64,000 nt of DNA, taken from the NCBI RefSeq assembly GCF_000272045.2, contig NZ_AJYZ02000042.1, positions 214,047 through 278,046 on the forward strand, in the 5' to 3' direction. Of the stretch, positions 1 to 64,000 are shown one piece after another. The notes under the pieces are model-generated. The model was not told the origin of the DNA and did no database searches. It was given only the letters and a program-made list of their open reading frames with translations. Numbering within the stretch: the first letter of the stretch is position 1; each line of letters begins with the position of its first letter. The translations under genes were made by a program, and so were the position numbers. This stretch comes from Vibrio crassostreae 9ZC13. Its GTDB lineage: Bacteria; Pseudomonadota; Gammaproteobacteria; Enterobacterales; Vibrionaceae.

Positions 1-708
1 ATAAAATTCCACACCCTCTTCTGTGTGAACCAAGATTGAACCCATCATCCCTTTATACTTCCCTGTCCCACCCTTGTAGCCAATAACTGTGGCTTCGGCA
101 TCATGATGCCTTTTCAGTTTTAACAAATCATTACTTCGGCCTGCTTGATAACGACTGGTGATTTTTCTAAGCATCAAACCTTCGCCATTACGCTCATCGA
201 CATTATCAAGTTGATGAAACAAAGCCTCTTCACTGTGAATTGGTACATGTTCTATGTAGCTGACATGAGATTCTCCAATCACGCTTACCCAATGCAAAAT
301 GTTGTAATAGCGCTTTTGATAATCTCCCGCAGCGCCTGGCATATCAAACAGCATGAAATCGATTTGGCGCCATGCTGTGTCACTCGGCGTATGATCGAGA
401 ACGGTAGATTGAACAAGGTGGAACTTGCCCCTTCCTGCCCACAACTCTCCTTCGAGATGGACCTTAGGCAAGTTTTCAGTAAACCACTTGGGCGAGTAAA
501 TGCGATTACCATTGCGTGTATAAAGATGTTGTCCGTCCCAAAGAGCCCGAATCCCATCAAGCTTTTCACTCTTCCAGTATTCAGAAACATCAATGCCTTG
601 TTGGTATGTATTGGCCAGTACCAAATGGTCGGGAGGTAAATAGGATGAATGAGAAGAAAGCGAACACGCCCATAGAGTTGCTATCGCCAATTTAGTTAAT
701 CTCATCAT
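1..708 (-). CDS. ATP-dependent DNA ligase with signal peptide (3' end beyond window)
   Basis: The reading frame stays open for 236 codons from an ATG at 708 to the left edge, so the protein is partial. It starts with a short hydrophobic leader (MMRLTKLAIATLWACSLSS) that suggests export. The nucleotidyltransferase motifs are visible: motif I SEKLDGIRALWDG carrying the lysine that is adenylated, motif IV EGLMLRK, and motif V LLKLKRHHDAEA. This is the small bacterial Lig E/periplasmic type of ATP-dependent ligase, thought to seal nicks in imported or extracellular DNA. GGAG lies just upstream of the two consecutive ATG codons. It diverges from sypA and shares the 300-bp spacer with it. The ORFs on both strands inside this region are shadows. 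Confidence 0.82.
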   Translation of the reverse strand, partial: MMRLTKLAIATLWACSLSSHSSYLPPDHLVLANTYQQGIDVSEYWKSEKLDGIRALWDGQHLYTRNGNRIYSPKWFTENLPKVHLEGELWAGRGKFHLVQSTVLDHTPSDTAWRQIDFMLFDMPGAAGDYQKRYYNILHWVSVIGESHVSYIEHVPIHSEEALFHQLDNVDERNGEGLMLRKITSRYQAGRSNDLLKLKRHHDAEATVIGYKGGTGKYKGMMGSILVHTEEGVEFY

Positions 709-882
709 CTGCTCCGTATTGATATCTGTAGTAGTCAACAAACGCCTTTAATCCTAAGCGTTCTGACACGTAGGTAGACAACCTTTGCTAGAAGATGCGA
801 TCCACTCATCAACCTTATCTAACCTTTTCATTTATTCATTAAATTAATGACCTATAACTCTCATATATTCCGCCGTTTTTAG

Positions 883-897
883 TTCTCATATTGAGAA
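883..897. promoter_or_regulatory. Candidate SypG operator 1 upstream of sypA
   Basis: Perfect palindrome TTCTCA-TAT-TGAGAA centred near 890, about 79 bp upstream of the -24 GG of the sypA promoter. A second near-perfect copy lies 22 bp downstream, about two helical turns. Related palindromes precede the other sigma54-like promoters of this locus, so it is a plausible binding site for the activator encoded at 9879. Binding is inferred. Confidence 0.65.
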
Positions 898-904
898 ACG
901 TCTT

Positions 905-919
905 TTCTCAATTTGAGAT
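905..919. promoter_or_regulatory. Candidate SypG operator 2 upstream of sypA
   Basis: TTCTCA-ATT-TGAGAT, one base off the palindrome at 883-897. Its centre is 57 bp upstream of the -24 element, the same distance as the candidate site in front of sypM. Confidence 0.62.
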
Positions 920-967
920 AGGAATTCGTACTAAACATAAATTATTGAAAAATAACAACATAAAAGT

Positions 968-983
968 TGGCACATTCAGTGCA
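968..983 (+). promoter_or_regulatory. Sigma54 (-24/-12) promoter of sypA
   Basis: TGGCAC-ATTCA-GTGCA matches the RpoN consensus TGGCAC-N5-TTGCW, with the GG and GC dinucleotides correctly spaced. The predicted transcription start is near 994, about 20 bp before the sypA ribosome binding site. It lies downstream of two palindromic candidate enhancer sites. Confidence 0.8.
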
Positions 984-1016
984 GTTGTCCATACATACTT
1001 AAAAGGAGATATCGCT

Positions 1017-1346
1017 ATGGAACTACGTAAGACTGATTTAAACACAACGACACTGACACTTTCTATTTTCGGTGATCTGGATGCAGCAGGCAGTCGTGAT
1101 GCACAAACCGACATCGATGATGTGATTTCTAACGATGGTCACCCTGAAATCGAAGTTGATTTTAGCCAGGTTGAGTTTTTAGATTCATCTGGTGTTGGCG
1201 CGATTGTTTATATGTTCAAACGTCTGACTGAGCGCGAACGCAACATGCGACTTGAAAATGTGACTGGTCAGCCTCTTGAAATTATGAACCTACTACGTAT
1301 TGGCCACGCTATCCCAGTAAATTCAAAAAATCCTGCAAATTCATGA
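1017..1346 (+). CDS. sypA: STAS-domain protein SypA
   Basis: A single STAS (anti-sigma-factor antagonist) domain of 109 residues. The signature FLDSSGVGAIVYM carries Ser57 in the position phosphorylated in SpoIIAA-like proteins. In Vibrio fischeri the SypA serine is controlled by the kinase/phosphatase SypE, and unphosphorylated SypA is needed for biofilm. The ATG at 1017 is chosen because AAAAGGAGA sits just upstream; the longer frame from 891 would run through the sigma54 promoter. It is the first gene of the sypABCD operon. No SypE-like gene is visible in the window, so control of the serine may differ here. Confidence 0.88.
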   Translation: MELRKTDLNTTTLTLSIFGDLDAAGSRDAQTDIDDVISNDGHPEIEVDFSQVEFLDSSGVGAIVYMFKRLTERERNMRLENVTGQPLEIMNLLRIGHAIPVNSKNPANS

Positions 1347-1409
1347 AGACCCACTAAGCTAGAAGTAACAAAAAAATAATAAGAAAAATTAGAAACATAG
1401 GACGTTGGC

Positions 1410-2246
1410 ATGAAAATACTGAAAAACTACATAGCCCTTTCTCTGTCCGCTCTCGTTCTGGGTGGCTGTACTAGCTATCCTGAACAAGGCACAGGGGGTT
1501 TGGCTGAAAGTTACGATTCTATTAACTATCAAAACTCAGACTTCTCTCCTGTCATGCCAGACGAGCCTCTTGGTCCAGAACATGGATTACGCTTTGATTG
1601 GCAGCTCGCTAAATTGCACCTTGATGCTTTGATCCAAGAAGGTGCTCGTTGGTGTTTCCCAGCTGCTGTTGTTCAAGCAATCGAAAAGCAAAATCGTATT
1701 GCTCGTGAACTTCAAGGCGGTCTATTACTGGATGCAGCCAACGACTTAGTGATCCAAAGAAAACGCCTAAATGAACTTGAGGTCCAACTGGATTACGTAA
1801 CTTCACAAGCCCGCTGTGAGCCACCAAAAAATGAAAATCAATTTAGAATGCAACTGTCGGTTATTGAACAGTTGTATGACCTGCTTAATGTTGACAACCA
1901 ATTTGCGGAAAACTCGACTGAAGTAAATCCTAAATATATGGGAAGACTGGCCGAGGCGACCACTTTACTTAAAGAACACAAATCCCTAGACCTTGTTGTT
2001 ACCGGCCATGCTGATGCAACGGGTGCCGAAGAATACAACGACAAGTTAGCACTTGGACGAGCGAAACAAGTCGAACGCTACCTGACTATTTTTGGACTAG
2101 GCGCTCAACGAATCAAAGCCGTCTCTGTTGGCGAAACCGTCCCTCTTTTTGAAGGTGAATCCGACGGCACGCGTTTAACGAACCGCCGAGTAAGTATTGA
2201 AATTTTCTCGCCTAAGAATGCCGAGAAAATGGGAGGTGGATTATGA
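1410..2246 (+). CDS. sypB: OmpA-family lipoprotein SypB
   Basis: Predicted outer-membrane lipoprotein of 278 residues. The signal peptide ends in the lipobox LVLGGC (Cys at about residue 20). The C-terminal third is an OmpA-like peptidoglycan-binding domain with VVTGHADATGAEEYN and the conserved LGRAKQVERYL and TNRRVSIEI segments. It probably anchors the secretion apparatus to peptidoglycan. The stop codon overlaps the start of the next gene (ATGA at 2243), indicating translational coupling. Confidence 0.85.
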   Translation: MKILKNYIALSLSALVLGGCTSYPEQGTGGLAESYDSINYQNSDFSPVMPDEPLGPEHGLRFDWQLAKLHLDALIQEGARWCFPAAVVQAIEKQNRIARELQGGLLLDAANDLVIQRKRLNELEVQLDYVTSQARCEPPKNENQFRMQLSVIEQLYDLLNVDNQFAENSTEVNPKYMGRLAEATTLLKEHKSLDLVVTGHADATGAEEYNDKLALGRAKQVERYLTIFGLGAQRIKAVSVGETVPLFEGESDGTRLTNRRVSIEIFSPKNAEKMGGGL

Positions 2247-4342
2247 AATCCTTGATCGCTTTTATCATCACCCTACCGTTATGCTTTGCGAATGTCGTCA
2301 ATGCTAACGATGAGTTTTCAGACGCGGTTCAAGTCGGTGACCTTATCCAAGTTAACGTACCCGGTGAAAGTACCTTAAACACGGGGTTCCAAGTGGATAA
2401 GCGTGGCCGTATTACCCTTCCTGAAGTAGGCGCTGTGTTTGTTGCAGGTTACGACAGTGAGCAGCTTAACAAAGTGGTTCTAGAGTCGCTGGCAACCGCC
2501 TATAAAGATCTTTCGAACGCTTCAGTCTATGTAAAAGAGCAGCAAATCATCATCTACGTACAAGGTTATGTAGAACAGCCTGGTGAATACACTCTCGCAT
2601 TAGGTTCTAGCATCCAAATGGCACTTTACGCTGCGGGTGGTTTACGCCCGGGCGCGCAACTGGATAAGCTGATTCTTAAGCGAGGCGCAGACAAGAAAGA
2701 GTTTAACTACAAACGATTCCTTGATTCAGGAGACGAGTCAGCATTACCTACTCTTCAATCACTGGATTCACTATTCGTTCCAGCTTCTCCATTAGTCGGT
2801 AACATCGAGCAAGAATTTGACGCAGCAAAGCTTGCTAACTCAGGTGACAGTGCTGATTCTCGTAACTCCATCAAAGTGTTTGGTGAGGTGAACGCGCCGG
2901 GTTCGTTCACTTACAAAGAGAACACCGACCTTGTCGACGTACTTATGCGTTCGGGCGGCGTAACTCGTTATGCCAGTGTTGAGCAAATCCGAGTGATTTC
3001 GAACAACACCCCAACGCTATTCAACCTAAAACGTTACTTAGATTCTGGTGACGAAAGTCTGCTTCCAATTTTACGCCCGGGTGCGACCATTTTCGTTCCC
3101 AAGCAAGAAGAAGAGATCAAATCCGGCGCCAACATGGTTTACGTAATGGGCGAAGTCGCAGCCCCTGGTGCTTTTGAAGGCAAAAGAGACGCGACCTTTA
3201 TGGATATCTTGGCGAATGCGGGCGGCCCAACTCGATTTGCAGAGTCACGACAAATCCGTGTTATCAAAGCAGATGGCAGAGTGCTTAAATTCGATTTAGC
3301 GGCTTACACTGAAGGCTTACCTAACTCTAACCCTCCTAGCATCAAAGCTGGTGACGCGATTTTCGTTCCCGAGAAAACCGACATGAACGAGAAGTCTTGG
3401 TTGAAAATCACGCCAGACAGAGCAGTTAACGTGATTGGTGAGGTGAATCGACCTGGTCGTATTGAATGGTCAGATGAAATGAATTTCATGGGATTATTGG
3501 CACACGTCGGTGGCCCTACGCTACGCGCTGACACATCGAAAATCGAAGTTGTTACTGGTAGAAAGCTAGTTGTGTTTAACCTTGATGATTTTATTCGAAA
3601 TGGTGCGCCACGTGACCAAATGCCACAAATTCGAGCGGGCTCTATCGTGCGTGTTCACGACTTGCCACAAGATCCTTCAGACAATAAATCACAATGGGTT
3701 CGTCAAAGCTCTGATGCTTCGATCTACATCTTTGGACAAGTGAATGCACCCGGTCGTTACCGCTTCACCAAAGACATGCACTTCCTTGATATCTTGTCTG
3801 CGGCTGACGGTCCAACAAAGGACGCCGACATCCACAACGTTCGAGTAACGCATCGTGACAAAACCTATTCGCAAGTAAGCAAACTTAACTTATCACTGTA
3901 CTTTGAAACCGGTGACGAATCGTTACTGCCAAACGTAACCACTGGCGACACGATTTACATCCCAGAGAAAGGCAAAAACTGGTTAGATACACCGAAAGAA
4001 GAAACCGTTCGTGTGCTTGGTGCGATTAACAATCCGGGGCGTTATGTGTTCAACGACAACATGACCATTCTAGATATTCTGGCAGAAGCAGCAGGCCCTA
4101 CCGACAATGCTTATGTAGAAAAAATTACCATCGTCAATATGTCTTGCTGCCAAGGTCAGGCTCGTACTTTTGACCTTGTTGAATTCAGCAAAACGGCGAA
4201 CATTTACAATTTGCCGGTGCTACGCGCTGGTGACACGATTTACATCCCAGACCGTCGCGAAAGCTTTATTGAAAAAGCACGCGTCGGACTTGATGACATA
4301 CTGCGTATCACCACCACCATCGTATTAATAGGAGCTTTATAA
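2243..4342 (+). CDS. sypC: Polysaccharide export protein SypC with six SLBB repeats
   Basis: Wza-family periplasmic/outer-membrane exporter of 699 residues. The signal peptide ends near residue 21 (ANVVNA). A Poly_export domain occupies about residues 30-105. Six SLBB-type repeats follow, starting near residues 106, 212, 301, 396, 496 and 590, each beginning with a variant of GEVNAPG followed by a DIL..AGGPT segment. E. coli Wza has far fewer such modules, so this exporter probably has a tall periplasmic stack. The ribosome binding site lies inside the end of sypB, and the stop overlaps the sypD start by one base (TAATG). Confidence 0.88.
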   Translation: MKSLIAFIITLPLCFANVVNANDEFSDAVQVGDLIQVNVPGESTLNTGFQVDKRGRITLPEVGAVFVAGYDSEQLNKVVLESLATAYKDLSNASVYVKEQQIIIYVQGYVEQPGEYTLALGSSIQMALYAAGGLRPGAQLDKLILKRGADKKEFNYKRFLDSGDESALPTLQSLDSLFVPASPLVGNIEQEFDAAKLANSGDSADSRNSIKVFGEVNAPGSFTYKENTDLVDVLMRSGGVTRYASVEQIRVISNNTPTLFNLKRYLDSGDESLLPILRPGATIFVPKQEEEIKSGANMVYVMGEVAAPGAFEGKRDATFMDILANAGGPTRFAESRQIRVIKADGRVLKFDLAAYTEGLPNSNPPSIKAGDAIFVPEKTDMNEKSWLKITPDRAVNVIGEVNRPGRIEWSDEMNFMGLLAHVGGPTLRADTSKIEVVTGRKLVVFNLDDFIRNGAPRDQMPQIRAGSIVRVHDLPQDPSDNKSQWVRQSSDASIYIFGQVNAPGRYRFTKDMHFLDILSAADGPTKDADIHNVRVTHRDKTYSQVSKLNLSLYFETGDESLLPNVTTGDTIYIPEKGKNWLDTPKEETVRVLGAINNPGRYVFNDNMTILDILAEAAGPTDNAYVEKITIVNMSCCQGQARTFDLVEFSKTANIYNLPVLRAGDTIYIPDRRESFIEKARVGLDDILRITTTIVLIGAL

Positions 4343-5031
4343 TGACAATTTCAGCGACCCATGCCGAAGTCGAGCAACTGTATTTAGCTTCTGAACTTAA
4401 CGGCCAAAAATCAATATGCGTCACCGCCTGCCATTCAGGTGACGGCGTAACATCTATTGCAACCGCACTAGCTGAGCGTTTTCTTCTTGCGGGTCATTCA
4501 ACACTTTATGTTGATCTCAACTTATTCAACCCTGCTTTCAAAGATTTGAATATGCTAGAAGATAATCAGCAAGGTCAATTGATTGAACATGTTGAATCTC
4601 AGCGTACGTTTATCGGTGTACCTGCTCCACAAGTTGCTTCAACGCAATTGGCTTATAAAGATCCGACAACGTTACAAAAAGTGGTCAACAAATGGTTAGA
4701 GAAATACGACAGAGTCATCATTGATACCTCACCGCTTCTCAACATAAACAAAGGCAATATTCCGGCGCAGTCTGTCGCGAGCGCTTGTGGCAGTACACTA
4801 ATTGTTGTCGCCTATGGAGAAACGTCGAGTCACCACCTAGAACAAGCGAAAAAGCTGCTTGATGCACAAAGTATCAATCTAATGGGCTGCGTGATGAACA
4901 TGAAACAAAAGCCTAGCTTTGCACAAGAGTTGGTCAGACAAATCAATCGAATGAAATTTATCCCCGTTAAGCTTCGCGATAGCTTGGCAAACAAGCTGTA
5001 TCAAAATGAGTTTTTGAACCTGCCGATGTAA
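4342..5031 (+). CDS. sypD: CpsD/CapB-type BY-kinase-like protein SypD, degenerate P-loop
   Basis: Cytoplasmic MinD/CpsD-fold ATPase of 229 residues resembling the kinase partner of Wzz-type proteins. Visible elements are a Walker-A-like loop ACHSGDGVTS (residues 29-38), a Walker A' region LYVDLNLFNPAF and a Walker B strand RVIIDTSPLL. The invariant P-loop lysine is replaced by Val36, and A' reads DLN rather than DxD. There is no C-terminal tyrosine cluster. The fold is clear but catalysis is doubtful; it may act as a scaffold. It is the last gene of the sypABCD unit and is followed by a 575-bp spacer. Confidence 0.8.
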   Translation: MTISATHAEVEQLYLASELNGQKSICVTACHSGDGVTSIATALAERFLLAGHSTLYVDLNLFNPAFKDLNMLEDNQQGQLIEHVESQRTFIGVPAPQVASTQLAYKDPTTLQKVVNKWLEKYDRVIIDTSPLLNINKGNIPAQSVASACGSTLIVVAYGETSSHHLEQAKKLLDAQSINLMGCVMNMKQKPSFAQELVRQINRMKFIPVKLRDSLANKLYQNEFLNLPM

Positions 5032-5606
5032 CTTTTCCGTGCCACTGTAACTTTCTTGTACAACTGTATGGCTGTCATTTATACCATGACAGCCACCTAT
5101 CCTATTAAATTTCAAGCCGTGACAACTCTAAATACCTCCAAAACCAAATTGGGTGTTTTTGGCGAAATTATTATTGAAAATAAGATTTTAAAAACCATTC
5201 AACGCATTTCACACACGTCATTCATGGTCTTACCACCTTTAAATCCCTTCAAAAATAAACAGCCCCACACCTAACTTTAGCGGTAATGTGACACAGACGG
5301 TTAAAGTGCCATGTAAATCGCATCAAAGATGGAATTCGTACGATTATTCCCTAAGATTATAAATAGAGGTGGTTTTTGACGAATTTGTAATAGTTTGACA
5401 AAGTTATCCGATGGCTGTTGAAACACAGTGGATGAATTGGCAAATCACACTTCACTGACTTTGCACGTTTATCTATTCAAACTTCACCCATCCCTCCTTC
5501 TGCTCAAATGGTTCAAATACACGGAAAGGATCACCATCGAGCAATTTAGATAATCAATTTACCTTGGTTACCTTAGTTGTATTATTAAAGAGAAAGGAAA
5601 CTCAAT
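5032..5606. other. Intergenic spacer with a perfect hairpin
   Basis: No convincing gene was seen in this 575-bp gap. A perfect 10-bp inverted repeat (TGGCTGTCAT at 5069-5078, ATGACAGCCA at 5086-5095, 7-nt loop) follows sypD but has no T-run, so it is more likely an mRNA-stabilising or attenuating hairpin than a classical terminator. The right half is AT-rich and should hold the promoter of the osmolyte transporter. The small plus-strand frame at 5056-5274 has no RBS or recognisable protein. Confidence 0.5.
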
Positions 5607-6599
5607 ATGAAATACAAGTTAAGCTCCGTATTTTTGTTAGTAGCAGCAGCCAGCGGTAATGCTAACGCTGGAGAATGTGGCAGCGTAACAATCGCAGATA
5701 TGAACTGGAACTCTGCAACACTGATCGCCAATATCGACCAATTCATCCTTGAACATGGTTATGGGTGTGATGCTGAACTTATCCCTGGCGACACTATGCC
5801 AACAGGCACGTCTATGATCGAAAAAGGCCAGCCTGATGTTGCACCTGAACTTTGGAGCAACAGCTTAAAAGACGCATTAGATAAAGGTGTTGAAGAAAAA
5901 CGTCTTCGCTACGCAGGTAAAGCACTTGTGAACGGCGGCGAAGAAGGCTTTTGGGTTCCAGCTTACCTAGTAAAACAGTACCCTGAAATGGCAACCATCG
6001 AAGGCGTACGCAAAAACGCAAGCTTATTCAAACACCCTGAAGACCCAGATACATCTGCATTCTACAGCTGCCCTGCAGGCTGGAACTGTCAGATCAGCGC
6101 CGGAAACCTGTTTAATGCTCTTGAGCTAGAAAACAGCGGTTTCACGATTGTTGATCCAGGCTCGAGTGCCGGCTTATCTGGCTCTATCGCAAAAGCTTAT
6201 GAACGTGAAGAAGCTTGGTTTGGTTACTACTGGGCACCGACGGCTGTGCTAGGTAAATACGACATGGTTAAAGTCGACTTTGGCAGTGGCGTTAATGAGG
6301 AAGAGTTCCTTAACTGTACCACTAAAGAAGATTGTGAATCGCCAAAAGCGACCATGTACCCGCCTTCACCTGTTCACACGATTACCACTGAAAGTTTTGC
6401 GTCACGTGCTCCTGAAGCATACGACTACTTTACTAAACGTGGTTTCACGAACGACAAAATGAACTCGCTACTTGCTTGGATGGAAGACAACCAAGCTGAT
6501 GGCGAAGAAGCGAGTCTGCATTTCTTAAGTGAATTCCCAGAAGTATGGCACCCATGGGTTTCTGAAGAAGTGGCTAAGAAAGTTGAAGCAGAGCTGTAA
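5607..6599 (+). CDS. Glycine betaine/choline ABC transporter, substrate-binding protein
   Basis: OpuAC/ProX/ChoX-type periplasmic binding protein of 330 residues. The signal peptide ends ASGNANA-GECG. The mature protein starts with the VTIADMNWNSATLIANI segment usual for this family and is rich in aromatic residues that could form a cage for a quaternary ammonium ligand (for example GYYWAP). The RBS AGAAAGGAA precedes the ATG. Permease and ATPase follow, giving order X-W-V. Choline versus glycine betaine specificity cannot be decided by reading. Its position inside a syp locus is unusual. Confidence 0.85.
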   Translation: MKYKLSSVFLLVAAASGNANAGECGSVTIADMNWNSATLIANIDQFILEHGYGCDAELIPGDTMPTGTSMIEKGQPDVAPELWSNSLKDALDKGVEEKRLRYAGKALVNGGEEGFWVPAYLVKQYPEMATIEGVRKNASLFKHPEDPDTSAFYSCPAGWNCQISAGNLFNALELENSGFTIVDPGSSAGLSGSIAKAYEREEAWFGYYWAPTAVLGKYDMVKVDFGSGVNEEEFLNCTTKEDCESPKATMYPPSPVHTITTESFASRAPEAYDYFTKRGFTNDKMNSLLAWMEDNQADGEEASLHFLSEFPEVWHPWVSEEVAKKVEAEL

Positions 6600-6677
6600 G
6601 AGCTTGATTTAATAACAAGTAATTACGCTTCAACAATAAAACAGAAATAACGTCGCTATACTTGATGTTATTCATGA

Positions 6678-6731
6678 TTCGGAGCCCTTTTCATTAGCGA
6701 TTTTCTTATCGCATGGACAAGTGGCTCCGAA
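6678..6731 (+). other. Two-tier intercistronic hairpin between binding protein and permease
   Basis: TTCGGAGCC (6678-6686) pairs perfectly with GGCTCCGAA (6723-6731). Inside the loop GCGAT (6697-6701) pairs with ATCGC (6708-6712). There is no T-run. Such structures between binding-protein and membrane genes often stabilise the upstream transcript or reduce downstream expression. Function inferred. Confidence 0.55.
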
Positions 6732-6746
6732 CTATAAGGATATAAA

Positions 6747-7646
6747 ATGGCTGACAGCAATTGGTTATCAAGCTTTCCAGAGATGGAACGCGGTGATTTA
6801 CGAACCATAAAAAAGACGCTAGATGGCGCATACCGTGAATTTTCCCGTGAATACGGCGAAATGATTGAATCTCTCTTTGACCCTCTTCTTTCATTCCTCG
6901 TTTGGTTTGAAAAACTCCTTATCTCAACACCTTGGATTATAGTCCTGGCTGTGTGTACCAGCCTTGTCTACGCAGCAAGCCGTTCTTGGAAACTGGCTCT
7001 AGGCTGTGTTGCTTCTCTACTTCTCATTGGTTACTTTGGAATGTGGGAAGACACCATGCGGACGCTCAGTATCATCACTGTATGTACCTTGGTTTCAATA
7101 TTCTTGGGCATTCCGATTGGTATTGCGATGGCTCGTTCAAATCGAGCTCAGTCAATTGTTACGCCGATGCTCGATATCATGCAAACCATGCCTGCGTTCG
7201 TTTATTTGATTCCAGTGGTAATGCTACTGGGCATCGGTAAGATTCCAGGGCTAATCGCCGTGGTTATCTACGCGATTCCACCTGTAATTCGTCTAACTAA
7301 CCTAGGCATACGCTTAGTTGATAAAGAAGTCCTTGAAGCCGCTACCGCTTTCGGTGCGAGCAAAAAGCAACGCTTATGGGGTGTTCAACTTCCTCTAGCA
7401 ATGCCCACGATCATGGCGGGTATTAACCAAACCATCATGATGGCACTGTCTATGGTTGTTATCGCATCCATGATTGGTGTGAAAGGCCTAGGACAACCGG
7501 TTCTCAAATCGATTACTAACCAGTACTTCACATTAGGCTTGATGAATGGTTTCGCCATCGTTGCCCTCGCAATCCTTTTTGACCGCGCTTCACAAGCGTA
7601 CGCAAGAAGAACTAATGCGCATTTAGGAGGATTCAAGCATGACTAA
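6747..7646 (+). CDS. Glycine betaine/choline ABC transporter, permease
   Basis: ProW/ChoW-type inner-membrane permease of 299 residues. A soluble N-terminal stretch of about 60 residues precedes roughly six membrane spans. The binding-protein-dependent transport loop is recognisable around EAATAFGASKKQRLWGVQLPLAMP, where the permease contacts its ATPase. The RBS AAGGA lies 7 nt before the ATG. The 3' end overlaps the ATPase start by 8 nt, indicating coupled translation. Confidence 0.87.
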   Translation: MADSNWLSSFPEMERGDLRTIKKTLDGAYREFSREYGEMIESLFDPLLSFLVWFEKLLISTPWIIVLAVCTSLVYAASRSWKLALGCVASLLLIGYFGMWEDTMRTLSIITVCTLVSIFLGIPIGIAMARSNRAQSIVTPMLDIMQTMPAFVYLIPVVMLLGIGKIPGLIAVVIYAIPPVIRLTNLGIRLVDKEVLEAATAFGASKKQRLWGVQLPLAMPTIMAGINQTIMMALSMVVIASMIGVKGLGQPVLKSITNQYFTLGLMNGFAIVALAILFDRASQAYARRTNAHLGGFKHD

Positions 7647-8871
7647 ACCATTGATTGAAATTAGTGGTCTGTACAAGGTGTTTGGACCGAAACCAATGTC
7701 TGTTATGAACCGAGTTCAAAACGGCGAACACAAAGATCAGATTCTTGCGGATACGGGTCATACCGTTGGTTTGAAAGAGATCAACCTTGAGATTAACCGT
7801 GGTGAAATCTTCGTTATCATGGGGCTTTCTGGCTCGGGTAAATCGACGCTGATTCGCCACTTCAACCGTTTGATTGACCCGACTCAAGGTAAAATCATGG
7901 TTGAAGGCATTGATGTGATGAGCCTCAACACTAAACAGCTAGAAGAGTTCCGTCGTCATAAAATGTCGATGGTATTCCAACGCTTTGGCTTAATGCCTCA
8001 TCGCACTGTGGTTGAAAACGTTGCGTACGGGTTGGAAGTACAAGGCATCAAAAAAGAAGACCGTTTAGCAAAAGCCAACGAATGGTTAGAAACCGTGGGC
8101 TTGAAAGGTTACGGCAAGCAATACCCTGTGCAACTTTCAGGTGGTCAGCAACAACGTGTTGGCCTTTCTCGCGCTCTGTGTACTAACGCTGAAATCTTGT
8201 TAATGGATGAAGCCTTTTCGGCACTCGACCCTTTGATTCGAAGTGAAATGCAAGATCAGCTTATCGAACTTCAAGAGAAGCTTCATAAGACGATTGTTTT
8301 CATCACACATGATCTGGACGAAGCACTCCGCCTAGGCGATAGAATCGCAATTTTGAAAGACGGCGAGTTAGTACAACAAGGCACACCACATGAGATTCTG
8401 CTAAATCCAGCCGATGATTACGTGGAAGCGTTCGTGAAAGACGTAAACCGTGCTCGTGCACTGACCGTTGAAACCGTTATGCAGCCTCCTCTGTATCGAA
8501 TCACATCAGAAACGATTGAAGGTGCTCTGGCACAGATGAAGATGCTGAAAAACGATTACGCTTATCACGTAACGGATGACGGCTATCAAGGCCTAGTCAC
8601 ACAAGAGAGCCTACAAGACGCAGTTGAAGATTCATCGGTACATGATTTTAGTGATGAGATATACGAAGAAGTCCCTGCCATCTTACCAGATGCGGTGATT
8701 GAAGAAGTGCTACCGGACACTATGTCTTGTGACTACTCTCTTCCAGTTGTTGATGAAGACGGTAATCTAAAAGGTGAACTCGAGAGAAGCGCTGTTGCTG
8801 ATATCTTCTCAGAAAGTAGCGAGGAAGAAGTAGAAGCCGACCCAAAGCCAAAGATTGATAAAGCTTCGTAG
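7639..8871 (+). CDS. Glycine betaine/choline ABC transporter, ATPase with CBS region
   Basis: ProV/ChoV-like ATPase of 410 residues. Walker A is GLSGSGKST (about residues 66-74), the signature is [15 protein letters not shown], and Walker B is EILLMDEAFSALDP, followed by the H-loop FITHD. Residues after about 275 form a CBS-like regulatory module, which in ProV/OpuA proteins senses ionic strength. An acidic tail ends the protein. AGGAGG sits inside the end of the permease gene, just before the ATG. A strong terminator follows at 8964. Confidence 0.88.
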   Translation: MTKPLIEISGLYKVFGPKPMSVMNRVQNGEHKDQILADTGHTVGLKEINLEINRGEIFVIMGLSGSGKSTLIRHFNRLIDPTQGKIMVEGIDVMSLNTKQLEEFRRHKMSMVFQRFGLMPHRTVVENVAYGLEVQGIKKEDRLAKANEWLETVGLKGYGKQYPVQLSGGQQQRVGLSRALCTNAEILLMDEAFSALDPLIRSEMQDQLIELQEKLHKTIVFITHDLDEALRLGDRIAILKDGELVQQGTPHEILLNPADDYVEAFVKDVNRARALTVETVMQPPLYRITSETIEGALAQMKMLKNDYAYHVTDDGYQGLVTQESLQDAVEDSSVHDFSDEIYEEVPAILPDAVIEEVLPDTMSCDYSLPVVDEDGNLKGELERSAVADIFSESSEEEVEADPKPKIDKAS

Positions 8872-8963
8872 TCCTACTTTTCGTGATTTAAAGCTCGGCT
8901 GTTTAAATTATCGCTATTTGCGTTATCGCTATTTAGATTAGCCCAAACTGCTTACCCCGCTCT

Positions 8964-9003
8964 AAGACCACTGTTGTTAATTCACTGCAGTGGTCTTTTT
9001 TAT
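8964..9003 (+). terminator. Rho-independent terminator after the osmolyte transporter
   Basis: Stem AAGACCACTG (8964-8973) pairs with CAGTGGTCTT (8988-8997) and runs into a T-rich tail. It separates the transporter operon from the downstream syp regulators. The remaining part of the gap 8872-9250 holds a 12-bp direct repeat TTATCGCTATTT (8908-8919 and 8923-8934) and no gene. Confidence 0.85.
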
Positions 9004-9250
9004 TTGTATCGGGCTCGTTTTCTTCTGAGATCTACCCGCACCTTAGGCTTTATAGGCACCTAAGTTTATATTTCATAAGAGAAAGCAAAATAAAATCAGT
9101 CCGTTAGGTTTGTCACAAACCCAATAGCAAGATGAGTGAGATGCCAATTAAATGCTCTATTTGTACGGCAACCAGTTGAAATTATTCTAGAAAATGACTA
9201 AAACTTAATAGTATTAACAGATATTAAGCTCAATAAAAGGACTTAGTTTG

Positions 9251-9655
9251 ATGAATTCTACTTTAGCGTCAGACGCAGCTACAAATCTAAACTCACAACA
9301 AGTGAGCGAGCTTGTCGATGAAAGCGTTCTGGAGCAAATGATTCGCGATACAAGTGCGGACATTATCCCTATCTTGATCGACCATTATGTCGAAGAATCA
9401 CAAACACGCTTGGTCGCTATAAAAGAGGCAGTCACGCAGAAAGACGCTCAAACACTTGAGTTCGAGGTCCACACTCTCGGCAGCACAGCGCTTTCGTTAG
9501 GTAATCGCCCTTTGGGTGAATTAGCTCGAGCTTTAGAAAAGCTATGTTTAGAACAGAGTCATGATGCGGCATTTCGACAAGTTGATGAATTACTAGAGCT
9601 CGCAGAGCGTTCAATAAAAGCCTTGCTTGAAAGGAAAGAGGCAGGCTTCAGCTAG
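9251..9655 (+). CDS. Stand-alone histidine phosphotransfer (HPt) protein in the sypF position
   Basis: A 134-residue HPt protein. The phosphoacceptor helix reads EVHTLGSTALSLGNRPLG with His74 as the likely phosphorylated residue. No kinase, HAMP, PAS or receiver domain is present. In V. fischeri the hybrid kinase SypF occupies this position next to sypG and relays phosphate through its C-terminal HPt domain. Here only that domain exists, so it probably receives phosphate from an unlinked hybrid kinase and passes it to the SypG-like regulator. AAAAGGA precedes the ATG at 9251; a TTG one codon earlier is less likely. Confidence 0.85.
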   Translation: MNSTLASDAATNLNSQQVSELVDESVLEQMIRDTSADIIPILIDHYVEESQTRLVAIKEAVTQKDAQTLEFEVHTLGSTALSLGNRPLGELARALEKLCLEQSHDAAFRQVDELLELAERSIKALLERKEAGFS

Positions 9656-9878
9656 CTTTGCATGTTCATTATCGGTATCAGATTAAAAACTCAAAACAGT
9701 CGTTATTAATATAGTCGCCATAAGATGGGCTCCATCATGAACAGCAATGCGAGAAGTTATACAGGCCGCTTCTTAAAAGATTGCATGTGGTAGATAACAA
9801 ATACACAAGACTCGTATTGATGGTTGCATATCACTATGTTATTGATTGGTTAGGATAAAGTTTCAAAAGGAATACACA

Positions 9879-11390
9879 ATGCGCCCTAAGGTATTGTTAG
9901 TTGAAGACTCCACCTCACTCGCCGTACTCTACAAGCAGTACGTAAAAGACGAGCCCTATGATATTTTCCACGTCGAAACCGGCGCGGAAGCTAAGACCTT
10001 CATTGAAAGGCACTCTCCACAGCTTGTGATTCTCGACCTTAAGCTTCCTGACATGCCAGGCGAAGAAGTCTTAGATTGGATTACTGCTAACGAAATACCG
10101 ACCGCTGTCATCATCGCGACAGCGCATGGTTCAGTAAACATCGCGGTAGACCTTATCCAACGCGGTGCAGAAGACTTCTTAGAGAAACCCATTCAAGCCG
10201 ATCGACTCAAGACCTCTGTTAGCTTGCATCTAAAAAGAGCGAAACTCGAAAACCTCGTCGATAACATGCAAAGCAAATTCGATCGTGATCGTTTTCATAA
10301 TTTCATTGGCTCTTGCCTACCCATGCAGGCGGTTTACAAGATCATTGATTCGGTAGCACCAACCACTGCCAGCGTGTTTATTAACGGCGAAAGTGGTACA
10401 GGTAAAGAAGTGTGTGCGGAAGCCATTCACCAAGAGAGTCAGCGTAATGGTAAACCCTTCGTGGCCATTAACTGCGGCGCTATCCCTCGAGACCTAATGG
10501 AGAGTGAAATCTTCGGTCACGTTAAAGGTGCGTTTACCGGTGCGACAACCGACCGGAAAGGTGCAGCAATGCAAGCGCATGGCGGTACCCTATTTCTCGA
10601 TGAGCTTTGTGAAATGGAACTGGAGATGCAGAAGAAGCTCCTCAGATTTTTGCAAACTGGTACGTTTACTCCACTCGGTGGCAACCGCGAGATTAAAGTG
10701 GATGTCAGAATTATCTGTGCGACCAACCGCGATCCACTGGTTGAAGTAGAAGAAGGACGTTTTAGAGAAGACCTTTACTATCGTGTTCACGTTGTGCCTA
10801 TCGAAATGCCACCGCTTCGTGAACGAGGAAGTGACATTGTCACCCTATCTAATCACTTCTTGAAACTTTACGCGAAGCAAGACAAGAAGAAGTTCAAATC
10901 AATAGACAAAGAAACGCAGAATCTACTTAAACGTTATGCGTGGCCAGGCAATGTGCGTCAGTTGCAAAACATCATCCGTAACATCGTGGTGTTGAACAAT
11001 GAAACGAGCGTGACTAAAGACATGTTACCGCCTCCGATGAATAAAGTAGATGCCGCTCCATCATCTAAATCAGTGACACCAATTCGAGTAACTGCGCCTC
11101 AACCTGCAGTTGTTGAAGCACCAGAAGCTAAGTTGCCACCGATTACTCCGGAAGAGTTGGAACAATCGTCAGTTGCTCAAGCTCACAACGAGCCGATGAC
11201 GCCTGCATTTACCACAAGCGAAGGTGCTATTCGTCCAATGTGGCAAATAGAACGTGAAGCCATTCAACATGCCATCAATCATTGCGATGGGAATGTGTTA
11301 AACGCTGCTGTGCTGTTAGAACTTAGCCCTTCTACTGTTTATCGTAAGAAACAGGCTTGGGAATCGGAAGATGAGTACAATCAAGCCTAA
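9879..11390 (+). CDS. sypG: Sigma54-dependent response regulator SypG
   Basis: An NtrC-class activator of 503 residues. The receiver domain has Asp53 as phosphoacceptor (ILDLKLPDMPG). The AAA+ domain shows Walker A GESGTGKE, the sigma54-contacting loop GAFTGA and Walker B GGTLFLDEL. A linker rich in Pro, Ala and Val precedes the C-terminal Fis-type helix-turn-helix (NAAVLLELSPSTVYRKK). In V. fischeri SypG activates four syp promoters with sigma54; four matching promoters are present here. The ATG at 9879 follows AAAAGGAA. The 3' end overlaps the next gene by 20 nt. Confidence 0.92.
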   Translation: MRPKVLLVEDSTSLAVLYKQYVKDEPYDIFHVETGAEAKTFIERHSPQLVILDLKLPDMPGEEVLDWITANEIPTAVIIATAHGSVNIAVDLIQRGAEDFLEKPIQADRLKTSVSLHLKRAKLENLVDNMQSKFDRDRFHNFIGSCLPMQAVYKIIDSVAPTTASVFINGESGTGKEVCAEAIHQESQRNGKPFVAINCGAIPRDLMESEIFGHVKGAFTGATTDRKGAAMQAHGGTLFLDELCEMELEMQKKLLRFLQTGTFTPLGGNREIKVDVRIICATNRDPLVEVEEGRFREDLYYRVHVVPIEMPPLRERGSDIVTLSNHFLKLYAKQDKKKFKSIDKETQNLLKRYAWPGNVRQLQNIIRNIVVLNNETSVTKDMLPPPMNKVDAAPSSKSVTPIRVTAPQPAVVEAPEAKLPPITPEELEQSSVAQAHNEPMTPAFTTSEGAIRPMWQIEREAIQHAINHCDGNVLNAAVLLELSPSTVYRKKQAWESEDEYNQA

Positions 11391-12477
11391 CCAAGGTGTA
11401 CTCGACATAAACCTTCATGAGATTTGGCTGTTGATCGACAGCCAAACTTTTGGAGGCATAGAAACGCATGTTTTAGAATTAGCACAAGGCCTGATATCGG
11501 AAAGCGCTCAGTATTCAGAGGCTGTTCGTATCGTTCTTTTGACTAAGTTTAATCCTGAAGCGATCATCGTTGAAAAGTTGAATGCGCTGAACATCCCTTT
11601 TAGTTACCTCTCCGATTTAGCCTCATGTTCTGTAGATTCAAATGGCAATAGCGCGACACAGCTGAAACGTGCAGTTCAACATTATCAACCAAGGCTTATC
11701 CATGCTCATGGTTACAAAGCCAGTTTGGTCAGCAAGTTAATCAAGCTTCCGCCTCGTTTCAACAACACAAAGCAAATCACCACTTATCACGCAGGTGAAA
11801 CCCCAACAGGCAAAGTATGGCTTTATGATTGGCTCGACCGTTACAGCAGTTTTCTTTCTGATCAGTCGCTCGTGGTCAGTGAAAAGATTAAAGCGAAAGT
11901 GCCGAGTCAAACCCATCAATTGAATAACTTTGTTAAAATGCCAACCGGGTTAACAAGCTCCCCTTCATCAAGCCCATTCCATGTTGGTTTTGTGGGGCGA
12001 TTGAGCCATGAAAAAGCGCCTGATCGATTTGTTGCATTAGCCAAACAGTTTCCTGATGTTCGGTTTGAGCTTTTTGGTGACGGGCCAGAAATGGACATCT
12101 TAGTTAAATCGCAGCCTGATAATGTGACCTTTCATGGGCATCAGACCAATATGGACGACGTCTGGAGCCAAATCGATCTGTTAATCATCCCTTCTCGCTT
12201 TGAAGGCTTACCTATGGCGGCATTAGAAGCCATGATTCGTGGCATTCCCGTTCTCGCCACCTCAGTTGGTAACTTGCCTCAACTCATCGAGCATCAAGTT
12301 AACGGCTACCTTGCAAATTCAGAAGCTGAGCTAGAACAGTTTTTATCTTTGTGGATGTCATTGACGAACGAGCAACGTAACTCTCTCAAGAGTCACGCGA
12401 TAGAAACCGTGAAAAACCAATACTCTCCACAAGCCGTTGTCCCGCAGTTGTTGGAAATCTATCAACTCGACCGTTAA
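11371..12477 (+). CDS. GT4-family glycosyltransferase (possible SypH)
   Basis: Glycosyltransferase of 368 residues with a GT-B fold. The C-terminal nucleotide-sugar domain shows FVGRLSHEKAPDRF and the EX7E motif in RFEGLPMAALEAM. It probably adds one sugar to the lipid-linked syp repeat unit on the cytoplasmic face. It starts inside the 3' end of sypG, so it is co-transcribed with the regulator, as sypH is in V. fischeri. Only one glycosyltransferase lies between sypG and the polymerase gene here, where V. fischeri has sypH, sypI, sypJ and sypK. Confidence 0.8.
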   Translation: MSTIKPNQGVLDINLHEIWLLIDSQTFGGIETHVLELAQGLISESAQYSEAVRIVLLTKFNPEAIIVEKLNALNIPFSYLSDLASCSVDSNGNSATQLKRAVQHYQPRLIHAHGYKASLVSKLIKLPPRFNNTKQITTYHAGETPTGKVWLYDWLDRYSSFLSDQSLVVSEKIKAKVPSQTHQLNNFVKMPTGLTSSPSSSPFHVGFVGRLSHEKAPDRFVALAKQFPDVRFELFGDGPEMDILVKSQPDNVTFHGHQTNMDDVWSQIDLLIIPSRFEGLPMAALEAMIRGIPVLATSVGNLPQLIEHQVNGYLANSEAELEQFLSLWMSLTNEQRNSLKSHAIETVKNQYSPQAVVPQLLEIYQLDR

Positions 12478-12546
12478 TTCTAGCCTTAGTCGATAACTGG
12501 TTATTTGGGCTTGATGATTTAAGTACTTTAGTCAGTTTTATACTGA

Positions 12547-12561
12547 TTCTCAAAATGACAA
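12547..12561. promoter_or_regulatory. Candidate SypG operator upstream of sypL
   Basis: TTCTCA-AAA-TGACAA keeps the left half-site and the TGA of the right half of the sypA palindrome. Its centre is about 80 bp upstream of the sypL -24 element, nearly the distance of the distal sypA site. Confidence 0.45.
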
Positions 12562-12632
12562 AACTCACCTCAAGGCTACGCCCTCACTTAATAATCCAAC
12601 ATTAAATCAGTAAGTTAAATAAAATGCATAAC

Positions 12633-12648
12633 TGGCACTCACTTTGCA
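12633..12648 (+). promoter_or_regulatory. Sigma54 promoter of sypL
   Basis: TGGCAC-TCACT-TTGCA is a perfect match to the RpoN consensus. It lies about 80 bp before the sypL start in a 250-bp spacer that otherwise holds no gene. It is the best sigma54 promoter of the window. Confidence 0.88.
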
Positions 12649-12729
12649 ATCTTTAACATCAGGCGTAACTACGTCTTAAAAAGATTACGAGCCGAGTCCT
12701 AAAGAGTTTATTTGCCAATAGAGGTCACA

Positions 12730-14106
12730 ATGGTCAACCCTGAAGCCAATAGATTGCCAGTCATCATCACGATCAGCACCTTGTGTGTTGGGCTTGGTGT
12801 TGTTTGGTACTTTGTGCCTCACCCTGCTGTCATTGTGGCGCTCGCTCTTGTGCCATTGGCCGGGTTATTCGTGTTAAACAAAACATTCTGGTTAGTTCTA
12901 TTGTTCGTTGTCTTTTCATTTTTCCGAATTCACGAAGCTATACCTCAGCTCTATTCGCTAAAAATACCGCTGATGCTTTCATTAGGCGCTCTGTCGGCTC
13001 TTCTATGGCATGCATTAATCAGTAAAGAACTTAAAATCTTCTGGCACCCTTGTTTAAATTGGCTCGCCATATTTTGGGTATTGGTTTTCATTGGTATTAT
13101 CTTCGCGTCCAACAGGCCAATAGCACTAGCAGAATTCAAGGGCGTTTATTGGAAAATTATAGTGATGACGCTTGCGATTACTTGGCTAGTAAACACCACG
13201 GAAAATCTCGCAAAAACCGCGATGACGATCATCTACGCTGGCGCTTTAGTCAGCTCTATTGCCGTGTACAACTCAGTAAATGGTATTGGGCTTGTCGAGG
13301 GCTCACGCGTGACTATTGGCCGCGATTTTGGCTCTATGTTAGGTGACCCGAACGACCTAGCACTGGTACTGATGTTCCCACTCGCCTTTACAATAAGCCA
13401 AGCCACCACGACTGGCATCTCACGATCCAAACGTTTAATCAGTGCCTTAGTTTGTCTGTTACTGCTCGCCGCCATTATTGCGACTCAAAGCCGTGGCGGA
13501 TTACTGGGGTGTATTGCGGTGATTGGTATTTTTGCGTGGAAACTAGTGCGCTCTAAAGTTCTCTTAATCTCCGTAGGAACTGTCGTGGCCGTAGTGCTCT
13601 ACTTGGTTGCTGGGATCTCAGACAGATCTTCTGGTGGTGCCGCTGAACAAGGTATCGATGAATCTGCAATGGGGCGAATCTATGCTTGGGAAGCGGCAGT
13701 AAAAATGGCAGTTGAAAATCCACTGACTGGCGTAGGGTTGAACAACTTCTTCTCGAACTACTTCTTTTATAGTTCGCACTGGGACGGACTGAATCACGCC
13801 GTTCACAGTACTTGGTTTGGTGTGTTAGCAGAGACTGGCTTTATTGGTCTGATCATTTTTGTCTGCCTTATCGTTTCTTTGATCAAAACCTCTCGCTCTA
13901 CGCTAACGAGATTAAAAAACTCGACCACAGAAATCTCCCCCGAGCTTAATGCGGTCGCCTATGCGATCTATGCAGGTCTGATTGGCACAATAGTGTCGGG
14001 GACATTTTTGACTCAAGGCTTCAACTGGCCGATTTATATCCTCGCAGCACTCACAGTTTGCGCCTCAAACGTATCTCAAACTGCCTGTCAAAATGAGAAA
14101 ACCTAA
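12730..14106 (+). CDS. sypL: O-antigen polymerase/ligase-family membrane protein SypL
   Basis: Polytopic inner-membrane protein of 458 residues with about ten to twelve hydrophobic spans, of the Wzy_C/O-antigen ligase superfamily. Conserved features are LGDPNDLALVLMFPLAF, the SRGG segment and the large periplasmic loop with NPLTGVGLNNFF and HAVHSTWFGVLAETG. It probably polymerises the exported repeat units. The ATG at 12730 is preceded by AGAGGT; the upstream TTG at 12712 lacks a good RBS. Confidence 0.82.
   Translation: MVNPEANRLPVIITISTLCVGLGVVWYFVPHPAVIVALALVPLAGLFVLNKTFWLVLLFVVFSFFRIHEAIPQLYSLKIPLMLSLGALSALLWHALISKELKIFWHPCLNWLAIFWVLVFIGIIFASNRPIALAEFKGVYWKIIVMTLAITWLVNTTENLAKTAMTIIYAGALVSSIAVYNSVNGIGLVEGSRVTIGRDFGSMLGDPNDLALVLMFPLAFTISQATTTGISRSKRLISALVCLLLLAAIIATQSRGGLLGCIAVIGIFAWKLVRSKVLLISVGTVVAVVLYLVAGISDRSSGGAAEQGIDESAMGRIYAWEAAVKMAVENPLTGVGLNNFFSNYFFYSSHWDGLNHAVHSTWFGVLAETGFIGLIIFVCLIVSLIKTSRSTLTRLKNSTTEISPELNAVAYAIYAGLIGTIVSGTFLTQGFNWPIYILAALTVCASNVSQTACQNEKT
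14085..14099. promoter_or_regulatory. Candidate SypG operator upstream of sypM
   Basis: CTGTCA-AAA-TGAGAA matches 10 of the 12 defined positions of the sypA palindrome and lies in the last codons of sypL. Its centre is 57 bp upstream of the sypM -24 GG, exactly as for the proximal sypA site. Confidence 0.5.
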
Positions 14107-14147
14107 AAGCTATATTTTAACTCATTGAAAATATTATATTTATTAAA

Positions 14148-14163
14148 TGGCACAGTATATGAA
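14148..14163 (+). promoter_or_regulatory. Weak sigma54-like promoter of sypM
   Basis: TGGCAC-AGTAT-ATGAA has a perfect -24 element, but its -12 dinucleotide is GA instead of GC. The position before sypM and the phased operator support it; the imperfect -12 argues for low activity. Confidence 0.45.
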
Positions 14164-14198
14164 AGTACTTCTATATAACAAAACAGAGGATTTTCATT

Positions 14199-14984
14199 AT
14201 GACGTCAGTATCTATACATCAATTCAAACATTGGCTTAAGTTTCATCCTAATTCTCGAATTAGAAATGTGTTTTTCATTTTGAAAGACATCAGAAGCGCA
14301 GAGCTACCTACCCCTCAAGTACTTAATCGCTGCCTATATCAAGCGCACAAGCTAGTGGTGAATCTGGTTTCTGGCTTTACGCGATTCTTTTACTGGACTC
14401 CGGCTTTCAAAGGTCGTGTGGCTCAATGTGGCAAACGCCTGTATTTGTATGGTGGACTGCCTTTCGTCAGCGGTCCGGTGCAAATTACGATTGGCGACAA
14501 CTGCCGTATCTCTGGCCACACGACATTCTCTGGTTGTACTCAACAACTTGAAGGCTTGGAACACCCACTATTGTCGATTGGCAATAACGTCGACATTGGT
14601 TGGCAGTCGACTATCGCTGTTGGAGGTAAAGTGGTTATCTCTGACAACGTACGAATCGCAGGCGGCGCTTTTCTATTTGGATACTCTGGACACCCGCTTG
14701 ATGCAAAACGCCGAGCGCTAGGTGAAGGTGACGACCCTCAGCAAATCGGTGACATCATTCTTGAACCCGATGTTTGGTTAGGCACGAATGTGACGGTTAA
14801 AGGTGGCGTAACCATCGGCGAAGGTGCCGTAATAGCCGCAGGCAGCGTAGTAACAAAGAACATCCCGGCTTTTGCAATCGCAGGTGGCAACCCAGCTCGA
14901 GTTGTCGGTCACATTAAACCCGTTGAAGTGACAGAATCCGATATGTTCGATTCGTTAGAGACTCATGGAGGTGACCATGCGTGA
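14199..14984 (+). CDS. sypM: Hexapeptide-repeat O-acetyltransferase SypM
   Basis: Acyltransferase of 261 residues with a left-handed beta-helix. The C-terminal half has serial hexapeptide units (IGDNCRISGH, IGNNVDIGW, ISDNVRIAGG, VWLGTNVTVKGGVTIGEGAVIAAGS) and the closing IAGGNPARVVG of the LacA/CysE-like family. It probably O-acetylates a sugar of the syp polysaccharide. AGAGG lies before the ATG. Its end overlaps sypN by 8 nt. Confidence 0.85.
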   Translation: MTSVSIHQFKHWLKFHPNSRIRNVFFILKDIRSAELPTPQVLNRCLYQAHKLVVNLVSGFTRFFYWTPAFKGRVAQCGKRLYLYGGLPFVSGPVQITIGDNCRISGHTTFSGCTQQLEGLEHPLLSIGNNVDIGWQSTIAVGGKVVISDNVRIAGGAFLFGYSGHPLDAKRRALGEGDDPQQIGDIILEPDVWLGTNVTVKGGVTIGEGAVIAAGSVVTKNIPAFAIAGGNPARVVGHIKPVEVTESDMFDSLETHGGDHA

Positions 14985-16095
14985 TTTAATCGTATTTGGT
15001 GAAGACTTTGGTGGCCTACCTTCATCGACTCAACATTTAGTTCGTCACCTTGCTAAGCAGCACAAAGTCTTATGGGTCAACTCAATTGGCTTAAGACAAC
15101 CGAAGCTGTCCGCCAAAGATGCAAACCGAGCGTTCAACAAGTTGTTTGGTAAAACCAAGGCCGTAACTCAAAACATGCTCGACTCTGAGGGACACGACAA
15201 CATTACTATCGTTAACTTAAAGACAATCCCTGCGCCTGCTTCTAAATTTTCTAGAAAGTTGGCTCAGCAAATGATGTTGCACCAACTAAAACCGATTATT
15301 GCGGAGCTTAATCTGAACGCGCCTATCCTATGGACTTCTCTTCCGACCGCTATTGATTTGTGCGGACACTTAGGCGAGTCATCTGTGGTCTATTACTGCG
15401 GTGATGATTTTAGCGCGCTGGCTGGTGTTGATCATGACACCGTTGCACAGCACGAATCAGAGCTAATCGAAAAATCAACGCTTATATTCGCGGCTAGCAA
15501 AAAATTGATGGGTAAATTTCCAAAGCATAAAGCGCACTTGCTACCACATGGTGTCGACGTAGACCTATTTTCAACACCCGCACCAAGAGCAAAAGATTTA
15601 CCAAGCAACCACCGCCCTATTGCTGGTTTTTATGGCAGCCTTTCTAAGTGGCTTGATTATGAAATGATTGATCATGTTGCGAATGCGATGCCGGAATGGG
15701 ACTTTGTTTTCATAGGTCCAAACGAGCTTGATAAGCTCATGCTGCCTAAGTTGAGTAACGTACATTACCTTGGCCCTCGTCCACACCACACGCTACCAAG
15801 CTATTCTCAACACTGGGATGTGAGCTTGTTGCCGTTTGTTGATAACGAGCAGATCCGAGCGTGTAGCCCACTCAAACTAATGGAATACCTTGCGGCGGGC
15901 ACACCCATTATCACAACACCGTTCCCTGCTTTGGTTCCATATCAAGGGCACGTAACCACGGTTGGCAGTGCCAACCAAATGATTTGGGCGCTTGATCATG
16001 CACGCGAGCTAAGCAACTCACCTATCTCTGTCGTCGAACAAGAGAGCTGGCAGAACCGTGGTAACTTCGTACATTGGATGTTGGAGCTATTATGA
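14977..16095 (+). CDS. sypN: Glycosyltransferase SypN
   Basis: A 372-residue GT-B glycosyltransferase. The N-terminus (DLIVFGEDFGGLPSSTQHL) is a Rossmann start seen in exopolysaccharide transferases; the C-terminal domain has GFYGSLSKWLDYE and the acceptor/donor segment CSPLKLMEYLAAGTPIITT. The ATG at 14977 follows an excellent GGAGGTGA sequence within the end of sypM. The stop overlaps sypO in ATGA. Confidence 0.83.
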   Translation: MRDLIVFGEDFGGLPSSTQHLVRHLAKQHKVLWVNSIGLRQPKLSAKDANRAFNKLFGKTKAVTQNMLDSEGHDNITIVNLKTIPAPASKFSRKLAQQMMLHQLKPIIAELNLNAPILWTSLPTAIDLCGHLGESSVVYYCGDDFSALAGVDHDTVAQHESELIEKSTLIFAASKKLMGKFPKHKAHLLPHGVDVDLFSTPAPRAKDLPSNHRPIAGFYGSLSKWLDYEMIDHVANAMPEWDFVFIGPNELDKLMLPKLSNVHYLGPRPHHTLPSYSQHWDVSLLPFVDNEQIRACSPLKLMEYLAAGTPIITTPFPALVPYQGHVTTVGSANQMIWALDHARELSNSPISVVEQESWQNRGNFVHWMLELL

Positions 16096-17516
16096 ATAAT
16101 CTGAAATTGCGGTTATTAGTCATCATCAATGCGATGTGGCGCCAACGCTACGTTATCGTTCTGCCAATGCTTATTTTGCCCTTTGTAGGCTTTGGTGTGA
16201 GCAAGTTGGCTCCAACTAAATATGACGCGCATACCAGTATGTTGATTCAAGAAACGGCCAAGATGAATCCATTCTTGGAAGACATTGCCGTTTCGACGAT
16301 GCTCAAAGATCGACTTAACGCATTGAGAACACTGCTTCACAGTCGACATGTGCTTTACTCGGTCGCTGATGAACTGCAATTAACCACGCCAGATATGCCT
16401 GAAATTGAGAAACAAGAGATCATTACTGACCTGTCTCAACGTCTAACGGTGACTCAGCTTGGAAAAGATTTTCTAAAGATAAGTCTAACGTCGAACACAC
16501 CAAATGGAATGGAAGCGACGCTGCGCTCGGTAAGTGAACATTTCATTGAACAGTTACTCGCACCGGAACGTTCATCGATTGAAGATTCAAGTAACTTCTT
16601 GAAAATCCATATCGACAAACGTAGCGCAGAGCTTGCAGAAGCAGAAGAAGCGCTAGCTGCATACATGAATGAGAATGTTCATTCGACGCCTGAGGTACAG
16701 AGCCAAAGTTTGAATCGCTTAGCTTCACTCAAACAAACACTGGCAGAAAAAGAGGCCGAGTTATCGGGTGTCGAAAAAAGTTTAGGGTCAATCGACCAAC
16801 AACTTTCAAGAACCAACCCTGTGATCGGTAAATTAGAAGACCAGATCATCGACATTCGTAGCGACCTTACCTTGTTACAAGCTAAATACACGGACAAGCA
16901 CAGTGCTGTGCAAGCTAAAGTGCGTGAGCTAGACAGACTAGAGAATGAACGTAAGAGTTTGCTCGAGGTAACCCAGCCAACGATGAACAGCGACCAGCTT
17001 TGGGACATCGCAAGTAGTACGACACTGAACAAACTTTCTGATACCCAACCTCTTCTGGTCACTCAATTACACAGCCTACAGCTGGTTCGTGCTCGCTTTG
17101 AGTCTTTAACTGAAGAGACCAAAAGCCTTCGAACTATGATTTTCGAATTAGAACACAAGGCCAATAACTTCGGCGAAAATGCAAAAGAGATGTACCGCCT
17201 TAAACGTCAAGTTGAAATCAAACGTCAACTATATGATGAACTGACAGAGCGTTATGAAATGGCTCAACTAACGGGTTCGCTTGGTGTATTTGAGCAAAAC
17301 AAACGTGTGAAGATTATCGATTTGCCTTTCACACCGAGTGTCAAATCTAACATGCCGACTTTTGTTTTTATTCTGGCTGGATTCGTTGCAGGTATCGGAC
17401 TGGGTATTGGTTTAGCGGTATTGTTTGAACTGTTTGATTCTTCAATCAAACGCAAAGACGAAATCGAAGATATCTTGGGTGTCCCTGTGATAACGGTGAT
17501 CCCTAAAATGAGCTAG
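16092..17516 (+). CDS. sypO: Wzz/GNVR-type chain-length determinant SypO
   Basis: Polysaccharide co-polymerase of 474 residues. An N-terminal membrane span (about residues 20-38) and a C-terminal span (MPTFVFILAGFVAGIGLG) flank a long periplasmic coiled-coil region rich in Glu, Leu, Lys and Arg. The short cytoplasmic tail ends in LFDSSIKRKDEIEDILGVPVI. No kinase domain is fused, so it would pair with the separate SypD. It overlaps sypN by 4 nt. A perfect terminator follows. Confidence 0.87.
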   Translation: MNNLKLRLLVIINAMWRQRYVIVLPMLILPFVGFGVSKLAPTKYDAHTSMLIQETAKMNPFLEDIAVSTMLKDRLNALRTLLHSRHVLYSVADELQLTTPDMPEIEKQEIITDLSQRLTVTQLGKDFLKISLTSNTPNGMEATLRSVSEHFIEQLLAPERSSIEDSSNFLKIHIDKRSAELAEAEEALAAYMNENVHSTPEVQSQSLNRLASLKQTLAEKEAELSGVEKSLGSIDQQLSRTNPVIGKLEDQIIDIRSDLTLLQAKYTDKHSAVQAKVRELDRLENERKSLLEVTQPTMNSDQLWDIASSTTLNKLSDTQPLLVTQLHSLQLVRARFESLTEETKSLRTMIFELEHKANNFGENAKEMYRLKRQVEIKRQLYDELTERYEMAQLTGSLGVFEQNKRVKIIDLPFTPSVKSNMPTFVFILAGFVAGIGLGIGLAVLFELFDSSIKRKDEIEDILGVPVITVIPKMS

Positions 17517-17587
17517 TCAGCCTCAAAGCCATTTATGACTTGCTAGATTCACAGCTTTCAAATTTCCTAGCTTCGTGCATCCTAGAG

Positions 17588-17620
17588 CAAAACGCCAACA
17601 CTCGGTTGGCGTTTTGTTTA
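17588..17620 (+). terminator. Strong Rho-independent terminator after sypO
   Basis: CAAAACGCCAAC (17588-17599) pairs perfectly over 12 bp with GTTGGCGTTTTG (17605-17616), loop ACTCG, followed by TTTATTT. It ends the sypLMNO transcripts and explains why sypP has its own promoter. The rest of the gap 17517-17881 holds that promoter and operator and no gene. Confidence 0.93.
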
Positions 17621-17701
17621 TTTAGAGCCCCAGTTCTAATGCTACTTTCGATTTACCCAGCCCTATGATTCAAACTGCCATTCAATTGTATTTTGTTTTG
17701 A

Positions 17702-17716
17702 TTCCCATTTTGAGAA
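17702..17716. promoter_or_regulatory. Candidate SypG operator upstream of sypP
   Basis: TTCCCA-TTT-TGAGAA is one base off the perfect sypA palindrome. Its centre is about 67 bp upstream of the sypP -24 element, one helical turn further than the 57-bp sites. Confidence 0.58.
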
Positions 17717-17774
17717 ATGAAAACTGCCCTAGAATTGAATAATCTAAACGCATGAAAAATATAGGTTATTTAAT

Positions 17775-17790
17775 TGGCACAACTCCTGCA
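17775..17790 (+). promoter_or_regulatory. Sigma54 promoter of sypP
   Basis: TGGCAC-AACTC-CTGCA has a perfect -24 element and a GC at the -12 position with correct spacing. The TTG at 17774 cannot be the gene start because it overlaps this promoter. Confidence 0.78.
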
Positions 17791-17881
17791 ATCTCCTTGT
17801 GTAGTTAAACGTTTTAAAGAAGTTACTTCAAGAGAAACGTCAGAAAGGCGAAATAAGAATCACAAAGGCAGGGTCCAAACT

Positions 17882-18982
17882 ATGAATACGCATTTAACGA
17901 AGCATGGCAAAATGATCATACACGTTGTTCAGCACCTTGCACCGGGTGGATTAGAAACCCTAACTCTGGATTTGCTCCGCCTTGCTAAACCAACAGACCA
18001 AGTGTTGATTGTCAGTTTAGAGGGTACTAAACAAGAGTCTATAAACAACTGGCCGAAGCTAGAGCCATACAAAAAGCAAATCGTCTTTTTGGATAAAGCA
18101 CCAGGCGTACAATTCAATATCATTATTAAGCTAATTAAAGCCTTCAACGCGATTCGCCCTGATGTGGTTCATACCCATCATATTGGCCCACTGTTATACG
18201 CTGGTTATGCCGCTCGCGTAACCGGGGTTCCAACTCGAATCCATACCGAACATGACGCGTGGCATCTGAACAACAACAAACGTCGTCGATTACAAGCGCT
18301 TGCTTTAAAAGCTGCTCAACCAACGTTAGTTGCCGACGCGACACGTGTTTATAACCAACTACGCACTGCTTTTTCTTATGAGAACATCATTACCATCAAA
18401 AATGGCGTTGATTGTGAGAAGTTTAAGCCGATGTCGAAAGAACACGCGAGAGCAAAACTAAACCTGCCGACAGACAAACACATCATCGGTTGTGCAGGTC
18501 GACTAGAACATGTCAAAGGCCAAGACCAACTTATTAAAGCACTGACTCTTTTACCTGCAAACATGGTTGTCGCATTGGCTGGCGGCGGTACGAAACGCAA
18601 TCAACTAGAGCAACTGACTAGCCGCTTGAATCTGAGTGACCGAGTCATCTTTCTTGGCTTAGTTGAAGACATGACCACGTTTTACGGAGCGTTGGATACG
18701 TTCTGCCTACCTTCACGCCACGAAGGACTGCCGCTTTCTACACTAGAAGCTCAGGCGTGCAACATCCCTACCGTCGCAATGAATGTAGGAGCTGTCGATG
18801 AAACCTTATGTCCAGTCAGCGGCGCCCTCGTCAAAAGCGGCAGCATTGTGGGGTTAGCTAGTGCGCTATTAGAAAAGCAAAATGAACGCTTTTTGTCACC
18901 TCGTCGTTACGTACTCGAAAACTTCGACATCATCAAAATGGTTTCGTCTTACAACGATATATCAGAAGGAGCTTACGCATGA
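17882..18982 (+). CDS. sypP: GT4-family glycosyltransferase SypP
   Basis: Glycosyltransferase of 366 residues. The N-terminal acceptor domain starts MIIHVVQHLAPGGLETLTLDL and contains VVHTHHIGPLLY. The donor domain has GCAGRLEHVKGQDQLI and the EX7E motif in RHEGLPLSTLEAQ. The ATG at 17882 follows AGGCAGGG; in-frame alternatives upstream lie in the promoter. The stop overlaps sypQ by 4 nt. Confidence 0.87.
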   Translation: MNTHLTKHGKMIIHVVQHLAPGGLETLTLDLLRLAKPTDQVLIVSLEGTKQESINNWPKLEPYKKQIVFLDKAPGVQFNIIIKLIKAFNAIRPDVVHTHHIGPLLYAGYAARVTGVPTRIHTEHDAWHLNNNKRRRLQALALKAAQPTLVADATRVYNQLRTAFSYENIITIKNGVDCEKFKPMSKEHARAKLNLPTDKHIIGCAGRLEHVKGQDQLIKALTLLPANMVVALAGGGTKRNQLEQLTSRLNLSDRVIFLGLVEDMTTFYGALDTFCLPSRHEGLPLSTLEAQACNIPTVAMNVGAVDETLCPVSGALVKSGSIVGLASALLEKQNERFLSPRRYVLENFDIIKMVSSYNDISEGAYA

Positions 18983-20166
18983 TTGATTGGTTGCTTGCGG
19001 GACTTTGTTTGTTTTCAGGTGCGTTGATTGTCTATCATCACGCAGCCTACCCTTTGTTACTGCGTTGGTATGCGAAAAGCCACCCCGCACGCAAAGTTGA
19101 AGAGAGTCATCGTTGCTACAAAGAGGAACAGCAAGATGGCACGTTGCCGACCATCACCGTTCTTGTTCCTGCATTTAACGAAGAACAGTGGATCGCAGAC
19201 AAGATTCGTAACCTTGCTTCACTCGATTACCCAAAAAAGAAGTTGGAAGTCATTATCGCTTGCGATGGTTGCACTGATAACACAGTCGCCATTGCACAAA
19301 TGACCATACAAGAAGCGATGTGCAGTGATGTTTATTTTGAGATACATGACCATCAAGTAAACCGAGGTAAAGTCGCGGTTGTTAATGAAGAAGTGACACG
19401 TATAACCAGTGATATCACGGCGATGAGTGATGTTTCTGCCCTTATTTCATTGGATGCTTTGCTTATAGCTGCCGCTCATTTTGAAAGTGACAAGGTTGGA
19501 GTGGTAAACGCAACGTATCAACTTTGTCCAACAGGCAATGAAGGCGAAAACACGTATTGGCAGTACCAAACCGCGGTTAAAGAGTCTGAGGCTTCGTTAG
19601 GTTCTAGCTTGGGTTCTCATGGCGCTTTCTACTTGTTTAGAACACACCTGTTTGAACTGCTTCCACTCAACACTATTAATGATGATTTCATCTTACCGAT
19701 GCAAATCGTTAAACAAGGTTACATCGCCGAATACGAAACCCAAATGGTGGCATTAGAGCTAGAAGAATCGAACCTAGAAACAGACTTCAAAAGAAGACTT
19801 CGTATTTCAGCGGGCAACATGCAACAAGCGATTCGATTATTTGCCTTGTTCAGCCCGAAGTTTAAAGGCATCGCGTTTGCGTTCTTTTCAGGAAAAGGAC
19901 TTCGCCTACTCACTCCATATTTAATGATTGTGTGCTTAGTGTGCTCAATCTTACTTAGCAACTACTTGGTATTTGAAGCGCTGTTATGGGCTCAAGTTGC
20001 CGTTTATACCATTGGCGTCCTTGGCTGCATCTTGCCAAAGCGTCTAGTAAACAAACCTATTTCATTAATCTCTTATTTGATAGTTGGACACTACGCCAAC
20101 TTCATTGGTGGCATTCGTTACCTAATCGGACTAGAAAACTCACCTTGGACACGAGCAAATCATTAA
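18979..20166 (+). CDS. sypQ: GT2-family membrane glycosyltransferase SypQ
   Basis: Processive-type family 2 glycosyltransferase of 395 residues. An N-terminal span is followed by the catalytic domain with TVLVPAFNEEQWIADKI, the metal-binding CDGCTDN, and a later NDDFILPMQIVKQGY. The usual QRRRW-like motif appears here as DFKRRLRISAGNMQQ. Two to three membrane spans close the protein. It starts inside sypP (ATGA) and is followed 9 bp later by sypR. Confidence 0.87.
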   Translation: MIDWLLAGLCLFSGALIVYHHAAYPLLLRWYAKSHPARKVEESHRCYKEEQQDGTLPTITVLVPAFNEEQWIADKIRNLASLDYPKKKLEVIIACDGCTDNTVAIAQMTIQEAMCSDVYFEIHDHQVNRGKVAVVNEEVTRITSDITAMSDVSALISLDALLIAAAHFESDKVGVVNATYQLCPTGNEGENTYWQYQTAVKESEASLGSSLGSHGAFYLFRTHLFELLPLNTINDDFILPMQIVKQGYIAEYETQMVALELEESNLETDFKRRLRISAGNMQQAIRLFALFSPKFKGIAFAFFSGKGLRLLTPYLMIVCLVCSILLSNYLVFEALLWAQVAVYTIGVLGCILPKRLVNKPISLISYLIVGHYANFIGGIRYLIGLENSPWTRANH

Positions 20167-20175
20167 GGACTTATT

Positions 20176-20835
20176 ATGATGAACATCGAACAGCTATCTA
20201 CCCAAAACCTATACCAATACAAAATCTCACGTGCTAAACGTACTTTCGATTTTGTAAGCTCACTGATTGCTTTGATTTTGCTAGCGCCCGTATTCCCGTT
20301 GATTGCGATGGCGATTGCACTCACTTCTCGTGGCCCTATTTTCTACCGTCAATTGCGCGTTGGTAAATCGACACCGGAGAAAATGGAAATCTTTGAGATC
20401 ATGAAATTCCGTAGCATGTACGAGGATGCAGAAACTCGCTCTGGTGCAGTTTGGGCTACCGCGAATGACCCACGAATCACGCCTGTTGGCCGCTTTTTGA
20501 GAAAGACACGTCTTGATGAACTGCCACAACTGATCAATGTACTGAAAGGTGAAATGTCTCTAATTGGCCCGCGCCCTGAACGCCCTACTTTTTACACCAA
20601 ACTAGAGAACGAAATTCCTTACTTTGCCGACCGTACATACGGTGTAATGCCTGGTATTACAGGGCTTGCACAAGTAAATCAAGGTTACGACACCTGTATT
20701 GATGATGTACGTCGTAAAGTAGGTTTTGACCACAGTTATGCACTAAGCCTATGTTCGGTTAAGTCTTGGATTGCCGCTGATCTCAGCATCATCTCTAAAA
20801 CAATCATCGTAATGGTAGATGGTCGAGGTCGCTAA
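20176..20835 (+). CDS. sypR: Undecaprenyl-phosphate phosphosugar transferase SypR
   Basis: Small monotopic phosphoglycosyl transferase of 219 residues (bacterial sugar transferase family). One N-terminal hydrophobic helix (FDFVSSLIALILLAPVFPL) precedes a catalytic domain with GPIFYRQLRVGK, MKFRSMYEDAE, TRLDELPQLINVLKGEMS, LIGPRPERP and MPGITGLAQV. It should start repeat-unit synthesis by moving a phosphosugar onto undecaprenyl phosphate. It lacks the four-span N-terminus of WbaP-like enzymes. It is the last syp gene; no clear terminator was seen in the following 239 bp. Confidence 0.92.
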   Translation: MMNIEQLSTQNLYQYKISRAKRTFDFVSSLIALILLAPVFPLIAMAIALTSRGPIFYRQLRVGKSTPEKMEIFEIMKFRSMYEDAETRSGAVWATANDPRITPVGRFLRKTRLDELPQLINVLKGEMSLIGPRPERPTFYTKLENEIPYFADRTYGVMPGITGLAQVNQGYDTCIDDVRRKVGFDHSYALSLCSVKSWIAADLSIISKTIIVMVDGRGR

Positions 20836-21044
20836 ACCAGTATGGTCTAATGTGGATACAAAGCCTGTTTTCTATAAAGCCTTAGGGGGCGATTGGAGAG
20901 TCGCTAATGAAACACAGAGTGCCGAATTAGCCCACGTTAACTAGACTCGCTGCTCTCGGTTCTCAGTTGAATTGTGTAATAAGGTTTCTTCCCTATCAAT
21001 TGACGTAAACATTGGCAATGAATGTATAACGCAGATGTGGCTTG

Positions 21045-21086
21045 AGTTAGGGATTAGAAATTAAGAGCTCAGAGTTAAGAGTTAAG
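21045..21086 (-). repeat. 7-bp degenerate tandem repeat over a stop codon
   Basis: On the minus strand six 7-bp units read CTTAACT, CTTAACT, CTGAGCT, CTTAATT, TCTAATC, CCTAACT. The first units encode the last codons and the stop (21075-21077) of the acetyltransferase gene. Two other genes in this window end in similar arrays. Confidence 0.7.
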
Positions 21087-21590
21087 ACGAGAAAGCTTAT
21101 ATTCATAGAAAACCACAGCACTTTCGTCAGAGGCTTGCTCAACAAAACCTAGCTTTTTAAGTAAGTTGGCAGAGGCTATGTTTGAACGATCGACACCGCC
21201 AATCAGTGTGGACCATGACTCGGTTTTTGCGACTTCTGTGATGAAACTCTGCAATAACTCACTCGCGAAACCCTTGCCCCAGAACTCTTCTGCAAGCAAG
21301 TAGCCAATATGAGCATCACTTTCGTCTTCTACATAAGCGAACAGAAAACCAATTAATTGATTATCGTTGGATTTCACTTGAAGTAAGCGGCTCTCCGACA
21401 ACATTCGATCGAGCCAAATTTCAGCCAGCTCACCTGACACAATACCATGAAAGTATGGTGGAAGGTTTTCAACGACTGACGGGATTAGAATGCCAGGTAC
21501 TCGCTCAAGCAGAGCCGAACGTTCAGGAACAGTAAGTTCACCTGCGACTTCTTCTACTTTTAGTCTTTGAGTTTCAAACGAGATCGCCAT
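21075..21590 (-). CDS. GNAT family N-acetyltransferase
   Basis: RimJ/RimL-like GNAT acetyltransferase of 171 residues. The N-terminus (FETQRLKVEEV) and the acetyl-CoA loop region (HIGYLLAEEFWGKGFASELLQ) are typical; the end reads NIASANLLKKLGFVEQ. Substrate unknown. Its last codons and stop lie in a 7-bp tandem repeat. It is convergent with the end of the syp locus. Confidence 0.82.
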   Translation of the reverse strand: MAISFETQRLKVEEVAGELTVPERSALLERVPGILIPSVVENLPPYFHGIVSGELAEIWLDRMLSESRLLQVKSNDNQLIGFLFAYVEDESDAHIGYLLAEEFWGKGFASELLQSFITEVAKTESWSTLIGGVDRSNIASANLLKKLGFVEQASDESAVVFYEYKLSRLNS

Positions 21591-21668
21591 GTGTCCTGCC
21601 CAATTTGATAAAAATGTGGATTATACACCTGAGTTCTCGTGTTGGCTTCGTTTCCAGGCTAAAGCAAA

Positions 21669-21950
21669 CTAAAGAACTGCCACGCCTTCAACTTCAATCA
21701 CTGAGTTAACATTTGCTCGCTCGATTATCTTGAGTAACGTCGTTTGAACTAATTCATTATCTCGGATTTCGGTTTCACAAGAAAAACGCTCTTCTTGAAC
21801 ACCATCGCCCTCACCCAGCATAAATTGAACCGCGACTTCCGTTGCGAGATCTTTGGTCGCTCCGTAGTACGCTAACGTGATTTTTGGGTATCCGTGGTCG
21901 CCTTTTTTAACCTGCTTTGCGATACGTTTTTTGGCTTTATCTAAATTCAT
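21669..21950 (-). CDS. Conserved-looking hypothetical protein, 93 aa
   Basis: Small soluble protein with a basic N-terminus (NLDKAKKRIAKQVKKG) and an acidic middle. No domain recognised. The minus strand has AAGGAAG ahead of the ATG. It stands alone between the GNAT gene and the DUF1801 gene. Confidence 0.6.
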   Translation of the reverse strand: MNLDKAKKRIAKQVKKGDHGYPKITLAYYGATKDLATEVAVQFMLGEGDGVQEERFSCETEIRDNELVQTTLLKIIERANVNSVIEVEGVAVL

Positions 21951-22069
21951 ACAACTTCCTTTTAAGTTTGAAATACAAGGTGACTAGAACACCTTTTTAA
22001 ACGGTAAGCAATACAATCAGCGTTGGTTATAGAGATTCCCTAGCCTCTTGATACTAATCAAGATGGTAC

Positions 22070-22152
22070 ACTCTTAACGCTTTAAAGAGTGATAGCTAGA
22101 ACACAGATAACCAGTTTAAGAAATATAATGACAGCGCGTAAGAATTACGCGC
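22070..22152. repeat. Two hairpins in the spacer downstream of the DUF1801 gene
   Basis: CACTCTT and AAGAGTG form a stem at about 22070-22092. GCGCGTAA (22134-22141) and TTACGCGC (22145-22152) form a perfect 8-bp stem with a GAA loop that includes the stop codon of the DUF1801 gene. Neither has a T-run. Confidence 0.5.
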
Positions 22153-22549
22153 CAAGAAGCGGTAGATGTTTTCGTTGTTGATAAGTTAAGGCTAACTCTA
22201 AGCACTGCTTGATTGGTGCTTTGGGAAGTGGTTCAGTTAGGTTCAAGACGATTGCCCGATTACCTTGAAATACCAATGTGCCATCGTGCAATTCTCTGAA
22301 TGTGTCGACTAGCTTCGTTTGACAGTTAAAGAACAAGTAATAGTTGTTTGGTGACTTCAATTTCCAGTCGATTCGAATTGGGCTGCCCGTCTTAACGCTG
22401 TAACTCGGCTCGCCCCATTTCAGAGACTCTTCGACTTCACCTAGTTCCAAATCAGAGCAAAGCTCAAAGATTAATGAACGCAACTCTTCAAGCCGAGCTC
22501 GAACATCATCGGGATACTCGTCGAAATGTGTTTTGATTGCTCTGTCCAT
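22145..22549 (-). CDS. DUF1801 (YdhG-like) protein
   Basis: DUF1801-fold protein of 134 residues. The family start (HFDEYPDDVRARLEELRSLI), the EESLKWGEPSYSVK segment and the GNRAIVLNLTEPLPKAPIKQCLELA end are recognisable. Relatives include a proposed frataxin-like iron chaperone in Bacillus, but function here is unknown. GGAGG precedes the ATG. It lies just after the 3' end of an attC-like sequence in transcription direction. Confidence 0.75.
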   Translation of the reverse strand: MDRAIKTHFDEYPDDVRARLEELRSLIFELCSDLELGEVEESLKWGEPSYSVKTGSPIRIDWKLKSPNNYYLFFNCQTKLVDTFRELHDGTLVFQGNRAIVLNLTEPLPKAPIKQCLELALTYQQRKHLPLLGA

Positions 22550-22561
22550 TCAACCTCCGAT

Positions 22562-22672
22562 TCATTTGTTGTGATATTAAAGTCCAGCTCACTTAAAGCA
22601 TAGAACCTTAAACATTAGCCCAACTTTAAACGAAAAGTGCCAAGCCTAATAAATCATTTTTCGTTTATCTGT
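22562..22672 (-). repeat. Degenerate attC-like site A
   Basis: On the minus strand, after the stop of the next gene upstream, the sequence contains GGCTTGGCACTTTTCGTTT, close to the conserved GCTTGGCATTTTT block of the clear attC sites at 54.7-56.4 kb, and later a TTTAAG/CTTTAA pair. The ends are eroded. I regard it as a probable integron recombination-site relic. Confidence 0.45.
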
Positions 22673-23117
22673 TCGTTAGCGGTTTCAAGGCCAGCTTTAA
22701 ACCGTCCGTATCCTTACAACCAATGTAAACATGCTTTCCATTACTTAAGCTTAACTTAAGCGCTGAACCTATCGATGCATTATACAACCAACCATCGCTC
22801 AGCATTCGGATACCAATACCTTGATACCACTTGCTTTGATAGAACGATGTCTCGGTAATGTCTGACACTTCTACATTCTTACGCAAAAAGCCAAAGCCGA
22901 AATACCAACTTAGTACATTGTCTTTGACCTCAATGGTCATGGAGAAAAAGAGCAAAGCAATTAAACCATTGATGGCGTGAGCGACTAATGTCCCGGGGTT
23001 ATTATCCGAGGTAACGACAATGAAAGCACTTATCGCAACAAGGATGAGCAGCAATCCCTTGTTGAATTCCTTACTATAAAACACAGCGACAACTCCTATA
23101 GACAACGAACAACCCAC
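22665..23117 (-). CDS. Hypothetical membrane protein, 150 aa
   Basis: About two to three N-terminal hydrophobic segments (VVAVFYSKEFNKGLLLILVA, NGLIALLFFSMTIEV), then a soluble C-terminal domain. No family recognised; the architecture resembles small PH-domain membrane proteins. It follows the gene at 23132 by 14 bp, so the two form an operon, and its stop is next to attC-like site A, so the pair may be one cassette. Confidence 0.6.
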   Translation of the reverse strand: MGCSLSIGVVAVFYSKEFNKGLLLILVAISAFIVVTSDNNPGTLVAHAINGLIALLFFSMTIEVKDNVLSWYFGFGFLRKNVEVSDITETSFYQSKWYQGIGIRMLSDGWLYNASIGSALKLSLSNGKHVYIGCKDTDGLKLALKPLTNR

Positions 23118-23131
23118 TAACTAGCCAACAG

Positions 23132-23554
23132 TTATCTTACTGCAGCCTTTCTAAATAATCGTAGCAAGTAATGCAGGCATACTCCCACAACCAAACCAAG
23201 TAGCATCGCCTTGATACTACCAACCCAAAGTATCAAGCCAGAATAACCTTGTCCCGGACCTAAGCCTTGTTTATTAATCACATCGACGAACATAAATCCG
23301 TTCCACAGCACATGCAGTGAGGCTGTAAATCCATGCACACAAATTGCGATGGTTCCAAGTAACTTGTACTTGCTAATGACTGGTGCGCCACAAAAAATGA
23401 CAACAAGCGCAAAGGTAAAAATCAGAGGGCCAGACAATACTAAAGTGAGTGTGGTTACTTCAACGTGGCTCTCTATGCCATAACTGTATGTACAAAATAC
23501 CATTGTCATTGAAAACAAAAGCGAAATGAGTGCGAACCATAGCGTTCTATTCAT
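23132..23554 (-). CDS. Hypothetical membrane protein, 140 aa
   Basis: Four hydrophobic segments over 140 residues suggest a four-span inner-membrane protein with a basic C-terminus (LLRLFRKAAVR). No family recognised. It is first in a two-gene unit with 22665-23117, upstream of attC-like site A. Confidence 0.6.
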   Translation of the reverse strand: MNRTLWFALISLLFSMTMVFCTYSYGIESHVEVTTLTLVLSGPLIFTFALVVIFCGAPVISKYKLLGTIAICVHGFTASLHVLWNGFMFVDVINKQGLGPGQGYSGLILWVGSIKAMLLGLVVGVCLHYLLRLFRKAAVR

Positions 23555-23947
23555 TGGGGTTCCCTGCCTTAATAGTGGGTTTAGGACAAATTCGATAATC
23601 GACAGGAAGAACTAATTACCAAAAATACGGTATGAGAAATGCCCTTGTTACTCTACTATTCGATGGACGACTCAGACTTTCATAAACCCAATGTAACAGA
23701 AGACTTAGAACACAAGGCAATATTGCTTCGGCTATATTGAACCACGAGCATAGACTGAAGACAGGTGCTACGACGGAACAAGTAAGGTAGGCTCTACTCA
23801 TCAAACGATGAGCAATCCACGTATATCAGCATGAGAACCGACGACATTACTTGCTTCATCTATGTGATAACACTATCCCTTAAATAACAAGAAAGGCTCT
23901 ATAAATGCGGGAGCAGAAACTTCTACGCTCTTATTGACAGAGGGGGT
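23555..23947. other. Spacer inside the cassette region, one doubtful ORF
   Basis: The only notable frame is a 62-codon minus-strand ORF at 23616-23804 (hydrophobic, FNIAEAILPCVLSLLLHWV), without a convincing RBS. It may be a small membrane protein or a gene remnant. Nothing else stands out. Confidence 0.3.
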
Positions 23948-24076
23948 CATATCGCCCAATTAAGGTGTGAAGCACGCTACCACAGCATTTGAATAGAGCA
24001 TCTTAATCACTAAACTTGATTCAAACCAAAAATGCCAAGCGTGCTGAATCACTCTTAAATTGTTTGTTAACTGGCT
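23948..24076 (-). repeat. attC site B of Vibrio integron type
   Basis: Reading the minus strand from 24076: TAACAAACAATTTAAGAGTG, then ATTCAGCACGCTTGGCATTT, GTTTAGTGATTAAG, and after a loop GTAGCGTGCTTCACACC and TTAATTGGGCGATATGA. The two ends are complementary as in VCR-like attC sites. It begins at the stop codon of the gene at 24076, as a cassette attC should. Confidence 0.78.
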
Positions 24077-24618
24077 TAGTGACGCTGGTTATGTGAACGC
24101 TCATTCCTAGTTTTAGCTTCTGCAATTTTGCCCTTAACATCTTTCAGCGCAGATTTTGTTTGTAGAAATGTTGCAAACAAAAGATACAACTGAATGATTG
24201 CTAGTACCACGATTGTAAAAAACAAAATTCCTCGTAGGTAATTACGATACTCATTCAAAAAGCTGATTTGGACAGCAACTTCTTTAACGAACGGAATCCC
24301 AACACTAATTGCGATAACAACAATTGAGGTAATGATTGTTTTTATAAAACCAAGCAATACATTATTATCATGTTGCGCTTGTTCATAAACAGCATCATTA
24401 GCAGCTTTTAGAGCCAGTTCTGTCGATGCCAAAGCCTTAGGATATACAAGAGCTAACCAGGCACCAGTTACGCCAAAGATTATAGCTGAGACGTTTCTAA
24501 TCTCCGACAATAAACTCGCTTGCTTGGCGTAAGAAATATTCATACCCAAAGTCACTGCATAATACGAACCCAGAAACGTAGCAACTAGCAGAATGAATTT
24601 TGCTAATTTAGATTTCAT
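24076..24618 (-). CDS. Four-span membrane protein, possible RexB-like effector
   Basis: A 180-residue protein with four hydrophobic segments (FILLVATFLGSYYAVTLGM, VSAIIFGVTGAWLALVYP, TIITSIVVIAISVGIPFV, ILFFTIVVLAIIQLYLLFA) and a basic tail. It overlaps the upstream gene in ATGA, so the two are coupled. Size, span number and partner arrangement resemble RexB of phage lambda, a four-span membrane protein activated by RexA during infection. The similarity is topological; no signature residues are claimed. An attC site follows its stop codon directly. Confidence 0.6.
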   Translation of the reverse strand: MKSKLAKFILLVATFLGSYYAVTLGMNISYAKQASLLSEIRNVSAIIFGVTGAWLALVYPKALASTELALKAANDAVYEQAQHDNNVLLGFIKTIITSIVVIAISVGIPFVKEVAVQISFLNEYRNYLRGILFFTIVVLAIIQLYLLFATFLQTKSALKDVKGKIAEAKTRNERSHNQRH

Positions 24619-25700
24619 GCGCTCTGTCGTTGCTCCAAAGTTGACACGTTATCTTCTAACAAGTTGACCAGTTCACTTCGATGAGAATGTAGTGTCTGAA
24701 GAAGTACATCACCTTTAACTAATTGTCCTACCAAAACCCACTCAATATCGACCGTTATTTTTATTTTTGCAAACGACTTACTCAACCACTCTGTTTTCTC
24801 AGCGCCAAAACCATTGTTGTCAGGAAATACAAAACCTACGTCTTCCCAATTACTTTTACTTGGTGAAGTCTCGTATGTTGAGAACATTTCTTGAACTTCA
24901 CTCTCTGTCGGCGTGTAGCTAAATTCATATTTAAGAGACACATCATGATCATGAATCGCTGTTTCGGTTGATATGCCGACACGGCTTTTTAAGTTGTCGA
25001 TTAAGCCTTTATCTGCGACTTGTCCACGTTCGAGGTTGATACGGCGAACTACTCCACGAATATGCTGACAGTTTGAAAGTATGAGGTGTCTTTTCGAAGG
25101 GTTTCGATACAGTTGTTTACTAAACCTAGGTTCAAGATCGTTGTGAATCGTGCCATAAGCAGACCGATAACCGATAAACTGATCACTTTCATCAAAAGTT
25201 GCAAACCTACTTTCAGTACGGAAAAAGCTCTCTAACCAATAACTAAACGCATTCATACCTGAGCGAGGATTACCAAAGGTAATTGTAGCCATTACAGATT
25301 TAGACGGTATGAACCAAAAGTAGGTTGCATATCCTGGAATTGAACTTTCCGGCAAGTTCCCTTGGTGAAACGTTTGCTCAGAAACATTCGTCAACTGAGT
25401 TCCTGCATCCAAAGCATAGACGGAATCACCACTGGCATGTGTTCGGTTCCAAAAGCAAAATAGGTAGTCATCATTATATTTTTGCGCAGAAACCAAATAC
25501 GTTTCTAAAAACTCTTGTTCAAAATCTTCGCCGACCTCGTAACTACACGTATTCAGAACTAAGCGCCCTGGCTCGGCAGCCCAGTTATAGATATTGTGTA
25601 AAATTTCGTTGAAACTCCCCAATGTGCTTTGACGAGCCCTAGCTTTAAACAGCCCGCAATGTTTCACATCGTAAAATCGAATACTCGCTCTTTCTGACAT
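24615..25700 (-). CDS. Cytosolic protein with RexA-like features, 361 aa
   Basis: No membrane span or signal peptide. Near residues 115-165 the pattern GYATYFWFIPSKSV...TFGNPRSGMNAFSYWLE recalls the lambda RexA segment in which a Gly-Phe and aromatic strand is followed by FGP..S and a hydrophobic helix. The N-terminus (FYDVKHCGLF...TLGSFNEILHNIY) also fits the RexA start loosely. With the coupled four-span gene it forms a two-gene unit in an integron cassette. I infer a phage-sensing role by analogy only; another intracellular sensor/effector system is possible. Confidence 0.55.
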   Translation of the reverse strand: MSERASIRFYDVKHCGLFKARARQSTLGSFNEILHNIYNWAAEPGRLVLNTCSYEVGEDFEQEFLETYLVSAQKYNDDYLFCFWNRTHASGDSVYALDAGTQLTNVSEQTFHQGNLPESSIPGYATYFWFIPSKSVMATITFGNPRSGMNAFSYWLESFFRTESRFATFDESDQFIGYRSAYGTIHNDLEPRFSKQLYRNPSKRHLILSNCQHIRGVVRRINLERGQVADKGLIDNLKSRVGISTETAIHDHDVSLKYEFSYTPTESEVQEMFSTYETSPSKSNWEDVGFVFPDNNGFGAEKTEWLSKSFAKIKITVDIEWVLVGQLVKGDVLLQTLHSHRSELVNLLEDNVSTLEQRQSA

Positions 25701-25744
25701 ATTTCACCATTATTATTTGTATTGTGCAGGGTTCACCTGCCAGT

Positions 25745-25803
25745 TAACAGCTATTAGACAGAAAAATTCTGCATTTAAATATAGGATTTTTCTATCTAGT
25801 TTC
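25745..25803. repeat. 59-bp palindromic element, copy 1
   Basis: Starts TAACAGCTATTAGACAG, contains AAAAATTCTGCATTTAA and ends TCTATCTAGTTTC. A second copy of exactly 59 bp lies at 56724-56782; by hand count 48 positions agree. The two halves of each copy are imperfect inverted repeats (AGACAGAAAAA with TTTTTCTATCT). It lies 44 bp upstream of the RexA-like gene, where the preceding attC of the cassette would be expected. A related inverted arm occurs at about 25883-25902. The rest of the gap 25701-26039 holds only the art terminator. Confidence 0.6.
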
Positions 25804-25971
25804 ATATGTACAGCAATTTACCACGATTAATCACAGAAATTCAGTGACTTAAAACATAGATAGACTCATTGAATGACAAAATGCAGAATATTTCTATATA
25901 GTATGAATTTCGCAAAAACCCCGCTCTACTAGATATAAAAACAGTACCACTACACATACCCCAAACACAAA

Positions 25972-26009
25972 AAAGCCTGCCATCTATGCGAACATAAATG
26001 GCAGGCTTT
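25972..26009 (-). terminator. Terminator after artM
   Basis: AAAGCCTGCCAT (25972-25983) pairs perfectly with ATGGCAGGCTTT (25998-26009). On the minus strand the stem is followed by TTTTGTG, so it should stop the art operon. Confidence 0.85.
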
Positions 26010-26039
26010 ATACGTTAATTAAATTTGTTTGTGGCTAGC

Positions 26040-26708
26040 TTACGCGGCTTCGAATGCGAGGGCTTTCTTCTCTACTTGGCGGAAGATCAGCGTTAGTATG
26101 CCGTTTACTGCTAAGTAGAATGCGCCGGCGATACCAAACACAGTAAGTGTGTCGTAGGTTTGGCCGTTAATACGCTGAGCGTAACCCATCAAATCCATTA
26201 TGGTGATGGTGCTTGCCAGTGACGTGCCTTTGAATACAAGAATCACTTCGTTCGAGTAAGCTGGAACGGCGCGACGTAGTGCGTATGGAAGCAACACTCT
26301 AAGCGTTGCGATTTTGTCCATACCAAGTGCGCGACATGCTTCCCACTGCCCTGCTGGAATCGCGTTGAATGCACCTCTGAACAGTAGCGTGCTATATGCT
26401 GCAGTGTTCAAAGCCAATGCTAACATTGCACAGAACCAAGGTTGACTTAACCAAGTCCACATGAAGCTTTCACGAATCCAATCGAACTGACCCGGGCCGT
26501 AATACACCAAGAAGATTTGAACCAACAATGGTGTGCCAGTGAACAGCGTGATGATGCCACGAGTGAACCAGTGAATCGCCGGTATTCTTAGAATTAGCGT
26601 TACCGTCATCAGCAGTGACAAGATACAACCAACCAGCAATGAAGCGCCTGTGAGTTGAAGACTGGTCACTAAGCCTTCAAGCATTTGAGAGAGGTATTGT
26701 TGATTCAT
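26040..26708 (-). CDS. artM: Arginine-type ABC transporter permease ArtM
   Basis: Polar amino acid ABC permease of 222 residues with about five spans. The EAA loop is [22 protein letters not shown]. In E. coli ArtM pairs with ArtQ to import arginine. It overlaps artQ by 4 nt and is last in the order artP-binding protein-artQ-artM, followed by a strong terminator. Confidence 0.85.
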
Positions 26709-27391
26709 GCCATTGCCCCTTTGTTACCCAAACCTTGAATAGATAACTTACCATCAATCACTTTTACCAATCTTTGTGTGATTAAAGTGATGACCAAGTA
26801 GATTGCTGCTGCGGTCGCGTACCAAGTAAATGCTTCGTGCGTTGCCGCTGATGTTAGTTGTGCTTGTTTCAGCAAATCTGTTACGCCAATTAGCGAAACT
26901 AGCGCGGTATCTTTCAGTAACACTAACCATTGGTTGGTTAACCCTGGTAGTGCGTGTCTTACCGCTTGAGGTAACACGATACGAAAGAATGCACGAGACT
27001 GAGAAATACCAAGCGCGCTTGCTGCTTCTCTCTGCCCTTTGCTTACTGCTTTTAATGCACCACGCAAGGTTTGCGAAGCGTAAGAAGCAAAGATAAGTGA
27101 CAGTGCAACAACACCAGATAAGAACGGGCTCACTTCTATGAAATCGCCAGTGATCATGAACAGAACTTGTGTCGAACCAAAGTAGATAAACAGTACGACC
27201 AGAATTTCTGGTAAACCACGAACAATCGTCACAAATGCAGTCGTTGGCCATTTGATTGCAATACGACGAGACATCTCACCACTTGCAAACAAAACTGCTA
27301 GAACCAATCCAACCAATAGGCTTACGAACGCAAGCTGAACAGTCATCCAGCTTGCTTCGACGAGCCCTAAAGAGTAACCCGTTAATTCCAT
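26705..27391 (-). CDS. artQ: Arginine-type ABC transporter permease ArtQ
   Basis: Permease of 228 residues of the His/Glu/Gln/Arg family, about five spans. The coupling loop reads [24 protein letters not shown]. It lies 3 nt after the binding-protein gene and overlaps artM. Gene order and families match E. coli artPIQM; the actual substrate could be another basic amino acid. Confidence 0.85.
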
Positions 27392-27394
27392 AAA

Positions 27395-28126
27395 TTACTT
27401 ACCGAAGTACTTGTTGAAGATCTTGTCGTATTCGCCGTTCGCTTTCACTGCTGCAAGTGCAACGTTAAGCTGATCTACAAGTTCTTGGTTGCTCTTGTTT
27501 ACTGCGATGCCAAAGCCGTTACCGAAGTACTCTTGGTTTGTTACTTGGTCGCCTACGTACGTTAGGTTGTCTTCTTTCTTGAACCATTCTGCTACAACGG
27601 CTGTGTCACCGAATACAGAATCGATACGACCGTTCTTCATGTCGATGAATGCATCTTGGTAGCTTGAGTAAGGTACCGCTGTTACGCCAGTCATTTGCTC
27701 AAGTAGGAAGCTCTGGTGAGTAGAACCGTTTTGAACGCCAACACGCTTACCTTCTAGTGCTGCTTGGTCTGCTACTTTGCCTTCGAAAGAAATGAATGCT
27801 GCAGAGTTATCGTAGTATGCGTTAGAGAAGTTCACTTGTTTAAGACGCGCTTCTGTGATGTCCATTGCCGAGATAGCGGCATCGTAACGTTTGAATTTAA
27901 GTGCAGGGATCAAGCTATCGAATGCTTGGTTGTGGAAAGTACAGGTCGCTTTCATCTCTTCACAAAGTGCGTTTGCTAGGTCTACGTCAAAACCTTGAAT
28001 TTGGTTGTTCTCATCCATGTATTCGAATGGTGCGTACGTTGCTTCCATCGCGAATTTGATTTCTTCTTGAGCTGCTGCGTTAAAAGAAGCAAGGCCGATA
28101 AGTGAAGCTAGTAGAATCTTTTTCAT
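27395..28126 (-). CDS. artI: Arginine-type ABC transporter, periplasmic binding protein
   Basis: Family 3 solute-binding protein of 243 residues. The signal peptide is MKKILLASLIGLASFNAAA. The mature start EEIKFAMEATYAPFEYMDENNQIQGFDVDLANAL is the family signature; SAMDITEARLKQVNFSNAYYDNS is the hinge and ligand region. CTFHNQAFDSL is typical of the ArtI/ArtJ group. The RBS GGAGTAAC precedes the ATG. Confidence 0.83.
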   Translation of the reverse strand: MKKILLASLIGLASFNAAAQEEIKFAMEATYAPFEYMDENNQIQGFDVDLANALCEEMKATCTFHNQAFDSLIPALKFKRYDAAISAMDITEARLKQVNFSNAYYDNSAAFISFEGKVADQAALEGKRVGVQNGSTHQSFLLEQMTGVTAVPYSSYQDAFIDMKNGRIDSVFGDTAVVAEWFKKEDNLTYVGDQVTNQEYFGNGFGIAVNKSNQELVDQLNVALAAVKANGEYDKIFNKYFGK

Positions 28127-28246
28127 TTTGTTACTCCGAATACTGTGTAATAGCGGCCTGTGGCCATTCTTATAATTTGATTGTTTTAATTGATGTTGTG
28201 TTTAGCTAGATCTAGTGAGTCAACTTTCTTTTAATAAGTGACTTAC

Positions 28247-28975
28247 TTAATGAGTCAGATACTCGGCAAACTCAGGTGTCTGCGGATTAACGAATGAATC
28301 GCTGGTGCCGTGTTCAACGATGTACCCTTTCTCTAGGTACAGAACGTGGCTAGCAATCTTCTTCGCGAAATCGACTTCATGCGTCACGACCACTTGGGTA
28401 ATGCCCGTTCCGCTCAATTCTTTAATAATGCTCACGACTTGGTTGGTGATCTCAGGATCAAGCGCCGCTGTTGGTTCATCAAACAACAACACATCCGGTT
28501 TCATCATCAGCGCACGTGCAATCGCAACACGCTGTTGTTGACCGCCAGACAGTTGAAGTGGCCAAGCGTCTGCTTTGTCGGCAAGTTGAAGTGTCTTTAG
28601 GACTTCTTGCGCTTGCTTAATCGCTTCTTGCTTATCCAAACCCGCCACTTTGGTTGGTGCTTCAATCAAGTTTTCCATCACCGTCATGTGTGGCCATAAG
28701 TTGTATTGCTGGAACACCATGCCGACTTTACGACGAAGTTTAAGCCCCTGCTTCTCTTGGATTTGGCTTGAAAAATCGAATTGCTCATTCGCAATGTCTA
28801 ATTCGCCGTTGTCCGCGATTTCAAGCAGGTTCAATACACGCAGTAATGAACTCTTGCCCGCGCCGCTTGGGCCAAGCAATACCAAGGTTTCGCCACTCTC
28901 ACAGTCGAAACTGATGTCGTGAAGAACTTGGGTATCACCGTATGATTTGTTGATGCTCTTTACTTGAATACTCAT
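28247..28975 (-). CDS. artP: Arginine-type ABC transporter ATPase ArtP
   Basis: ATPase of 242 residues from the ATG at 28975 ([14 protein letters not shown]). Walker [10 protein letters not shown], the Q-loop [13 protein letters not shown], signature [15 protein letters not shown], Walker [14 protein letters not shown] and H-loop VVTHE are all intact. An ATG five codons earlier exists; the chosen start matches the usual family N-terminus. It is first of the art operon, with a 120-bp spacer before the binding-protein gene. Confidence 0.87.
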
Positions 28976-28990
28976 GCCACAATACTGCAT

Positions 28991-29538
28991 TAATTGTCAT
29001 TTGTTGGTTATTCTATTCAATCCGAGGTTTTATGCAAGAAAAATGTATAAAAAACTACTTTGTTGAATTTTTGTAACAAATATTCCACAAAAAACAGTCG
29101 CTATAACTGGTCTTACAACCAAAACTCACAAGTCATTGATAAAGCTAATATCGAGATAAATAGCAAACGTTTTGCTATCAATTTATAAATCATTGCACGG
29201 TTGCTTGTTTATGTGTGCACTCTCCTATCAACGCTAATTTACTTGCATAAAAATTAGGGTTAAATAGCTTGATTTCCTATCCAACTGACTGGATCAAAAT
29301 GCTTAGTTTTCCTTTAAGGTCGTTTCGAATTATTCACTTAGTGTTGATGAAATATTGGAAATTGAGTTTCCTAGGGAGCGTCACAGCGCAATAAATGCTT
29401 TAATGGGTTCGATTCTCAACAACAATTACTGCCCAGCGAACAACGCGCAGTACAGGCAATAAGTCATAAAGCAATTAGCCATAAGCAACAAGCAACAAGC
29501 CATCTATTTTTAAAGCGATAACACATTAAGGCAGTCAT
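28991..29538. other. Divergent spacer between artP and the MsbA-like gene
   Basis: No gene seen. The art promoter should lie in the AT-rich left end. Near the right end (about 29455-29503) 7-bp units AAGCCAT, AAGCAAC, AAGCAAC, AAGCCAT and related variants form a short degenerate tandem array just before the exporter gene. I could not support an ArgR box with confidence. Confidence 0.45.
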
Positions 29539-31374
29539 ATGCAAAACGATGTCTCTTCTACGCTCGACTCGAACCAGCGACAGACTCAGCGATCGACTCA
29601 ACAAGCGCCAGAACCCAAACCTGAGAAAAAAAGCCTCAGTATTTTGTTTGAGCTGAGTAAATTCATTCAGCCTTATAAAGGTCGTGTTATTGCTGCGTTG
29701 ATCGCGTTGATCTTCACAGCGAGCTTAACCCTTTCAGTCGGACACGGTATTCGTCTTCTTATCGACCAAGGCTTCAGCCAACAATCGTTGTCAGACTTAG
29801 GCAGCGCGATTCAATTCATCATGGTGGTGGTCGTGCTGATCTCGATTGGCACCTTCTTCCGCTTCTATTTGGTCTCTTCTGTTGGTGAGCGAGTAAGTGC
29901 GGATATACGCCTGTCGGTTTTCAATCATGTCGTGACGCTGCATCCAAGTTACTTCGAGACCAATGGCAGTGGCGACATCATGTCGCGCATTACTACGGAT
30001 ACCACTCTGCTTCAAAGCATCATAGGTTCATCGTTCTCTATGGCGATGCGCAGCGCGTTGATGTGTATTGGTGCGATCATCATGCTGTTTGCAACCAATA
30101 TTAAGCTGACGTTGATTGTATTGGCCTCGGTGCCGTTTATCTTGATTCCGATCCTTGTTTATGGGCGCCGTGTAAGAGCCCTATCTCGCCAAAGCCAAGA
30201 TTCCATGTCTGATGTGGGTTCTTACGCAGGTGAGGCAATTGAGCACATTAAAACGGTGCAAAGCTACAGCCGAGAAGAGCAAGAGAAAGCATCATTCGCG
30301 GTAGAAGTGGAAAAGGCGTATGAGATTGGTCGCCAGCGTGTAAAACAGCGCGCGATTCTTATTTCTGGCGTGATCGTGATTGTATTTAGTGCTATTTCAG
30401 GCATGCTTTGGGTAGGCGGCAGTGATGTTATCAACGGCACTATGTCGGCTGGTGACTTAGCCGCGTTTGTGTTCTACGCAATTATGGTTGCTTCATCGTT
30501 AGGTACGATTTCTGAAGTGATGGGTGAACTGCAACGCGCGGCAGGTGCGACCGAGCGATTAATCGAGATCCTACAAGTTGAAAGCCATATTGTTGCGCCA
30601 GTTGCGAATCCAACTTCGCTTGCTAACGTAACGCCAGAAGTTGCATTTGATGATGTGACCTTCTGTTATCCATCAAGACCGGACCAACCCGCAACAAGCA
30701 ACCTCACGCTTACTGCCCATGAAGGCAAAGTGTTGGCACTGGTTGGCCCGTCTGGCGCAGGTAAAACTACCCTGTTCGAACTGCTGCAACGTTTCTACGA
30801 CCCACAAGTGGGTAAGGTCACCTTAGGCGGTGTTGAACTGAATCAGTTTGATCCTAACGAGCTAAGAAAGCAGATGGCATTGGTGCCGCAACAACCTGCT
30901 CTGTTCAGTAACGATGTGTTCCATAACATTCGCTACGGCAACCCGCAGGCAACAGACGAGCAAGTGATCGAAGCGGCGAAGAAAGCGCACGCACACGAGT
31001 TCATTCAAAACCTACCTGATGGCTACAACAGCTTTCTTGGTGAACGTGGTGTAAGGCTTTCTGGTGGGCAGAGACAACGTATTGCTATCGCACGTGCCAT
31101 CTTGAAAGATCCAAATATTCTATTGTTGGATGAAGCAACCAGCGCACTAGACAGTGAAAGTGAGCATCACGTACAACAAGCGTTAGAAGAGTTAATGCGT
31201 GGCAGAACGACGATCATTATCGCCCATCGATTATCAACAATTAAACACGCCGACCAAATTGCGGTGCTCGATAAAGGACAACTAGTAGACATCGGCGACC
31301 ACCAGTCTCTCATCAATAGCTGCGAATTGTACCAACGCTTGGTTGAGCTGCAATTCAAACACCTTAGTGCCTAA
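29539..31374 (+). CDS. MsbA-related ABC exporter (permease-ATPase fusion)
   Basis: Half-transporter of 611 residues: a charged N-terminal tail, six membrane spans (about residues 50-340) and an ATPase domain with Walker A GPSGAGKTT, signature LSGGQRQRIAIARAI, Walker B NILLLDEATSALD and IIIAHRLST. It belongs to the MsbA-related exporter group, which probably moves a lipid or hydrophobic molecule outward as a homodimer. True MsbA is usually beside lpxK, which is not seen here, so a paralogue is more likely. It stands alone. Confidence 0.83.
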   Translation: MQNDVSSTLDSNQRQTQRSTQQAPEPKPEKKSLSILFELSKFIQPYKGRVIAALIALIFTASLTLSVGHGIRLLIDQGFSQQSLSDLGSAIQFIMVVVVLISIGTFFRFYLVSSVGERVSADIRLSVFNHVVTLHPSYFETNGSGDIMSRITTDTTLLQSIIGSSFSMAMRSALMCIGAIIMLFATNIKLTLIVLASVPFILIPILVYGRRVRALSRQSQDSMSDVGSYAGEAIEHIKTVQSYSREEQEKASFAVEVEKAYEIGRQRVKQRAILISGVIVIVFSAISGMLWVGGSDVINGTMSAGDLAAFVFYAIMVASSLGTISEVMGELQRAAGATERLIEILQVESHIVAPVANPTSLANVTPEVAFDDVTFCYPSRPDQPATSNLTLTAHEGKVLALVGPSGAGKTTLFELLQRFYDPQVGKVTLGGVELNQFDPNELRKQMALVPQQPALFSNDVFHNIRYGNPQATDEQVIEAAKKAHAHEFIQNLPDGYNSFLGERGVRLSGGQRQRIAIARAILKDPNILLLDEATSALDSESEHHVQQALEELMRGRTTIIIAHRLSTIKHADQIAVLDKGQLVDIGDHQSLINSCELYQRLVELQFKHLSA

Positions 31375-31554
31375 CTATTGAGTGGATGTGCAACTAAGTA
31401 ACTGACATTGTGTGGTTTCAAGCTTCAAAAACTTAAATCACGCGTGTTGCAGTTTTGTTAATTTAGCGGTAGGGTTTTTATTCCAATAACAACTTATTCC
31501 GATGAAGGATAAGTAAATAACGTTAATTACACAGATAACAATAAGAGAGTTCGC

Positions 31555-32019
31555 ATGGAAGCACTATTATCTGACTACCCGGTAGTAACAGAAATCCCTG
31601 TCGCTTGGGGAGAAATGGACGCACTCAATCACGTTAACAACGCCGTATATTTTCGCTATTTCGAAACCGCTCGCTTAGATTTTTTCAAGCACGTTGAGTT
31701 GATGGAAGAGATGGCGATTACCAAAGTTGGCCCTGTTCTTGGTGACACTTACTGTAAGTATTTCCGCCCAGTCACGTATCCAGATACCTTGATGGTCGGC
31801 TCACGTGTTACCGATATTCAAGATGACCGATTCACCATGGAATACGCGATTGTCAGTAAGGCTCAACAGAAACTGACGACCGTTGGCACTGCGACTATCG
31901 TGATGTTTGATTTTGCTTCGAACCAGAAAGCCCTGCTCTCGCTGCGCTTAACCAATGAAATCGAAAAGATGAACACGTTGAAGAGCCCATGCTTCAAACA
32001 AGAAACAGTGACGGAATAA
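31555..32019 (+). CDS. 4HBT-family acyl-CoA thioesterase
   Basis: Hotdog-fold thioesterase of 154 residues. The catalytic segment is WGEMDALNHVNNAVYFRYFETAR with the aspartate of the YbgC/4HBT active site (here MDALNH). It probably hydrolyses acyl-CoA. AGAGAG precedes the ATG. A perfect terminator follows at 32063. Confidence 0.83.
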   Translation: MEALLSDYPVVTEIPVAWGEMDALNHVNNAVYFRYFETARLDFFKHVELMEEMAITKVGPVLGDTYCKYFRPVTYPDTLMVGSRVTDIQDDRFTMEYAIVSKAQQKLTTVGTATIVMFDFASNQKALLSLRLTNEIEKMNTLKSPCFKQETVTE

Positions 32020-32062
32020 CGTATTCGCTGATTGAGAAAGACTCAGAAAGTTTCAGACATTA

Positions 32063-32095
32063 AAAAGGCCACTCGATTGAGTGGCCTTTTGTTTA
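32063..32095 (+). terminator. Terminator after the thioesterase gene
   Basis: AAAAGGCCACTC (32063-32074) pairs perfectly with GAGTGGCCTTTT (32079-32090) around a GATT loop, followed by GTTTATT. Confidence 0.9.
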
Positions 32096-32123
32096 TTGGT
32101 TCAGAGTGCTTATAAGCGGTTGA

Positions 32124-32235
32124 GCGTTATAAACCTTGAACGCTCTTTGCGTTAGAAGCTATAAGCCTTACAGCCCATAGACATTGAACCCTATAAACCT
32201 TGTACGCTATAGACCTTGCACCCTATAAACCTTGA
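32124..32235 (-). repeat. 16-bp degenerate tandem repeat over the stop of the U32 gene
   Basis: Seven consecutive 16-bp units. On the minus strand they begin TCAAGGTTTATAGGGT, GCAAGGTCTATAGCGT, ACAAGGTTTATAGGGT and then diverge. The first unit contains the last sense codons and the TAG stop (32223-32225) of the upstream gene. The array fills the space to the thioesterase terminator. Confidence 0.85.
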
Positions 32236-34478
32236 ACGTACTGAGCATTAGTTCGAACTTCAACCATCTGCTCTAGGTTCTGTTGTGAACCTTCAACGCC
32301 GTTCAGTAGCGCTTCGAAATGCTTGATAAGCTCAACTTTGTCTTTCACTTCTTTAGAACCTGCACCGATGTTGGTTAGGTCAATGAAGAACTCGTCGAAC
32401 AGACCAGAGAAGTCAGTTACTGCGTCGTGGTTCAAGAACTGCTCGTGGTTGTAAATGCTTGGGTAGCCACCCTTCTGTTTATCAACCGCAAAAGAGATGC
32501 CTTTCACGTTGGTAATCGTGGTCGCTTTCTCACACTTCAACATACAACCTGCTTCGATGCTTGGCTTGTTACAACCCACGGTTCTTTGGAAGAAACACTG
32601 ACGGCTGGTCATCATCAAGATTGGGTGGTAAATGCTGTAGAACAGTTTGAAGTTCTCTGGGCGACGAATATGACGAATCTGACCTTTGTTGATCTCGTTC
32701 GAAATGAATGCGCCTGCACAGTTCAGCTCTTCTTTCAGAGTAACCAGTGCGTGAGAGTTGGTCGTGTTCATGAACGGGCCTGCAACCCACTCAATACCCA
32801 TCTCGTAAGCTTTGTAAGCAATACCCGTGTTGTTGGTTACGATGCGAGCTGGCTTGATCTCTTCAAGAATACGAACCGCTTCGTCGTAATCTTTACCGAT
32901 CAATACCGCTGGGAACCAAGGAATCAAACGTGGGTTTGCTGCCAAGATGTCGATGTACTTGTTACAACGCTTCTTGAAGCTTTCTGGAAGTTTGAAGTAA
33001 ACATCCGCGTCAGTCACGTCACACAGGTGTAAGTCTTCTACATCGGCGATAAGCATCGACATAGTCGGCTTCTCGTTCACTTTAGGGTGCTGAGGCAGTG
33101 CTGGCACTTCAACGTGCTTAATCACTTCCACAGAGCCGTTCAGAATGAAGTCGATCTCGTCTTTTAGGTCTGAAACTTCTTTTAGAGGAATCAACAAGCC
33201 TGCATCCACTTCACTGAAGTCGTGGCTTTCTAGCGTGTGAACTGCACTCTTCACGTTTTTGAAGCGCTTCTCAAGTAGCTCTTGAGTAATCGCCTTCTCT
33301 TCAACCGCTTTCAATAGCGATTTAGATTGAAGAGTAAAGTTCTCTTTTGGCGTGTTCACAGTCACCGTAAATGGTTGACCCACTTTTGCGCTGAACGACA
33401 GTGCTACTGGTGTCTTGCGAATATCAAGGAACTCGATCTTGTCACGCATTTCGTTACCAAGAACGTCTTTCGCTTGGTGAAGTTCGTTGGTCACTTCTTG
33501 AATCTGTACAACTGAGATTTCGTTGTTCTGCTCCGTCGCTTTTTCAACAGCGTAGTTCATGCTGTTGTCGCGCGGGTTATCGATGAACATGTCTTTCGTT
33601 AGGTTGCCCTTTAGGAAAGAGTTGGTGAAATCACGGTTGAATACTTTGTGTAGGTTCGAATCGTCTTCGATCAACAAACCACTTTCTACAAAGCTATCAA
33701 TCTGTTTACGCCATGTGTCTACCACAGTGTAAACGTAGTGTGCGCCTTTAATACGGCCTTCTACTTTCAATGAGTCGACTTTCGCATCAACCAATTCAGG
33801 TAGGTCGTAGTAAGCTGAGTTATCTTTCAGGTTAAGCGGGAACTTGTTGCCCGCGTTGGTGATTTCGTACTCATCACGACACGCTTGGCTACAACGACCA
33901 CGGTTACCTGAGTTACCCACACTTACTGAGCTTGAGTAACATTGACCAGAGAATGCGATACACAGAGCGCCGTGTACGAACACTTCGGTTAATACGTCGT
34001 GATCGTGTGCCACTTCCGTCAGCATCTTGATTTCAGGCAGGTTCAACTCACGAGACAAGTTAACGCGCGTCGCGCCAATCTTAGACAAGAACTTAATCTG
34101 ACCTTCGTTGTGCGTAGTTAACTGAGTCGACGCGTGAACGTCTAACGATGGGAAATGCTTCTTAACCAGGTTGAATAAACCCAAGTCTTGAACAATGATG
34201 CCGTCCACTTTGGTGTTCACAAGCTGGTTCAGCAGTTTGGTGATGCTCTTAGTCTCGTGCTCCAGTAGCACAACGTTAAGAGTCAGGAACACTTCACAGC
34301 CGTATTCATGAGCAAGGCGAATCACACCATTCAATTCGTCTAACGACAGGTTAGAGGCTCTGTTACGAGCGTTGAATGTGTCTAAACCACAATAAACTGC
34401 ATTAGCACCCGCTACGATGGCGGCTTTTATCGCTTCTACATCGCCACCTGGGGCTAATAACTCAATTTTTCTGCTCAT
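32223..34478 (-). CDS. Peptidase U32 family protein, RlhA/TrhP-like RNA hydroxylation enzyme
   Basis: Large U32 protein of 751 residues. The N-terminal TIM-barrel-like part starts IELLAPGGDVEAIKAAIVAGANAVYCG and contains the family cysteines in SGQCYSSSVSVGN-x-GNRGRCSQACR plus later cysteines (SRQCFFQRTVGCN, GCMLKCEK), which probably hold an iron-sulfur cluster. The family members RlhA and TrhP hydroxylate 23S rRNA C2501 and tRNA U34. The length is closer to RlhA with its DUF3656 extension than to TrhP. The C-terminus ends in a tandem repeat. The start at 34478 has no strong RBS but fits the family N-terminus. Confidence 0.82.
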   Translation of the reverse strand: MSRKIELLAPGGDVEAIKAAIVAGANAVYCGLDTFNARNRASNLSLDELNGVIRLAHEYGCEVFLTLNVVLLEHETKSITKLLNQLVNTKVDGIIVQDLGLFNLVKKHFPSLDVHASTQLTTHNEGQIKFLSKIGATRVNLSRELNLPEIKMLTEVAHDHDVLTEVFVHGALCIAFSGQCYSSSVSVGNSGNRGRCSQACRDEYEITNAGNKFPLNLKDNSAYYDLPELVDAKVDSLKVEGRIKGAHYVYTVVDTWRKQIDSFVESGLLIEDDSNLHKVFNRDFTNSFLKGNLTKDMFIDNPRDNSMNYAVEKATEQNNEISVVQIQEVTNELHQAKDVLGNEMRDKIEFLDIRKTPVALSFSAKVGQPFTVTVNTPKENFTLQSKSLLKAVEEKAITQELLEKRFKNVKSAVHTLESHDFSEVDAGLLIPLKEVSDLKDEIDFILNGSVEVIKHVEVPALPQHPKVNEKPTMSMLIADVEDLHLCDVTDADVYFKLPESFKKRCNKYIDILAANPRLIPWFPAVLIGKDYDEAVRILEEIKPARIVTNNTGIAYKAYEMGIEWVAGPFMNTTNSHALVTLKEELNCAGAFISNEINKGQIRHIRRPENFKLFYSIYHPILMMTSRQCFFQRTVGCNKPSIEAGCMLKCEKATTITNVKGISFAVDKQKGGYPSIYNHEQFLNHDAVTDFSGLFDEFFIDLTNIGAGSKEVKDKVELIKHFEALLNGVEGSQQNLEQMVEVRTNAQYVQGL

Positions 34479-34570
34479 TTTTGAAGTCGCTCACTTACTT
34501 ATAATTTTTAAGCCGCGTATTCTACCCACATCACGATCTCTTTACCACCGTACAACACTTTTCAAACTAA

Positions 34571-35245
34571 ATGACCTCAATAATGCCGAACGAATCCGAT
34601 CTACCTATCCTTTATTCTTTACGCCGTTGCCCTTATGCAATGCGCGGACGAATGGGCATCGCACTATCACAGCAAAAAGTGTTACTTCGAGAAATCGTTA
34701 CCAAAGACAAGCCTAGCGAACTATTGGCCAGTTCGCCAAAAGGAACAGTGCCTGTATTGGTGTTACCCAATGGACAAGTCATTGAACAGAGCTTGGATGT
34801 GATGAACTGGTCACTTCAACAAAACGATCCTCAAGATCTTCTGCGTTCAAGCAATCCAACGCTTAGCGAACAAGTTCAGCAGCTCATTAAAACCAACGAT
34901 GAAGAATTTATTGGTCACTTAGAAAGGTATCGTGCATCGGTTCGTTACCGAAACATCGATGTTGAACAACGCCGACAAGCCTGCGAAACCTTCATTAAGC
35001 AGTTAGAAGTGCGACTTACCGATCAGCCCTACTTTTTTGGAGAAAGCCCAAGCTTGGCCGATTTTGCGGTGATGCCTTTCGTCAGTCAGTTTGTGCGAGT
35101 CGAAAAGAAGTGGTTTGTGAAATCGGAATATCAAAACGTAGGACGTTGGTTAAGAGCGCACCTTGAAAGTAAGCTCTACACCCAAGTCATGAAGCAATAC
35201 CCTTTGTGGAATGAAACCAAGCACGATTGTCTTTTTGGTGGATAA
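34571..35245 (+). CDS. Glutathione S-transferase family protein
   Basis: GST-like protein of 224 residues. The thioredoxin-fold N-terminus has LRRCPYAMRGRMGIAL with a CPYA motif, unlike a Tyr/Ser-type GST, followed by GTVPVLVLPNGQVIEQSLDVM and an all-helical C-terminal domain with FFGESPSLADFAVMPFV. It diverges from the U32 gene. Confidence 0.8.
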   Translation: MTSIMPNESDLPILYSLRRCPYAMRGRMGIALSQQKVLLREIVTKDKPSELLASSPKGTVPVLVLPNGQVIEQSLDVMNWSLQQNDPQDLLRSSNPTLSEQVQQLIKTNDEEFIGHLERYRASVRYRNIDVEQRRQACETFIKQLEVRLTDQPYFFGESPSLADFAVMPFVSQFVRVEKKWFVKSEYQNVGRWLRAHLESKLYTQVMKQYPLWNETKHDCLFGG

Positions 35246-35424
35246 TGGTAATTCAAGGATAGAGAAAGCGTAGTAATCAAGATAAGTACGTGACACTGTA
35301 TCTTCTTTGTAATGAGCAGATATTCAAAGGCTTAACTGGGTTTCCGTTGTCTCTTTACCGGTAACTACTGTCTCTTAACTGGCAAACACAGTCTAAGCTA
35401 AGCCTTTTGTTCATTTTAACCTGA

Positions 35425-35874
35425 TCACTGAATCGCTATCGAAATCTCGACTTCAGTTTCACCTTTGTATAGTTCAAAATCTGTCGTGTAAGTTCTCACA
35501 TGTGGGCAGTCAGCAGCGCTGAAATACGCCCACACTTCACCCCATAGGTCGATCACAGCTTGTGGTAATTCACCTTCAGCAGAAAACGTTAAGTATTTAC
35601 CTGATTGTATTGCGGTTTCTACAAGCGTATCAACATTCTGATCCGTAAGTGCATTAGTACACGCGATAACATCAAATTCGCCCGTAAAGTCAGACTCGTA
35701 GTTAGTGTAAACGCCATACACTTTTGAATCCGGTGTTAATTTCGGAAATGCTTGGTCAAAAAAGCCCTGCCACAATTGCCCTATCTTGGCTCTTGCTGGG
35801 TCCATCTCATCGGTATTGGTGGTTCTTACTGAAAAACCATACGCCTTTACGGCTTCTATCGTTTCAACTTTCAT
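35425..35874 (-). CDS. Cass2-type effector-binding (GyrI-like) protein
   Basis: GyrI/BmrR-like effector-binding domain of 149 residues without a DNA-binding domain. The pattern YGFSVRTTNTDEMDP...IGQLWQGFFD...VYGVYTNYESDFTGEFDVIA fits the integron-associated Cass2 family, whose members bind cationic drugs in Vibrio cassettes. It starts a long run of minus-strand small genes. The preceding 180 bp toward the GST gene hold nothing recognisable. Confidence 0.78.
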   Translation of the reverse strand: MKVETIEAVKAYGFSVRTTNTDEMDPARAKIGQLWQGFFDQAFPKLTPDSKVYGVYTNYESDFTGEFDVIACTNALTDQNVDTLVETAIQSGKYLTFSAEGELPQAVIDLWGEVWAYFSAADCPHVRTYTTDFELYKGETEVEISIAIQ

Positions 35875-35941
35875 TCGTTCTATTCCTAAGCCAATTGACG
35901 ATCTAACTGTATTGAATCCAATGTTTTATAAGATAACGATG

Positions 35942-36175
35942 CTAATCTTGTATCTCTTTATGGCCACATTTTTCACAGACAAGGTGACGAGAAAACTCAT
36001 CCATTGACGCGACAAACGGGCCAAGGAACCAACCTTTTATCATGCCTGCCCAAAACTCGCTTCGCTTTTGGTTAGGTTTCTCTGCAAACGCACTCGTCTT
36101 TCTGACCAACACAACAACATGTTGTGTCTCTTCTCTGCACGCGGTGCAATAGCATTGTTCTATGGTGTTATTCAT
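35942..36175 (-). CDS. Small twin-CxxC zinc-ribbon-like protein
   Basis: 77 residues from the ATG at 36175 (MNNTIEQCYCTACREE). Two cysteine pairs, CTAC and CEKC, flank a hydrophobic middle (FWAGMIKGWFLGPFV), suggesting a metal-bound ribbon. It lies 8 bp after the Rof-like gene and may be co-translated. Two other proteins in this window (39997 and 42403) share the layout CxxC, about 40-60 residues with a hydrophobic stretch, CxxCG. Confidence 0.62.
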   Translation of the reverse strand: MNNTIEQCYCTACREETQHVVVLVRKTSAFAEKPNQKRSEFWAGMIKGWFLGPFVASMDEFSRHLVCEKCGHKEIQD

Positions 36176-36183
36176 TTGAAAGC

Positions 36184-36435
36184 CTATGACGTTTTGAATG
36201 AAATCTGCTGAAAATGAGGGTTGTCGACACAAACTTCTAGTGTGGAAAGGTCTGTGAGTACGACAAGTTGTTCTACACCTTGAATACTGACCTTAATGCA
36301 CTCTTCACGGCTATCATTGCGTTGAGTATCTAATCCGACACATTCAATCTGCTCGCCAGATTTCAGCGTTAATTTGATTGGGTATCGGTGCATACACACA
36401 ATCTCAATATAATCGTAATCGTTGCAACTAATCAT
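36184..36435 (-). CDS. rof: Rof-family Rho-binding antiterminator-like protein
   Basis: 83 residues from the ATG at 36435, preceded by GGAAGGG. The sequence MISCNDYDYIEIVCMHRYPIKLTL matches the E. coli Rof/YaeO layout (INCDDYDNLELACQH...LTLELKDG), then a KSGEQIECVG and Sm-like beta strands. Rof binds Rho and blocks its RNA loading. It is placed among cassette-like genes rather than beside nlpE/yaeQ-type neighbours, so it may be a second copy. Confidence 0.75.
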   Translation of the reverse strand: MISCNDYDYIEIVCMHRYPIKLTLKSGEQIECVGLDTQRNDSREECIKVSIQGVEQLVVLTDLSTLEVCVDNPHFQQISFKTS

Positions 36436-36605
36436 AATACCCTTCCAATTCATCCACCACGCTAATGCGACATGCCATACTATTCAATATCTTTACAATC
36501 AATAAGTTACTCGTATCACAATCGCATTGCCATAATCAGATTATTGAGTAATTTGTTAAATTTAATCTCGTTCTCACCATTCACATTTCATCTGTGAACG
36601 ACAAT

Positions 36606-37238
36606 TTAAGGCTTCAAGAATCCTTTCCAATAATGGTACAAACCACCAATGTCTGAAGAACACATTAGCGACATTGCGCCTTTGATTTGTTCTTCGCTCC
36701 ATTCCCACCATTTCATTTCTAGCAACTGAGCGATTTCAGTCTCATTGAAACGATAACGGATATGGCGTGCTGGGTTTGAACCGACAATCGAGTATGGCGC
36801 GACATCTTTAGTCACAACCGCTCGACTTGCGATGATGGCTCCGTCACCAACCTTAACACCACTCATGATCATGGCTTCTGTACCAATCCACACATCGTTA
36901 CCAATCACGGTATCACCAGAGCGTTCAAAGCCGTCTATCGCACCTTCAAACTTCTCATCGTCTTGATAGAAAAACGGGAAGGTACTCACCCACTGGTTTT
37001 GGTGGCCTTGGTTGCCCGCCATCATAAACACGGCGCCAGAACCAATCGAGCAGTAGCTGCCAATGATCAGCTTATCGATGTCGGTTCTATCCGGTAATAG
37101 GTAACGCGCACAGTCATCAAAGCTGTGGTTATGGTAGTAACCCGAGTAATAGCTGTGCTCGCCCACGATGATGTTCGGGTTGGTCACTTGTTCTTTGAGT
37201 GACTTTCCAACAAACGGGCTTTCAAAATAGTTTTTCAT
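36606..37238 (-). CDS. catB: CatB-type (xenobiotic) chloramphenicol acetyltransferase homologue
   Basis: Hexapeptide acyltransferase of 210 residues very close to the CatB/XAT pattern: [57 protein letters not shown] (catalytic His), [34 protein letters not shown] and [10 protein letters not shown]. CatB enzymes inactivate chloramphenicol and are common in Vibrio chromosomal integrons. The gene appears intact; no attC is visible next to it. Confidence 0.87.
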
Positions 37239-37331
37239 GGTTGTACTCTTAGTTTCGTTCTTTTAGTTAGGTACTTTTGTTGCGTGTTGATGGTTGTAAC
37301 TTGTTTATATTAGTGTAAAGGCAAACGTGCC

Positions 37332-38063
37332 CTATCGACCGCCTGCAATATCAATAAACGAGCCGGTGACATACGAAGCTTCGTCTGATAATAACCACGC
37401 GATAGAGTTCGCGACTTCTTCTGGTGTGCCACCTCGTTGTAACGGTAACTGCGAAGCTAGTCTGTCTACGCGATCTGGCTCTCCGCCGTCTGCATGCATC
37501 TCAGTATAAATACAACCTGGCCTTACGCCATTCACTCGGATATTGCGTGAAGCTAATTCAAGCGATAAGCCTTTGGTGAGTGAATCCATCGCACCTTTCG
37601 ATGCTGCGTAATCCACATACTCAAACGGTGCGCCAGTGCGAGAAGCGGCAGACGATACATTCACAATCGAACCCGCGCCATCGGCTTGTTTGATAAAGGC
37701 TTTACTGCACAGAAAGCAGCTTGATACGTTGGATTTCATCACCTTTTCAAAGCGATCCAATTCAATATCAACCAATGGTGACTGGGTAAACAAGATCCCG
37801 GCATTATTGACCAAATGAGTCACTGGGCCTAGCTTGTTACGAGCAATCTCAAACAAAGATTTCACATCCGATTCAACAGACACATCCGCCCGCACGCTTA
37901 TCGCGGTTCCGCCTTGTTCGCGAATCTCGTTCACTAGATCTTCAGCTCGCGACTCATTGTGTATAAAGTTAACGCATACGGCATAGCCTTTACTGGCCAA
38001 TAATTTAGACGTCGCTGCGCCAATGCCTCGGCTTCCGCCGGTTACAACCACTACCTTGCTCAA
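37332..38063 (-). CDS. SDR family oxidoreductase
   Basis: Classical short-chain dehydrogenase of 243 residues: NAD(P)-binding TGGSRGIG (residues 8-15), NNAG, catalytic Ser, then YVDYAASKGAMD (Tyr and Lys), and PGCIYTEMHADGG. Substrate unknown. GGAGG precedes the start. It is upstream of catB on the same strand, separated by 93 bp. Confidence 0.85.
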   Translation of the reverse strand: MSKVVVVTGGSRGIGAATSKLLASKGYAVCVNFIHNESRAEDLVNEIREQGGTAISVRADVSVESDVKSLFEIARNKLGPVTHLVNNAGILFTQSPLVDIELDRFEKVMKSNVSSCFLCSKAFIKQADGAGSIVNVSSAASRTGAPFEYVDYAASKGAMDSLTKGLSLELASRNIRVNGVRPGCIYTEMHADGGEPDRVDRLASQLPLQRGGTPEEVANSIAWLLSDEASYVTGSFIDIAGGR

Positions 38064-38081
38064 TGAAACCTCCTAATGTTT

Positions 38082-38172
38082 ACTTATTCTGTGCAACCTG
38101 ATTATTCGATACGACCTAGTTGTTCGTGACAAACTGATCGTATCGATACAAACTAATTGTTCGATACGATCT
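38082..38172 (-). repeat. 18-bp degenerate tandem repeat over a stop codon
   Basis: On the minus strand five units of 18-19 bp: AGATCGTATCGAACAATT, AGTTTGTATCGATACGATC, AGTTTGTCACGAACAACT, AGGTCGTATCGAATAATC, AGGTTGCACAGAATAAGT. The first encodes the last residues of the SnoaL-like protein and runs into its stop at 38153-38155. Confidence 0.78.
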
Positions 38173-38536
38173 GAACCCACTGCGATCGCCACGCCGGCGC
38201 TTCGAATGGGTCTGGCCAAAACTCAGTTTGCTTTTGAATTAAACCGTCAACCACCGTGTGAAAGGTGATCACTCGGCCTTTCAACACACTGTCAGTGACC
38301 GAAACGTCCGTGACTACCGTATCACCTTCACAGACAATCGAATTGAGCGTGAATTCCCAAACACCATTGGCTGGGTATTCAGTATTGATTGCAGTGAAGT
38401 TGTCGCGCCCTAACGTCAATTCAGACGACTGCGGCCAATAGCCTTCAAAATCTGCGGTTAGCCATTCACCTGCCTTTGCAAAATCATTACTGCGCATTGC
38501 ATCCCAAAATCCCAATACCACTTGTTTTGGTGTCAT
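38153..38536 (-). CDS. SnoaL/NTF2-like protein
   Basis: 127 residues with the cone-shaped NTF2-like pattern: PKQVVLGFWDAMRSNDFAKAGEWLTADFEGYWP, then INTEYPANGVWEFTLNSIV and a VITFHTVVDGLIQKQTEFWPDPF end. Such proteins bind or isomerise small ligands; the substrate is unknown. The C-terminus lies in a tandem repeat. It forms a possible unit with the HAD gene upstream (52 bp). Confidence 0.75.
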   Translation of the reverse strand: MTPKQVVLGFWDAMRSNDFAKAGEWLTADFEGYWPQSSELTLGRDNFTAINTEYPANGVWEFTLNSIVCEGDTVVTDVSVTDSVLKGRVITFHTVVDGLIQKQTEFWPDPFEAPAWRSQWVQIVSNN

Positions 38537-38587
38537 TATTCTTCCTTCAAGTTATTTACGTGTGGTGATTTTTAAATGTCTGCTTCG

Positions 38588-39304
38588 TTATGCGTACTTG
38601 CTAATGATCGTTAAAAGATCATCGACACTGTTAGCAATGTAATCGGGCTTGGTTTGCCAATTTTCAGGTTTCGATTGGCTATAACCTGCTGCAACGGCAA
38701 TCACTTTTGCGTTTTTACCCAGCGCGGCTTCAATATTGCGAGCAAACTGTGTGTCCGCTTCATGGTCACCGATGTACATCAAACAAAGCTCGTTAGTCGG
38801 ATCGGCGCCAAATATGTTCTCGACACATTTCACACCACCAAATGGATGGGGTTTTTGGTTGCCGCTCGAAACATCGTCATAACCCACTACCGATTTAAAC
38901 AAATCACCAATGCCATAGCTGTCGAGCACACCACGAATATTCAATTGAGAGTTTTGAGAGCAGATCCCATGAGGAAGATGAGCAAACTGATTAACCACGG
39001 TTTCCATTCCTTCAAACAAGGCAACGGCTGTTTGGTTTTTCTCTTGATGCTCTGCCCACATTCCACCAGCGATCAACATTTCATCGTGTGATAAGCCGTA
39101 ATAGTCGATATATAAGGCTTGCCAGTTTTTAGCCCCGTGGTTGGCTTCATGATAAAGCGCTTCGCTGAGCAAATATTTAGGTAAGTTGTCGCCTGACAAG
39201 TGTGGCGCGACTAAAGAGATAATGTCTTTTGTGATTGCGATATTCTTTGGAACGGAATTGACTAAGGTTCCATCGTAATCCCACAGGATGGCATCTAACT
39301 TCAT
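38588..39304 (-). CDS. HAD-superfamily hydrolase
   Basis: Phosphoglycolate-phosphatase-like HAD protein of 238 residues. Motif I DAILWDYDGTLVNS with the nucleophile Asp, a helical cap, motif II GICSQNS, and motif III/IV MYIGDHEADTQFARN. The substrate is probably a small phosphorylated metabolite. Confidence 0.83.
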   Translation of the reverse strand: MKLDAILWDYDGTLVNSVPKNIAITKDIISLVAPHLSGDNLPKYLLSEALYHEANHGAKNWQALYIDYYGLSHDEMLIAGGMWAEHQEKNQTAVALFEGMETVVNQFAHLPHGICSQNSQLNIRGVLDSYGIGDLFKSVVGYDDVSSGNQKPHPFGGVKCVENIFGADPTNELCLMYIGDHEADTQFARNIEAALGKNAKVIAVAAGYSQSKPENWQTKPDYIANSVDDLLTIISKYA

Positions 39305-39484
39305 ACACTATCTCTTTGTTTCGATTAATAATTTGAATTTATCATTCATAAGCCTATTTAGGGAAATCTTATTGTCTTGAATTTGAAAATTAGTCCAATC
39401 CGAACAATGCTAGAGAGCAAACCGTTACTAGCAAACAATAACCAAACAGCCTTTGTTCACATCACTGCTTTATCAATTGCAATA

Positions 39485-39500
39485 TATGCGTATAATCCCC
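39485..39500 (+). promoter_or_regulatory. Candidate sigma70 promoter of the SEC-C protein gene
   Basis: TATAAT at 39491-39496, followed by a GC-rich discriminator (CCCCGCTCC). No good -35 at 17 bp was seen, so it may depend on an activator or an extended -10. It lies about 65 bp before the ATG at 39560, supporting that start over the longer frame from 39377. Confidence 0.45.
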
Positions 39501-39559
39501 GCTCCATTGCGCTATCGTCGTTAAAAATAGCGCCATTCAACATTTTTTATGAGTACCCA

Positions 39560-39892
39560 ATGTCGAAACTATTTTTCAAAGGCCGTATCGAAACAAGACA
39601 GAACCACGTTCTTGCTGGCTACAACGTAAACCGCGATGTAAAAGCGGGTACCGAAGAATCTCCAATCGCAGTAATGGTTCAAACTGAAGCGCGCAAAGCA
39701 GAAGTTGAAGCACTAGCCGCTGAAAATTCTATCTTCGTTACTGTTACAGTCGACGCAGACAAAGAAGAGAACACCATCGAGCTTGATACTCTACTGAACA
39801 AGCCAAAAACGATGACGTTTGAAAAGACCCCTAACCGTAACGATCCGTGTTCTTGCGGCAGCGGTAAAAAATACAAGAAGTGTTGTGCATAA
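39560..39892 (+). CDS. SEC-C metal-binding motif protein (PBPRA1643 family)
   Basis: 110 residues from the ATG at 39560. The body (LFFKGRIETRQNHVLAGYNV) is followed by a C-terminal zinc-binding SEC-C motif, RNDPCSCGSGKKYKKCCA. This matches a small Vibrio/Photobacterium family of unknown function. It is one of few plus-strand genes in this half of the window and has its own promoter and terminator. Confidence 0.8.
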   Translation: MSKLFFKGRIETRQNHVLAGYNVNRDVKAGTEESPIAVMVQTEARKAEVEALAAENSIFVTVTVDADKEENTIELDTLLNKPKTMTFEKTPNRNDPCSCGSGKKYKKCCA

Positions 39893-39940
39893 GACTTCTC
39901 ACTCAAACTGCCAATAGCACGATGAGTTAAGTAATATCTA

Positions 39941-39975
39941 ACGGGAAGATCATTGAGGTCTTCCCGTTTTTATTT
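39941..39975 (+). terminator. Terminator after the SEC-C protein gene
   Basis: ACGGGAAGA (39941-39949) pairs with TCTTCCCGT (39959-39967), followed by TTTTATTT. Confidence 0.88.
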
Positions 39976-39996
39976 GCCTAAGCCAAACTCACAAAC

Positions 39997-40239
39997 TCAG
40001 TCGAGGTTGTCTGGTGTATTCAGATATGTTCCACATTGGGTACATTTGTAATCACCTGTCGCGCCCGAACCTGTAACACCAAAAGATAGAAACTCCGATA
40101 AAATTCGTTGGAGTAAGCTCGGTTCTTTATCTTCAGCTTGTGGTGCCTTTTGCACTTGGCTACTGAACATCGTGTACCTATGCAGTGTAAGTTCCTTACA
40201 GTTACAGCAGAACGCTCTCGTCTTCTCACTTCCATACAT
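39997..40239 (-). CDS. Small twin-CxxC zinc-ribbon-like protein
   Basis: 80 residues with CCNCKELTLHRY near the N-terminus and YKCTQCGTYL near the C-terminus, separated by a hydrophobic segment (LLQRILSEFLSFGVTG). It resembles the products at 35942 and 42403 in layout. Function unknown. Confidence 0.62.
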   Translation of the reverse strand: MYGSEKTRAFCCNCKELTLHRYTMFSSQVQKAPQAEDKEPSLLQRILSEFLSFGVTGSGATGDYKCTQCGTYLNTPDNLD

Positions 40240-40371
40240 AATATCTATAGCCTTAATTCAAAGCACAAATTCAACACATGGCAAATATGCCACATGTTGA
40301 GTTAAATCTATATATTTTCATGAAGTTATGAGCAAATTAAAGCGTTTCAAAGAAAGGTAAGCTCTCGACTG

Positions 40372-40887
40372 TTAAGTGACGTGTTGATGAACAAAGTTAT
40401 TCAATTCAGTCACGCTTCTGATGATGTAAACCTCTTTCTCTTTAGCGCGCAATTCTAACTGCGCTTTAAAGTCGTCATTCCAAAATTTAGGACACAGTTT
40501 TAGTGTCTTATAACTTTGTATCGTGCCTTTTATAACTGAACTTCCATCAGGCCAGCCTTCAGGTTTAACGAATAGACCTTTGAGCATTCGCTTGGTTACA
40601 AACCAGTAGCTAATTGAATAAGGAAGGTCGATATAAACCAAGGTATCAGCTGCATCTAAACGTGTGTTGAACGAGCCTAGAGGGCCAAAACCATCGATGA
40701 TCCAGCTTTCTGACTTAAGTATGCTCTCATGAGCCTCCTCAAATACTTCACGTTCAACAAACTCTCCGTTGGCCTTGTAAACAATAGAGTCCAACTGGTG
40801 AAGCTCTATCCCTGTAGCTAGTGCTAACGCCTTGCTGACTGTGGATTTTCCACTCCCAGGCTTGCCAAAAACCGCGATCTTTTTCAT
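40372..40887 (-). CDS. P-loop nucleoside/adenylate-kinase-like ATPase (FlaR-like)
   Basis: 171 residues from the ATG at 40887 (MKKIAVFGKPGSGKST), preceded by GAGGAAG. The P-loop GKPGSGKST and a lid-like basic region resemble the topology-modulation/FlaR group of adenylate-kinase-like proteins. WIIDGFGPLGSFNTRLDAADTLVYIDLP is the Walker-B region. A structured leader with a terminator lies directly upstream. Confidence 0.75.
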   Translation of the reverse strand: MKKIAVFGKPGSGKSTVSKALALATGIELHQLDSIVYKANGEFVEREVFEEAHESILKSESWIIDGFGPLGSFNTRLDAADTLVYIDLPYSISYWFVTKRMLKGLFVKPEGWPDGSSVIKGTIQSYKTLKLCPKFWNDDFKAQLELRAKEKEVYIIRSVTELNNFVHQHVT

Positions 40888-40927
40888 ATGACTTCCTCTA
40901 TTCAGATAAAACCCATAAGACAGCGAC

Positions 40928-40952
40928 AAAAAACCCACCTTACGGGTGGGTT
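40928..40952 (-). terminator. Terminator in the leader of the P-loop kinase gene
   Basis: On the minus strand AACCCACC (40952 to 40945) and GGTGGGTT (40939 to 40932) form an 8-bp stem with a 5-nt loop and a T-run of six. It lies about 40 bp before the kinase start and 195 bp after the DUF302 gene, so it ends a leader or a small RNA. Confidence 0.82.
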
Positions 40953-41041
40953 CGATAAACAAAGCGCATCAACAATCCCACCATTCCTATGGAATGATGA
41001 TAATTCGTTGGTTAGATTGCGCTAAATTCAGTTTCATAAAA
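40928..41041 (-). ncRNA. Structured leader RNA or small RNA with attenuator-like layout
   Basis: On the minus strand TTGACA (41072-41067) and TATATAAA-like bases near 41054-41047 suggest a promoter, although the spacing is short. A 16-codon ORF, MKLNLAQSNQRIIIIP (41037-40987), has four consecutive Ile codons but almost no 5' leader. A stem CATTCC/GGAATG follows, with GGTGGG (40982-40977) able to pair with the CCCACC of the terminator stem, an antiterminator option. It may be an attenuator of the kinase gene or an independent RNA of about 110 nt. Confidence 0.5.
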
Positions 41042-41146
41042 CTACTTTTATATACTGTTGCTTAGTTGTCAACACAATGACTAATGGGCGATATCATCGT
41101 CATATCGCACCCATTAATAGTCTTAATGAGTGCTTATTGATCTTGG

Positions 41147-41617
41147 TTATTTTGCTTTCTTTTTCGCCACTGTCGCTTCTGATAGCTTGCTTAGTACACC
41201 CGATACTTTCTTAACGACCTCGTCACAGCCATTGATCGCGTGACGCTCTACCAAGTAATTAGGATCGTTGTAAGACAACCATACTTTCTTATTAGAATCC
41301 TCAGTGACTAACACCTTCTGCGGTAAATCTATCGCGACTTCTTGAGCACATTGCATTAATGGTGTCCCTACTTTCGGGTTACCAAAGATGATGACTTCCG
41401 TTGGTCTCAATTCAAGATCGACCTTACTCGCGTTTTTCTGATGGTCAATTCGCGCAAACAATGTCAAACCTTTGCTTATAGCGAGTTCTTCAAAGCGGTC
41501 AGCGGTCTCTTTCACTGAGTAATTACTTTGGTATTTAATCAAACCATCAGAAGCCGCAGCTAAAAATGATGCAGAGAGTAAAATGGCGCATAGTGGTAGT
41601 AATTTTTTCATCGTCAC
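41147..41617 (-). CDS. DUF302 domain exported protein
   Basis: 156 residues with a signal peptide (MKKLLPLCAILLSASFLAAA). The DUF302 core is recognisable: SVKETADRFEELAISKGLTLFARIDHQKNA and PTEVIIFGNPKVGTPLMQCAQEVAIDLPQKVLV. Such proteins are periplasmic or secreted and of unknown function. RBS GAGGTGA precedes the start. Confidence 0.83.
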   Translation of the reverse strand: MTMKKLLPLCAILLSASFLAAASDGLIKYQSNYSVKETADRFEELAISKGLTLFARIDHQKNASKVDLELRPTEVIIFGNPKVGTPLMQCAQEVAIDLPQKVLVTEDSNKKVWLSYNDPNYLVERHAINGCDEVVKKVSGVLSKLSEATVAKKKAK

Positions 41618-41811
41618 CTCAGAGATTTAACCTAATCAAACTTACATTCATAGCGCCACTTCTAAAATCAGCGACGTAACCCATGTCAGTATAGACGCGA
41701 TTCCATTCTCAGTTTGCAGAGAGGATCACTTTTCTAATGCGTCTTATTATCATCAGTTTACCTAGGGTTTATTCACATCGTTAACTCATGGAGTAACTTA
41801 AAACAAGAGAG

Positions 41812-42333
41812 CTAATACATATAGCCAAGCCAATCAATATCCCCTAAAGGCCATTGTTTTCCGTTCAATGGCTTTACATATAGGTCATCAATTTCTTCAA
41901 CAGCGACGCCATAACTAAGGTGCTCATGAAGTCTTAACCAAGAGTTAGTACTAGTAATTTGGACATACCCTTGTGAGGAATAGAAATCATGAAGATCTGA
42001 TATCAAAATAATGAAATCGACATCCCTATTCTTTGCATACCCATCCAATTCAGACAGCATAGATTTACCAACACCTTGCCCTCGGACATTCTCAGCAACA
42101 CAAAAATCAATAACACCTAATACTTTGTACGCACTGTCACCAACACTGACCATACGGTGATCAAGACCAAGGTAGCCGACGAGTCGTTCTTCACGGTATT
42201 GCAGAGCTCGCATATGAGGGAGTTGTTTATAATAAGAACGCTCTACCTGATGATCGGGGAAAGAGCTATTTCTCAGAGCGGTAATGGCTTGATGTTGCTC
42301 TTTAGACACTTCAATTTCGGATATGATTTCCAT
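41812..42333 (-). CDS. GNAT family N-acetyltransferase
   Basis: 173 residues from the ATG at 42333, preceded by AAGGGA; an ATG eight codons earlier lacks an RBS. The acetyl-CoA motif is VAENVRGQGVGKSMLSELDGYAKNRD, with DFYSSQGYVQI near the end. Resembles the aminoglycoside 2'-N-acetyltransferase-like subgroup, but the substrate is unknown. Confidence 0.8.
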   Translation of the reverse strand: MEIISEIEVSKEQHQAITALRNSSFPDHQVERSYYKQLPHMRALQYREERLVGYLGLDHRMVSVGDSAYKVLGVIDFCVAENVRGQGVGKSMLSELDGYAKNRDVDFIILISDLHDFYSSQGYVQITSTNSWLRLHEHLSYGVAVEEIDDLYVKPLNGKQWPLGDIDWLGYMY

Positions 42334-42402
42334 ACAGTCCCTTGCGATTTCTGACACATATTTATTGTTGTCAGGATATTTACATCAAATTTTCATACCC
42401 AA

Positions 42403-42660
42403 TTAATGCCACGACTTAGTCCCACATTTCTCACATTGGTATTCGTAATCACTGTCTACATAAAAACTGGGAACATTATGGTCACCTCTAAACAATAACG
42501 TCACCAGGTACTCCATCAACACGCCTAACTTCCATTGTTTCTTTTCAGATTCAGCGTCCGCTTTAGATTCAGCATCGGAAGCGCTAACAGCAAGGTGCGG
42601 GGTAAGTGCGTCGCACTGCTCACAGTGATAAGGGTGTTTAATATACTTATTATCAAGCAT
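42403..42660 (-). CDS. Small twin-CxxC zinc-ribbon-like protein
   Basis: 85 residues: YHCEQCDALTPHL near the N-terminus, an acidic, Ala/Ser-rich linker, a hydrophobic stretch (WKLGVLMEYLVTLLF) and YQCEKCGTKSW at the end. Same layout as the proteins at 35942 and 39997. Function unknown. Confidence 0.65.
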   Translation of the reverse strand: MLDNKYIKHPYHCEQCDALTPHLAVSASDAESKADAESEKKQWKLGVLMEYLVTLLFRGDHNVPSFYVDSDYEYQCEKCGTKSWH

Positions 42661-42863
42661 TTATATAAGCCAACTGATATTTATAAATTTGATACATACT
42701 AACAACTTATCACTCGGTTATCGAACTTATTGTTGTCCACTAGAGTTTTATTAGAAAGAAATGAGACACAAGGTAAGTGCCATGCATCTTGAATCAGTTA
42801 CCATCGAGATCTCCCTCATTGAAAAGCTAAAGCTATTCTTACGCTAAGGTATGAAATTAACTT

Positions 42864-43445
42864 TTACTTTAATAGCCCTTTTTCCGCAGCACCTTCAAGT
42901 TGCACTTCTAGCTCTTTCCATAAGGCACGACTGCCTTTAGAAATACGCTCGCCATTGAAGGTCAGTACTTTGTCTTTGGATATGTTGTGCTTCTTCCAGC
43001 TGTGACCACCACCATGGATGTTATGAAGCAAAGGCGGCACTCTATCGATCGCCTTACAAAATCTAGCTTCTGGTGACTCACCGGCTTCGAACTCAAGCCA
43101 TAAATCCAAATACTCGCTTGTTGAATGGCTCGGCAATGATTTCAGCAACCGCTCGACGCAGTTTCTCTCTTTGAGCTTGTTTTCTTCGGTTTCACTGGCA
43201 TAAATGATGGTGTCTCCGGCATCGATTTCCCCAAGATCATGAATCAGCAGCATCTTCATTACTCGCGTAATATCGATTTCTTCATTGGCATAGTCTTTCA
43301 ACATGAGTGCGCTCAAACAGACGTGCCAACTGTGCTCAGCGGAGTTTTCATATCGATCCAATCCAACCGGTTTTGTCTGTCGATGAACATCCTTTAATTG
43401 TTCAATCTCGACCATGAATTGCAGAATGCCTTTGATTTCTTCCAC
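42864..43445 (-). CDS. HD-domain protein (YfbR-like)
   Basis: 193 residues with an HD metal-dependent phosphohydrolase pattern: AEHSWHVCLSALMLKDYA, MLLIHDLGEIDAGDTI and a later acidic ARFCKAIDRVPPLLHNI. Closest in memory to HD_3 family 5'-nucleotidase-like proteins. Substrate unknown. Confidence 0.82.
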   Translation of the reverse strand: MEEIKGILQFMVEIEQLKDVHRQTKPVGLDRYENSAEHSWHVCLSALMLKDYANEEIDITRVMKMLLIHDLGEIDAGDTIIYASETEENKLKERNCVERLLKSLPSHSTSEYLDLWLEFEAGESPEARFCKAIDRVPPLLHNIHGGGHSWKKHNISKDKVLTFNGERISKGSRALWKELEVQLEGAAEKGLLK

Positions 43446-43512
43446 GATGAGCTTCCTTAACTTAAGTTGATGATTTAGCGGTGCGGAGGGTTAACCTAAC
43501 GAAAGAGAAGCG

Positions 43513-43920
43513 TTACTCCCAATGAACCGACATTTTGTAATACGCAACACCCGATTTTTCAAATTCAGGGCCTTCTACAGCCATCCCAAACTTTTGATAA
43601 AAACCTAAAGCCGTTGTACGCGCATCGCACCAAAAATATTGGATGTTTAAATCTTTGAGGTTAGAGATTGCATGATCAATCACGTTTGAACCGATTCCCT
43701 GCCCTTGGAATTCAGGCAGCGTGGCAAACTTTCTCAGCCTCGCTTCATTGCCTTGGATATAGATAGACGCGACACAAACCAACTGCTCACCAATAAACGC
43801 GCCGTAATGCGTTGCTTGTTCGTCATCTGGCACCATACAAAACGACATCGGTTTATCAGGCCAAAGCACTTGATGCCTAACCGGAAGTACCTCCATCGCT
43901 GACAGCTGTTTTATTTCCAT
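43513..43920 (-). CDS. GNAT family N-acetyltransferase
   Basis: 135 residues; motif A reads KFATLPEFQGQGIGSNVIDHAISNL, and the end LGFYQKFGMAVEGPEFEKSGVAYYKM resembles ElaA/PhnO-like enzymes. Substrate unknown. Confidence 0.82.
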   Translation of the reverse strand: MEIKQLSAMEVLPVRHQVLWPDKPMSFCMVPDDEQATHYGAFIGEQLVCVASIYIQGNEARLRKFATLPEFQGQGIGSNVIDHAISNLKDLNIQYFWCDARTTALGFYQKFGMAVEGPEFEKSGVAYYKMSVHWE

Positions 43921-44008
43921 ATTCTCTGTTTAGCTCCCGACTTGATTACCCTTGTTGTAATTGCAGAGATTGTGATCGCCATGATTGTTATTACTAAGCT
44001 TATTATTA

Positions 44009-44428
44009 CTAAACTTGGTAAGTCATTAAGTGATAACGCTCTAATCCCTCTCCCTCTGTGGACGAGATTACAAAGCCTTGCGACTGATAAAAGCCAACCG
44101 CATTTTCATTGGTAGTCAAACACTTCAATGTCAGATCAGGGTAATGTTGTTTGCAAGTATTGAGTAAAGCAGAACCAGCCCCAGAACGTAGCATTCGCGC
44201 GCAAACATAGAGGTGATGGATGAAGCTTTCAGGTTTCCAAATAGAGGCAAAACCTAAAACCTTATTGCCAGAAACGGCGACCCATATTTCTTCACCTTCT
44301 GTATCTAATTCGAAATCGGATAACTTAAAAGCGTCGGCATCAGCCCAATGAAAGGTGTCCTGTCTTGATTCTAGATAGAGCGCCTGTAAAGCGGTTAAAT
44401 ACTTGGGTTGATACCTAGTGACTTCCAT
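44009..44428 (-). CDS. GNAT family N-acetyltransferase
   Basis: 139 residues. HLYVCARMLRSGAGSALLNTCKQ is the CoA-binding segment and ENAVGFYQSQGFVISS the beta-bulge region. Separate from its neighbours and not a close repeat of them. Confidence 0.8.
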   Translation of the reverse strand: MEVTRYQPKYLTALQALYLESRQDTFHWADADAFKLSDFELDTEGEEIWVAVSGNKVLGFASIWKPESFIHHLYVCARMLRSGAGSALLNTCKQHYPDLTLKCLTTNENAVGFYQSQGFVISSTEGEGLERYHLMTYQV

Positions 44429-44484
44429 GTCGCTCCTGCCAATCCGTATGACTAGAATTATGGTTGTGGGCTAAGCTTGCTTAT

Positions 44485-44901
44485 CTATCTGTTAGCTATA
44501 GGGTGTTCAGGGTTTAACTGAAGCAGATCCCACAAGTTACCGTAAAGATCTTCAAACACAGCAACGGTACCGTAGCCTTGCTCTTTAGGCTCTCGGACGA
44601 AATTTATGCCCAAAGACGTCATGCGTTCGTAATCACGCCAGAAGTCATCGGTGTTTAAGAATAGGAATACGCGTCCACCAGCTTGGTTACCGATGAAATC
44701 GTGTTGCTCAGGCTTGGAAGCTCTAGCAAGTAACAGGCTCACACCGGTTGAATTTGGTGGAGCAACAACAACCCAGCGTTTATCTTCTTCTGGTAGATAC
44801 GTGTCTTCGATGAGATCAAACTTAAGCTTGTTTACATAGAAATCAAGCGCTTCATCGTAGTCTTTTACCACGAGTGCAATGTGGACAACATTCTGTTTCA
44901 T
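44485..44901 (-). CDS. VOC (glyoxalase/bleomycin-resistance) family protein
   Basis: 138 residues from the ATG at 44901 (MKQNVVHIALVVKDYDEALDFYVNKLKF). The paired beta-alpha-beta modules with His at the start and Glu in VAVFEDLYGNLWDLLQ suggest a metal site. GGTATG lies upstream. Substrate unknown. Confidence 0.82.
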   Translation of the reverse strand: MKQNVVHIALVVKDYDEALDFYVNKLKFDLIEDTYLPEEDKRWVVVAPPNSTGVSLLLARASKPEQHDFIGNQAGGRVFLFLNTDDFWRDYERMTSLGINFVREPKEQGYGTVAVFEDLYGNLWDLLQLNPEHPIANR

Positions 44902-45020
44902 AACATACCTTGTTGGGGTTTTAGCTGCGTGGAATGATGCCATGAAGCAGGCAAAGACACTAGGTGTCTCATCATAAATCGTAGTATCTCGTCCTTCACA
45001 ATCTAAAAGCTATGCATCAC

Positions 45021-45368
45021 CTATAACTCCCAGAATCCCAGTTCGACGCCACCTTGAATAACAATGGCACACATGCCGTGACGTGGTAACTCCATTGGCG
45101 GCACCGCAACTTCGGCGCCTAGTTTCTCGGCTGCAGTTACTGCAGACTGAATATCCTCAACCAACGTGTAATGACGAACAGTTGGTTCTTCAGTTTCACG
45201 AAGCGGTGCTCGAATGCCAATTACCCCGCCATTAGATAGCTTTGCAGTGCGCGCCCCACCAAGGTTCACATCTGCACCACTGAATTTCACGTTGTAGAGC
45301 TGAGCGTATGTTGCACAAACGACATCGACCTCTGGGGTAACCACTTCAAGATATTGAACCTTCATCAA
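45021..45368 (-). CDS. VOC-like small protein
   Basis: 115 residues resembling a truncated or single VOC module: VQYLEVVTPEVDVVCATYAQLYNVKF, then a hydroxylase-like HYTLVEDIQSAVTAAEKLGAEVAVPPMELPRHGMCAIVIQGG. AAGGAAA precedes the start. Confidence 0.75.
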   Translation of the reverse strand: MMKVQYLEVVTPEVDVVCATYAQLYNVKFSGADVNLGGARTAKLSNGGVIGIRAPLRETEEPTVRHYTLVEDIQSAVTAAEKLGAEVAVPPMELPRHGMCAIVIQGGVELGFWEL

Positions 45369-45442
45369 ATTTCCTTCTCGTGTTCTTTAAGACTCTCAAC
45401 CTGCATACAGCTGTGCAGGTGTTTCTCATCAATAATTTATTA

Positions 45443-45913
45443 CTAAGCAATTCGACCGCGCATGATAAATTGCGGGCCTGCTGCGCCACCTAAATACTGT
45501 TGATTGATATCTTCGAAGCCGCCTTTCTTATAACAGTTGAATGCTGCCGGATTTTTGCAATTCACAGTTAAGTAAATCGACTCATACGCTGAGTAATTCG
45601 CTTTTAAATACGGAAACAAAGCCTTCACCGTGCCTGTTCCTAAACCTTTACCTTGCTGGTTTTTATCAAGCACAAAAGCTCTCAAGCCAATGCTTCCTTC
45701 AGGGCAGAATTCGTAGTGCTCTGCGTAAGCGATATCCAGCTTAAAGAAACCCACAACTTCGTTATCAGACTTAATCACGTGCAAGTGCGTCGTTTCACTG
45801 CCGTCTAATAAAAACTCTGCAGCTGTACCAGCGAACTTGACCTGTTCATCGGCGAGTTGGATGGCCTGAACTAACGCCACATGTGATTCTTCAAGCCTTT
45901 CGATAGTTATCAT
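45443..45913 (-). CDS. GNAT family N-acetyltransferase
   Basis: 156 residues; FVLDKNQQGKGLGTGTVKALFPYLK carries the CoA loop, and NPAAFNCYKKGGFEDINQQY the C-terminal motif. RBS AAGGAAC precedes the ATG. Confidence 0.82.
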   Translation of the reverse strand: MITIERLEESHVALVQAIQLADEQVKFAGTAAEFLLDGSETTHLHVIKSDNEVVGFFKLDIAYAEHYEFCPEGSIGLRAFVLDKNQQGKGLGTGTVKALFPYLKANYSAYESIYLTVNCKNPAAFNCYKKGGFEDINQQYLGGAAGPQFIMRGRIA

Positions 45914-45968
45914 TGTTGTTCCTTTTTATACAAACCACATAGTCCCTTATTGAGAGGCGGGAGAAGTT

Positions 45969-46313
45969 CTAACCTCGTAAGCCAATTAGGTTACCAAATG
46001 GGTCCTCTACTTGGCACATGATTAGCCCACCTTCTATGGCCATTGGACCACGATATAACGTTGCTCCAATTGACTGAAAATAAACAAGAGATTCTTCAAC
46101 GCTGTCGACTGACCAATACAGTACTGTTCCTTTTTTACCTGCATTAACTTTACTGTCGGCTTGCACAACTTCAATAGAGAACCCGTTAAGATCCAAAACT
46201 GTAAAATCAGAATCTGGATGATAAATGGCAACGGCATGTGGAAATGCTTTCTGGTACCAGTTCAGCCCTTCTTCAATATTTGGGACATGGACAAGGATAG
46301 CGATTGGACTCAA
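45969..46313 (-). CDS. VOC family protein
   Basis: 114 residues with a TTG start at 46313, supported by AGAGGTAAA just upstream. PIAILVHVPNIEEGLNWYQKAFP opens the fold and MCQVEDPFGNLIGLRG closes it. Metal ligands are not obvious. Confidence 0.75.
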   Translation of the reverse strand: MSPIAILVHVPNIEEGLNWYQKAFPHAVAIYHPDSDFTVLDLNGFSIEVVQADSKVNAGKKGTVLYWSVDSVEESLVYFQSIGATLYRGPMAIEGGLIMCQVEDPFGNLIGLRG

Positions 46314-46372
46314 ATTTACCTCTTCTTCGTTGTTACCGATTATTCAGGATAAAACAAGTTAGTCTGAACCGA

Positions 46373-46729
46373 CTAGAGCTCATCGCTAGTGTCTCGAGAA
46401 CCGTAGTTTGGGAAGTTGATATTAAGAACGTTATCGTCCTCAAGCGTGAATAGAACACTTCCATTCTCTACACCGGTTTCGTTCCTATCTGAACAACCTA
46501 GAAACAACTCCCAATCAAACGAATATTGAACTCGATATTGATTCGCATTGATGTGTAGAACGTCTTTGATTTTAATGCCGTTCACCACATGTGCCATATC
46601 ATCGATGTATGACAGATCAGGGATTAACTTTTCTTCGAAATCACTCTTATGCTCGGTTAAGAAATTGACCAGTTCAGAACATAACTCGGAGCCATGAACC
46701 AATGGTTTAGACAGACTAGAAAACAACAT
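46373..46729 (-). CDS. Hypothetical protein, 118 aa
   Basis: Soluble acidic protein from the ATG at 46729 with GGAG upstream. The C-terminal half has alternating hydrophobic residues (YRVQYSFDWELFLGC, SVLFTLEDDNVLNINFPNYG), suggesting beta strands. No family recognised. Confidence 0.58.
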   Translation of the reverse strand: MLFSSLSKPLVHGSELCSELVNFLTEHKSDFEEKLIPDLSYIDDMAHVVNGIKIKDVLHINANQYRVQYSFDWELFLGCSDRNETGVENGSVLFTLEDDNVLNINFPNYGSRDTSDEL

Positions 46730-46818
46730 TTCTAAATACTCCAAGGATTGTTTTGATATTGGGAAGATGCACGCGAATCTGTTACAAATTCAAGCTCAGC
46801 CAGCGCGAACCTTTAAGG

Positions 46819-47253
46819 CTAAACGTTACTATTATCCGAGCTATTAAACGAGTACATTCGAACTTCATCTCGAGGAAACCAGCCCAATTTTTCGTAAAAC
46901 TGTTGAGCATTGATGTTGTCGTTATAGACAAACAAGTGGGTCTTCGGGATACCTAACCCTGCAAGGGCGTTGACCGCCTCTGCGACAAGCTTACAACCTA
47001 ACTTTTGCCCTCTGAAGTTGGCCGAGACAGCTAAATGTTGTAAATACCCACGACGTCCATCCGTACCGACCAACACAGCGCCAATGATCTCGTTGTTGCT
47101 TTCAGCCACAAAACTTAGACCGAGGTTACGATCTAAATAGCTCGCAATGCTTTCTTTCGAATCGGCATCGCGAATACTCATGCCTTCTGTCTGGCACCAC
47201 AACGCGATCACTGAGTCGTAGTCTGAAATTGCCATTTCCCGAATGTTGACCAA
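46819..47253 (-). CDS. GNAT family N-acetyltransferase
   Basis: 144 residues from a TTG start at 47253 supported by AAGGAGAG. LAVSANFRGQKLGCKLVAEAVNAL and NAQQFYEKLGWFPRDEVRMYS are typical of the YpeA/RimI-like group. An ATG six codons inside is an alternative start. Confidence 0.8.
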   Translation of the reverse strand: MVNIREMAISDYDSVIALWCQTEGMSIRDADSKESIASYLDRNLGLSFVAESNNEIIGAVLVGTDGRRGYLQHLAVSANFRGQKLGCKLVAEAVNALAGLGIPKTHLFVYNDNINAQQFYEKLGWFPRDEVRMYSFNSSDNSNV

Positions 47254-47287
47254 TCTACTCTCCTTGTATAAACGGGCGCTTAATACG

Positions 47288-47707
47288 CTACTTTTTGACG
47301 AGCGACTTGGTGAGAAACGATAGCGAGGAATCTACAGGGTAATTTTCTAACACCATCTGGCATTCATACCCTCGTTTCTCATAGAAAGGCTTAGCTTGGA
47401 AACTTAATGTATCGACCAATGACGACGTACAACCTTGAGACTTCGCATACTCTTCAATACGCTCAAGCAGCTCACTGCCGACTTGCTTTCCTCTCATCGA
47501 ATCGTCAACCCAGAGGAACTTAATCAGTAACCAGCTTCCCCAAAGGTCAGCGATAATGCCACCGACTTTGTTACCTTCTTCCATCGCGTAGTACGCAACT
47601 TGAGACTTGGGGATCCCTTCCAGAAACGGTGTGTTGTGTTTGATTAACCCGCCTCGGACTTCATTAATGTCGTCATCGGAAGGTTCAATATCTAATTGGT
47701 ATTCCAT
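47288..47707 (-). CDS. GNAT family N-acetyltransferase
   Basis: 139 residues; WVDDSMRGKQVGSELLERIEEYAKSQG and QAKPFYEKRGYECQMVLENYP match the subgroup of GNAT proteins annotated near aminoglycoside acetyltransferases in Vibrio. It is 34 bp upstream of the previous GNAT gene, so the two may be co-transcribed. Confidence 0.8.
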   Translation of the reverse strand: MEYQLDIEPSDDDINEVRGGLIKHNTPFLEGIPKSQVAYYAMEEGNKVGGIIADLWGSWLLIKFLWVDDSMRGKQVGSELLERIEEYAKSQGCTSSLVDTLSFQAKPFYEKRGYECQMVLENYPVDSSLSFLTKSLVKK

Positions 47708-47787
47708 TGACTTCCTATCTATAGATTAACGGCTTATGTAACATGTTCGATGCACTTACTAGCAGATAGCTAAACCGCTAAAGTGAG

Positions 47788-48219
47788 TTACTTATACAAG
47801 CTAAACTTCTTTGTAAATTCACGCAGGGTTTCAGTGTCACCAAAGAAGCATACTCCGAGATACTCTAAGTCTGCTTCTTTGGTTTGCTTAGTTCTTTGCT
47901 GTTGCTCGATGGAGCCACCTTCGATCATCGTACTCGTGAAATCGGTAAATTTGATACCACGGCTAATAGCCTCTTCACGTACTTTTCGAAGCTTGTTTGA
48001 ATTGTCGGCTTTCAAAACAATGAAAGGATAGTGAGACAAATTAGGGTGAGTGCCGTCATCCATATCTTGATAGTCGACGTAACAGGTTTCACCCTCGTTC
48101 AATTGATTCGACAAGCCAACACTTAAATGCCCTAGTACATTCAGCGTTCTTCCCAAATCCATCTTCTTACTTAAAACAGCAATAAATCGTTTCTGGTTTT
48201 CATCTGGCAAAGTGCTCAC
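47788..48219 (-). CDS. DUF2000 family protein
   Basis: 143 residues from a GTG start preceded by GGGGAA. The DUF2000 pattern is clear: KRFIAVLSKKMDLGRTLNVLGHLSVGL, YPFIVLKADNSNKLRKVREEA and DLEYLGVCFFGDTETLREFTKKFSL. The family has a peptidyl-tRNA-hydrolase-2-like fold and no assigned role. Confidence 0.82.
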   Translation of the reverse strand: MSTLPDENQKRFIAVLSKKMDLGRTLNVLGHLSVGLSNQLNEGETCYVDYQDMDDGTHPNLSHYPFIVLKADNSNKLRKVREEAISRGIKFTDFTSTMIEGGSIEQQQRTKQTKEADLEYLGVCFFGDTETLREFTKKFSLYK

Positions 48220-48294
48220 AGTGTTCCCCTTATTTGTTTGCGAAAATACATTAGCTATATAACGTATTACCGAGGTGTAGACATTGCAAGTGCT

Positions 48295-48744
48295 TCATCT
48301 AGGAGCTTCTGACTCAGTAAAATTGGTTTTGAATGTAAATGCATAAGGCGAATCACCCACTTCTCTTAGATGCTCTAACCGCTCGATGGCTTCATCAAGG
48401 CTCGGAATATGTTCATCATCAACCCACCAAAGAACATACGTATCTTCAGTTAAACGATGAAACCATTCGTTTTTTCTTCGCATGAAGTCGCGATGGTGAG
48501 TTCTAAACATGAAGTTCTTTAACGAGTCTACTGAATCCCACACCGACATATTGACGATCATATTCGGATCATCGAACGCTTTTATATTGGTCGCATCACC
48601 AGATTCGTCTTTAAGACGCCAGGCAAATCCCTCACTGCTTTCGGCTATGCCATTAACAAGATCCAAATTATCGACAAAGTCTTTGATTTCTGGTGCATCT
48701 AAAGCGTACTTCGCTAGAGCAATATTTAACTGAGCTAATTTCAC
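48295..48744 (-). CDS. DUF3291 family protein
   Basis: 149 residues from a GTG at 48744 preceded by GGAAGAAG; the longer frame adds a hydrophobic stretch without an RBS. The core AQLNIALAKYALDAPEIKDFVDNLD, NMSVWDSVDSLKNFMFRTHHRDFMRRKNEWF and YVLWWVDDEHIPSLDEAIERLE is DUF3291, a dimeric alpha-beta barrel of unknown function. Confidence 0.82.
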   Translation of the reverse strand: MKLAQLNIALAKYALDAPEIKDFVDNLDLVNGIAESSEGFAWRLKDESGDATNIKAFDDPNMIVNMSVWDSVDSLKNFMFRTHHRDFMRRKNEWFHRLTEDTYVLWWVDDEHIPSLDEAIERLEHLREVGDSPYAFTFKTNFTESEAPR

Positions 48745-48881
48745 AATGCTTCTTCCTTGAATGATTATGATAAAAATAGAGAACGCTGCGATAAGCAATA
48801 ACCATTCGCCAATCTCAGATCCTCACTGATACTTTACACCGTAACACGAAAGCTAAATTGATTGTTTTGTTATTGATTTCA

Positions 48882-49703
48882 TTACATCCAACTTTTTATG
48901 TAGTCGCTGATAAGTTCATTGGCTTTGAAAAAAGGGCTAATTGGAAGTGTGAGGTTCAGTTGTTCAATATCTACAACCTCACAGCCATTTAAAGCCTCGA
49001 ATTCAACCCAAGAACATTCATCTACTTTTCGAATCACGTTTGATTCTAATAAAAGTTGAGCAAAATGAGCTGGGCTGTAACCCTTAGTTTCTGCAATAAA
49101 ATGCTGTTTTTCTGAGGTTTGCTTTTGCGCTAACAACAAATAGAATTTGGCGATGTCATAGACGTGGACGTATTGATTATACCCTTGGGATGGGACAGCT
49201 ACCTTAACGGTTCGATTTGCATACGATTCGATGATTCGCTTTAATTGGCAATTGTCACCGCCATATACCAAGCTCGGGCAGTAAACGATATGCCAGTTAG
49301 TACCAATCACGGAATGAATTGTTTTTACGTCTAACTCAACGGCCTTTAAAGGTTTAAGCCTAAACTCTTTAAGGTCTTGTTGAGATGCATGACCAAACAG
49401 CCAAACTCCCGATGTGTGGATCTTTATCGCATCTTCAGACGCAAACCTATCAAGCTGTGTGAGCAAACCATGTTCAATGTCTACGATTTCAACTGGCGAA
49501 AATTCTGACCAGTGAGGGCGTGCGCAATTGATAACCACATCGAAGTAATCTTCATAATCTGTGGATAGGTCTTTGATGTAATCCGAACAAGGGACAATGC
49601 CTTTGTCCCTCCTGTATCCAAAAACATCAAAACCACTGTTTACGAATGCCTTCGTAATGTGACGACCAATATAACCATTGGCACCTGCTATTAAAACTCT
49701 CAT
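48882..49703 (-). CDS. NAD-dependent epimerase/dehydratase family protein
   Basis: 273 residues with an extended SDR fold. The nucleotide site is GANGYIGRHI. The catalytic YxxxK is not in its usual form, so activity is uncertain. It may be a sugar-modifying relative or a reductase-like protein. No sugar genes are adjacent. Confidence 0.75.
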   Translation of the reverse strand: MRVLIAGANGYIGRHITKAFVNSGFDVFGYRRDKGIVPCSDYIKDLSTDYEDYFDVVINCARPHWSEFSPVEIVDIEHGLLTQLDRFASEDAIKIHTSGVWLFGHASQQDLKEFRLKPLKAVELDVKTIHSVIGTNWHIVYCPSLVYGGDNCQLKRIIESYANRTVKVAVPSQGYNQYVHVYDIAKFYLLLAQKQTSEKQHFIAETKGYSPAHFAQLLLESNVIRKVDECSWVEFEALNGCEVVDIEQLNLTLPISPFFKANELISDYIKSWM

Positions 49704-49778
49704 TCATTCCCTAAATTAAACACCAAGCTTCAACCGTTGACCATTTATTCTTCATAAAAACAAATATAATGTTAGCGA

Positions 49779-50237
49779 TTAAAAATACGCAGGTATCGCG
49801 CCTTTGAATTCCGCGTTATCACTCGTACTGTACATACAGTCAGACCCTTCAATTGCGGTAAATCCTAGTCGCCTATAAAACTCTTTGTCAATATCACTAT
49901 GCAGAAACAACGCCTTACTATTTTGATTTTGGAATAGCTCATCTTTTACCAAGTTAATTAATTTTGAAGCATAGCCTTTGCCCCTTAATTCTGGTGGCGT
50001 TGCAATGGAACCCAACCCACGGCTTCCTTCCAAAAGGCCAAACTCTCTCTGATAAACAATCAAAGAAGACACAATTTGTTCCTGTTCTATTAGCACATAC
50101 CAAGTTCCTTTCTGATACTTACCACTGTTGTAACAAGAAGCTAGATACTCATCGACCGACAACTGGCTTCCCCATACATCAAAACCCATGAGATAAATAT
50201 CATCCAACTCATGCGTATGTGCTGTTCTTAAGTACAT
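49779..50237 (-). CDS. GNAT family N-acetyltransferase
   Basis: 152 residues; SIATPPELRGKGYASKLINLVKDEL binds CoA and FYRRLGFTAIEGSDCMY closes the domain. It starts 6 bp after the DinB gene stop, so the two form an operon. Confidence 0.82.
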   Translation of the reverse strand: MYLRTAHTHELDDIYLMGFDVWGSQLSVDEYLASCYNSGKYQKGTWYVLIEQEQIVSSLIVYQREFGLLEGSRGLGSIATPPELRGKGYASKLINLVKDELFQNQNSKALFLHSDIDKEFYRRLGFTAIEGSDCMYSTSDNAEFKGAIPAYF

Positions 50238-50243
50238 AACCTT

Positions 50244-50756
50244 TTACTTTTCTTTCAACACGTCGCTACCTCTACGTGATGGCTCAGCAAAGTGCAGATA
50301 GCGGGTAAATGTGTCCTTTGGGCGTTCTAAATCGTTTTCAGCCAACACCCTAGACGCCATACCTCTGTGGTTATTACCGTGTGTGAGTAAGTGGATAAGA
50401 ATCTCTTCAACAGACATTGTTCCTATATCACCATCTACGAAGTTAAACTGAATAACCTTGTCTAATTCTTCTTTTGAGGCCGACAGCGCATACTGCACTA
50501 ACCATTTGTCATTGTGAGCCATTCTCTCACGCAGCTCTGAAAACGAAGGGGTTTCAACGGTATTATCAGCAGTATATTTTTCTGGTTCACCGAGAATTCG
50601 ACTTATGAATAGACTATCCACTACGGTCGTATGGTTTAAAATTCTAACGAAAAATGTGCCATCGTTTTCCGGCAATTTTGAGAATTGTCTCGCTCCAAAA
50701 TCAAGTAACTGACTATTTGCCCACTTTTTGTATTCAAATGCCTTCGCAAACTGCAT
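50244..50756 (-). CDS. DinB family protein
   Basis: 170 residues, a four-helix-bundle DinB/YfiT-like protein. Candidate metal histidines are in RILNHTTVVDSLF and in the pattern LIHLLTHGNNHRGMASRVL. Some relatives are thiol transferases using bacillithiol or mycothiol; function here is unknown. Confidence 0.82.
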   Translation of the reverse strand: MQFAKAFEYKKWANSQLLDFGARQFSKLPENDGTFFVRILNHTTVVDSLFISRILGEPEKYTADNTVETPSFSELRERMAHNDKWLVQYALSASKEELDKVIQFNFVDGDIGTMSVEEILIHLLTHGNNHRGMASRVLAENDLERPKDTFTRYLHFAEPSRRGSDVLKEK

Positions 50757-50846
50757 TTATTTATCCTTTTTTGTTTCAGTTATTCACTTATGTACCGTCA
50801 TCCACTCCGTGACTGCGTGCAATTGCCACACTCGATGTTCCAATCG

Positions 50847-50948
50847 CTATAAAGCCAGTTTGCTCTGCAATGAGAGCGCTTGCTGAACCCAAACCACATT
50901 TTCATTGGGATCTGGAACTTCGAACAAAGACCAAAACAACTCCAACAT
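50847..50948 (-). pseudogene. Possible 33-codon gene remnant after the csaA-like gene
   Basis: On the minus strand an ATG at 50948 opens MLELFWSLFEVPDPNENVV and ends at a TAG at 50847. The composition looks protein-like (acidic, aromatic) rather than random spacer. It begins 14 bp after the csaA-like stop without a clear RBS. It could be a C-terminal fragment of a lost gene or a coupled small protein. The remaining gap to 50756 holds nothing. Confidence 0.25.
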
Positions 50949-50961
50949 CCAAGTGTGTACG

Positions 50962-51315
50962 TTACCCAGCTCGAGCACCATTAGGCATTTCGGTTTCAGG
51001 ACAAGCTAAACACGGATTTAATTTGTCTTCATAACCAATATCAAACAACATACCCTGAGACATTTCACCCGCCATCTTTCTTTCAGGCAAGTTCACAACA
51101 AACAAAGCTTGCTTACCTTCGATTTCTTTGGGGTTTTCACGCTCTTGTTTGATGCCAGCCAAGATTGATCGCTGATGATCGCCAAAGTCGACGGTGAGTT
51201 TCATCAGCTTATCTGATTTAACGACTTCAGAAACCTTTACGATTAAGCCGACACGAATATCTAATTTCGCGAAATCATCAAACGTAATTTCATCTTTAGT
51301 TGGAGCGTATTTCAT
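50962..51315 (-). CDS. tRNA-binding protein (CsaA/YgjH-like)
   Basis: 117 residues, a single OB-fold tRNA-binding domain of the EMAPII/CsaA type: TFDDFAKLDIRVGLIVKVSEVVKSDKLMKLTVDFG, SILAGIKQ and VVNLPERKMAGEMSQGMLF. Longer at the C-terminus than B. subtilis CsaA, with a CLACPE segment. RBS ambiguous. Confidence 0.82.
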   Translation of the reverse strand: MKYAPTKDEITFDDFAKLDIRVGLIVKVSEVVKSDKLMKLTVDFGDHQRSILAGIKQERENPKEIEGKQALFVVNLPERKMAGEMSQGMLFDIGYEDKLNPCLACPETEMPNGARAG

Positions 51316-51454
51316 AAACCAGACCTCGTTGTTTCCAAATCACATAACGTACAACTAAGTCACTAACAATGCTGAGACTAGATTCAAATTTACCACTGAC
51401 GCCAAACTGAATTAAATACCCAATGTTAAGAGCGATCCCACAAAGCTTTATAGA

Positions 51455-52012
51455 TCAATTCCAAGGAAGCACTTTTACTTGCTGCCATCGAGCCTTATAG
51501 CCAGTGGTCATTTTGTTGTAATTTTCTTCTGTCATTGCTCGCTTATTCGGTTTAATCAGCATATCAAACGCATCCTCTACACCGTATGGTGAAAACAACT
51601 TGATGCCGCCTGAATCATTCAAAGTAAACCCGATAGCAAATGCAGAGAGCCAAGACTCGATACCTTGTTCAACACGATCGTATGGTTGAATGAAGCAACC
51701 GAACTTCTTAGCGTAATGCTCATGAATGGTCGCTTGGTTCTTTACGTCCACGTCGACACAATGACTTAACCGCGAACGAATGCGGTTTTTGAACTGATCT
51801 TCGGTGATAGCTGAGGTACTATTGAAATAGACAACATCGAAGTCTTTGACTTGGTCTAGAAGCGGTTTGTTTTCGATATCATTCCAGATGATTTGAGTGA
51901 TAGCTCCGCCTGCAATATAGAAGTTTGGCAAGCCCACCTCACGACATACTTTGGCTGTATCGATTAGCTCAGGAACTTGTTGAATGAGGTTCTTTAGTTT
52001 TTGTTTATTCAT
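51455..52012 (-). CDS. Nucleotidyltransferase family protein (DUF925-like)
   Basis: 185 residues of the NTP_transf_6 type: VGLPNFYIAGGAITQIIWN, DFDVVYFNSTSAITEDQFKN and INDSG-like GFTLNDSGGIKLFSPYG. The active-site Asp pair is DFD. Role unknown. Confidence 0.78.
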   Translation of the reverse strand: MNKQKLKNLIQQVPELIDTAKVCREVGLPNFYIAGGAITQIIWNDIENKPLLDQVKDFDVVYFNSTSAITEDQFKNRIRSRLSHCVDVDVKNQATIHEHYAKKFGCFIQPYDRVEQGIESWLSAFAIGFTLNDSGGIKLFSPYGVEDAFDMLIKPNKRAMTEENYNKMTTGYKARWQQVKVLPWN

Positions 52013-52050
52013 CGTGACCTAACTAACATCCATCTAAGGTTTGACCAACG

Positions 52051-52896
52051 CTACACATGAATACGCCGACCTGTCGGCATTGCTTCCAGACGCTTGCCTA
52101 ATACTTCTTTCAACAACTCATAAGCTTTCTTGCCTGTGCAGTGCCCTGTATACAGTTTATCAATGGGGTATTGAGACAACGTCAATCCAAGATCTCTAAT
52201 GTCTTGCTTTGTGCCACCAATACTATTGAACAATGGTAAGCCCACTAGATGGAAGCCCCCGACAACCGCTTTTATTCTCTCTCCTGGGAACAGAGTAACC
52301 GCTGTATCAACCATATTAAGAACGCCACTATGCGCACATCCCGTGAATATAACTAAACCATCTGGCTCTTTAATCACTAACAGTAATTCATGATCAAATG
52401 AGTCGCGCTCCCGTCGATTTTCCGACTGTGTATAAAGGTATTTATTACCCTTAGGTTGTTCGTGTTTCACGCTAATATCTGTGATAGCAAAGACATTTGG
52501 GGCGATCTCAGTAGTACGATTAACGAAGACTAACCGCTCGTTGCTGTTTTCTAGTAAGTCCGGATTGATCCCGACATCACTTTTGAAACCGAAAGCCCGG
52601 AAATGATAGCTTTTCTGTTCGCAATTTTTCAGAAACACTTTGGCTTTAGAGTTATGAGCAACAAAATCAGCGGTGCCATTACAATGATCATGATGCCTGT
52701 GTGATATGACAGCGAGGTCTACATCTTTAATATCAATACCCAGTAATGGTGCGTTTTGACAAAACGTATCGCCACTTCCCATATCGAACAAGATCTTTAG
52801 CGATTCAGTTTCAATATGCAGTGATAGTCCGCGCTCAACGGCTAAATCTTTCCTGTTATCCAGTCGAGAGTTATCAACCAGCGTCGTTATTTTCAT
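52051..52896 (-). CDS. MBL-fold metallohydrolase
   Basis: 281 residues from the ATG at 52896, preceded by AAAGGGAA; an ATG six codons earlier is less likely. The metal motif is SHRHHDHCNG, with later CAHSG and TGHCTG. It resembles the dihydropterin/RFAP-synthase-like MBL subgroup, whose archaeal members act in methanopterin synthesis; the bacterial role is unknown. Confidence 0.82.
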   Translation of the reverse strand: MKITTLVDNSRLDNRKDLAVERGLSLHIETESLKILFDMGSGDTFCQNAPLLGIDIKDVDLAVISHRHHDHCNGTADFVAHNSKAKVFLKNCEQKSYHFRAFGFKSDVGINPDLLENSNERLVFVNRTTEIAPNVFAITDISVKHEQPKGNKYLYTQSENRRERDSFDHELLLVIKEPDGLVIFTGCAHSGVLNMVDTAVTLFPGERIKAVVGGFHLVGLPLFNSIGGTKQDIRDLGLTLSQYPIDKLYTGHCTGKKAYELLKEVLGKRLEAMPTGRRIHV

Positions 52897-52914
52897 AGTT
52901 CCCTTTTGATTCAT

Positions 52915-53403
52915 TTACGAATCGCACATTGCCCAACGGAAATAAGGTCTTTGACCATCCATTCGCTCAACCTCTGCACCCAACCTTTTGTAGAAATCAT
53001 GCGCTTTCTTATTATGTGGACTTGCCGTCCATGAGATGTGAGAGGCATATGATGACTCCGCTTGTGACTTTAAAGCCAACATAAGTTCACGGCCATACCC
53101 TTGTGATCTTTGATTTCCTGTAACCAATAGGTCGTCAAGCCAGATTGATGGCTCTCCACTGAAGGATGAATATCGATAGTGATACAGTGCGAAGCCAAAA
53201 GGCTCACAATTCCGTTCTAATATTAATGCATGGGCAAATGCGTAATCACCAAATAATGTGCGTTCGATTTTCTCTATAGTTGTCGAGATTTCACCACTAA
53301 ACCCTTTCATACTCCGGTCAAAGTCAGCTTTTTGTTCAATAAACTCTAACAAGACACTTGAGTCTTCTTGCGTCGCAGTCCGTACGATCACTCTCTTCTC
53401 CAT
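52915..53403 (-). CDS. GNAT family N-acetyltransferase
   Basis: 162 residues from the ATG at 53403 (MEKRVIVRTATQEDS). DLLVTGNQRSQGYGRELMLALKSQAE and NKKAHDFYKRLGAEVERMDG are clear. It resembles the spermidine/diamine acetyltransferase (SAT-like) subgroup. The longer frame to 53460 passes through non-coding sequence. Confidence 0.8.
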   Translation of the reverse strand: MEKRVIVRTATQEDSSVLLEFIEQKADFDRSMKGFSGEISTTIEKIERTLFGDYAFAHALILERNCEPFGFALYHYRYSSFSGEPSIWLDDLLVTGNQRSQGYGRELMLALKSQAESSYASHISWTASPHNKKAHDFYKRLGAEVERMDGQRPYFRWAMCDS

Positions 53404-53483
53404 GGATGAATTTATTCGTTGTCGCCTAACGCCTGTTAATTGATGACAAATGCCACGCATTACAAATCAACTTGCTGCACCAA

Positions 53484-54101
53484 TTAAGTTTTTTGTTTCG
53501 CAGACGTTATTGCTTGGGCTATTTTAGCCCTATGACTCGTTTCCCACTCAGCGAGTGTTAATGACGCCTCTTTACTCGCTTTCTGTGAAGCCATTAAAAA
53601 CACTTCGTCTTTTCTGGGTTTAGGAATAACGACAATACCCTCTACATCGGCAACAATGATATCTCCCGTAGAGACCTTTGCTCCGCCGCAAGTGATTGGA
53701 GCGCCCAATTCAGAATAGACCTCTTTCTTTCCCGGAACTGGATGAACACCTTTCGCAAAAACTGGAAACTTCATATCTGAAATTTCAGTCAAATCTCGAA
53801 TGACACCATCAATAATAAAGCCTTTGATACCTCGACTCTTCGCGACTGCGCATACATTACCGCCGGCTACAGCATATTCGCTATCAACGCCATCTACTAC
53901 AATGATCGAACCTTCTGGTGCTTCGTATATGGCTGAATGAAGCATTAAATTATCACCAGACGTTAACTGGACAGTAAACGCTTCTCCACAAATTCGCGGC
54001 ATTCCCTGCCAAAGAGGACCAATACTAAAGTCAATAAAGTGATCGTTACTTAGTATATTTCCGTACTCGGTTGTCGCAAGTTTTGAAAAATCTGACTTCA
54101 T
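53484..54101 (-). CDS. RraA-like family protein
   Basis: 205 residues. The central AVAGGNVCAVAKSRGIKGFIIDGVIRD and VADVEGIVVIPK segments match the RraA/HMG aldolase fold. E. coli RraA inhibits RNase E, while related proteins are HMG/CHA aldolases; the GDxIVADVEGVVVIP pattern with metal-ligand Asp fits the aldolase-like side. It carries a longer C-terminus than RraA. Confidence 0.8.
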   Translation of the reverse strand: MKSDFSKLATTEYGNILSNDHFIDFSIGPLWQGMPRICGEAFTVQLTSGDNLMLHSAIYEAPEGSIIVVDGVDSEYAVAGGNVCAVAKSRGIKGFIIDGVIRDLTEISDMKFPVFAKGVHPVPGKKEVYSELGAPITCGGAKVSTGDIIVADVEGIVVIPKPRKDEVFLMASQKASKEASLTLAEWETSHRAKIAQAITSAKQKT

Positions 54102-54162
54102 GTTTTCACTCCATATTTGAATGAAACCTGCCGGTCTATGTATGTAGCTTGATATGTTGAGG

Positions 54163-54645
54163 CTACCCGCTTAGTTTCTTAGACATATTGAAACCGGTAA
54201 CCTCAAAGCCAACTTCTTTATACAACTTAAGCGCCCGCTTATTATGATATGCGACCCTCAGTTTTATTTGATTGATACCAATAGCAAGTAGTTGGGTCTC
54301 TAATGCAGAAATTGATTGAGTACCATAACCTAGACCTCGATGTTCATTCGAAATGAAGAAGTCATAGATAAACGTAGATTTATCCCCAATATTGACTGAG
54401 TGCCAAAGGTAATCCACAAGCTTACATTCACCATCGACTTCAGCATCAATGCATAATAGCGAATGCTCATTGCTCTCTAGTCCGTTAGGGAAGCTCCGAT
54501 GCAAGTCCTTCTTTGCCAATTCGACTGAAACGTCTAAAGAATGCCCATAGTTTCTAGCTATTTCCTGACTGTAATCGTCAATAAAATACTGACAATATGC
54601 TGGATATTCGTCTTGGCGCATTCCTCTAAGTACTACCATGTTCAT
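54163..54645 (-). CDS. GNAT family N-acetyltransferase
   Basis: 160 residues; FFISNEHRGLGYGTQSISALETQLL and NKRALKLYKEVGFEVTGFNMSK are the diagnostic segments. It lies directly after attC site C in the transcription direction. Confidence 0.8.
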   Translation of the reverse strand: MNMVVLRGMRQDEYPAYCQYFIDDYSQEIARNYGHSLDVSVELAKKDLHRSFPNGLESNEHSLLCIDAEVDGECKLVDYLWHSVNIGDKSTFIYDFFISNEHRGLGYGTQSISALETQLLAIGINQIKLRVAYHNKRALKLYKEVGFEVTGFNMSKKLSG

Positions 54646-54676
54646 CCTTTATAAACGTTGAATTCAATTAATAACA

Positions 54677-54821
54677 TAACGCCCGCTTGAGCAGATGGCA
54701 ACGCTACCAATACTCTCAAATTTAACACCTAACCCACTGAAGTTAAAACGAGTGGAAACACCAATACCGCCGCATGCCAAAATGCCAAGCGTACCGAATC
54801 GCGCTTAAGTTGTTTGTGATA
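54677..54821 (-). repeat. attC site C
   Basis: Minus strand: TCACAAACAACTTAAGCGCG, ATTCGGTACGCTTGGCATTT, then a variable loop, GGTAGCGTTGCCATCTGCTC and AAGCGGGCGTTATG. Both ends match the VCR pattern (AACAAAC...GGGCGTTA) and the inner boxes are complementary. It follows the small gene at 54857. Confidence 0.88.
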
Positions 54822-54856
54822 ACAAAACATCTTCGTGTACTCGTAGCTTAAATGGA

Positions 54857-55066
54857 TTACTGGCACTTTTTATGTCTAACGAAGGTCACGACCAAAGCCA
54901 CCAACGCAAGTAGCTCAAAAAGCCAAAATATAGGAATAAACCCGAATGGCTCAACCAACACACCATTTTCATCTACGTATGAACCTATGGTGTTATAAAC
55001 AATGAAACATAAAAGTCCACTAACGTAGAAAAGGGAACTGATTTTATACTTACGGAGAAAATTCAT
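54857..55066 (-). CDS. Small membrane protein in an integron cassette
   Basis: 69 residues with two spans (SLFYVSGLLCFIVYNTIG and PIFWLFELLALVALVVTF) and a basic tail. No family recognised. It is bracketed by attC sites C and D, so it is a complete cassette. Confidence 0.65.
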   Translation of the reverse strand: MNFLRKYKISSLFYVSGLLCFIVYNTIGSYVDENGVLVEPFGFIPIFWLFELLALVALVVTFVRHKKCQ

Positions 55067-55153
55067 CGGAGCCTCAACATTTGAATATCTAAAATATCAG
55101 ACACTTTATAAGAGAGCATGGTTCACTCCGATAAGCATAATTGGATAGACGAG

Positions 55154-55269
55154 TTATCGCCGCTTGAAGTAGCTGACATCGCGAGCACCTCACCCATTGT
55201 GCCTTAATCACTAAAGCCGATTCAAACTCAAACCGCCAAGCGTAGCGAATCTGCTTAAATTATTTGTTA
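55154..55269 (-). repeat. attC site D
   Basis: Minus strand: TAACAAATAATTTAAGCAGA, TTCGCTACGCTTGGCGGTTT, TAGTGATTAAGGCACAATGG, and a CTTCAAGCGGCGATAAC end. The layout matches sites B, C, E and F. Confidence 0.86.
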
Positions 55270-55381
55270 TATGCACTCACAAACATCACACTTCCATACC
55301 TGTAATGGAACAATCCTAGATTTCAATAAAACAAAAGCTTACATTGACCACATTTATTGCTTAATTAGAGTTCCCAGAATA

Positions 55382-55681
55382 ATGCTAATGAAAATGCTGA
55401 GGTTACTAAAACAATCTATTGCCCTGTTTTGGTTCATGTTGATACTAAGTTTTGTAGTCAACTATTCAGGCGTTCACAATGAAATGACATTTACAATTTT
55501 AGGAGTGTCTCTTTTCACATCTGCGGTCATTACTTGGTTTTTACCACTCATAATCGTACTAGCTAACAATGAAGTTCAGAGAAAAGGACTGATACTATTA
55601 TTATCATTAGTCTTCCCCGTCTTCGGTGGAATCATTAGCTATTTGATTCTAAGTAAACAGGTAAGAATGACGACAATGTAA
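55382..55681 (+). CDS. Small membrane protein, reversed in its cassette
   Basis: 99 residues if the ATG at 55382 is used (MLMKMLRLLKQSIALFWFM). Three hydrophobic spans follow (LFWFMLILSFVVNYSGV, TFTILGVSLFTSAVITWF, LILLLSLVFPVFGGIISYLI). The frame is open to 55271, but that start lies at the edge of attC site D. It runs on the plus strand, opposite to its neighbours and to the usual gene-attC orientation. Confidence 0.55.
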   Translation: MLMKMLRLLKQSIALFWFMLILSFVVNYSGVHNEMTFTILGVSLFTSAVITWFLPLIIVLANNEVQRKGLILLLSLVFPVFGGIISYLILSKQVRMTTM

Positions 55682-55701
55682 GGACGAACCACTTGTGCAT
55701 A

Positions 55702-55799
55702 TAACGCCAACACCTTACCTAAGCCATTGTGCTATAACACTAAGCCGACTTGAAGTAAAAGTGCCGAGCATTGTGAATCAATCTTAAACGGTTTGCTAT
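55702..55799 (-). repeat. attC site E
   Basis: Minus strand: ATAGCAAACCGTTTAAGATT, then GATTCACAATGCTCGGCACT, CTTAGTGTTATAGCACAATG, GCTTAGGTAAGGTGTTGGCG and a final TTATA. It overlaps the stop codon of the cytidine deaminase gene. Confidence 0.87.
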
Positions 55800-56212
55800 A
55801 GTGCTTTACCGTTTACCAGTGACCAATGGTGAGGCATTAGTTCACGTATAGTTTTAAAAACCAATGAATTATCTGGAGTCGTAATTGCTGCTTTAACATC
55901 CCCACCCCAGTGGACAAGGCGCTCTTGGCAAACTCCGCATGGTGACAAGATTAAAAACTCATCGTTCTCGCTTTCACGACACAGGCATAACGAGTGGGTC
56001 ACTCGCTCATTGAGTTTGTGAGCCTCTAAATACGCCCCCACTTCCATACATAGTGAAAGAGCATCATTTTTAGTATCAGGAGCAATGCTTGTTAATATTT
56101 TTCCTGAATCTGTTCGAACAGCCGCTGCGCCACCCCAACCTGATGGATACCGAACCTTTACTAGTTCTACTGCTGCTTGATAAAGCTCTCTTTCGATATT
56201 ATCCATGACCAT
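55796..56212 (-). CDS. Cytidine/deoxycytidylate deaminase family protein in a cassette
   Basis: 138 residues. The zinc site is intact: HSLCLCRESENDEF has a non-canonical first part, while SPCGVCQERLVHWG carries the PCxxC motif; the catalytic HAE/CAE triad is represented by GAYLEAHKL upstream. It resembles blasticidin S deaminase-like or Cdd enzymes. It is flanked by attC sites F and E. Start chosen at the first ATG; the ATG two codons later is equally possible. Confidence 0.75.
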   Translation of the reverse strand: MVMDNIERELYQAAVELVKVRYPSGWGGAAAVRTDSGKILTSIAPDTKNDALSLCMEVGAYLEAHKLNERVTHSLCLCRESENDEFLILSPCGVCQERLVHWGGDVKAAITTPDNSLVFKTIRELMPHHWSLVNGKAL

Positions 56213-56224
56213 CCATATTCAATT

Positions 56225-56352
56225 TTATCGAGCGCCGCCGTATTGAGGTTTGAGCAACGCTACCACAACACTGAACCATACCACCATATACACGAAACCC
56301 AACGATTGAACAAAAAATGCCAAGCGTTGGGAATCATTCTTAAATGCTTTGT
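56225..56352 (-). repeat. attC site F
   Basis: Minus strand: ATACAAAGCATTTAAGAATG, ATTCCCAACGCTTGGCATTT, then GTGGTAGCGTTGCTCAAACC and CGGCGGCGCTCGATAA. It starts just after the stop of the 98-residue gene at 56363. Confidence 0.85.
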
Positions 56353-56362
56353 ATATACGATT

Positions 56363-56659
56363 TTACTCAAGTGACTTCATTAACTCATGAATTTCACTAA
56401 TGCTGTAAGATTTATACTTATTGTAAAAATCTCTCGTATTAACAGAAGCGTGAGACACGTTGTTTATGCCAGCAACTGATTTGTAGTTGCAAATTTTTGC
56501 ACTAATGTTTCCGACTTCTAATCCAGACTTCAGTGATATTTCACGGGCATACTCACTTTGCTTGCCTCTCGGAAACCCTTCACTTTCCAACTTTTTAAAA
56601 GCCTCTAAGCATCTGAGTTCGTTTAGATCATTCCACAATGAAGTATCTCTATAGCTCAT
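56363..56659 (-). CDS. Hypothetical cassette protein, 98 aa
   Basis: From the ATG at 56659 (MSYRDTSLWNDLNELRCLEAF). Helical, slightly basic, with EYAREISLKSGLEVGNISAKICNYKSVAG, a pattern like a small DNA-binding domain; an HNH-associated or regulator fragment is possible, but no family is recognised. A 59-bp palindromic element lies upstream and attC F downstream. Confidence 0.6.
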   Translation of the reverse strand: MSYRDTSLWNDLNELRCLEAFKKLESEGFPRGKQSEYAREISLKSGLEVGNISAKICNYKSVAGINNVSHASVNTRDFYNKYKSYSISEIHELMKSLE

Positions 56660-56723
56660 AATAACCACCAACGTATTCTAACTGTTACCAGTGAGAGTAT
56701 AGGATGCTATGCACGCTATCGTA

Positions 56724-56782
56724 TAACAGCTACCAGACAGAAAAATTCTGCACTTAACTCCAGAATAATTTTGTCTAGTTTC
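56724..56782. repeat. 59-bp palindromic element, copy 2
   Basis: Starts TAACAGCTACCAGACAG, contains AAAAATTCTGCACTTAA and ends TTGTCTAGTTTC. It matches copy 1 at 25745-25803 over its whole length. Arms AGACAGAAAAATTCTG and CAGAATAATTTTGTCT form an imperfect 16-bp stem. It lies 64 bp upstream of the cassette gene at 56363-56659. Confidence 0.62.
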
Positions 56783-56865
56783 TAAGATAGATAAGTAATA
56801 TACAACTAAGCCACTGCATAACAATGACTTATGTCACGGCTAATTTCAGGCGTGTGAAAAGTCGC

Positions 56866-57474
56866 TTACTTTAATTCATCGGGAATACGGCGATCTTTGT
56901 GGTAATACTCTCGGTCGCGTTCGTTGATTTCGCGTACCACTTTGCATGGGTTGCCGACTGCGACGACATTGGCTGGGATGTCTTTGGTGACGATACTCCC
57001 TGCCCCTATTACTGAGTTTTCACCAATGGTGACGCCAGGAAGTACGACGGTGTGCGCGCCAAGCCATACATTGTTGCCAATACGAACGGGAACATTGAAC
57101 TGCGCTGCTTTTAGCCTGAGTTCTGGGCTGATGGGATGTGTGCCAGTGGCAATGGTCACGTTAGGCGCTATCATCACGTTGTCGCCGATGAATACGTCTG
57201 TGTCGTCGACCAGAGTTAGATTAAAGTTCACGTATACGTTGTTGCCTAGGTGCGTGTGACGCCCCCAGTTCACATGTAATGGTGGTTCAATGTAGCAGCC
57301 CTCACCGACTTCGGCGAACAACTGCTTCATGATTTGTTGTCGTTTATCACCTTCGCTCGGGCGAGTGTGATTGAAATCATATAGCACTTCTAAGCATTGA
57401 GTTTGCTCAGCAACCAAATCCACGTCGTCACAGTAGTAAACGTCTTGGCTGTGCATTTTAGCCTTTATATCCAT
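56866..57474 (-). CDS. Maltose/galactoside O-acetyltransferase family protein
   Basis: 202 residues, a LacA/Maa-like hexapeptide acyltransferase. The maltose-acetyltransferase N-terminal domain (YDFNHTRPSEGDKRQQIMKQLF) precedes the beta-helix with GNNVYVNFNLTLVDD, IATGTHPISPELR (catalytic His) and VGNPCKVVREI. It should acetylate a sugar or glycoside. It is 83 bp from the palindromic element copy 2. Confidence 0.87.
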   Translation of the reverse strand: MDIKAKMHSQDVYYCDDVDLVAEQTQCLEVLYDFNHTRPSEGDKRQQIMKQLFAEVGEGCYIEPPLHVNWGRHTHLGNNVYVNFNLTLVDDTDVFIGDNVMIAPNVTIATGTHPISPELRLKAAQFNVPVRIGNNVWLGAHTVVLPGVTIGENSVIGAGSIVTKDIPANVVAVGNPCKVVREINERDREYYHKDRRIPDELK

Positions 57475-57570
57475 GTTTGAACCTATTTGATCATTGCCTT
57501 ATGTCGGCATAAATAAAGAAACAGATGGATAATTTGAAGTTTTCACTGGCCTTAATGCAAGTTGGATGAA

Positions 57571-57945
57571 TTAACGCGGCCTAATGTTTTCAGCCACACG
57601 CCACAGCACACCACTTGGGTCAGTGATACAAAACTCAAGCATTCCCCATGGCTGTTCAACAACCTCGGAAACGGTAACTTCAAATTCCGACACTACATTA
57701 GAGTTTTGGATGTGTTGATACCAACTTTTTACGTCTTCAACCAGCAAGTGCATCATGTAATTGTGACAGTGCGCAGGTTCATAAAAGTTTTGCAGAAGGA
57801 ACGCACAACCGCCGTGTCGTAGATAGGCGACATCGTGAAATTCAGACATCAGCTCGAAGCCGATTGACTGGTAAAAACGCTTGGATAAATCGAAGTCTTT
57901 CGCGGGTACAAAAGACTTAATTTCTGAGACTTTGAGGTTTTCCAT
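57571..57945 (-). CDS. VOC family protein
   Basis: 124 residues resembling the bleomycin-resistance-like VOC group: SEIKSFVPAKDFDLSKRFYQSIGFEL, then HDVAYLRHGGCAFLLQNFYEP, and FCITDPSGVLWRVAENI. It is 79 bp from the pseudouridine synthase gene. Confidence 0.82.
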   Translation of the reverse strand: MENLKVSEIKSFVPAKDFDLSKRFYQSIGFELMSEFHDVAYLRHGGCAFLLQNFYEPAHCHNYMMHLLVEDVKSWYQHIQNSNVVSEFEVTVSEVVEQPWGMLEFCITDPSGVLWRVAENIRPR

Positions 57946-58023
57946 CCTACATCCTTATAGTGTTGATATTCTGGTGCTGACACGCTTAACGCTTTAAGTG
58001 GTTACAGCGTTTATTGAGAGCCC

Positions 58024-58722
58024 TTATTCAAAGTCTTGCTGAAATGAGTCGACTTCGGCTTTAGTTAGATAACGCCACTGACCTGCTTCAACATCTAAAC
58101 GAACATCACCAATCTGCTCACGGTGTAGTCCAACAACTCGATTTCCTACCGCAGCAAACATTCGTTTTACTTGATGAAACTTGCCTTCTGTAATGGTCAG
58201 GAGCACTTCTTTATTGGTTATCACTTCGAGTTCTGCCGGACGCGTCGGTTGTTGCTCACCTTGCAATTGAACGCCCGCTTTGAACTTGTCAGCGACATCG
58301 TCTTTGATATCTCGTGACAATGTCACGCGATACACCTTCTTACATGACTTGGTTGGCAGCGTGATGTTGAATGACCATCGCCCATCATCGGTAATTAAGA
58401 CTAAACCTGTGGTGTCGGCATCTAAGCGCCCTGCGATGTGCAGTTCTGATGCTTTTTCTATCTCGATGTAGTTAAAGAGTGAAGGATAAGCTTCATCGAT
58501 ATTAGAGCAGATAGTACCCGCAGGCTTGTGCATTAGGAGGTATCGAAATTCTCGTAACTTAAGCGGAGTACCATTTAACAAGATGGTGTTGCTTTCGTGA
58601 ACCTGAGTCGATTCATCGGTGACCGTCTCACTGTTTACGTTCACCTCACCATTATGGATGCGTTCAATAGCTTCAGGCTTGGTTAGGTCAGTGCTTTTGC
58701 ATAGGTATTTATCAAGGCGCAT
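58024..58722 (-). CDS. rsuA: 16S rRNA pseudouridine synthase RsuA
   Basis: 232 residues from the ATG at 58722 (MRLDKYLCKSTDLTKPEA). An S4 RNA-binding domain is followed by the synthase domain with GRLDADTTGLVLITDDGRW (catalytic Asp) and EGKFHQVKRMFAAVGNRV. RsuA makes pseudouridine 516 in 16S rRNA. The ATG overlaps the stop of the upstream small gene as TAATG, which fixes the start. Confidence 0.88.
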   Translation of the reverse strand: MRLDKYLCKSTDLTKPEAIERIHNGEVNVNSETVTDESTQVHESNTILLNGTPLKLREFRYLLMHKPAGTICSNIDEAYPSLFNYIEIEKASELHIAGRLDADTTGLVLITDDGRWSFNITLPTKSCKKVYRVTLSRDIKDDVADKFKAGVQLQGEQQPTRPAELEVITNKEVLLTITEGKFHQVKRMFAAVGNRVVGLHREQIGDVRLDVEAGQWRYLTKAEVDSFQQDFE

Positions 58723-58883
58723 TAATCGTCGGCACCACATTTTGCGCATGGCTTGTAAGTACGTTCGCCTTGAGCAATCACCACATAGTCGAGAACGCAG
58801 TTATCACATAGCGCCAACTTTGGGTAAGCGTCTTTCTGTTTCTTTGCGTTGATGTTGCCTTCGGTGGTGTATACGGTTCTCAT
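58722..58883 (-). CDS. Small twin-CxxC protein upstream of rsuA
   Basis: 53 residues from the ATG at 58883 (MRTVYTTEGNINAKKQKDAYP). CDNC and CAKC pairs suggest a zinc ribbon. It overlaps rsuA by one base (TAATG), so the two are translationally coupled; a role with rRNA modification is only inferred. Layout differs from the three longer twin-CxxC proteins. Confidence 0.7.
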   Translation of the reverse strand: MRTVYTTEGNINAKKQKDAYPKLALCDNCVLDYVVIAQGERTYKPCAKCGADD

Positions 58884-59058
58884 TTTTATACCTTGTTTTA
58901 ATAACTTGCTAGGCGCAAATTGTATCACTGTTTACAGCTTTGATTGGAGTGGTGGTGCATAGATAAATTGTTTTTAAGCGCCGCCATTCCATGTTCTCGC
59001 CCCGTAACGGCTTAACCATGAACAACAAAGTCAACGTGCCACGCCTATCAGTGGTAAA

Positions 59059-59493
59059 ATGATAAAAGCTCACCAACCAATGAAGTCACTAATGAAAAAT
59101 TGTAATCAATGCGGGAAATGCTGTATCAAATACGGAGATGGTGACCTTGCCGCAACGCAAGAAGAGATTGATTTGTGGGAGTTGTTCAATCCAGACATCT
59201 TTGAGTATGTCCGAGGAAGCGAGATCTGGTTTGACCCTGAATCTGGTGAACGTTTAACTCGCTGCCCTTTTCTGGAGCTGGTTCCGACGAAAGACACCAA
59301 GGCTCAAGCCAAGTACACATGCAGCATTTACTTAGACCGACCAGAAGATTGCAGACACTATCCAAGCCTGATTAATGAGATGGTACGAGATGAGTGTGAA
59401 ATGATTGAGGTGGTGGATTTGCATGACACGAAGAAAGCTCAAAGGAAACTCGACCTGTTGATGAAAGACAGCCGCCCTTCAAGCTATTCGTAA
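59059..59493 (+). CDS. YkgJ-family cysteine cluster protein
   Basis: 144 residues with the YkgJ pattern: CNQCGKCCIKYGDGD near the N-terminus, RCPFLELV, then YTCSIYLDRPEDCRHYP. The cysteines probably bind zinc or an iron-sulfur cluster. The start is uncertain; ATG codons at 59080 and 59092 are in frame. Confidence 0.8.
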   Translation: MIKAHQPMKSLMKNCNQCGKCCIKYGDGDLAATQEEIDLWELFNPDIFEYVRGSEIWFDPESGERLTRCPFLELVPTKDTKAQAKYTCSIYLDRPEDCRHYPSLINEMVRDECEMIEVVDLHDTKKAQRKLDLLMKDSRPSSYS

Positions 59494-59546
59494 GCGATGA
59501 TCTTTTGAAGATCAATCTTCAGCATGAGCTAATATCAGCTAAAACC

Positions 59547-59948
59547 TTAAGCCAAATACTGGTTCGCGTCTAACCAATCAAGCGCAACCAGTGCTGCCAA
59601 TGAACATACCGCTCTGTCGTTGCCATCAACAAACTTAAGCTCTTCGATTTCAGCATCTGGAGAGAGTTCGCCAGTATAATCGGCAAGATAACAAGTCAAT
59701 TTCACCGATACGCCTTCCGCTTTGCCATCAGCTTGACCTGTAAAGGTCTCAACGTATTTGATTGAATCAGGCACTAAATCTACCGAGATCTCTTCTTTGA
59801 TTTCGCGAACCAGTGCTTGCTCGTCACTTTCGCCAGCTTCACGCTTACCACCCGGTAGGTAGAACAGTTCTTTGCCTTTTGATCTCACCATCAACAGTTT
59901 GCCGTCTTTGATGAATATCCAAGCTAGCTTATCAATTACCTTATGCAT
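59547..59948 (-). CDS. NUDIX hydrolase
   Basis: 133 residues from the ATG at 59948 (MHKVIDKLAWIFIKDGKLLMV). The Nudix box GKREAGESDEQALVREIKEE is complete, so it should hydrolyse a nucleoside diphosphate derivative. The longer frame to 60023 has no RBS. Confidence 0.85.
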   Translation of the reverse strand: MHKVIDKLAWIFIKDGKLLMVRSKGKELFYLPGGKREAGESDEQALVREIKEEISVDLVPDSIKYVETFTGQADGKAEGVSVKLTCYLADYTGELSPDAEIEELKFVDGNDRAVCSLAALVALDWLDANQYLA

Positions 59949-60181
59949 GTTCTTAGACCTTATTTCTGTTTTAGTTCTCGTTATTACTGAATCTGGCCGC
60001 GCTATTCTATTAGTCACGACCAAACAAAGCCTGGGTATGTTACACGCTGGAAGGAATATACTCTATTGAATCGAATAGGAAATATCATCGCCAAAACGAA
60101 AAATGACAGCGTTCGAGACAATTCTCGTCAACTGTCATCGGCGTTGTTTACGGATTGCTTTCTAGTTGTTCGTAGATAGAA

Positions 60182-60562
60182 TCAATCGACTAGCCACTTA
60201 AGCGCAGAGTCATGGTCTTCGAATGACTTAATCTCACCGGACACAAACCAACTGCCGACTTTTGATGCCATTTCTTGCCAGCTTTTATCACCATAAATCG
60301 CGATTTTGTCTATCTTCGAATTGAGCTCTAATCCCAATTTGAAATCATCCCAAGCTGCACGTAACTCCCATCCTGTTAAGGTTGAGATATCGACCAGCAT
60401 CTTGAGTTTAGATGAATCGAGTTCTTCTAGCGTGGTATTTAGAATTGGCATCATTGCTTGATAGTCATCGTGTGTAAGCTTGCCTTTCGCTTTAAACACA
60501 ACGATGGTTTCACCGCAAACACGTTCAATTCCAAACGATATTCCGTGACGTTCGATATTCAT
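60182..60562 (-). CDS. STAS/SpoIIAA-like (DUF3478) protein
   Basis: 126 residues of the SpoIIAA-like family: MNIERHGISFGIERVCGETIVVFKAKGKLTHDDYQAM and MLVDISTLTGWELRAAWDDFKLGLEL. There is no DSSG phosphorylation motif, unlike SypA. Some relatives contact lipids or membranes; function here unknown. Confidence 0.8.
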   Translation of the reverse strand: MNIERHGISFGIERVCGETIVVFKAKGKLTHDDYQAMMPILNTTLEELDSSKLKMLVDISTLTGWELRAAWDDFKLGLELNSKIDKIAIYGDKSWQEMASKVGSWFVSGEIKSFEDHDSALKWLVD

Positions 60563-60675
60563 AGTCTAGCCCTTATAGTGGAAATTAGACTTAGCTTAGA
60601 GGATTAGACAGCAAAGAGATGAGAGATTGGCGTCAAAACAGACAAGCATCCGAACGGGTTTTAGTTACTGACATT

Positions 60676-61272
60676 TTAACGGCGTTTAATCGCAACGACC
60701 GAGTATGTGTGCCAATGCTTCACCCTACCCAGCGACGTGAGTGCTTGTTCGTCTCGCTCATGGAATCGTACTATCTCAAAGTCGTTGAATAAGCTGAGTA
60801 CTTTGGCTTTCGTTAACGGCGTTGTTGGAGTTCGATAGCCATGTGCCCAACTGTCATCGACGCCCATGAAATCACCTGCAAATACGCCACCTACTTCAAG
60901 ACAGTATTCAATATTGTGCCAAACCCCGTCAAAACGCGTTGGGTCAGCAAAAAACAGACTCGAATTGGCAATCACTACGCCAGATTTTGGGTAATCATAG
61001 TGTTCAAATCCACTTTCAGATATCTCGACCAAAGATTTGCGACCAAAACGATCCCGACATATAGCAATCGAATCAGGATTAACGTCGAAGCCATACACTT
61101 GATACGCTTGTTGTTCTAAAAAAGCGATGTCACTACCTGTTCCACAACCACAATCAATCGCAACATTTAAGCCTGACTCATTCAGTTTGATTGCGAATTC
61201 AGTTCTCTTTAAATGAGGTTTGCTTAGTGCTTTTTGGTAATACTGACGCCAGATCTCTGAATGTTCATCCAT
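60676..61272 (-). CDS. Class I SAM-dependent methyltransferase
   Basis: 198 residues. The SAM site is NVAIDCGCGTGSDIAFLEQQAYQVYGFDVNPDSI, followed by VVIANSSLFFADPTRF. It resembles tellurite-resistance (TehB-like) methyltransferases. It overlaps the HAD gene by 8 bp, so the two are coupled. Confidence 0.83.
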   Translation of the reverse strand: MDEHSEIWRQYYQKALSKPHLKRTEFAIKLNESGLNVAIDCGCGTGSDIAFLEQQAYQVYGFDVNPDSIAICRDRFGRKSLVEISESGFEHYDYPKSGVVIANSSLFFADPTRFDGVWHNIEYCLEVGGVFAGDFMGVDDSWAHGYRTPTTPLTKAKVLSLFNDFEIVRFHERDEQALTSLGRVKHWHTYSVVAIKRR

Positions 61273-61771
61273 GGCGTTTATCCAACAGTTCGCTTAGGGA
61301 TTGAACTTGTACGATACGTGGATGCTGTGACTTAAGCTCAACTCCTTCCGTGTTCAACCACACCGCGTGCAAACCCGCTTCAAGTGCTGGGTAAATGTCT
61401 TTCTCTAGAGTGTCGCCAACCATGGTGATGTCTGGTGGTGCAACACCGAGCTTAGAAATAATGGCAGGATAGAACCCCGACTCGAACTTAGAAAAGCCAA
61501 TGCTCGCCTTACAAAAGTAACCCAAGATATATTGAGACAGGCCAACGCGCTCAAAGGCACGAATGATGTCGTCTTTACTGGAATCACCAGCATTGGTGGC
61601 AACGTAGACTTGATGATTTTTGGAGAGTTCAGCCAGTAATGCACGAGCACCACTCACTTCTTGTACCGTTTCCCAGTCACACATCTTCCCTTGTGCGTCA
61701 GGGAAATCGACCATCAGCGTATTGCCCCAGTCGAATAAGACTATTTCTGTTAATTCGATTAGCTTTGTCAT
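61265..61771 (-). CDS. HAD-superfamily hydrolase
   Basis: 168 residues with motif I VLFDWGNTLM (Asp nucleophile; the second Asp is Asn, as in some HAD proteins), VYVATNAGDSSKDD and MVGDTLEKDIYPALEAGLHAVWLN. Short cap. Phosphatase activity on a small metabolite is inferred. Co-translated with the methyltransferase. Confidence 0.8.
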   Translation of the reverse strand: MTKLIELTEIVLFDWGNTLMVDFPDAQGKMCDWETVQEVSGARALLAELSKNHQVYVATNAGDSSKDDIIRAFERVGLSQYILGYFCKASIGFSKFESGFYPAIISKLGVAPPDITMVGDTLEKDIYPALEAGLHAVWLNTEGVELKSQHPRIVQVQSLSELLDKRHG

Positions 61772-61814
61772 CTTGCCTCCTGCATACGATGAATTATCTA
61801 ATGTTTAAGCGAGC

Positions 61815-62315
61815 CTATAAAAACTTCTCGATAAGGATCTCGTCAAAGTACTGATCGCCAATCTTACCGTGTTTCTTAGCCGTTCCGACGATTTCAAAAC
61901 CTTGCTTAAGGTATACCGCTAACGCGCGCTCGTTGTCTGCTCTTACATAGGCGAACAGCTTTTCGTAACCTTTCGCTTTGGCTGCCTTAAATGTGTAATC
62001 AAACAACTGTTTTGCAACGCCCTGCCCACGGCTATTTGCATCAACATAAGTGCCAATAATACCAACATGGTCAAAGGCCTTAGTGTAAGTAGCAAATGGT
62101 TCGACATTCTGAAAACCAAGTAACTGGTTGGTCGTTTCGTTGACTGCAACGCTAAACACACCACGTTTTGGAAACGACTCAATGAATGCCTTTTCTTCAT
62201 CAACAGTAAAAGTCTGATCCAAGATCGTATAGCGCGCTTCGATAATGATTGGATTTAATACATCAATAATGCCTTGTGCATCTTCTACCGCGACTTCTCT
62301 GATTGTTAAGCTCAT
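61815..62315 (-). CDS. GNAT family N-acetyltransferase
   Basis: 166 residues; YVDANSRGQGVAKQLFDYTFKAAKAKG and NERALAVYLKQGFEIVGTAKKHGKIGDQYFDEI resemble the L-amino-acid or phosphinothricin acetyltransferase-like subgroup. Substrate unproven. Confidence 0.83.
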   Translation of the reverse strand: MSLTIREVAVEDAQGIIDVLNPIIIEARYTILDQTFTVDEEKAFIESFPKRGVFSVAVNETTNQLLGFQNVEPFATYTKAFDHVGIIGTYVDANSRGQGVAKQLFDYTFKAAKAKGYEKLFAYVRADNERALAVYLKQGFEIVGTAKKHGKIGDQYFDEILIEKFL

Positions 62316-62354
62316 ACTTCTCTACCTTTTTATTGCTTTGGGCAGATTCTATCG

Positions 62355-63299
62355 CTATATGCCATCTCTTTGATAGGACAGAATGTTGTCGAAAGCGATA
62401 TCGAAGTAGAGTTCGTAGCTATTTTGTTCAACATAGCCCAAATGTGGAGTCGCTGTGACGTTTGGTAAGGACAATAGCGGTTCGGTGTCTATTGTTACTG
62501 GCTCACAATCGAACACATCAATAGCGGCTGTTTTGGTCGGTACCTCACGTAGTCCATGATACAGAGCCATCGGTTCCACTAACTCAGCACGACTGATGTT
62601 CACAAACAGCGAGTTCGGCTTCATCAAGCTGAGGTCGTGTGCCGTAACACATCCTCTGGTGACATCATTCAAACGCAAATGCAAAGAAAGCACATCAACT
62701 TCTCGAAAGAAATCTTGTTTGGTTGTTGCTGCTTTGAAGCCATCTGTTTGTGCTTGATCGCGTGAAACTTGGCTCCCCCACACTACGACAGACATCCCAA
62801 ATGCTTGGGCATATTGTGCAATGCATTTGCCGATCTTGCCGTAGCCCCAAATACCAAGCTTCAAGCCCTTCAAAGTTCGACCTAGCCCTAACGAGCCAGA
62901 ATCCTGCCACTGGTTTTGTTTAAGGTTTGACGCGTAAGTAGGAATGTTGCGCGATGCAGCCATAATCAGCGCCCAGCATAGCTCGGAAGGCGCAACAGGC
63001 GAGCCTCGACCTTCTAAAACGGTAACACCAAATCGTTCGCACATTTGCGGGTCGATATGGTTGCTCACTTTGCCCGTCTGGCTAATCAGCTTGAGGTTGG
63101 GGAGTTGTGATAACAAAGATTCGGTGATCTCGGTTCTTTCACGAATGAGCACAATGGCTTCAAACGAGACCAACTTAGCGACGAGCTCTTGCTCTGAGTA
63201 AGTCTCGGTAAATACCGTGACATCGTATTGTTCGAGTTTGTTGAAGCAATCGAGGTCTTTAACGACGTTCTGGTAGTCATCCAATATCGCTATCTTCAC
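62355..63299 (-). CDS. D-2-hydroxyacid dehydrogenase family protein
   Basis: 314 residues from a GTG start preceded by AAGGAGAG. The NAD-binding loop is LGIWGYGKIGKCIAQYAQAF; the catalytic Arg (VNISRAELVEP), Glu (FDCEP) and His (ATPHLGYVE) are present. The 3-phosphoglycerate dehydrogenase-like subgroup is likely; substrate unknown. Confidence 0.86.
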   Translation of the reverse strand: MKIAILDDYQNVVKDLDCFNKLEQYDVTVFTETYSEQELVAKLVSFEAIVLIRERTEITESLLSQLPNLKLISQTGKVSNHIDPQMCERFGVTVLEGRGSPVAPSELCWALIMAASRNIPTYASNLKQNQWQDSGSLGLGRTLKGLKLGIWGYGKIGKCIAQYAQAFGMSVVVWGSQVSRDQAQTDGFKAATTKQDFFREVDVLSLHLRLNDVTRGCVTAHDLSLMKPNSLFVNISRAELVEPMALYHGLREVPTKTAAIDVFDCEPVTIDTEPLLSLPNVTATPHLGYVEQNSYELYFDIAFDNILSYQRDGI

Positions 63300-63395
63300 A
63301 TCACTCTCCTTGTGATTGTTAATCTTCTGGCTTTGTTCAAATGAAGACTAAGGTGCCATGCCTTTCGATTCAACACGGCACGCGCTAGAACTTCA

Positions 63396-63860
63396 CTATT
63401 GATAAACCACTTTGAAACGCTCCAACATAAGTAACATGTCTTCACTTGGTGAGATCTTGAGCTCTTCACATTCACGAGAGAAGAAGTTCCAGTGAGCTTC
63501 TTTCCACCATTCGAGTGTTTTGTCACCCTCGCCTTCGGCAGCAGCAAACTCCGCCGTCACTTCGTTGTATTTGCACGACGACACCGACGTGATCTCAACA
63601 ATACATACGGGCTTACCATCCCAATCGGTGACGACTTGCAAGTGACCAACTATGGGTCTCGTCTCGCCTTCATGGGTATACCAGTGTTCAAGGCCGCAGG
63701 ACGCCTGTTTTTCACCTTTTAAAATCAACTGTGCGCAGAGGTTAGCGTTGTACTCGTCGGCGCAGTAATAATCAGCACTAAAGGAGGTGTATTGCGAAGC
63801 AACGTCTGCTGGTAATGTGTTGAGGTAGCTATCAAGATAAGCTTTGCTTCTTTCTTCCAT
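63396..63860 (-). CDS. ASCH domain protein
   Basis: 154 residues with an ASCH (PUA-like) fold: LCAQLILKGEKQASCGLEHWYTHEGE, then VGHLQVVTDWDGKPVCIVEITSVSSCKYNEV and WWKEAHWNFFSRECEELKISPSEDMLLMLERFKVVY. ASCH proteins bind RNA or hydrolyse acetylated cytidine derivatives. The 140 bp to the right edge hold no gene. Confidence 0.82.
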   Translation of the reverse strand: MEERSKAYLDSYLNTLPADVASQYTSFSADYYCADEYNANLCAQLILKGEKQASCGLEHWYTHEGETRPIVGHLQVVTDWDGKPVCIVEITSVSSCKYNEVTAEFAAAEGEGDKTLEWWKEAHWNFFSRECEELKISPSEDMLLMLERFKVVYQ

Positions 63861-64000
63861 GATCTTTCCAAATTCAATATCAGGTTGAGCCGATAAACAC
63901 TTATAGATTAAGCATCTGGCTGCATTGGGAGTAACCTATCAAGTCAGGTTATAGCTGTAAACCGAGTGAATATCAAAATGCGGGCTGAGAAAGAAGAATA

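Follow-up and report, generated by a model that had tools for sequence, protein, structure and literature searches.

The window analyzed here is a 64,000-nt stretch of the Vibrio crassostreae 9ZC13 genome (contig NZ_AJYZ02000042.1, positions 214,047–278,046 of the forward strand), near the start of which lies a syp polysaccharide locus (Table 1). Between sypD, which ends at 5031, and sypG no kinase gene was found; the interval consists of proX, proW, proV and a gene for a small HPt protein. The transporter genes sit at the same position in many related loci and look like an unrelated insertion within the regulatory interval. For two genes we chose an ATG over the start of the mechanical ORF call, i.e., over TTG 9248, one codon earlier, for the HPt gene and over TTG 891 for the sypA-like gene. 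The phosphoacceptor Asp53 of SypG is conserved in all 148 SypG sequences that have a residue at this alignment position, and SypG is the presumed phosphate acceptor of the HPt protein.

Table 1. Features of the syp locus in the window, with one feature of a related locus (last line).
Feature	Position	Strand	Remarks
Two SypG-enhancer-like palindromes (883–897, 905–919) and -24/-12 site (968–983)	883..983	+	upstream of sypA
sypA-like STAS protein gene	1017..1346	+	Pfam STAS
sypB (OmpA), sypC (Poly_export/SLBB), sypD (AAA/tyrosine-kinase-like)	1410..5031	+	ORFs, Pfam
proX-proW-proV, glycine-betaine-type ABC transporter	5607..8871	+	between sypD and HPt; Pfam OpuAC, ABC_tran/CBS for X, V
Stand-alone SypF-type HPt gene	9251..9655	+	ATG 9251, stop codon ends 9655; 134 aa, His74
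sypG	9879..11390	+	ATG 9879; receiver, sigma-54 AAA+ and Fis-type HTH (HTH_8) by Pfam; Asp53
SypG-enhancer-like site and perfect -24/-12 site (12633)	12547..12648	+	upstream of ORF 12712
Weaker enhancer (2 mismatches) and -24/-12 site (14148, 2 mismatches)	14085..14163	+	upstream of ORF 14199
Enhancer-like site (1 mismatch) and -24/-12 site (17775, 1 mismatch)	17702..17790	+	start of next polysaccharide gene group
PF12974 protein gene before SypF	L026:3065-3889	+	plus 34 other loci

Putative SypG target sites were sought with the enhancer motif as quoted in PMC10162802. Three strict enhancer/-24/-12 pairs are present in the window (at 968, 12633 and 17775), compared with an average of 0.005 over 200 shuffles; looser matching adds the pair at 14148 (four, against 0.245 in shuffles); these pairs precede sypA and three later gene groups. 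Neither motif taken singly exceeds chance in the window (enhancer, 39 vs. 36.6; sigma-54, 51 vs. 41.6), nor does the loosest pairing (six, against a mean of 2.0 and a maximum of six in 60 shuffles). As no paired site was found in the window upstream of the HPt gene or sypG, both genes are probably outside SypG's own control.

The preliminary description had called the neighbor of sypG a 134-residue HPt protein with His74 and without kinase or receiver domains, and Pfam bears this out: Hpt is the sole domain (PF01627; residues 42–120, 46.8 bits, cut-off 24.6), which makes this a stand-alone HPt protein. His74, as counted on the translation, lies within LEFEVHTLGS; the motif histidine is present in 139 of 139 aligned syp HPt domains and is the putative phosphorylation site. 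An AlphaFold2 model built from 74 aligned sequences (mean pLDDT 92.2, pTM 0.82) predicts the HPt helical bundle, and its closest solved structure is HptB of Pseudomonas aeruginosa (7c1i; Z 16.5, rmsd 2.0, 115 residues)—likewise a free HPt, though with weak sequence similarity (22.6 bits). HptB receives phosphate from several orphan hybrid kinases. The window protein is 99% identical to the HPt of V. splendidus 12E03; in the record of that strain (L132, G239) sypG is split over two frames of 205 and 326 aa, by mutation or sequencing error.

Judged by sequence, this is a SypF-type HPt and neither LuxU nor ArcB. It shares 46% identity over 114 aa with the C-terminus of Aliivibrio fischeri SypF (blastp; 87.4 bits by phmmer) and scores 118–125 bits against its V. 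diabolicus, V. harveyi and V. coralliilyticus homologs. The scores for seven further HPt proteins encoded in the same genome are 20.4, 12.8, 6.1, 5.7, 5.5, 3.2 and 0.1 bits, the ninth HPt protein, in a 731-aa CheA-like frame, having been left out of the comparison. Among the seven are the proteins that, from size and neighbors, we take to be LuxU-like (5.7 bits; named from the adjoining 462-aa receiver protein) and ArcB-like (3.2 bits). The proposed alignment to the V. fischeri SypF HPt thus came out in favor of SypF (87 bits, against 5.7 and 3.2 for the LuxU-like and ArcB-like proteins). LuxU is likewise a free HPt and feeds the sigma-54 activator LuxO in vibrios; with 5.7 bits to the LuxU-like protein of its genome against 87.4 to SypF, the window protein is not its counterpart. 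With A. fischeri SypF it has in common, besides the sequence, the place upstream of sypG and the conserved His motif. However, that protein (record L252) is a 766-aa hybrid kinase, whereas the window protein lacks sensor, HisKA, HATPase and receiver and is therefore a SypF-type HPt rather than a SypF.

A full-length sypF elsewhere in the genome, which the preliminary description had named as one finding that would overturn its view of the HPt as standing in place of SypF, was looked for in an assembly 99.99% complete in 43 contigs and was not found. The HPt protein has a single match in the genome at E ≤ 1e-6, its own. A 790-aa SypF query from the nearest lineage having SypF (E ≤ 1e-90) matched in 0 of 43 free-HPt genomes, the window's included, and recovered SypF in nine of nine control genomes. 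The hybrid kinases fetched from this genome align to SypF over the kinase and receiver parts, or weakly beyond (best 252 bits). SypF is thus absent from the genome, but "in place of" proves too simple a wording, as four relatives carry SypF and the free HPt together.

The same arrangement recurs widely. The 150 best matches listed from a SypG search of 296 Vibrionaceae genomes were each fetched with 11 kb upstream; 149 of these loci were classed (L152, at a contig edge, was dropped), and weaker SypG matches were left out. Among the matches listed, the HPt is free in 73 of 149 sypG loci and part of a full SypF in 54; the remainder comprise both forms (4), a membrane-anchored HPt (2), a split SypF (2) and none (14). 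One locus first classed as none (L112), whose HPt lies in a 769-aa open frame, was manually reassigned to full length, and the split (L131, L153) and membrane-anchored (L123, L134) classes were assigned by eye. Among named records (best 80 of 103 relatives), 34 are free, 45 full and one intermediate (213 aa, split), with SypG just downstream in 79 of these 80 and the other cut by the contig end. Free HPts occur in V. splendidus, V. lentus, V. chagasii, V. harveyi, V. owensii, V. jasicida, V. rotiferianus, V. diabolicus and V. aestuarianus, among others, and full-length SypF in, e.g., V. coralliilyticus, V. neptunius, V. europaeus, V. proteolyticus and A. fischeri. The natural "HPt alone" form of SypF is real and conserved and makes up roughly half of the syp loci studied. 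The earlier proposal that this locus had naturally adopted a free HPt stands as to a conserved arrangement under selection, but not as to anything special to the locus (73 of 149 among the matches listed).

Some of the less common layouts are of interest in themselves. In two loci of the Aliivibrio group (L123:10232-10942, G049; L134:10217-10942, G044) proteins of 237–242 aa combine hydrophobic N-terminal segments with an HPt and lack kinase and receiver; read by eye, they are membrane-anchored HPt remnants. In ten Vibrio loci (L136–L140, L143–L146, L151) sypD is followed directly by sypG, with no HPt found and Asp53 kept. A phosphonate-binding-type periplasmic protein (PF12974) is encoded upstream of SypF in 31 of 54 full-length loci and in all four loci with both forms, and in 0 of 73 free-HPt loci (among the matches listed); it is probably SypF's sensing partner, lost together with SypF.

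Full-length SypF looks like the ancestral state: all eight records of the named set (best 80 of 103) titled outside Vibrionaceae genera, five of them unplaced gammaproteobacterial genomes, have this form beside SypG. In a FastTree phylogeny built from SypC+SypD+SypG (149 rows, among the matches listed; rooted on the Grimontia/Enterovibrio group), parsimony gives 13 changes between free or anchored and full forms, or, with regain disallowed, 16 kinase losses, two of which leave no HPt. With some deciding nodes weak (support 67, 62, 34, 6), "about a dozen" is a fair statement of the number. In the window's lineage, simple truncation of SypF was considered as the origin and rejected as too simple in view of the kinase tree and the four species with both forms (G092, G100, G108, G170), where the gene order is binding protein–SypF–proXWV–free HPt–SypG. 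The kinase part of SypF in these species and that of G161 are sisters (support 100), in agreement with the locus tree; their SypF was therefore probably inherited, and their free HPt groups with the window-type HPt. Since SypF, proXWV and free HPt stand together in these relatives, the free HPt of the window lineage probably arose beside SypF, the SypF unit being lost later. The SypF-borne HPt of the four species has a poorly resolved tree position (support 14), which leaves the duplication undated. The Harveyi-type clade, in which the HPt starts 6–15 bp after sypD, differs in layout from the window and is a separate event on the tree.

The pattern of substitution indicates that the HPt is under purifying selection. 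Its median dN/dS is 0.095 in the window's clade (141 pairs), where SypG has 0.049 and ProX 0.036; few usable pairs (3–12) were available from other clades. Divergence relative to the SypG AAA+ domain is 2.0–3.0 fold for free and 1.8–2.8 fold for fused HPts, and, these ratios being alike, freedom from the kinase did not visibly relax the HPt.

We consider it probable (roughly 80%) that the HPt protein takes phosphate from one or more orphan hybrid kinases and passes it to SypG to turn on syp, SypF having been repeatedly lost and the HPt–SypG pair kept. Specifically, the receiver of at least one hybrid kinase encoded elsewhere would phosphorylate His74, His74 would pass the phosphate to Asp53 of SypG, and phosphorylated SypG would activate the sigma-54 promoters that drive the syp polysaccharide genes; the kinase SypF, which would formerly have carried out the first steps, appears to have been lost repeatedly in Vibrionaceae while the pair was retained. 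The sequences themselves establish the SypF-type character of the HPt, its position beside SypG, the lack of SypF, the recurrence and the selection, whereas the course of the phosphate, SypG as its target and a donor encoded elsewhere are inferred. The closest precedent is a sypF-HPt construct in V. fischeri, in which the HPt alone, beside a working SypG and fed by other kinases, complements a sypF deletion and restores biofilm (PMC12369376, PMC11841056). That construct is of laboratory making, whereas the free HPt here is natural and found in 73 of 149 loci (among the matches listed). In V. parahaemolyticus a D53A variant of SypG (ScvE) fails to restore biofilm (PMC8941931); the available part of that paper reports no SypF ortholog in the species and leaves the phosphate donor of SypG open, and the term "HPt" is absent from its text. 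Against the relay reading stand a dN/dS that in the window's clade is higher for the HPt than for SypG by a factor of about two (0.095 vs. 0.049) and 14 loci (among the matches listed) that keep Asp53 with no HPt at the locus, so that SypG can be served otherwise, perhaps by LuxU, as has been reported for V. fischeri.

HPt relays are reversible, and the protein might instead act as a brake, mainly draining phosphate from SypG to a BinK-type kinase/phosphatase. BinK is predicted to strip phosphate off SypF's HPt in V. fischeri (PMC11841056), yet there the HPt alone restores biofilm (PMC12369376, PMC11841056), and no BinK ortholog was identified in this analysis; we regard a braking role as improbable. 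We give even less credence to the idea that the HPt is a functionless leftover with SypG fed by LuxU or small phosphodonors. In V. fischeri LuxU is able to act on SypG and can partly take the place of the SypF HPt (PMC12369376), and the ten Vibrio loci that lost the HPt entirely kept Asp53 (among the matches listed). However, a leftover would hardly be expected to show an invariant His, purifying selection and a divergence unchanged from that of fused HPts, or to be retained in 73 loci (among the matches listed) on many separate branches.

Which kinase would feed the relay to SypG is a separate matter. The genome encodes 12 hybrid kinases without an HPt of their own (judged from shared open-frame lengths), of which L164, L165, L167, L169 and L172 were profiled and L166, L168, L170, L171, L173, L174 and L175 left out. 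Three were rejected as donors. L172 is found in 6 of 80 genomes, and L167 is not exclusive, being present in 10 of 40 syp-negative genomes as well as in 31 of 40 with a free HPt. L169 looked exact in the 80-genome sample but is also present in G161, a full-SypF species, in the 296-genome search, where shorter or more distant relatives occur in other groups; it marks a clade.

A specific form of the relay reading names HahK (HqsK), the H-NOX-associated hybrid kinase (L164 in this genome, with H-NOX adjoining), as the donor, such that the free HPt would carry a nitric-oxide-sensitive signal to SypG. HahK is the sole one of the five profiled kinases that tracks syp: among Vibrio genomes, 123 of 131 with syp and 6 of 63 without it have an ortholog (E ≤ 1e-100; Fisher p 4e-33, uncorrected for descent; states of G163, G209 and G287 taken from the HPt protein search), whereas the control kinase L165 is present in 79 of 131 and 35 of 63, respectively (p 0.54). 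In V. fischeri HahK signals via SypF's HPt and LuxU (PMC12369376), and the genes for H-NOX, HahK or both lie just upstream of sypA in nine loci with a free HPt. But these nine loci form one clade and hence count as one event (in one of them, G201, the HahK frame stops inside the receiver domain), no HahK match was obtained in three genomes with a free HPt (G126, G192, G287), and in genus g8 HahK occurs in 36 genomes, of which four have a SypG match above 700 bits (among the matches listed). Ueno et al. (2019) purified the three stand-alone HPts of V. parahaemolyticus, and, in the available passages of their paper, the HahK ortholog HqsK phosphorylated LuxU only and not VP1472 in vitro (PMC6759604). 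Because this published phosphotransfer result is negative, we lowered our estimate for HahK and now think it rather unlikely to be the donor; as the single published donor test, it also counts against the relay reading as a whole.

VP1472 bears directly on the window because, as we infer by locus-tag order from VP1476, which is SypA in V. parahaemolyticus (PMC4517449), it is the ortholog of the window HPt, i.e., a stand-alone HPt encoded by the same gene. The available passages of PMC6759604 do not tie it to syp, a term that occurs in them zero times. A literature search, with subscription journals mostly outside its reach, found no paper that connects a free HPt with syp in any species but V. 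fischeri, and VP1472 in one paper. The free HPt would fill the missing relay step in V. parahaemolyticus and points to VP1472, already purified by others, as the protein concerned.

The relay reading extends, tentatively and at somewhat less than even odds, to the view that HPt–SypG is a socket from which the SypF kinase, with its periplasmic binding partner where there is one, was shed repeatedly and to which each lineage couples another orphan hybrid kinase—H-NOX/HahK, for example, in the clade whose H-NOX and HahK genes came to lie beside sypA. If so, one biofilm output would have been rewired to new signals by gene loss rather than gain. The SypF kinase expected beside syp is missing in many marine Vibrio, where another kinase probably provides the signal. 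In roughly a dozen natural replicates the kinase was lost and the HPt retained; with species pairs available on both sides of this change, phosphorelay rewiring becomes directly testable.

Two further observations concern neighboring or similar genes. In two of the loci fetched (L114, L098) the stretch upstream of sypA, at the border of the syp locus, carries VgrG-like type VI secretion genes. Elsewhere in the V. crassostreae genome (L177:3252-5179), a 110-aa free HPt overlaps the end of a 533-aa receiver protein that has no other Pfam domain, and the two form an uncharacterized relay pair.
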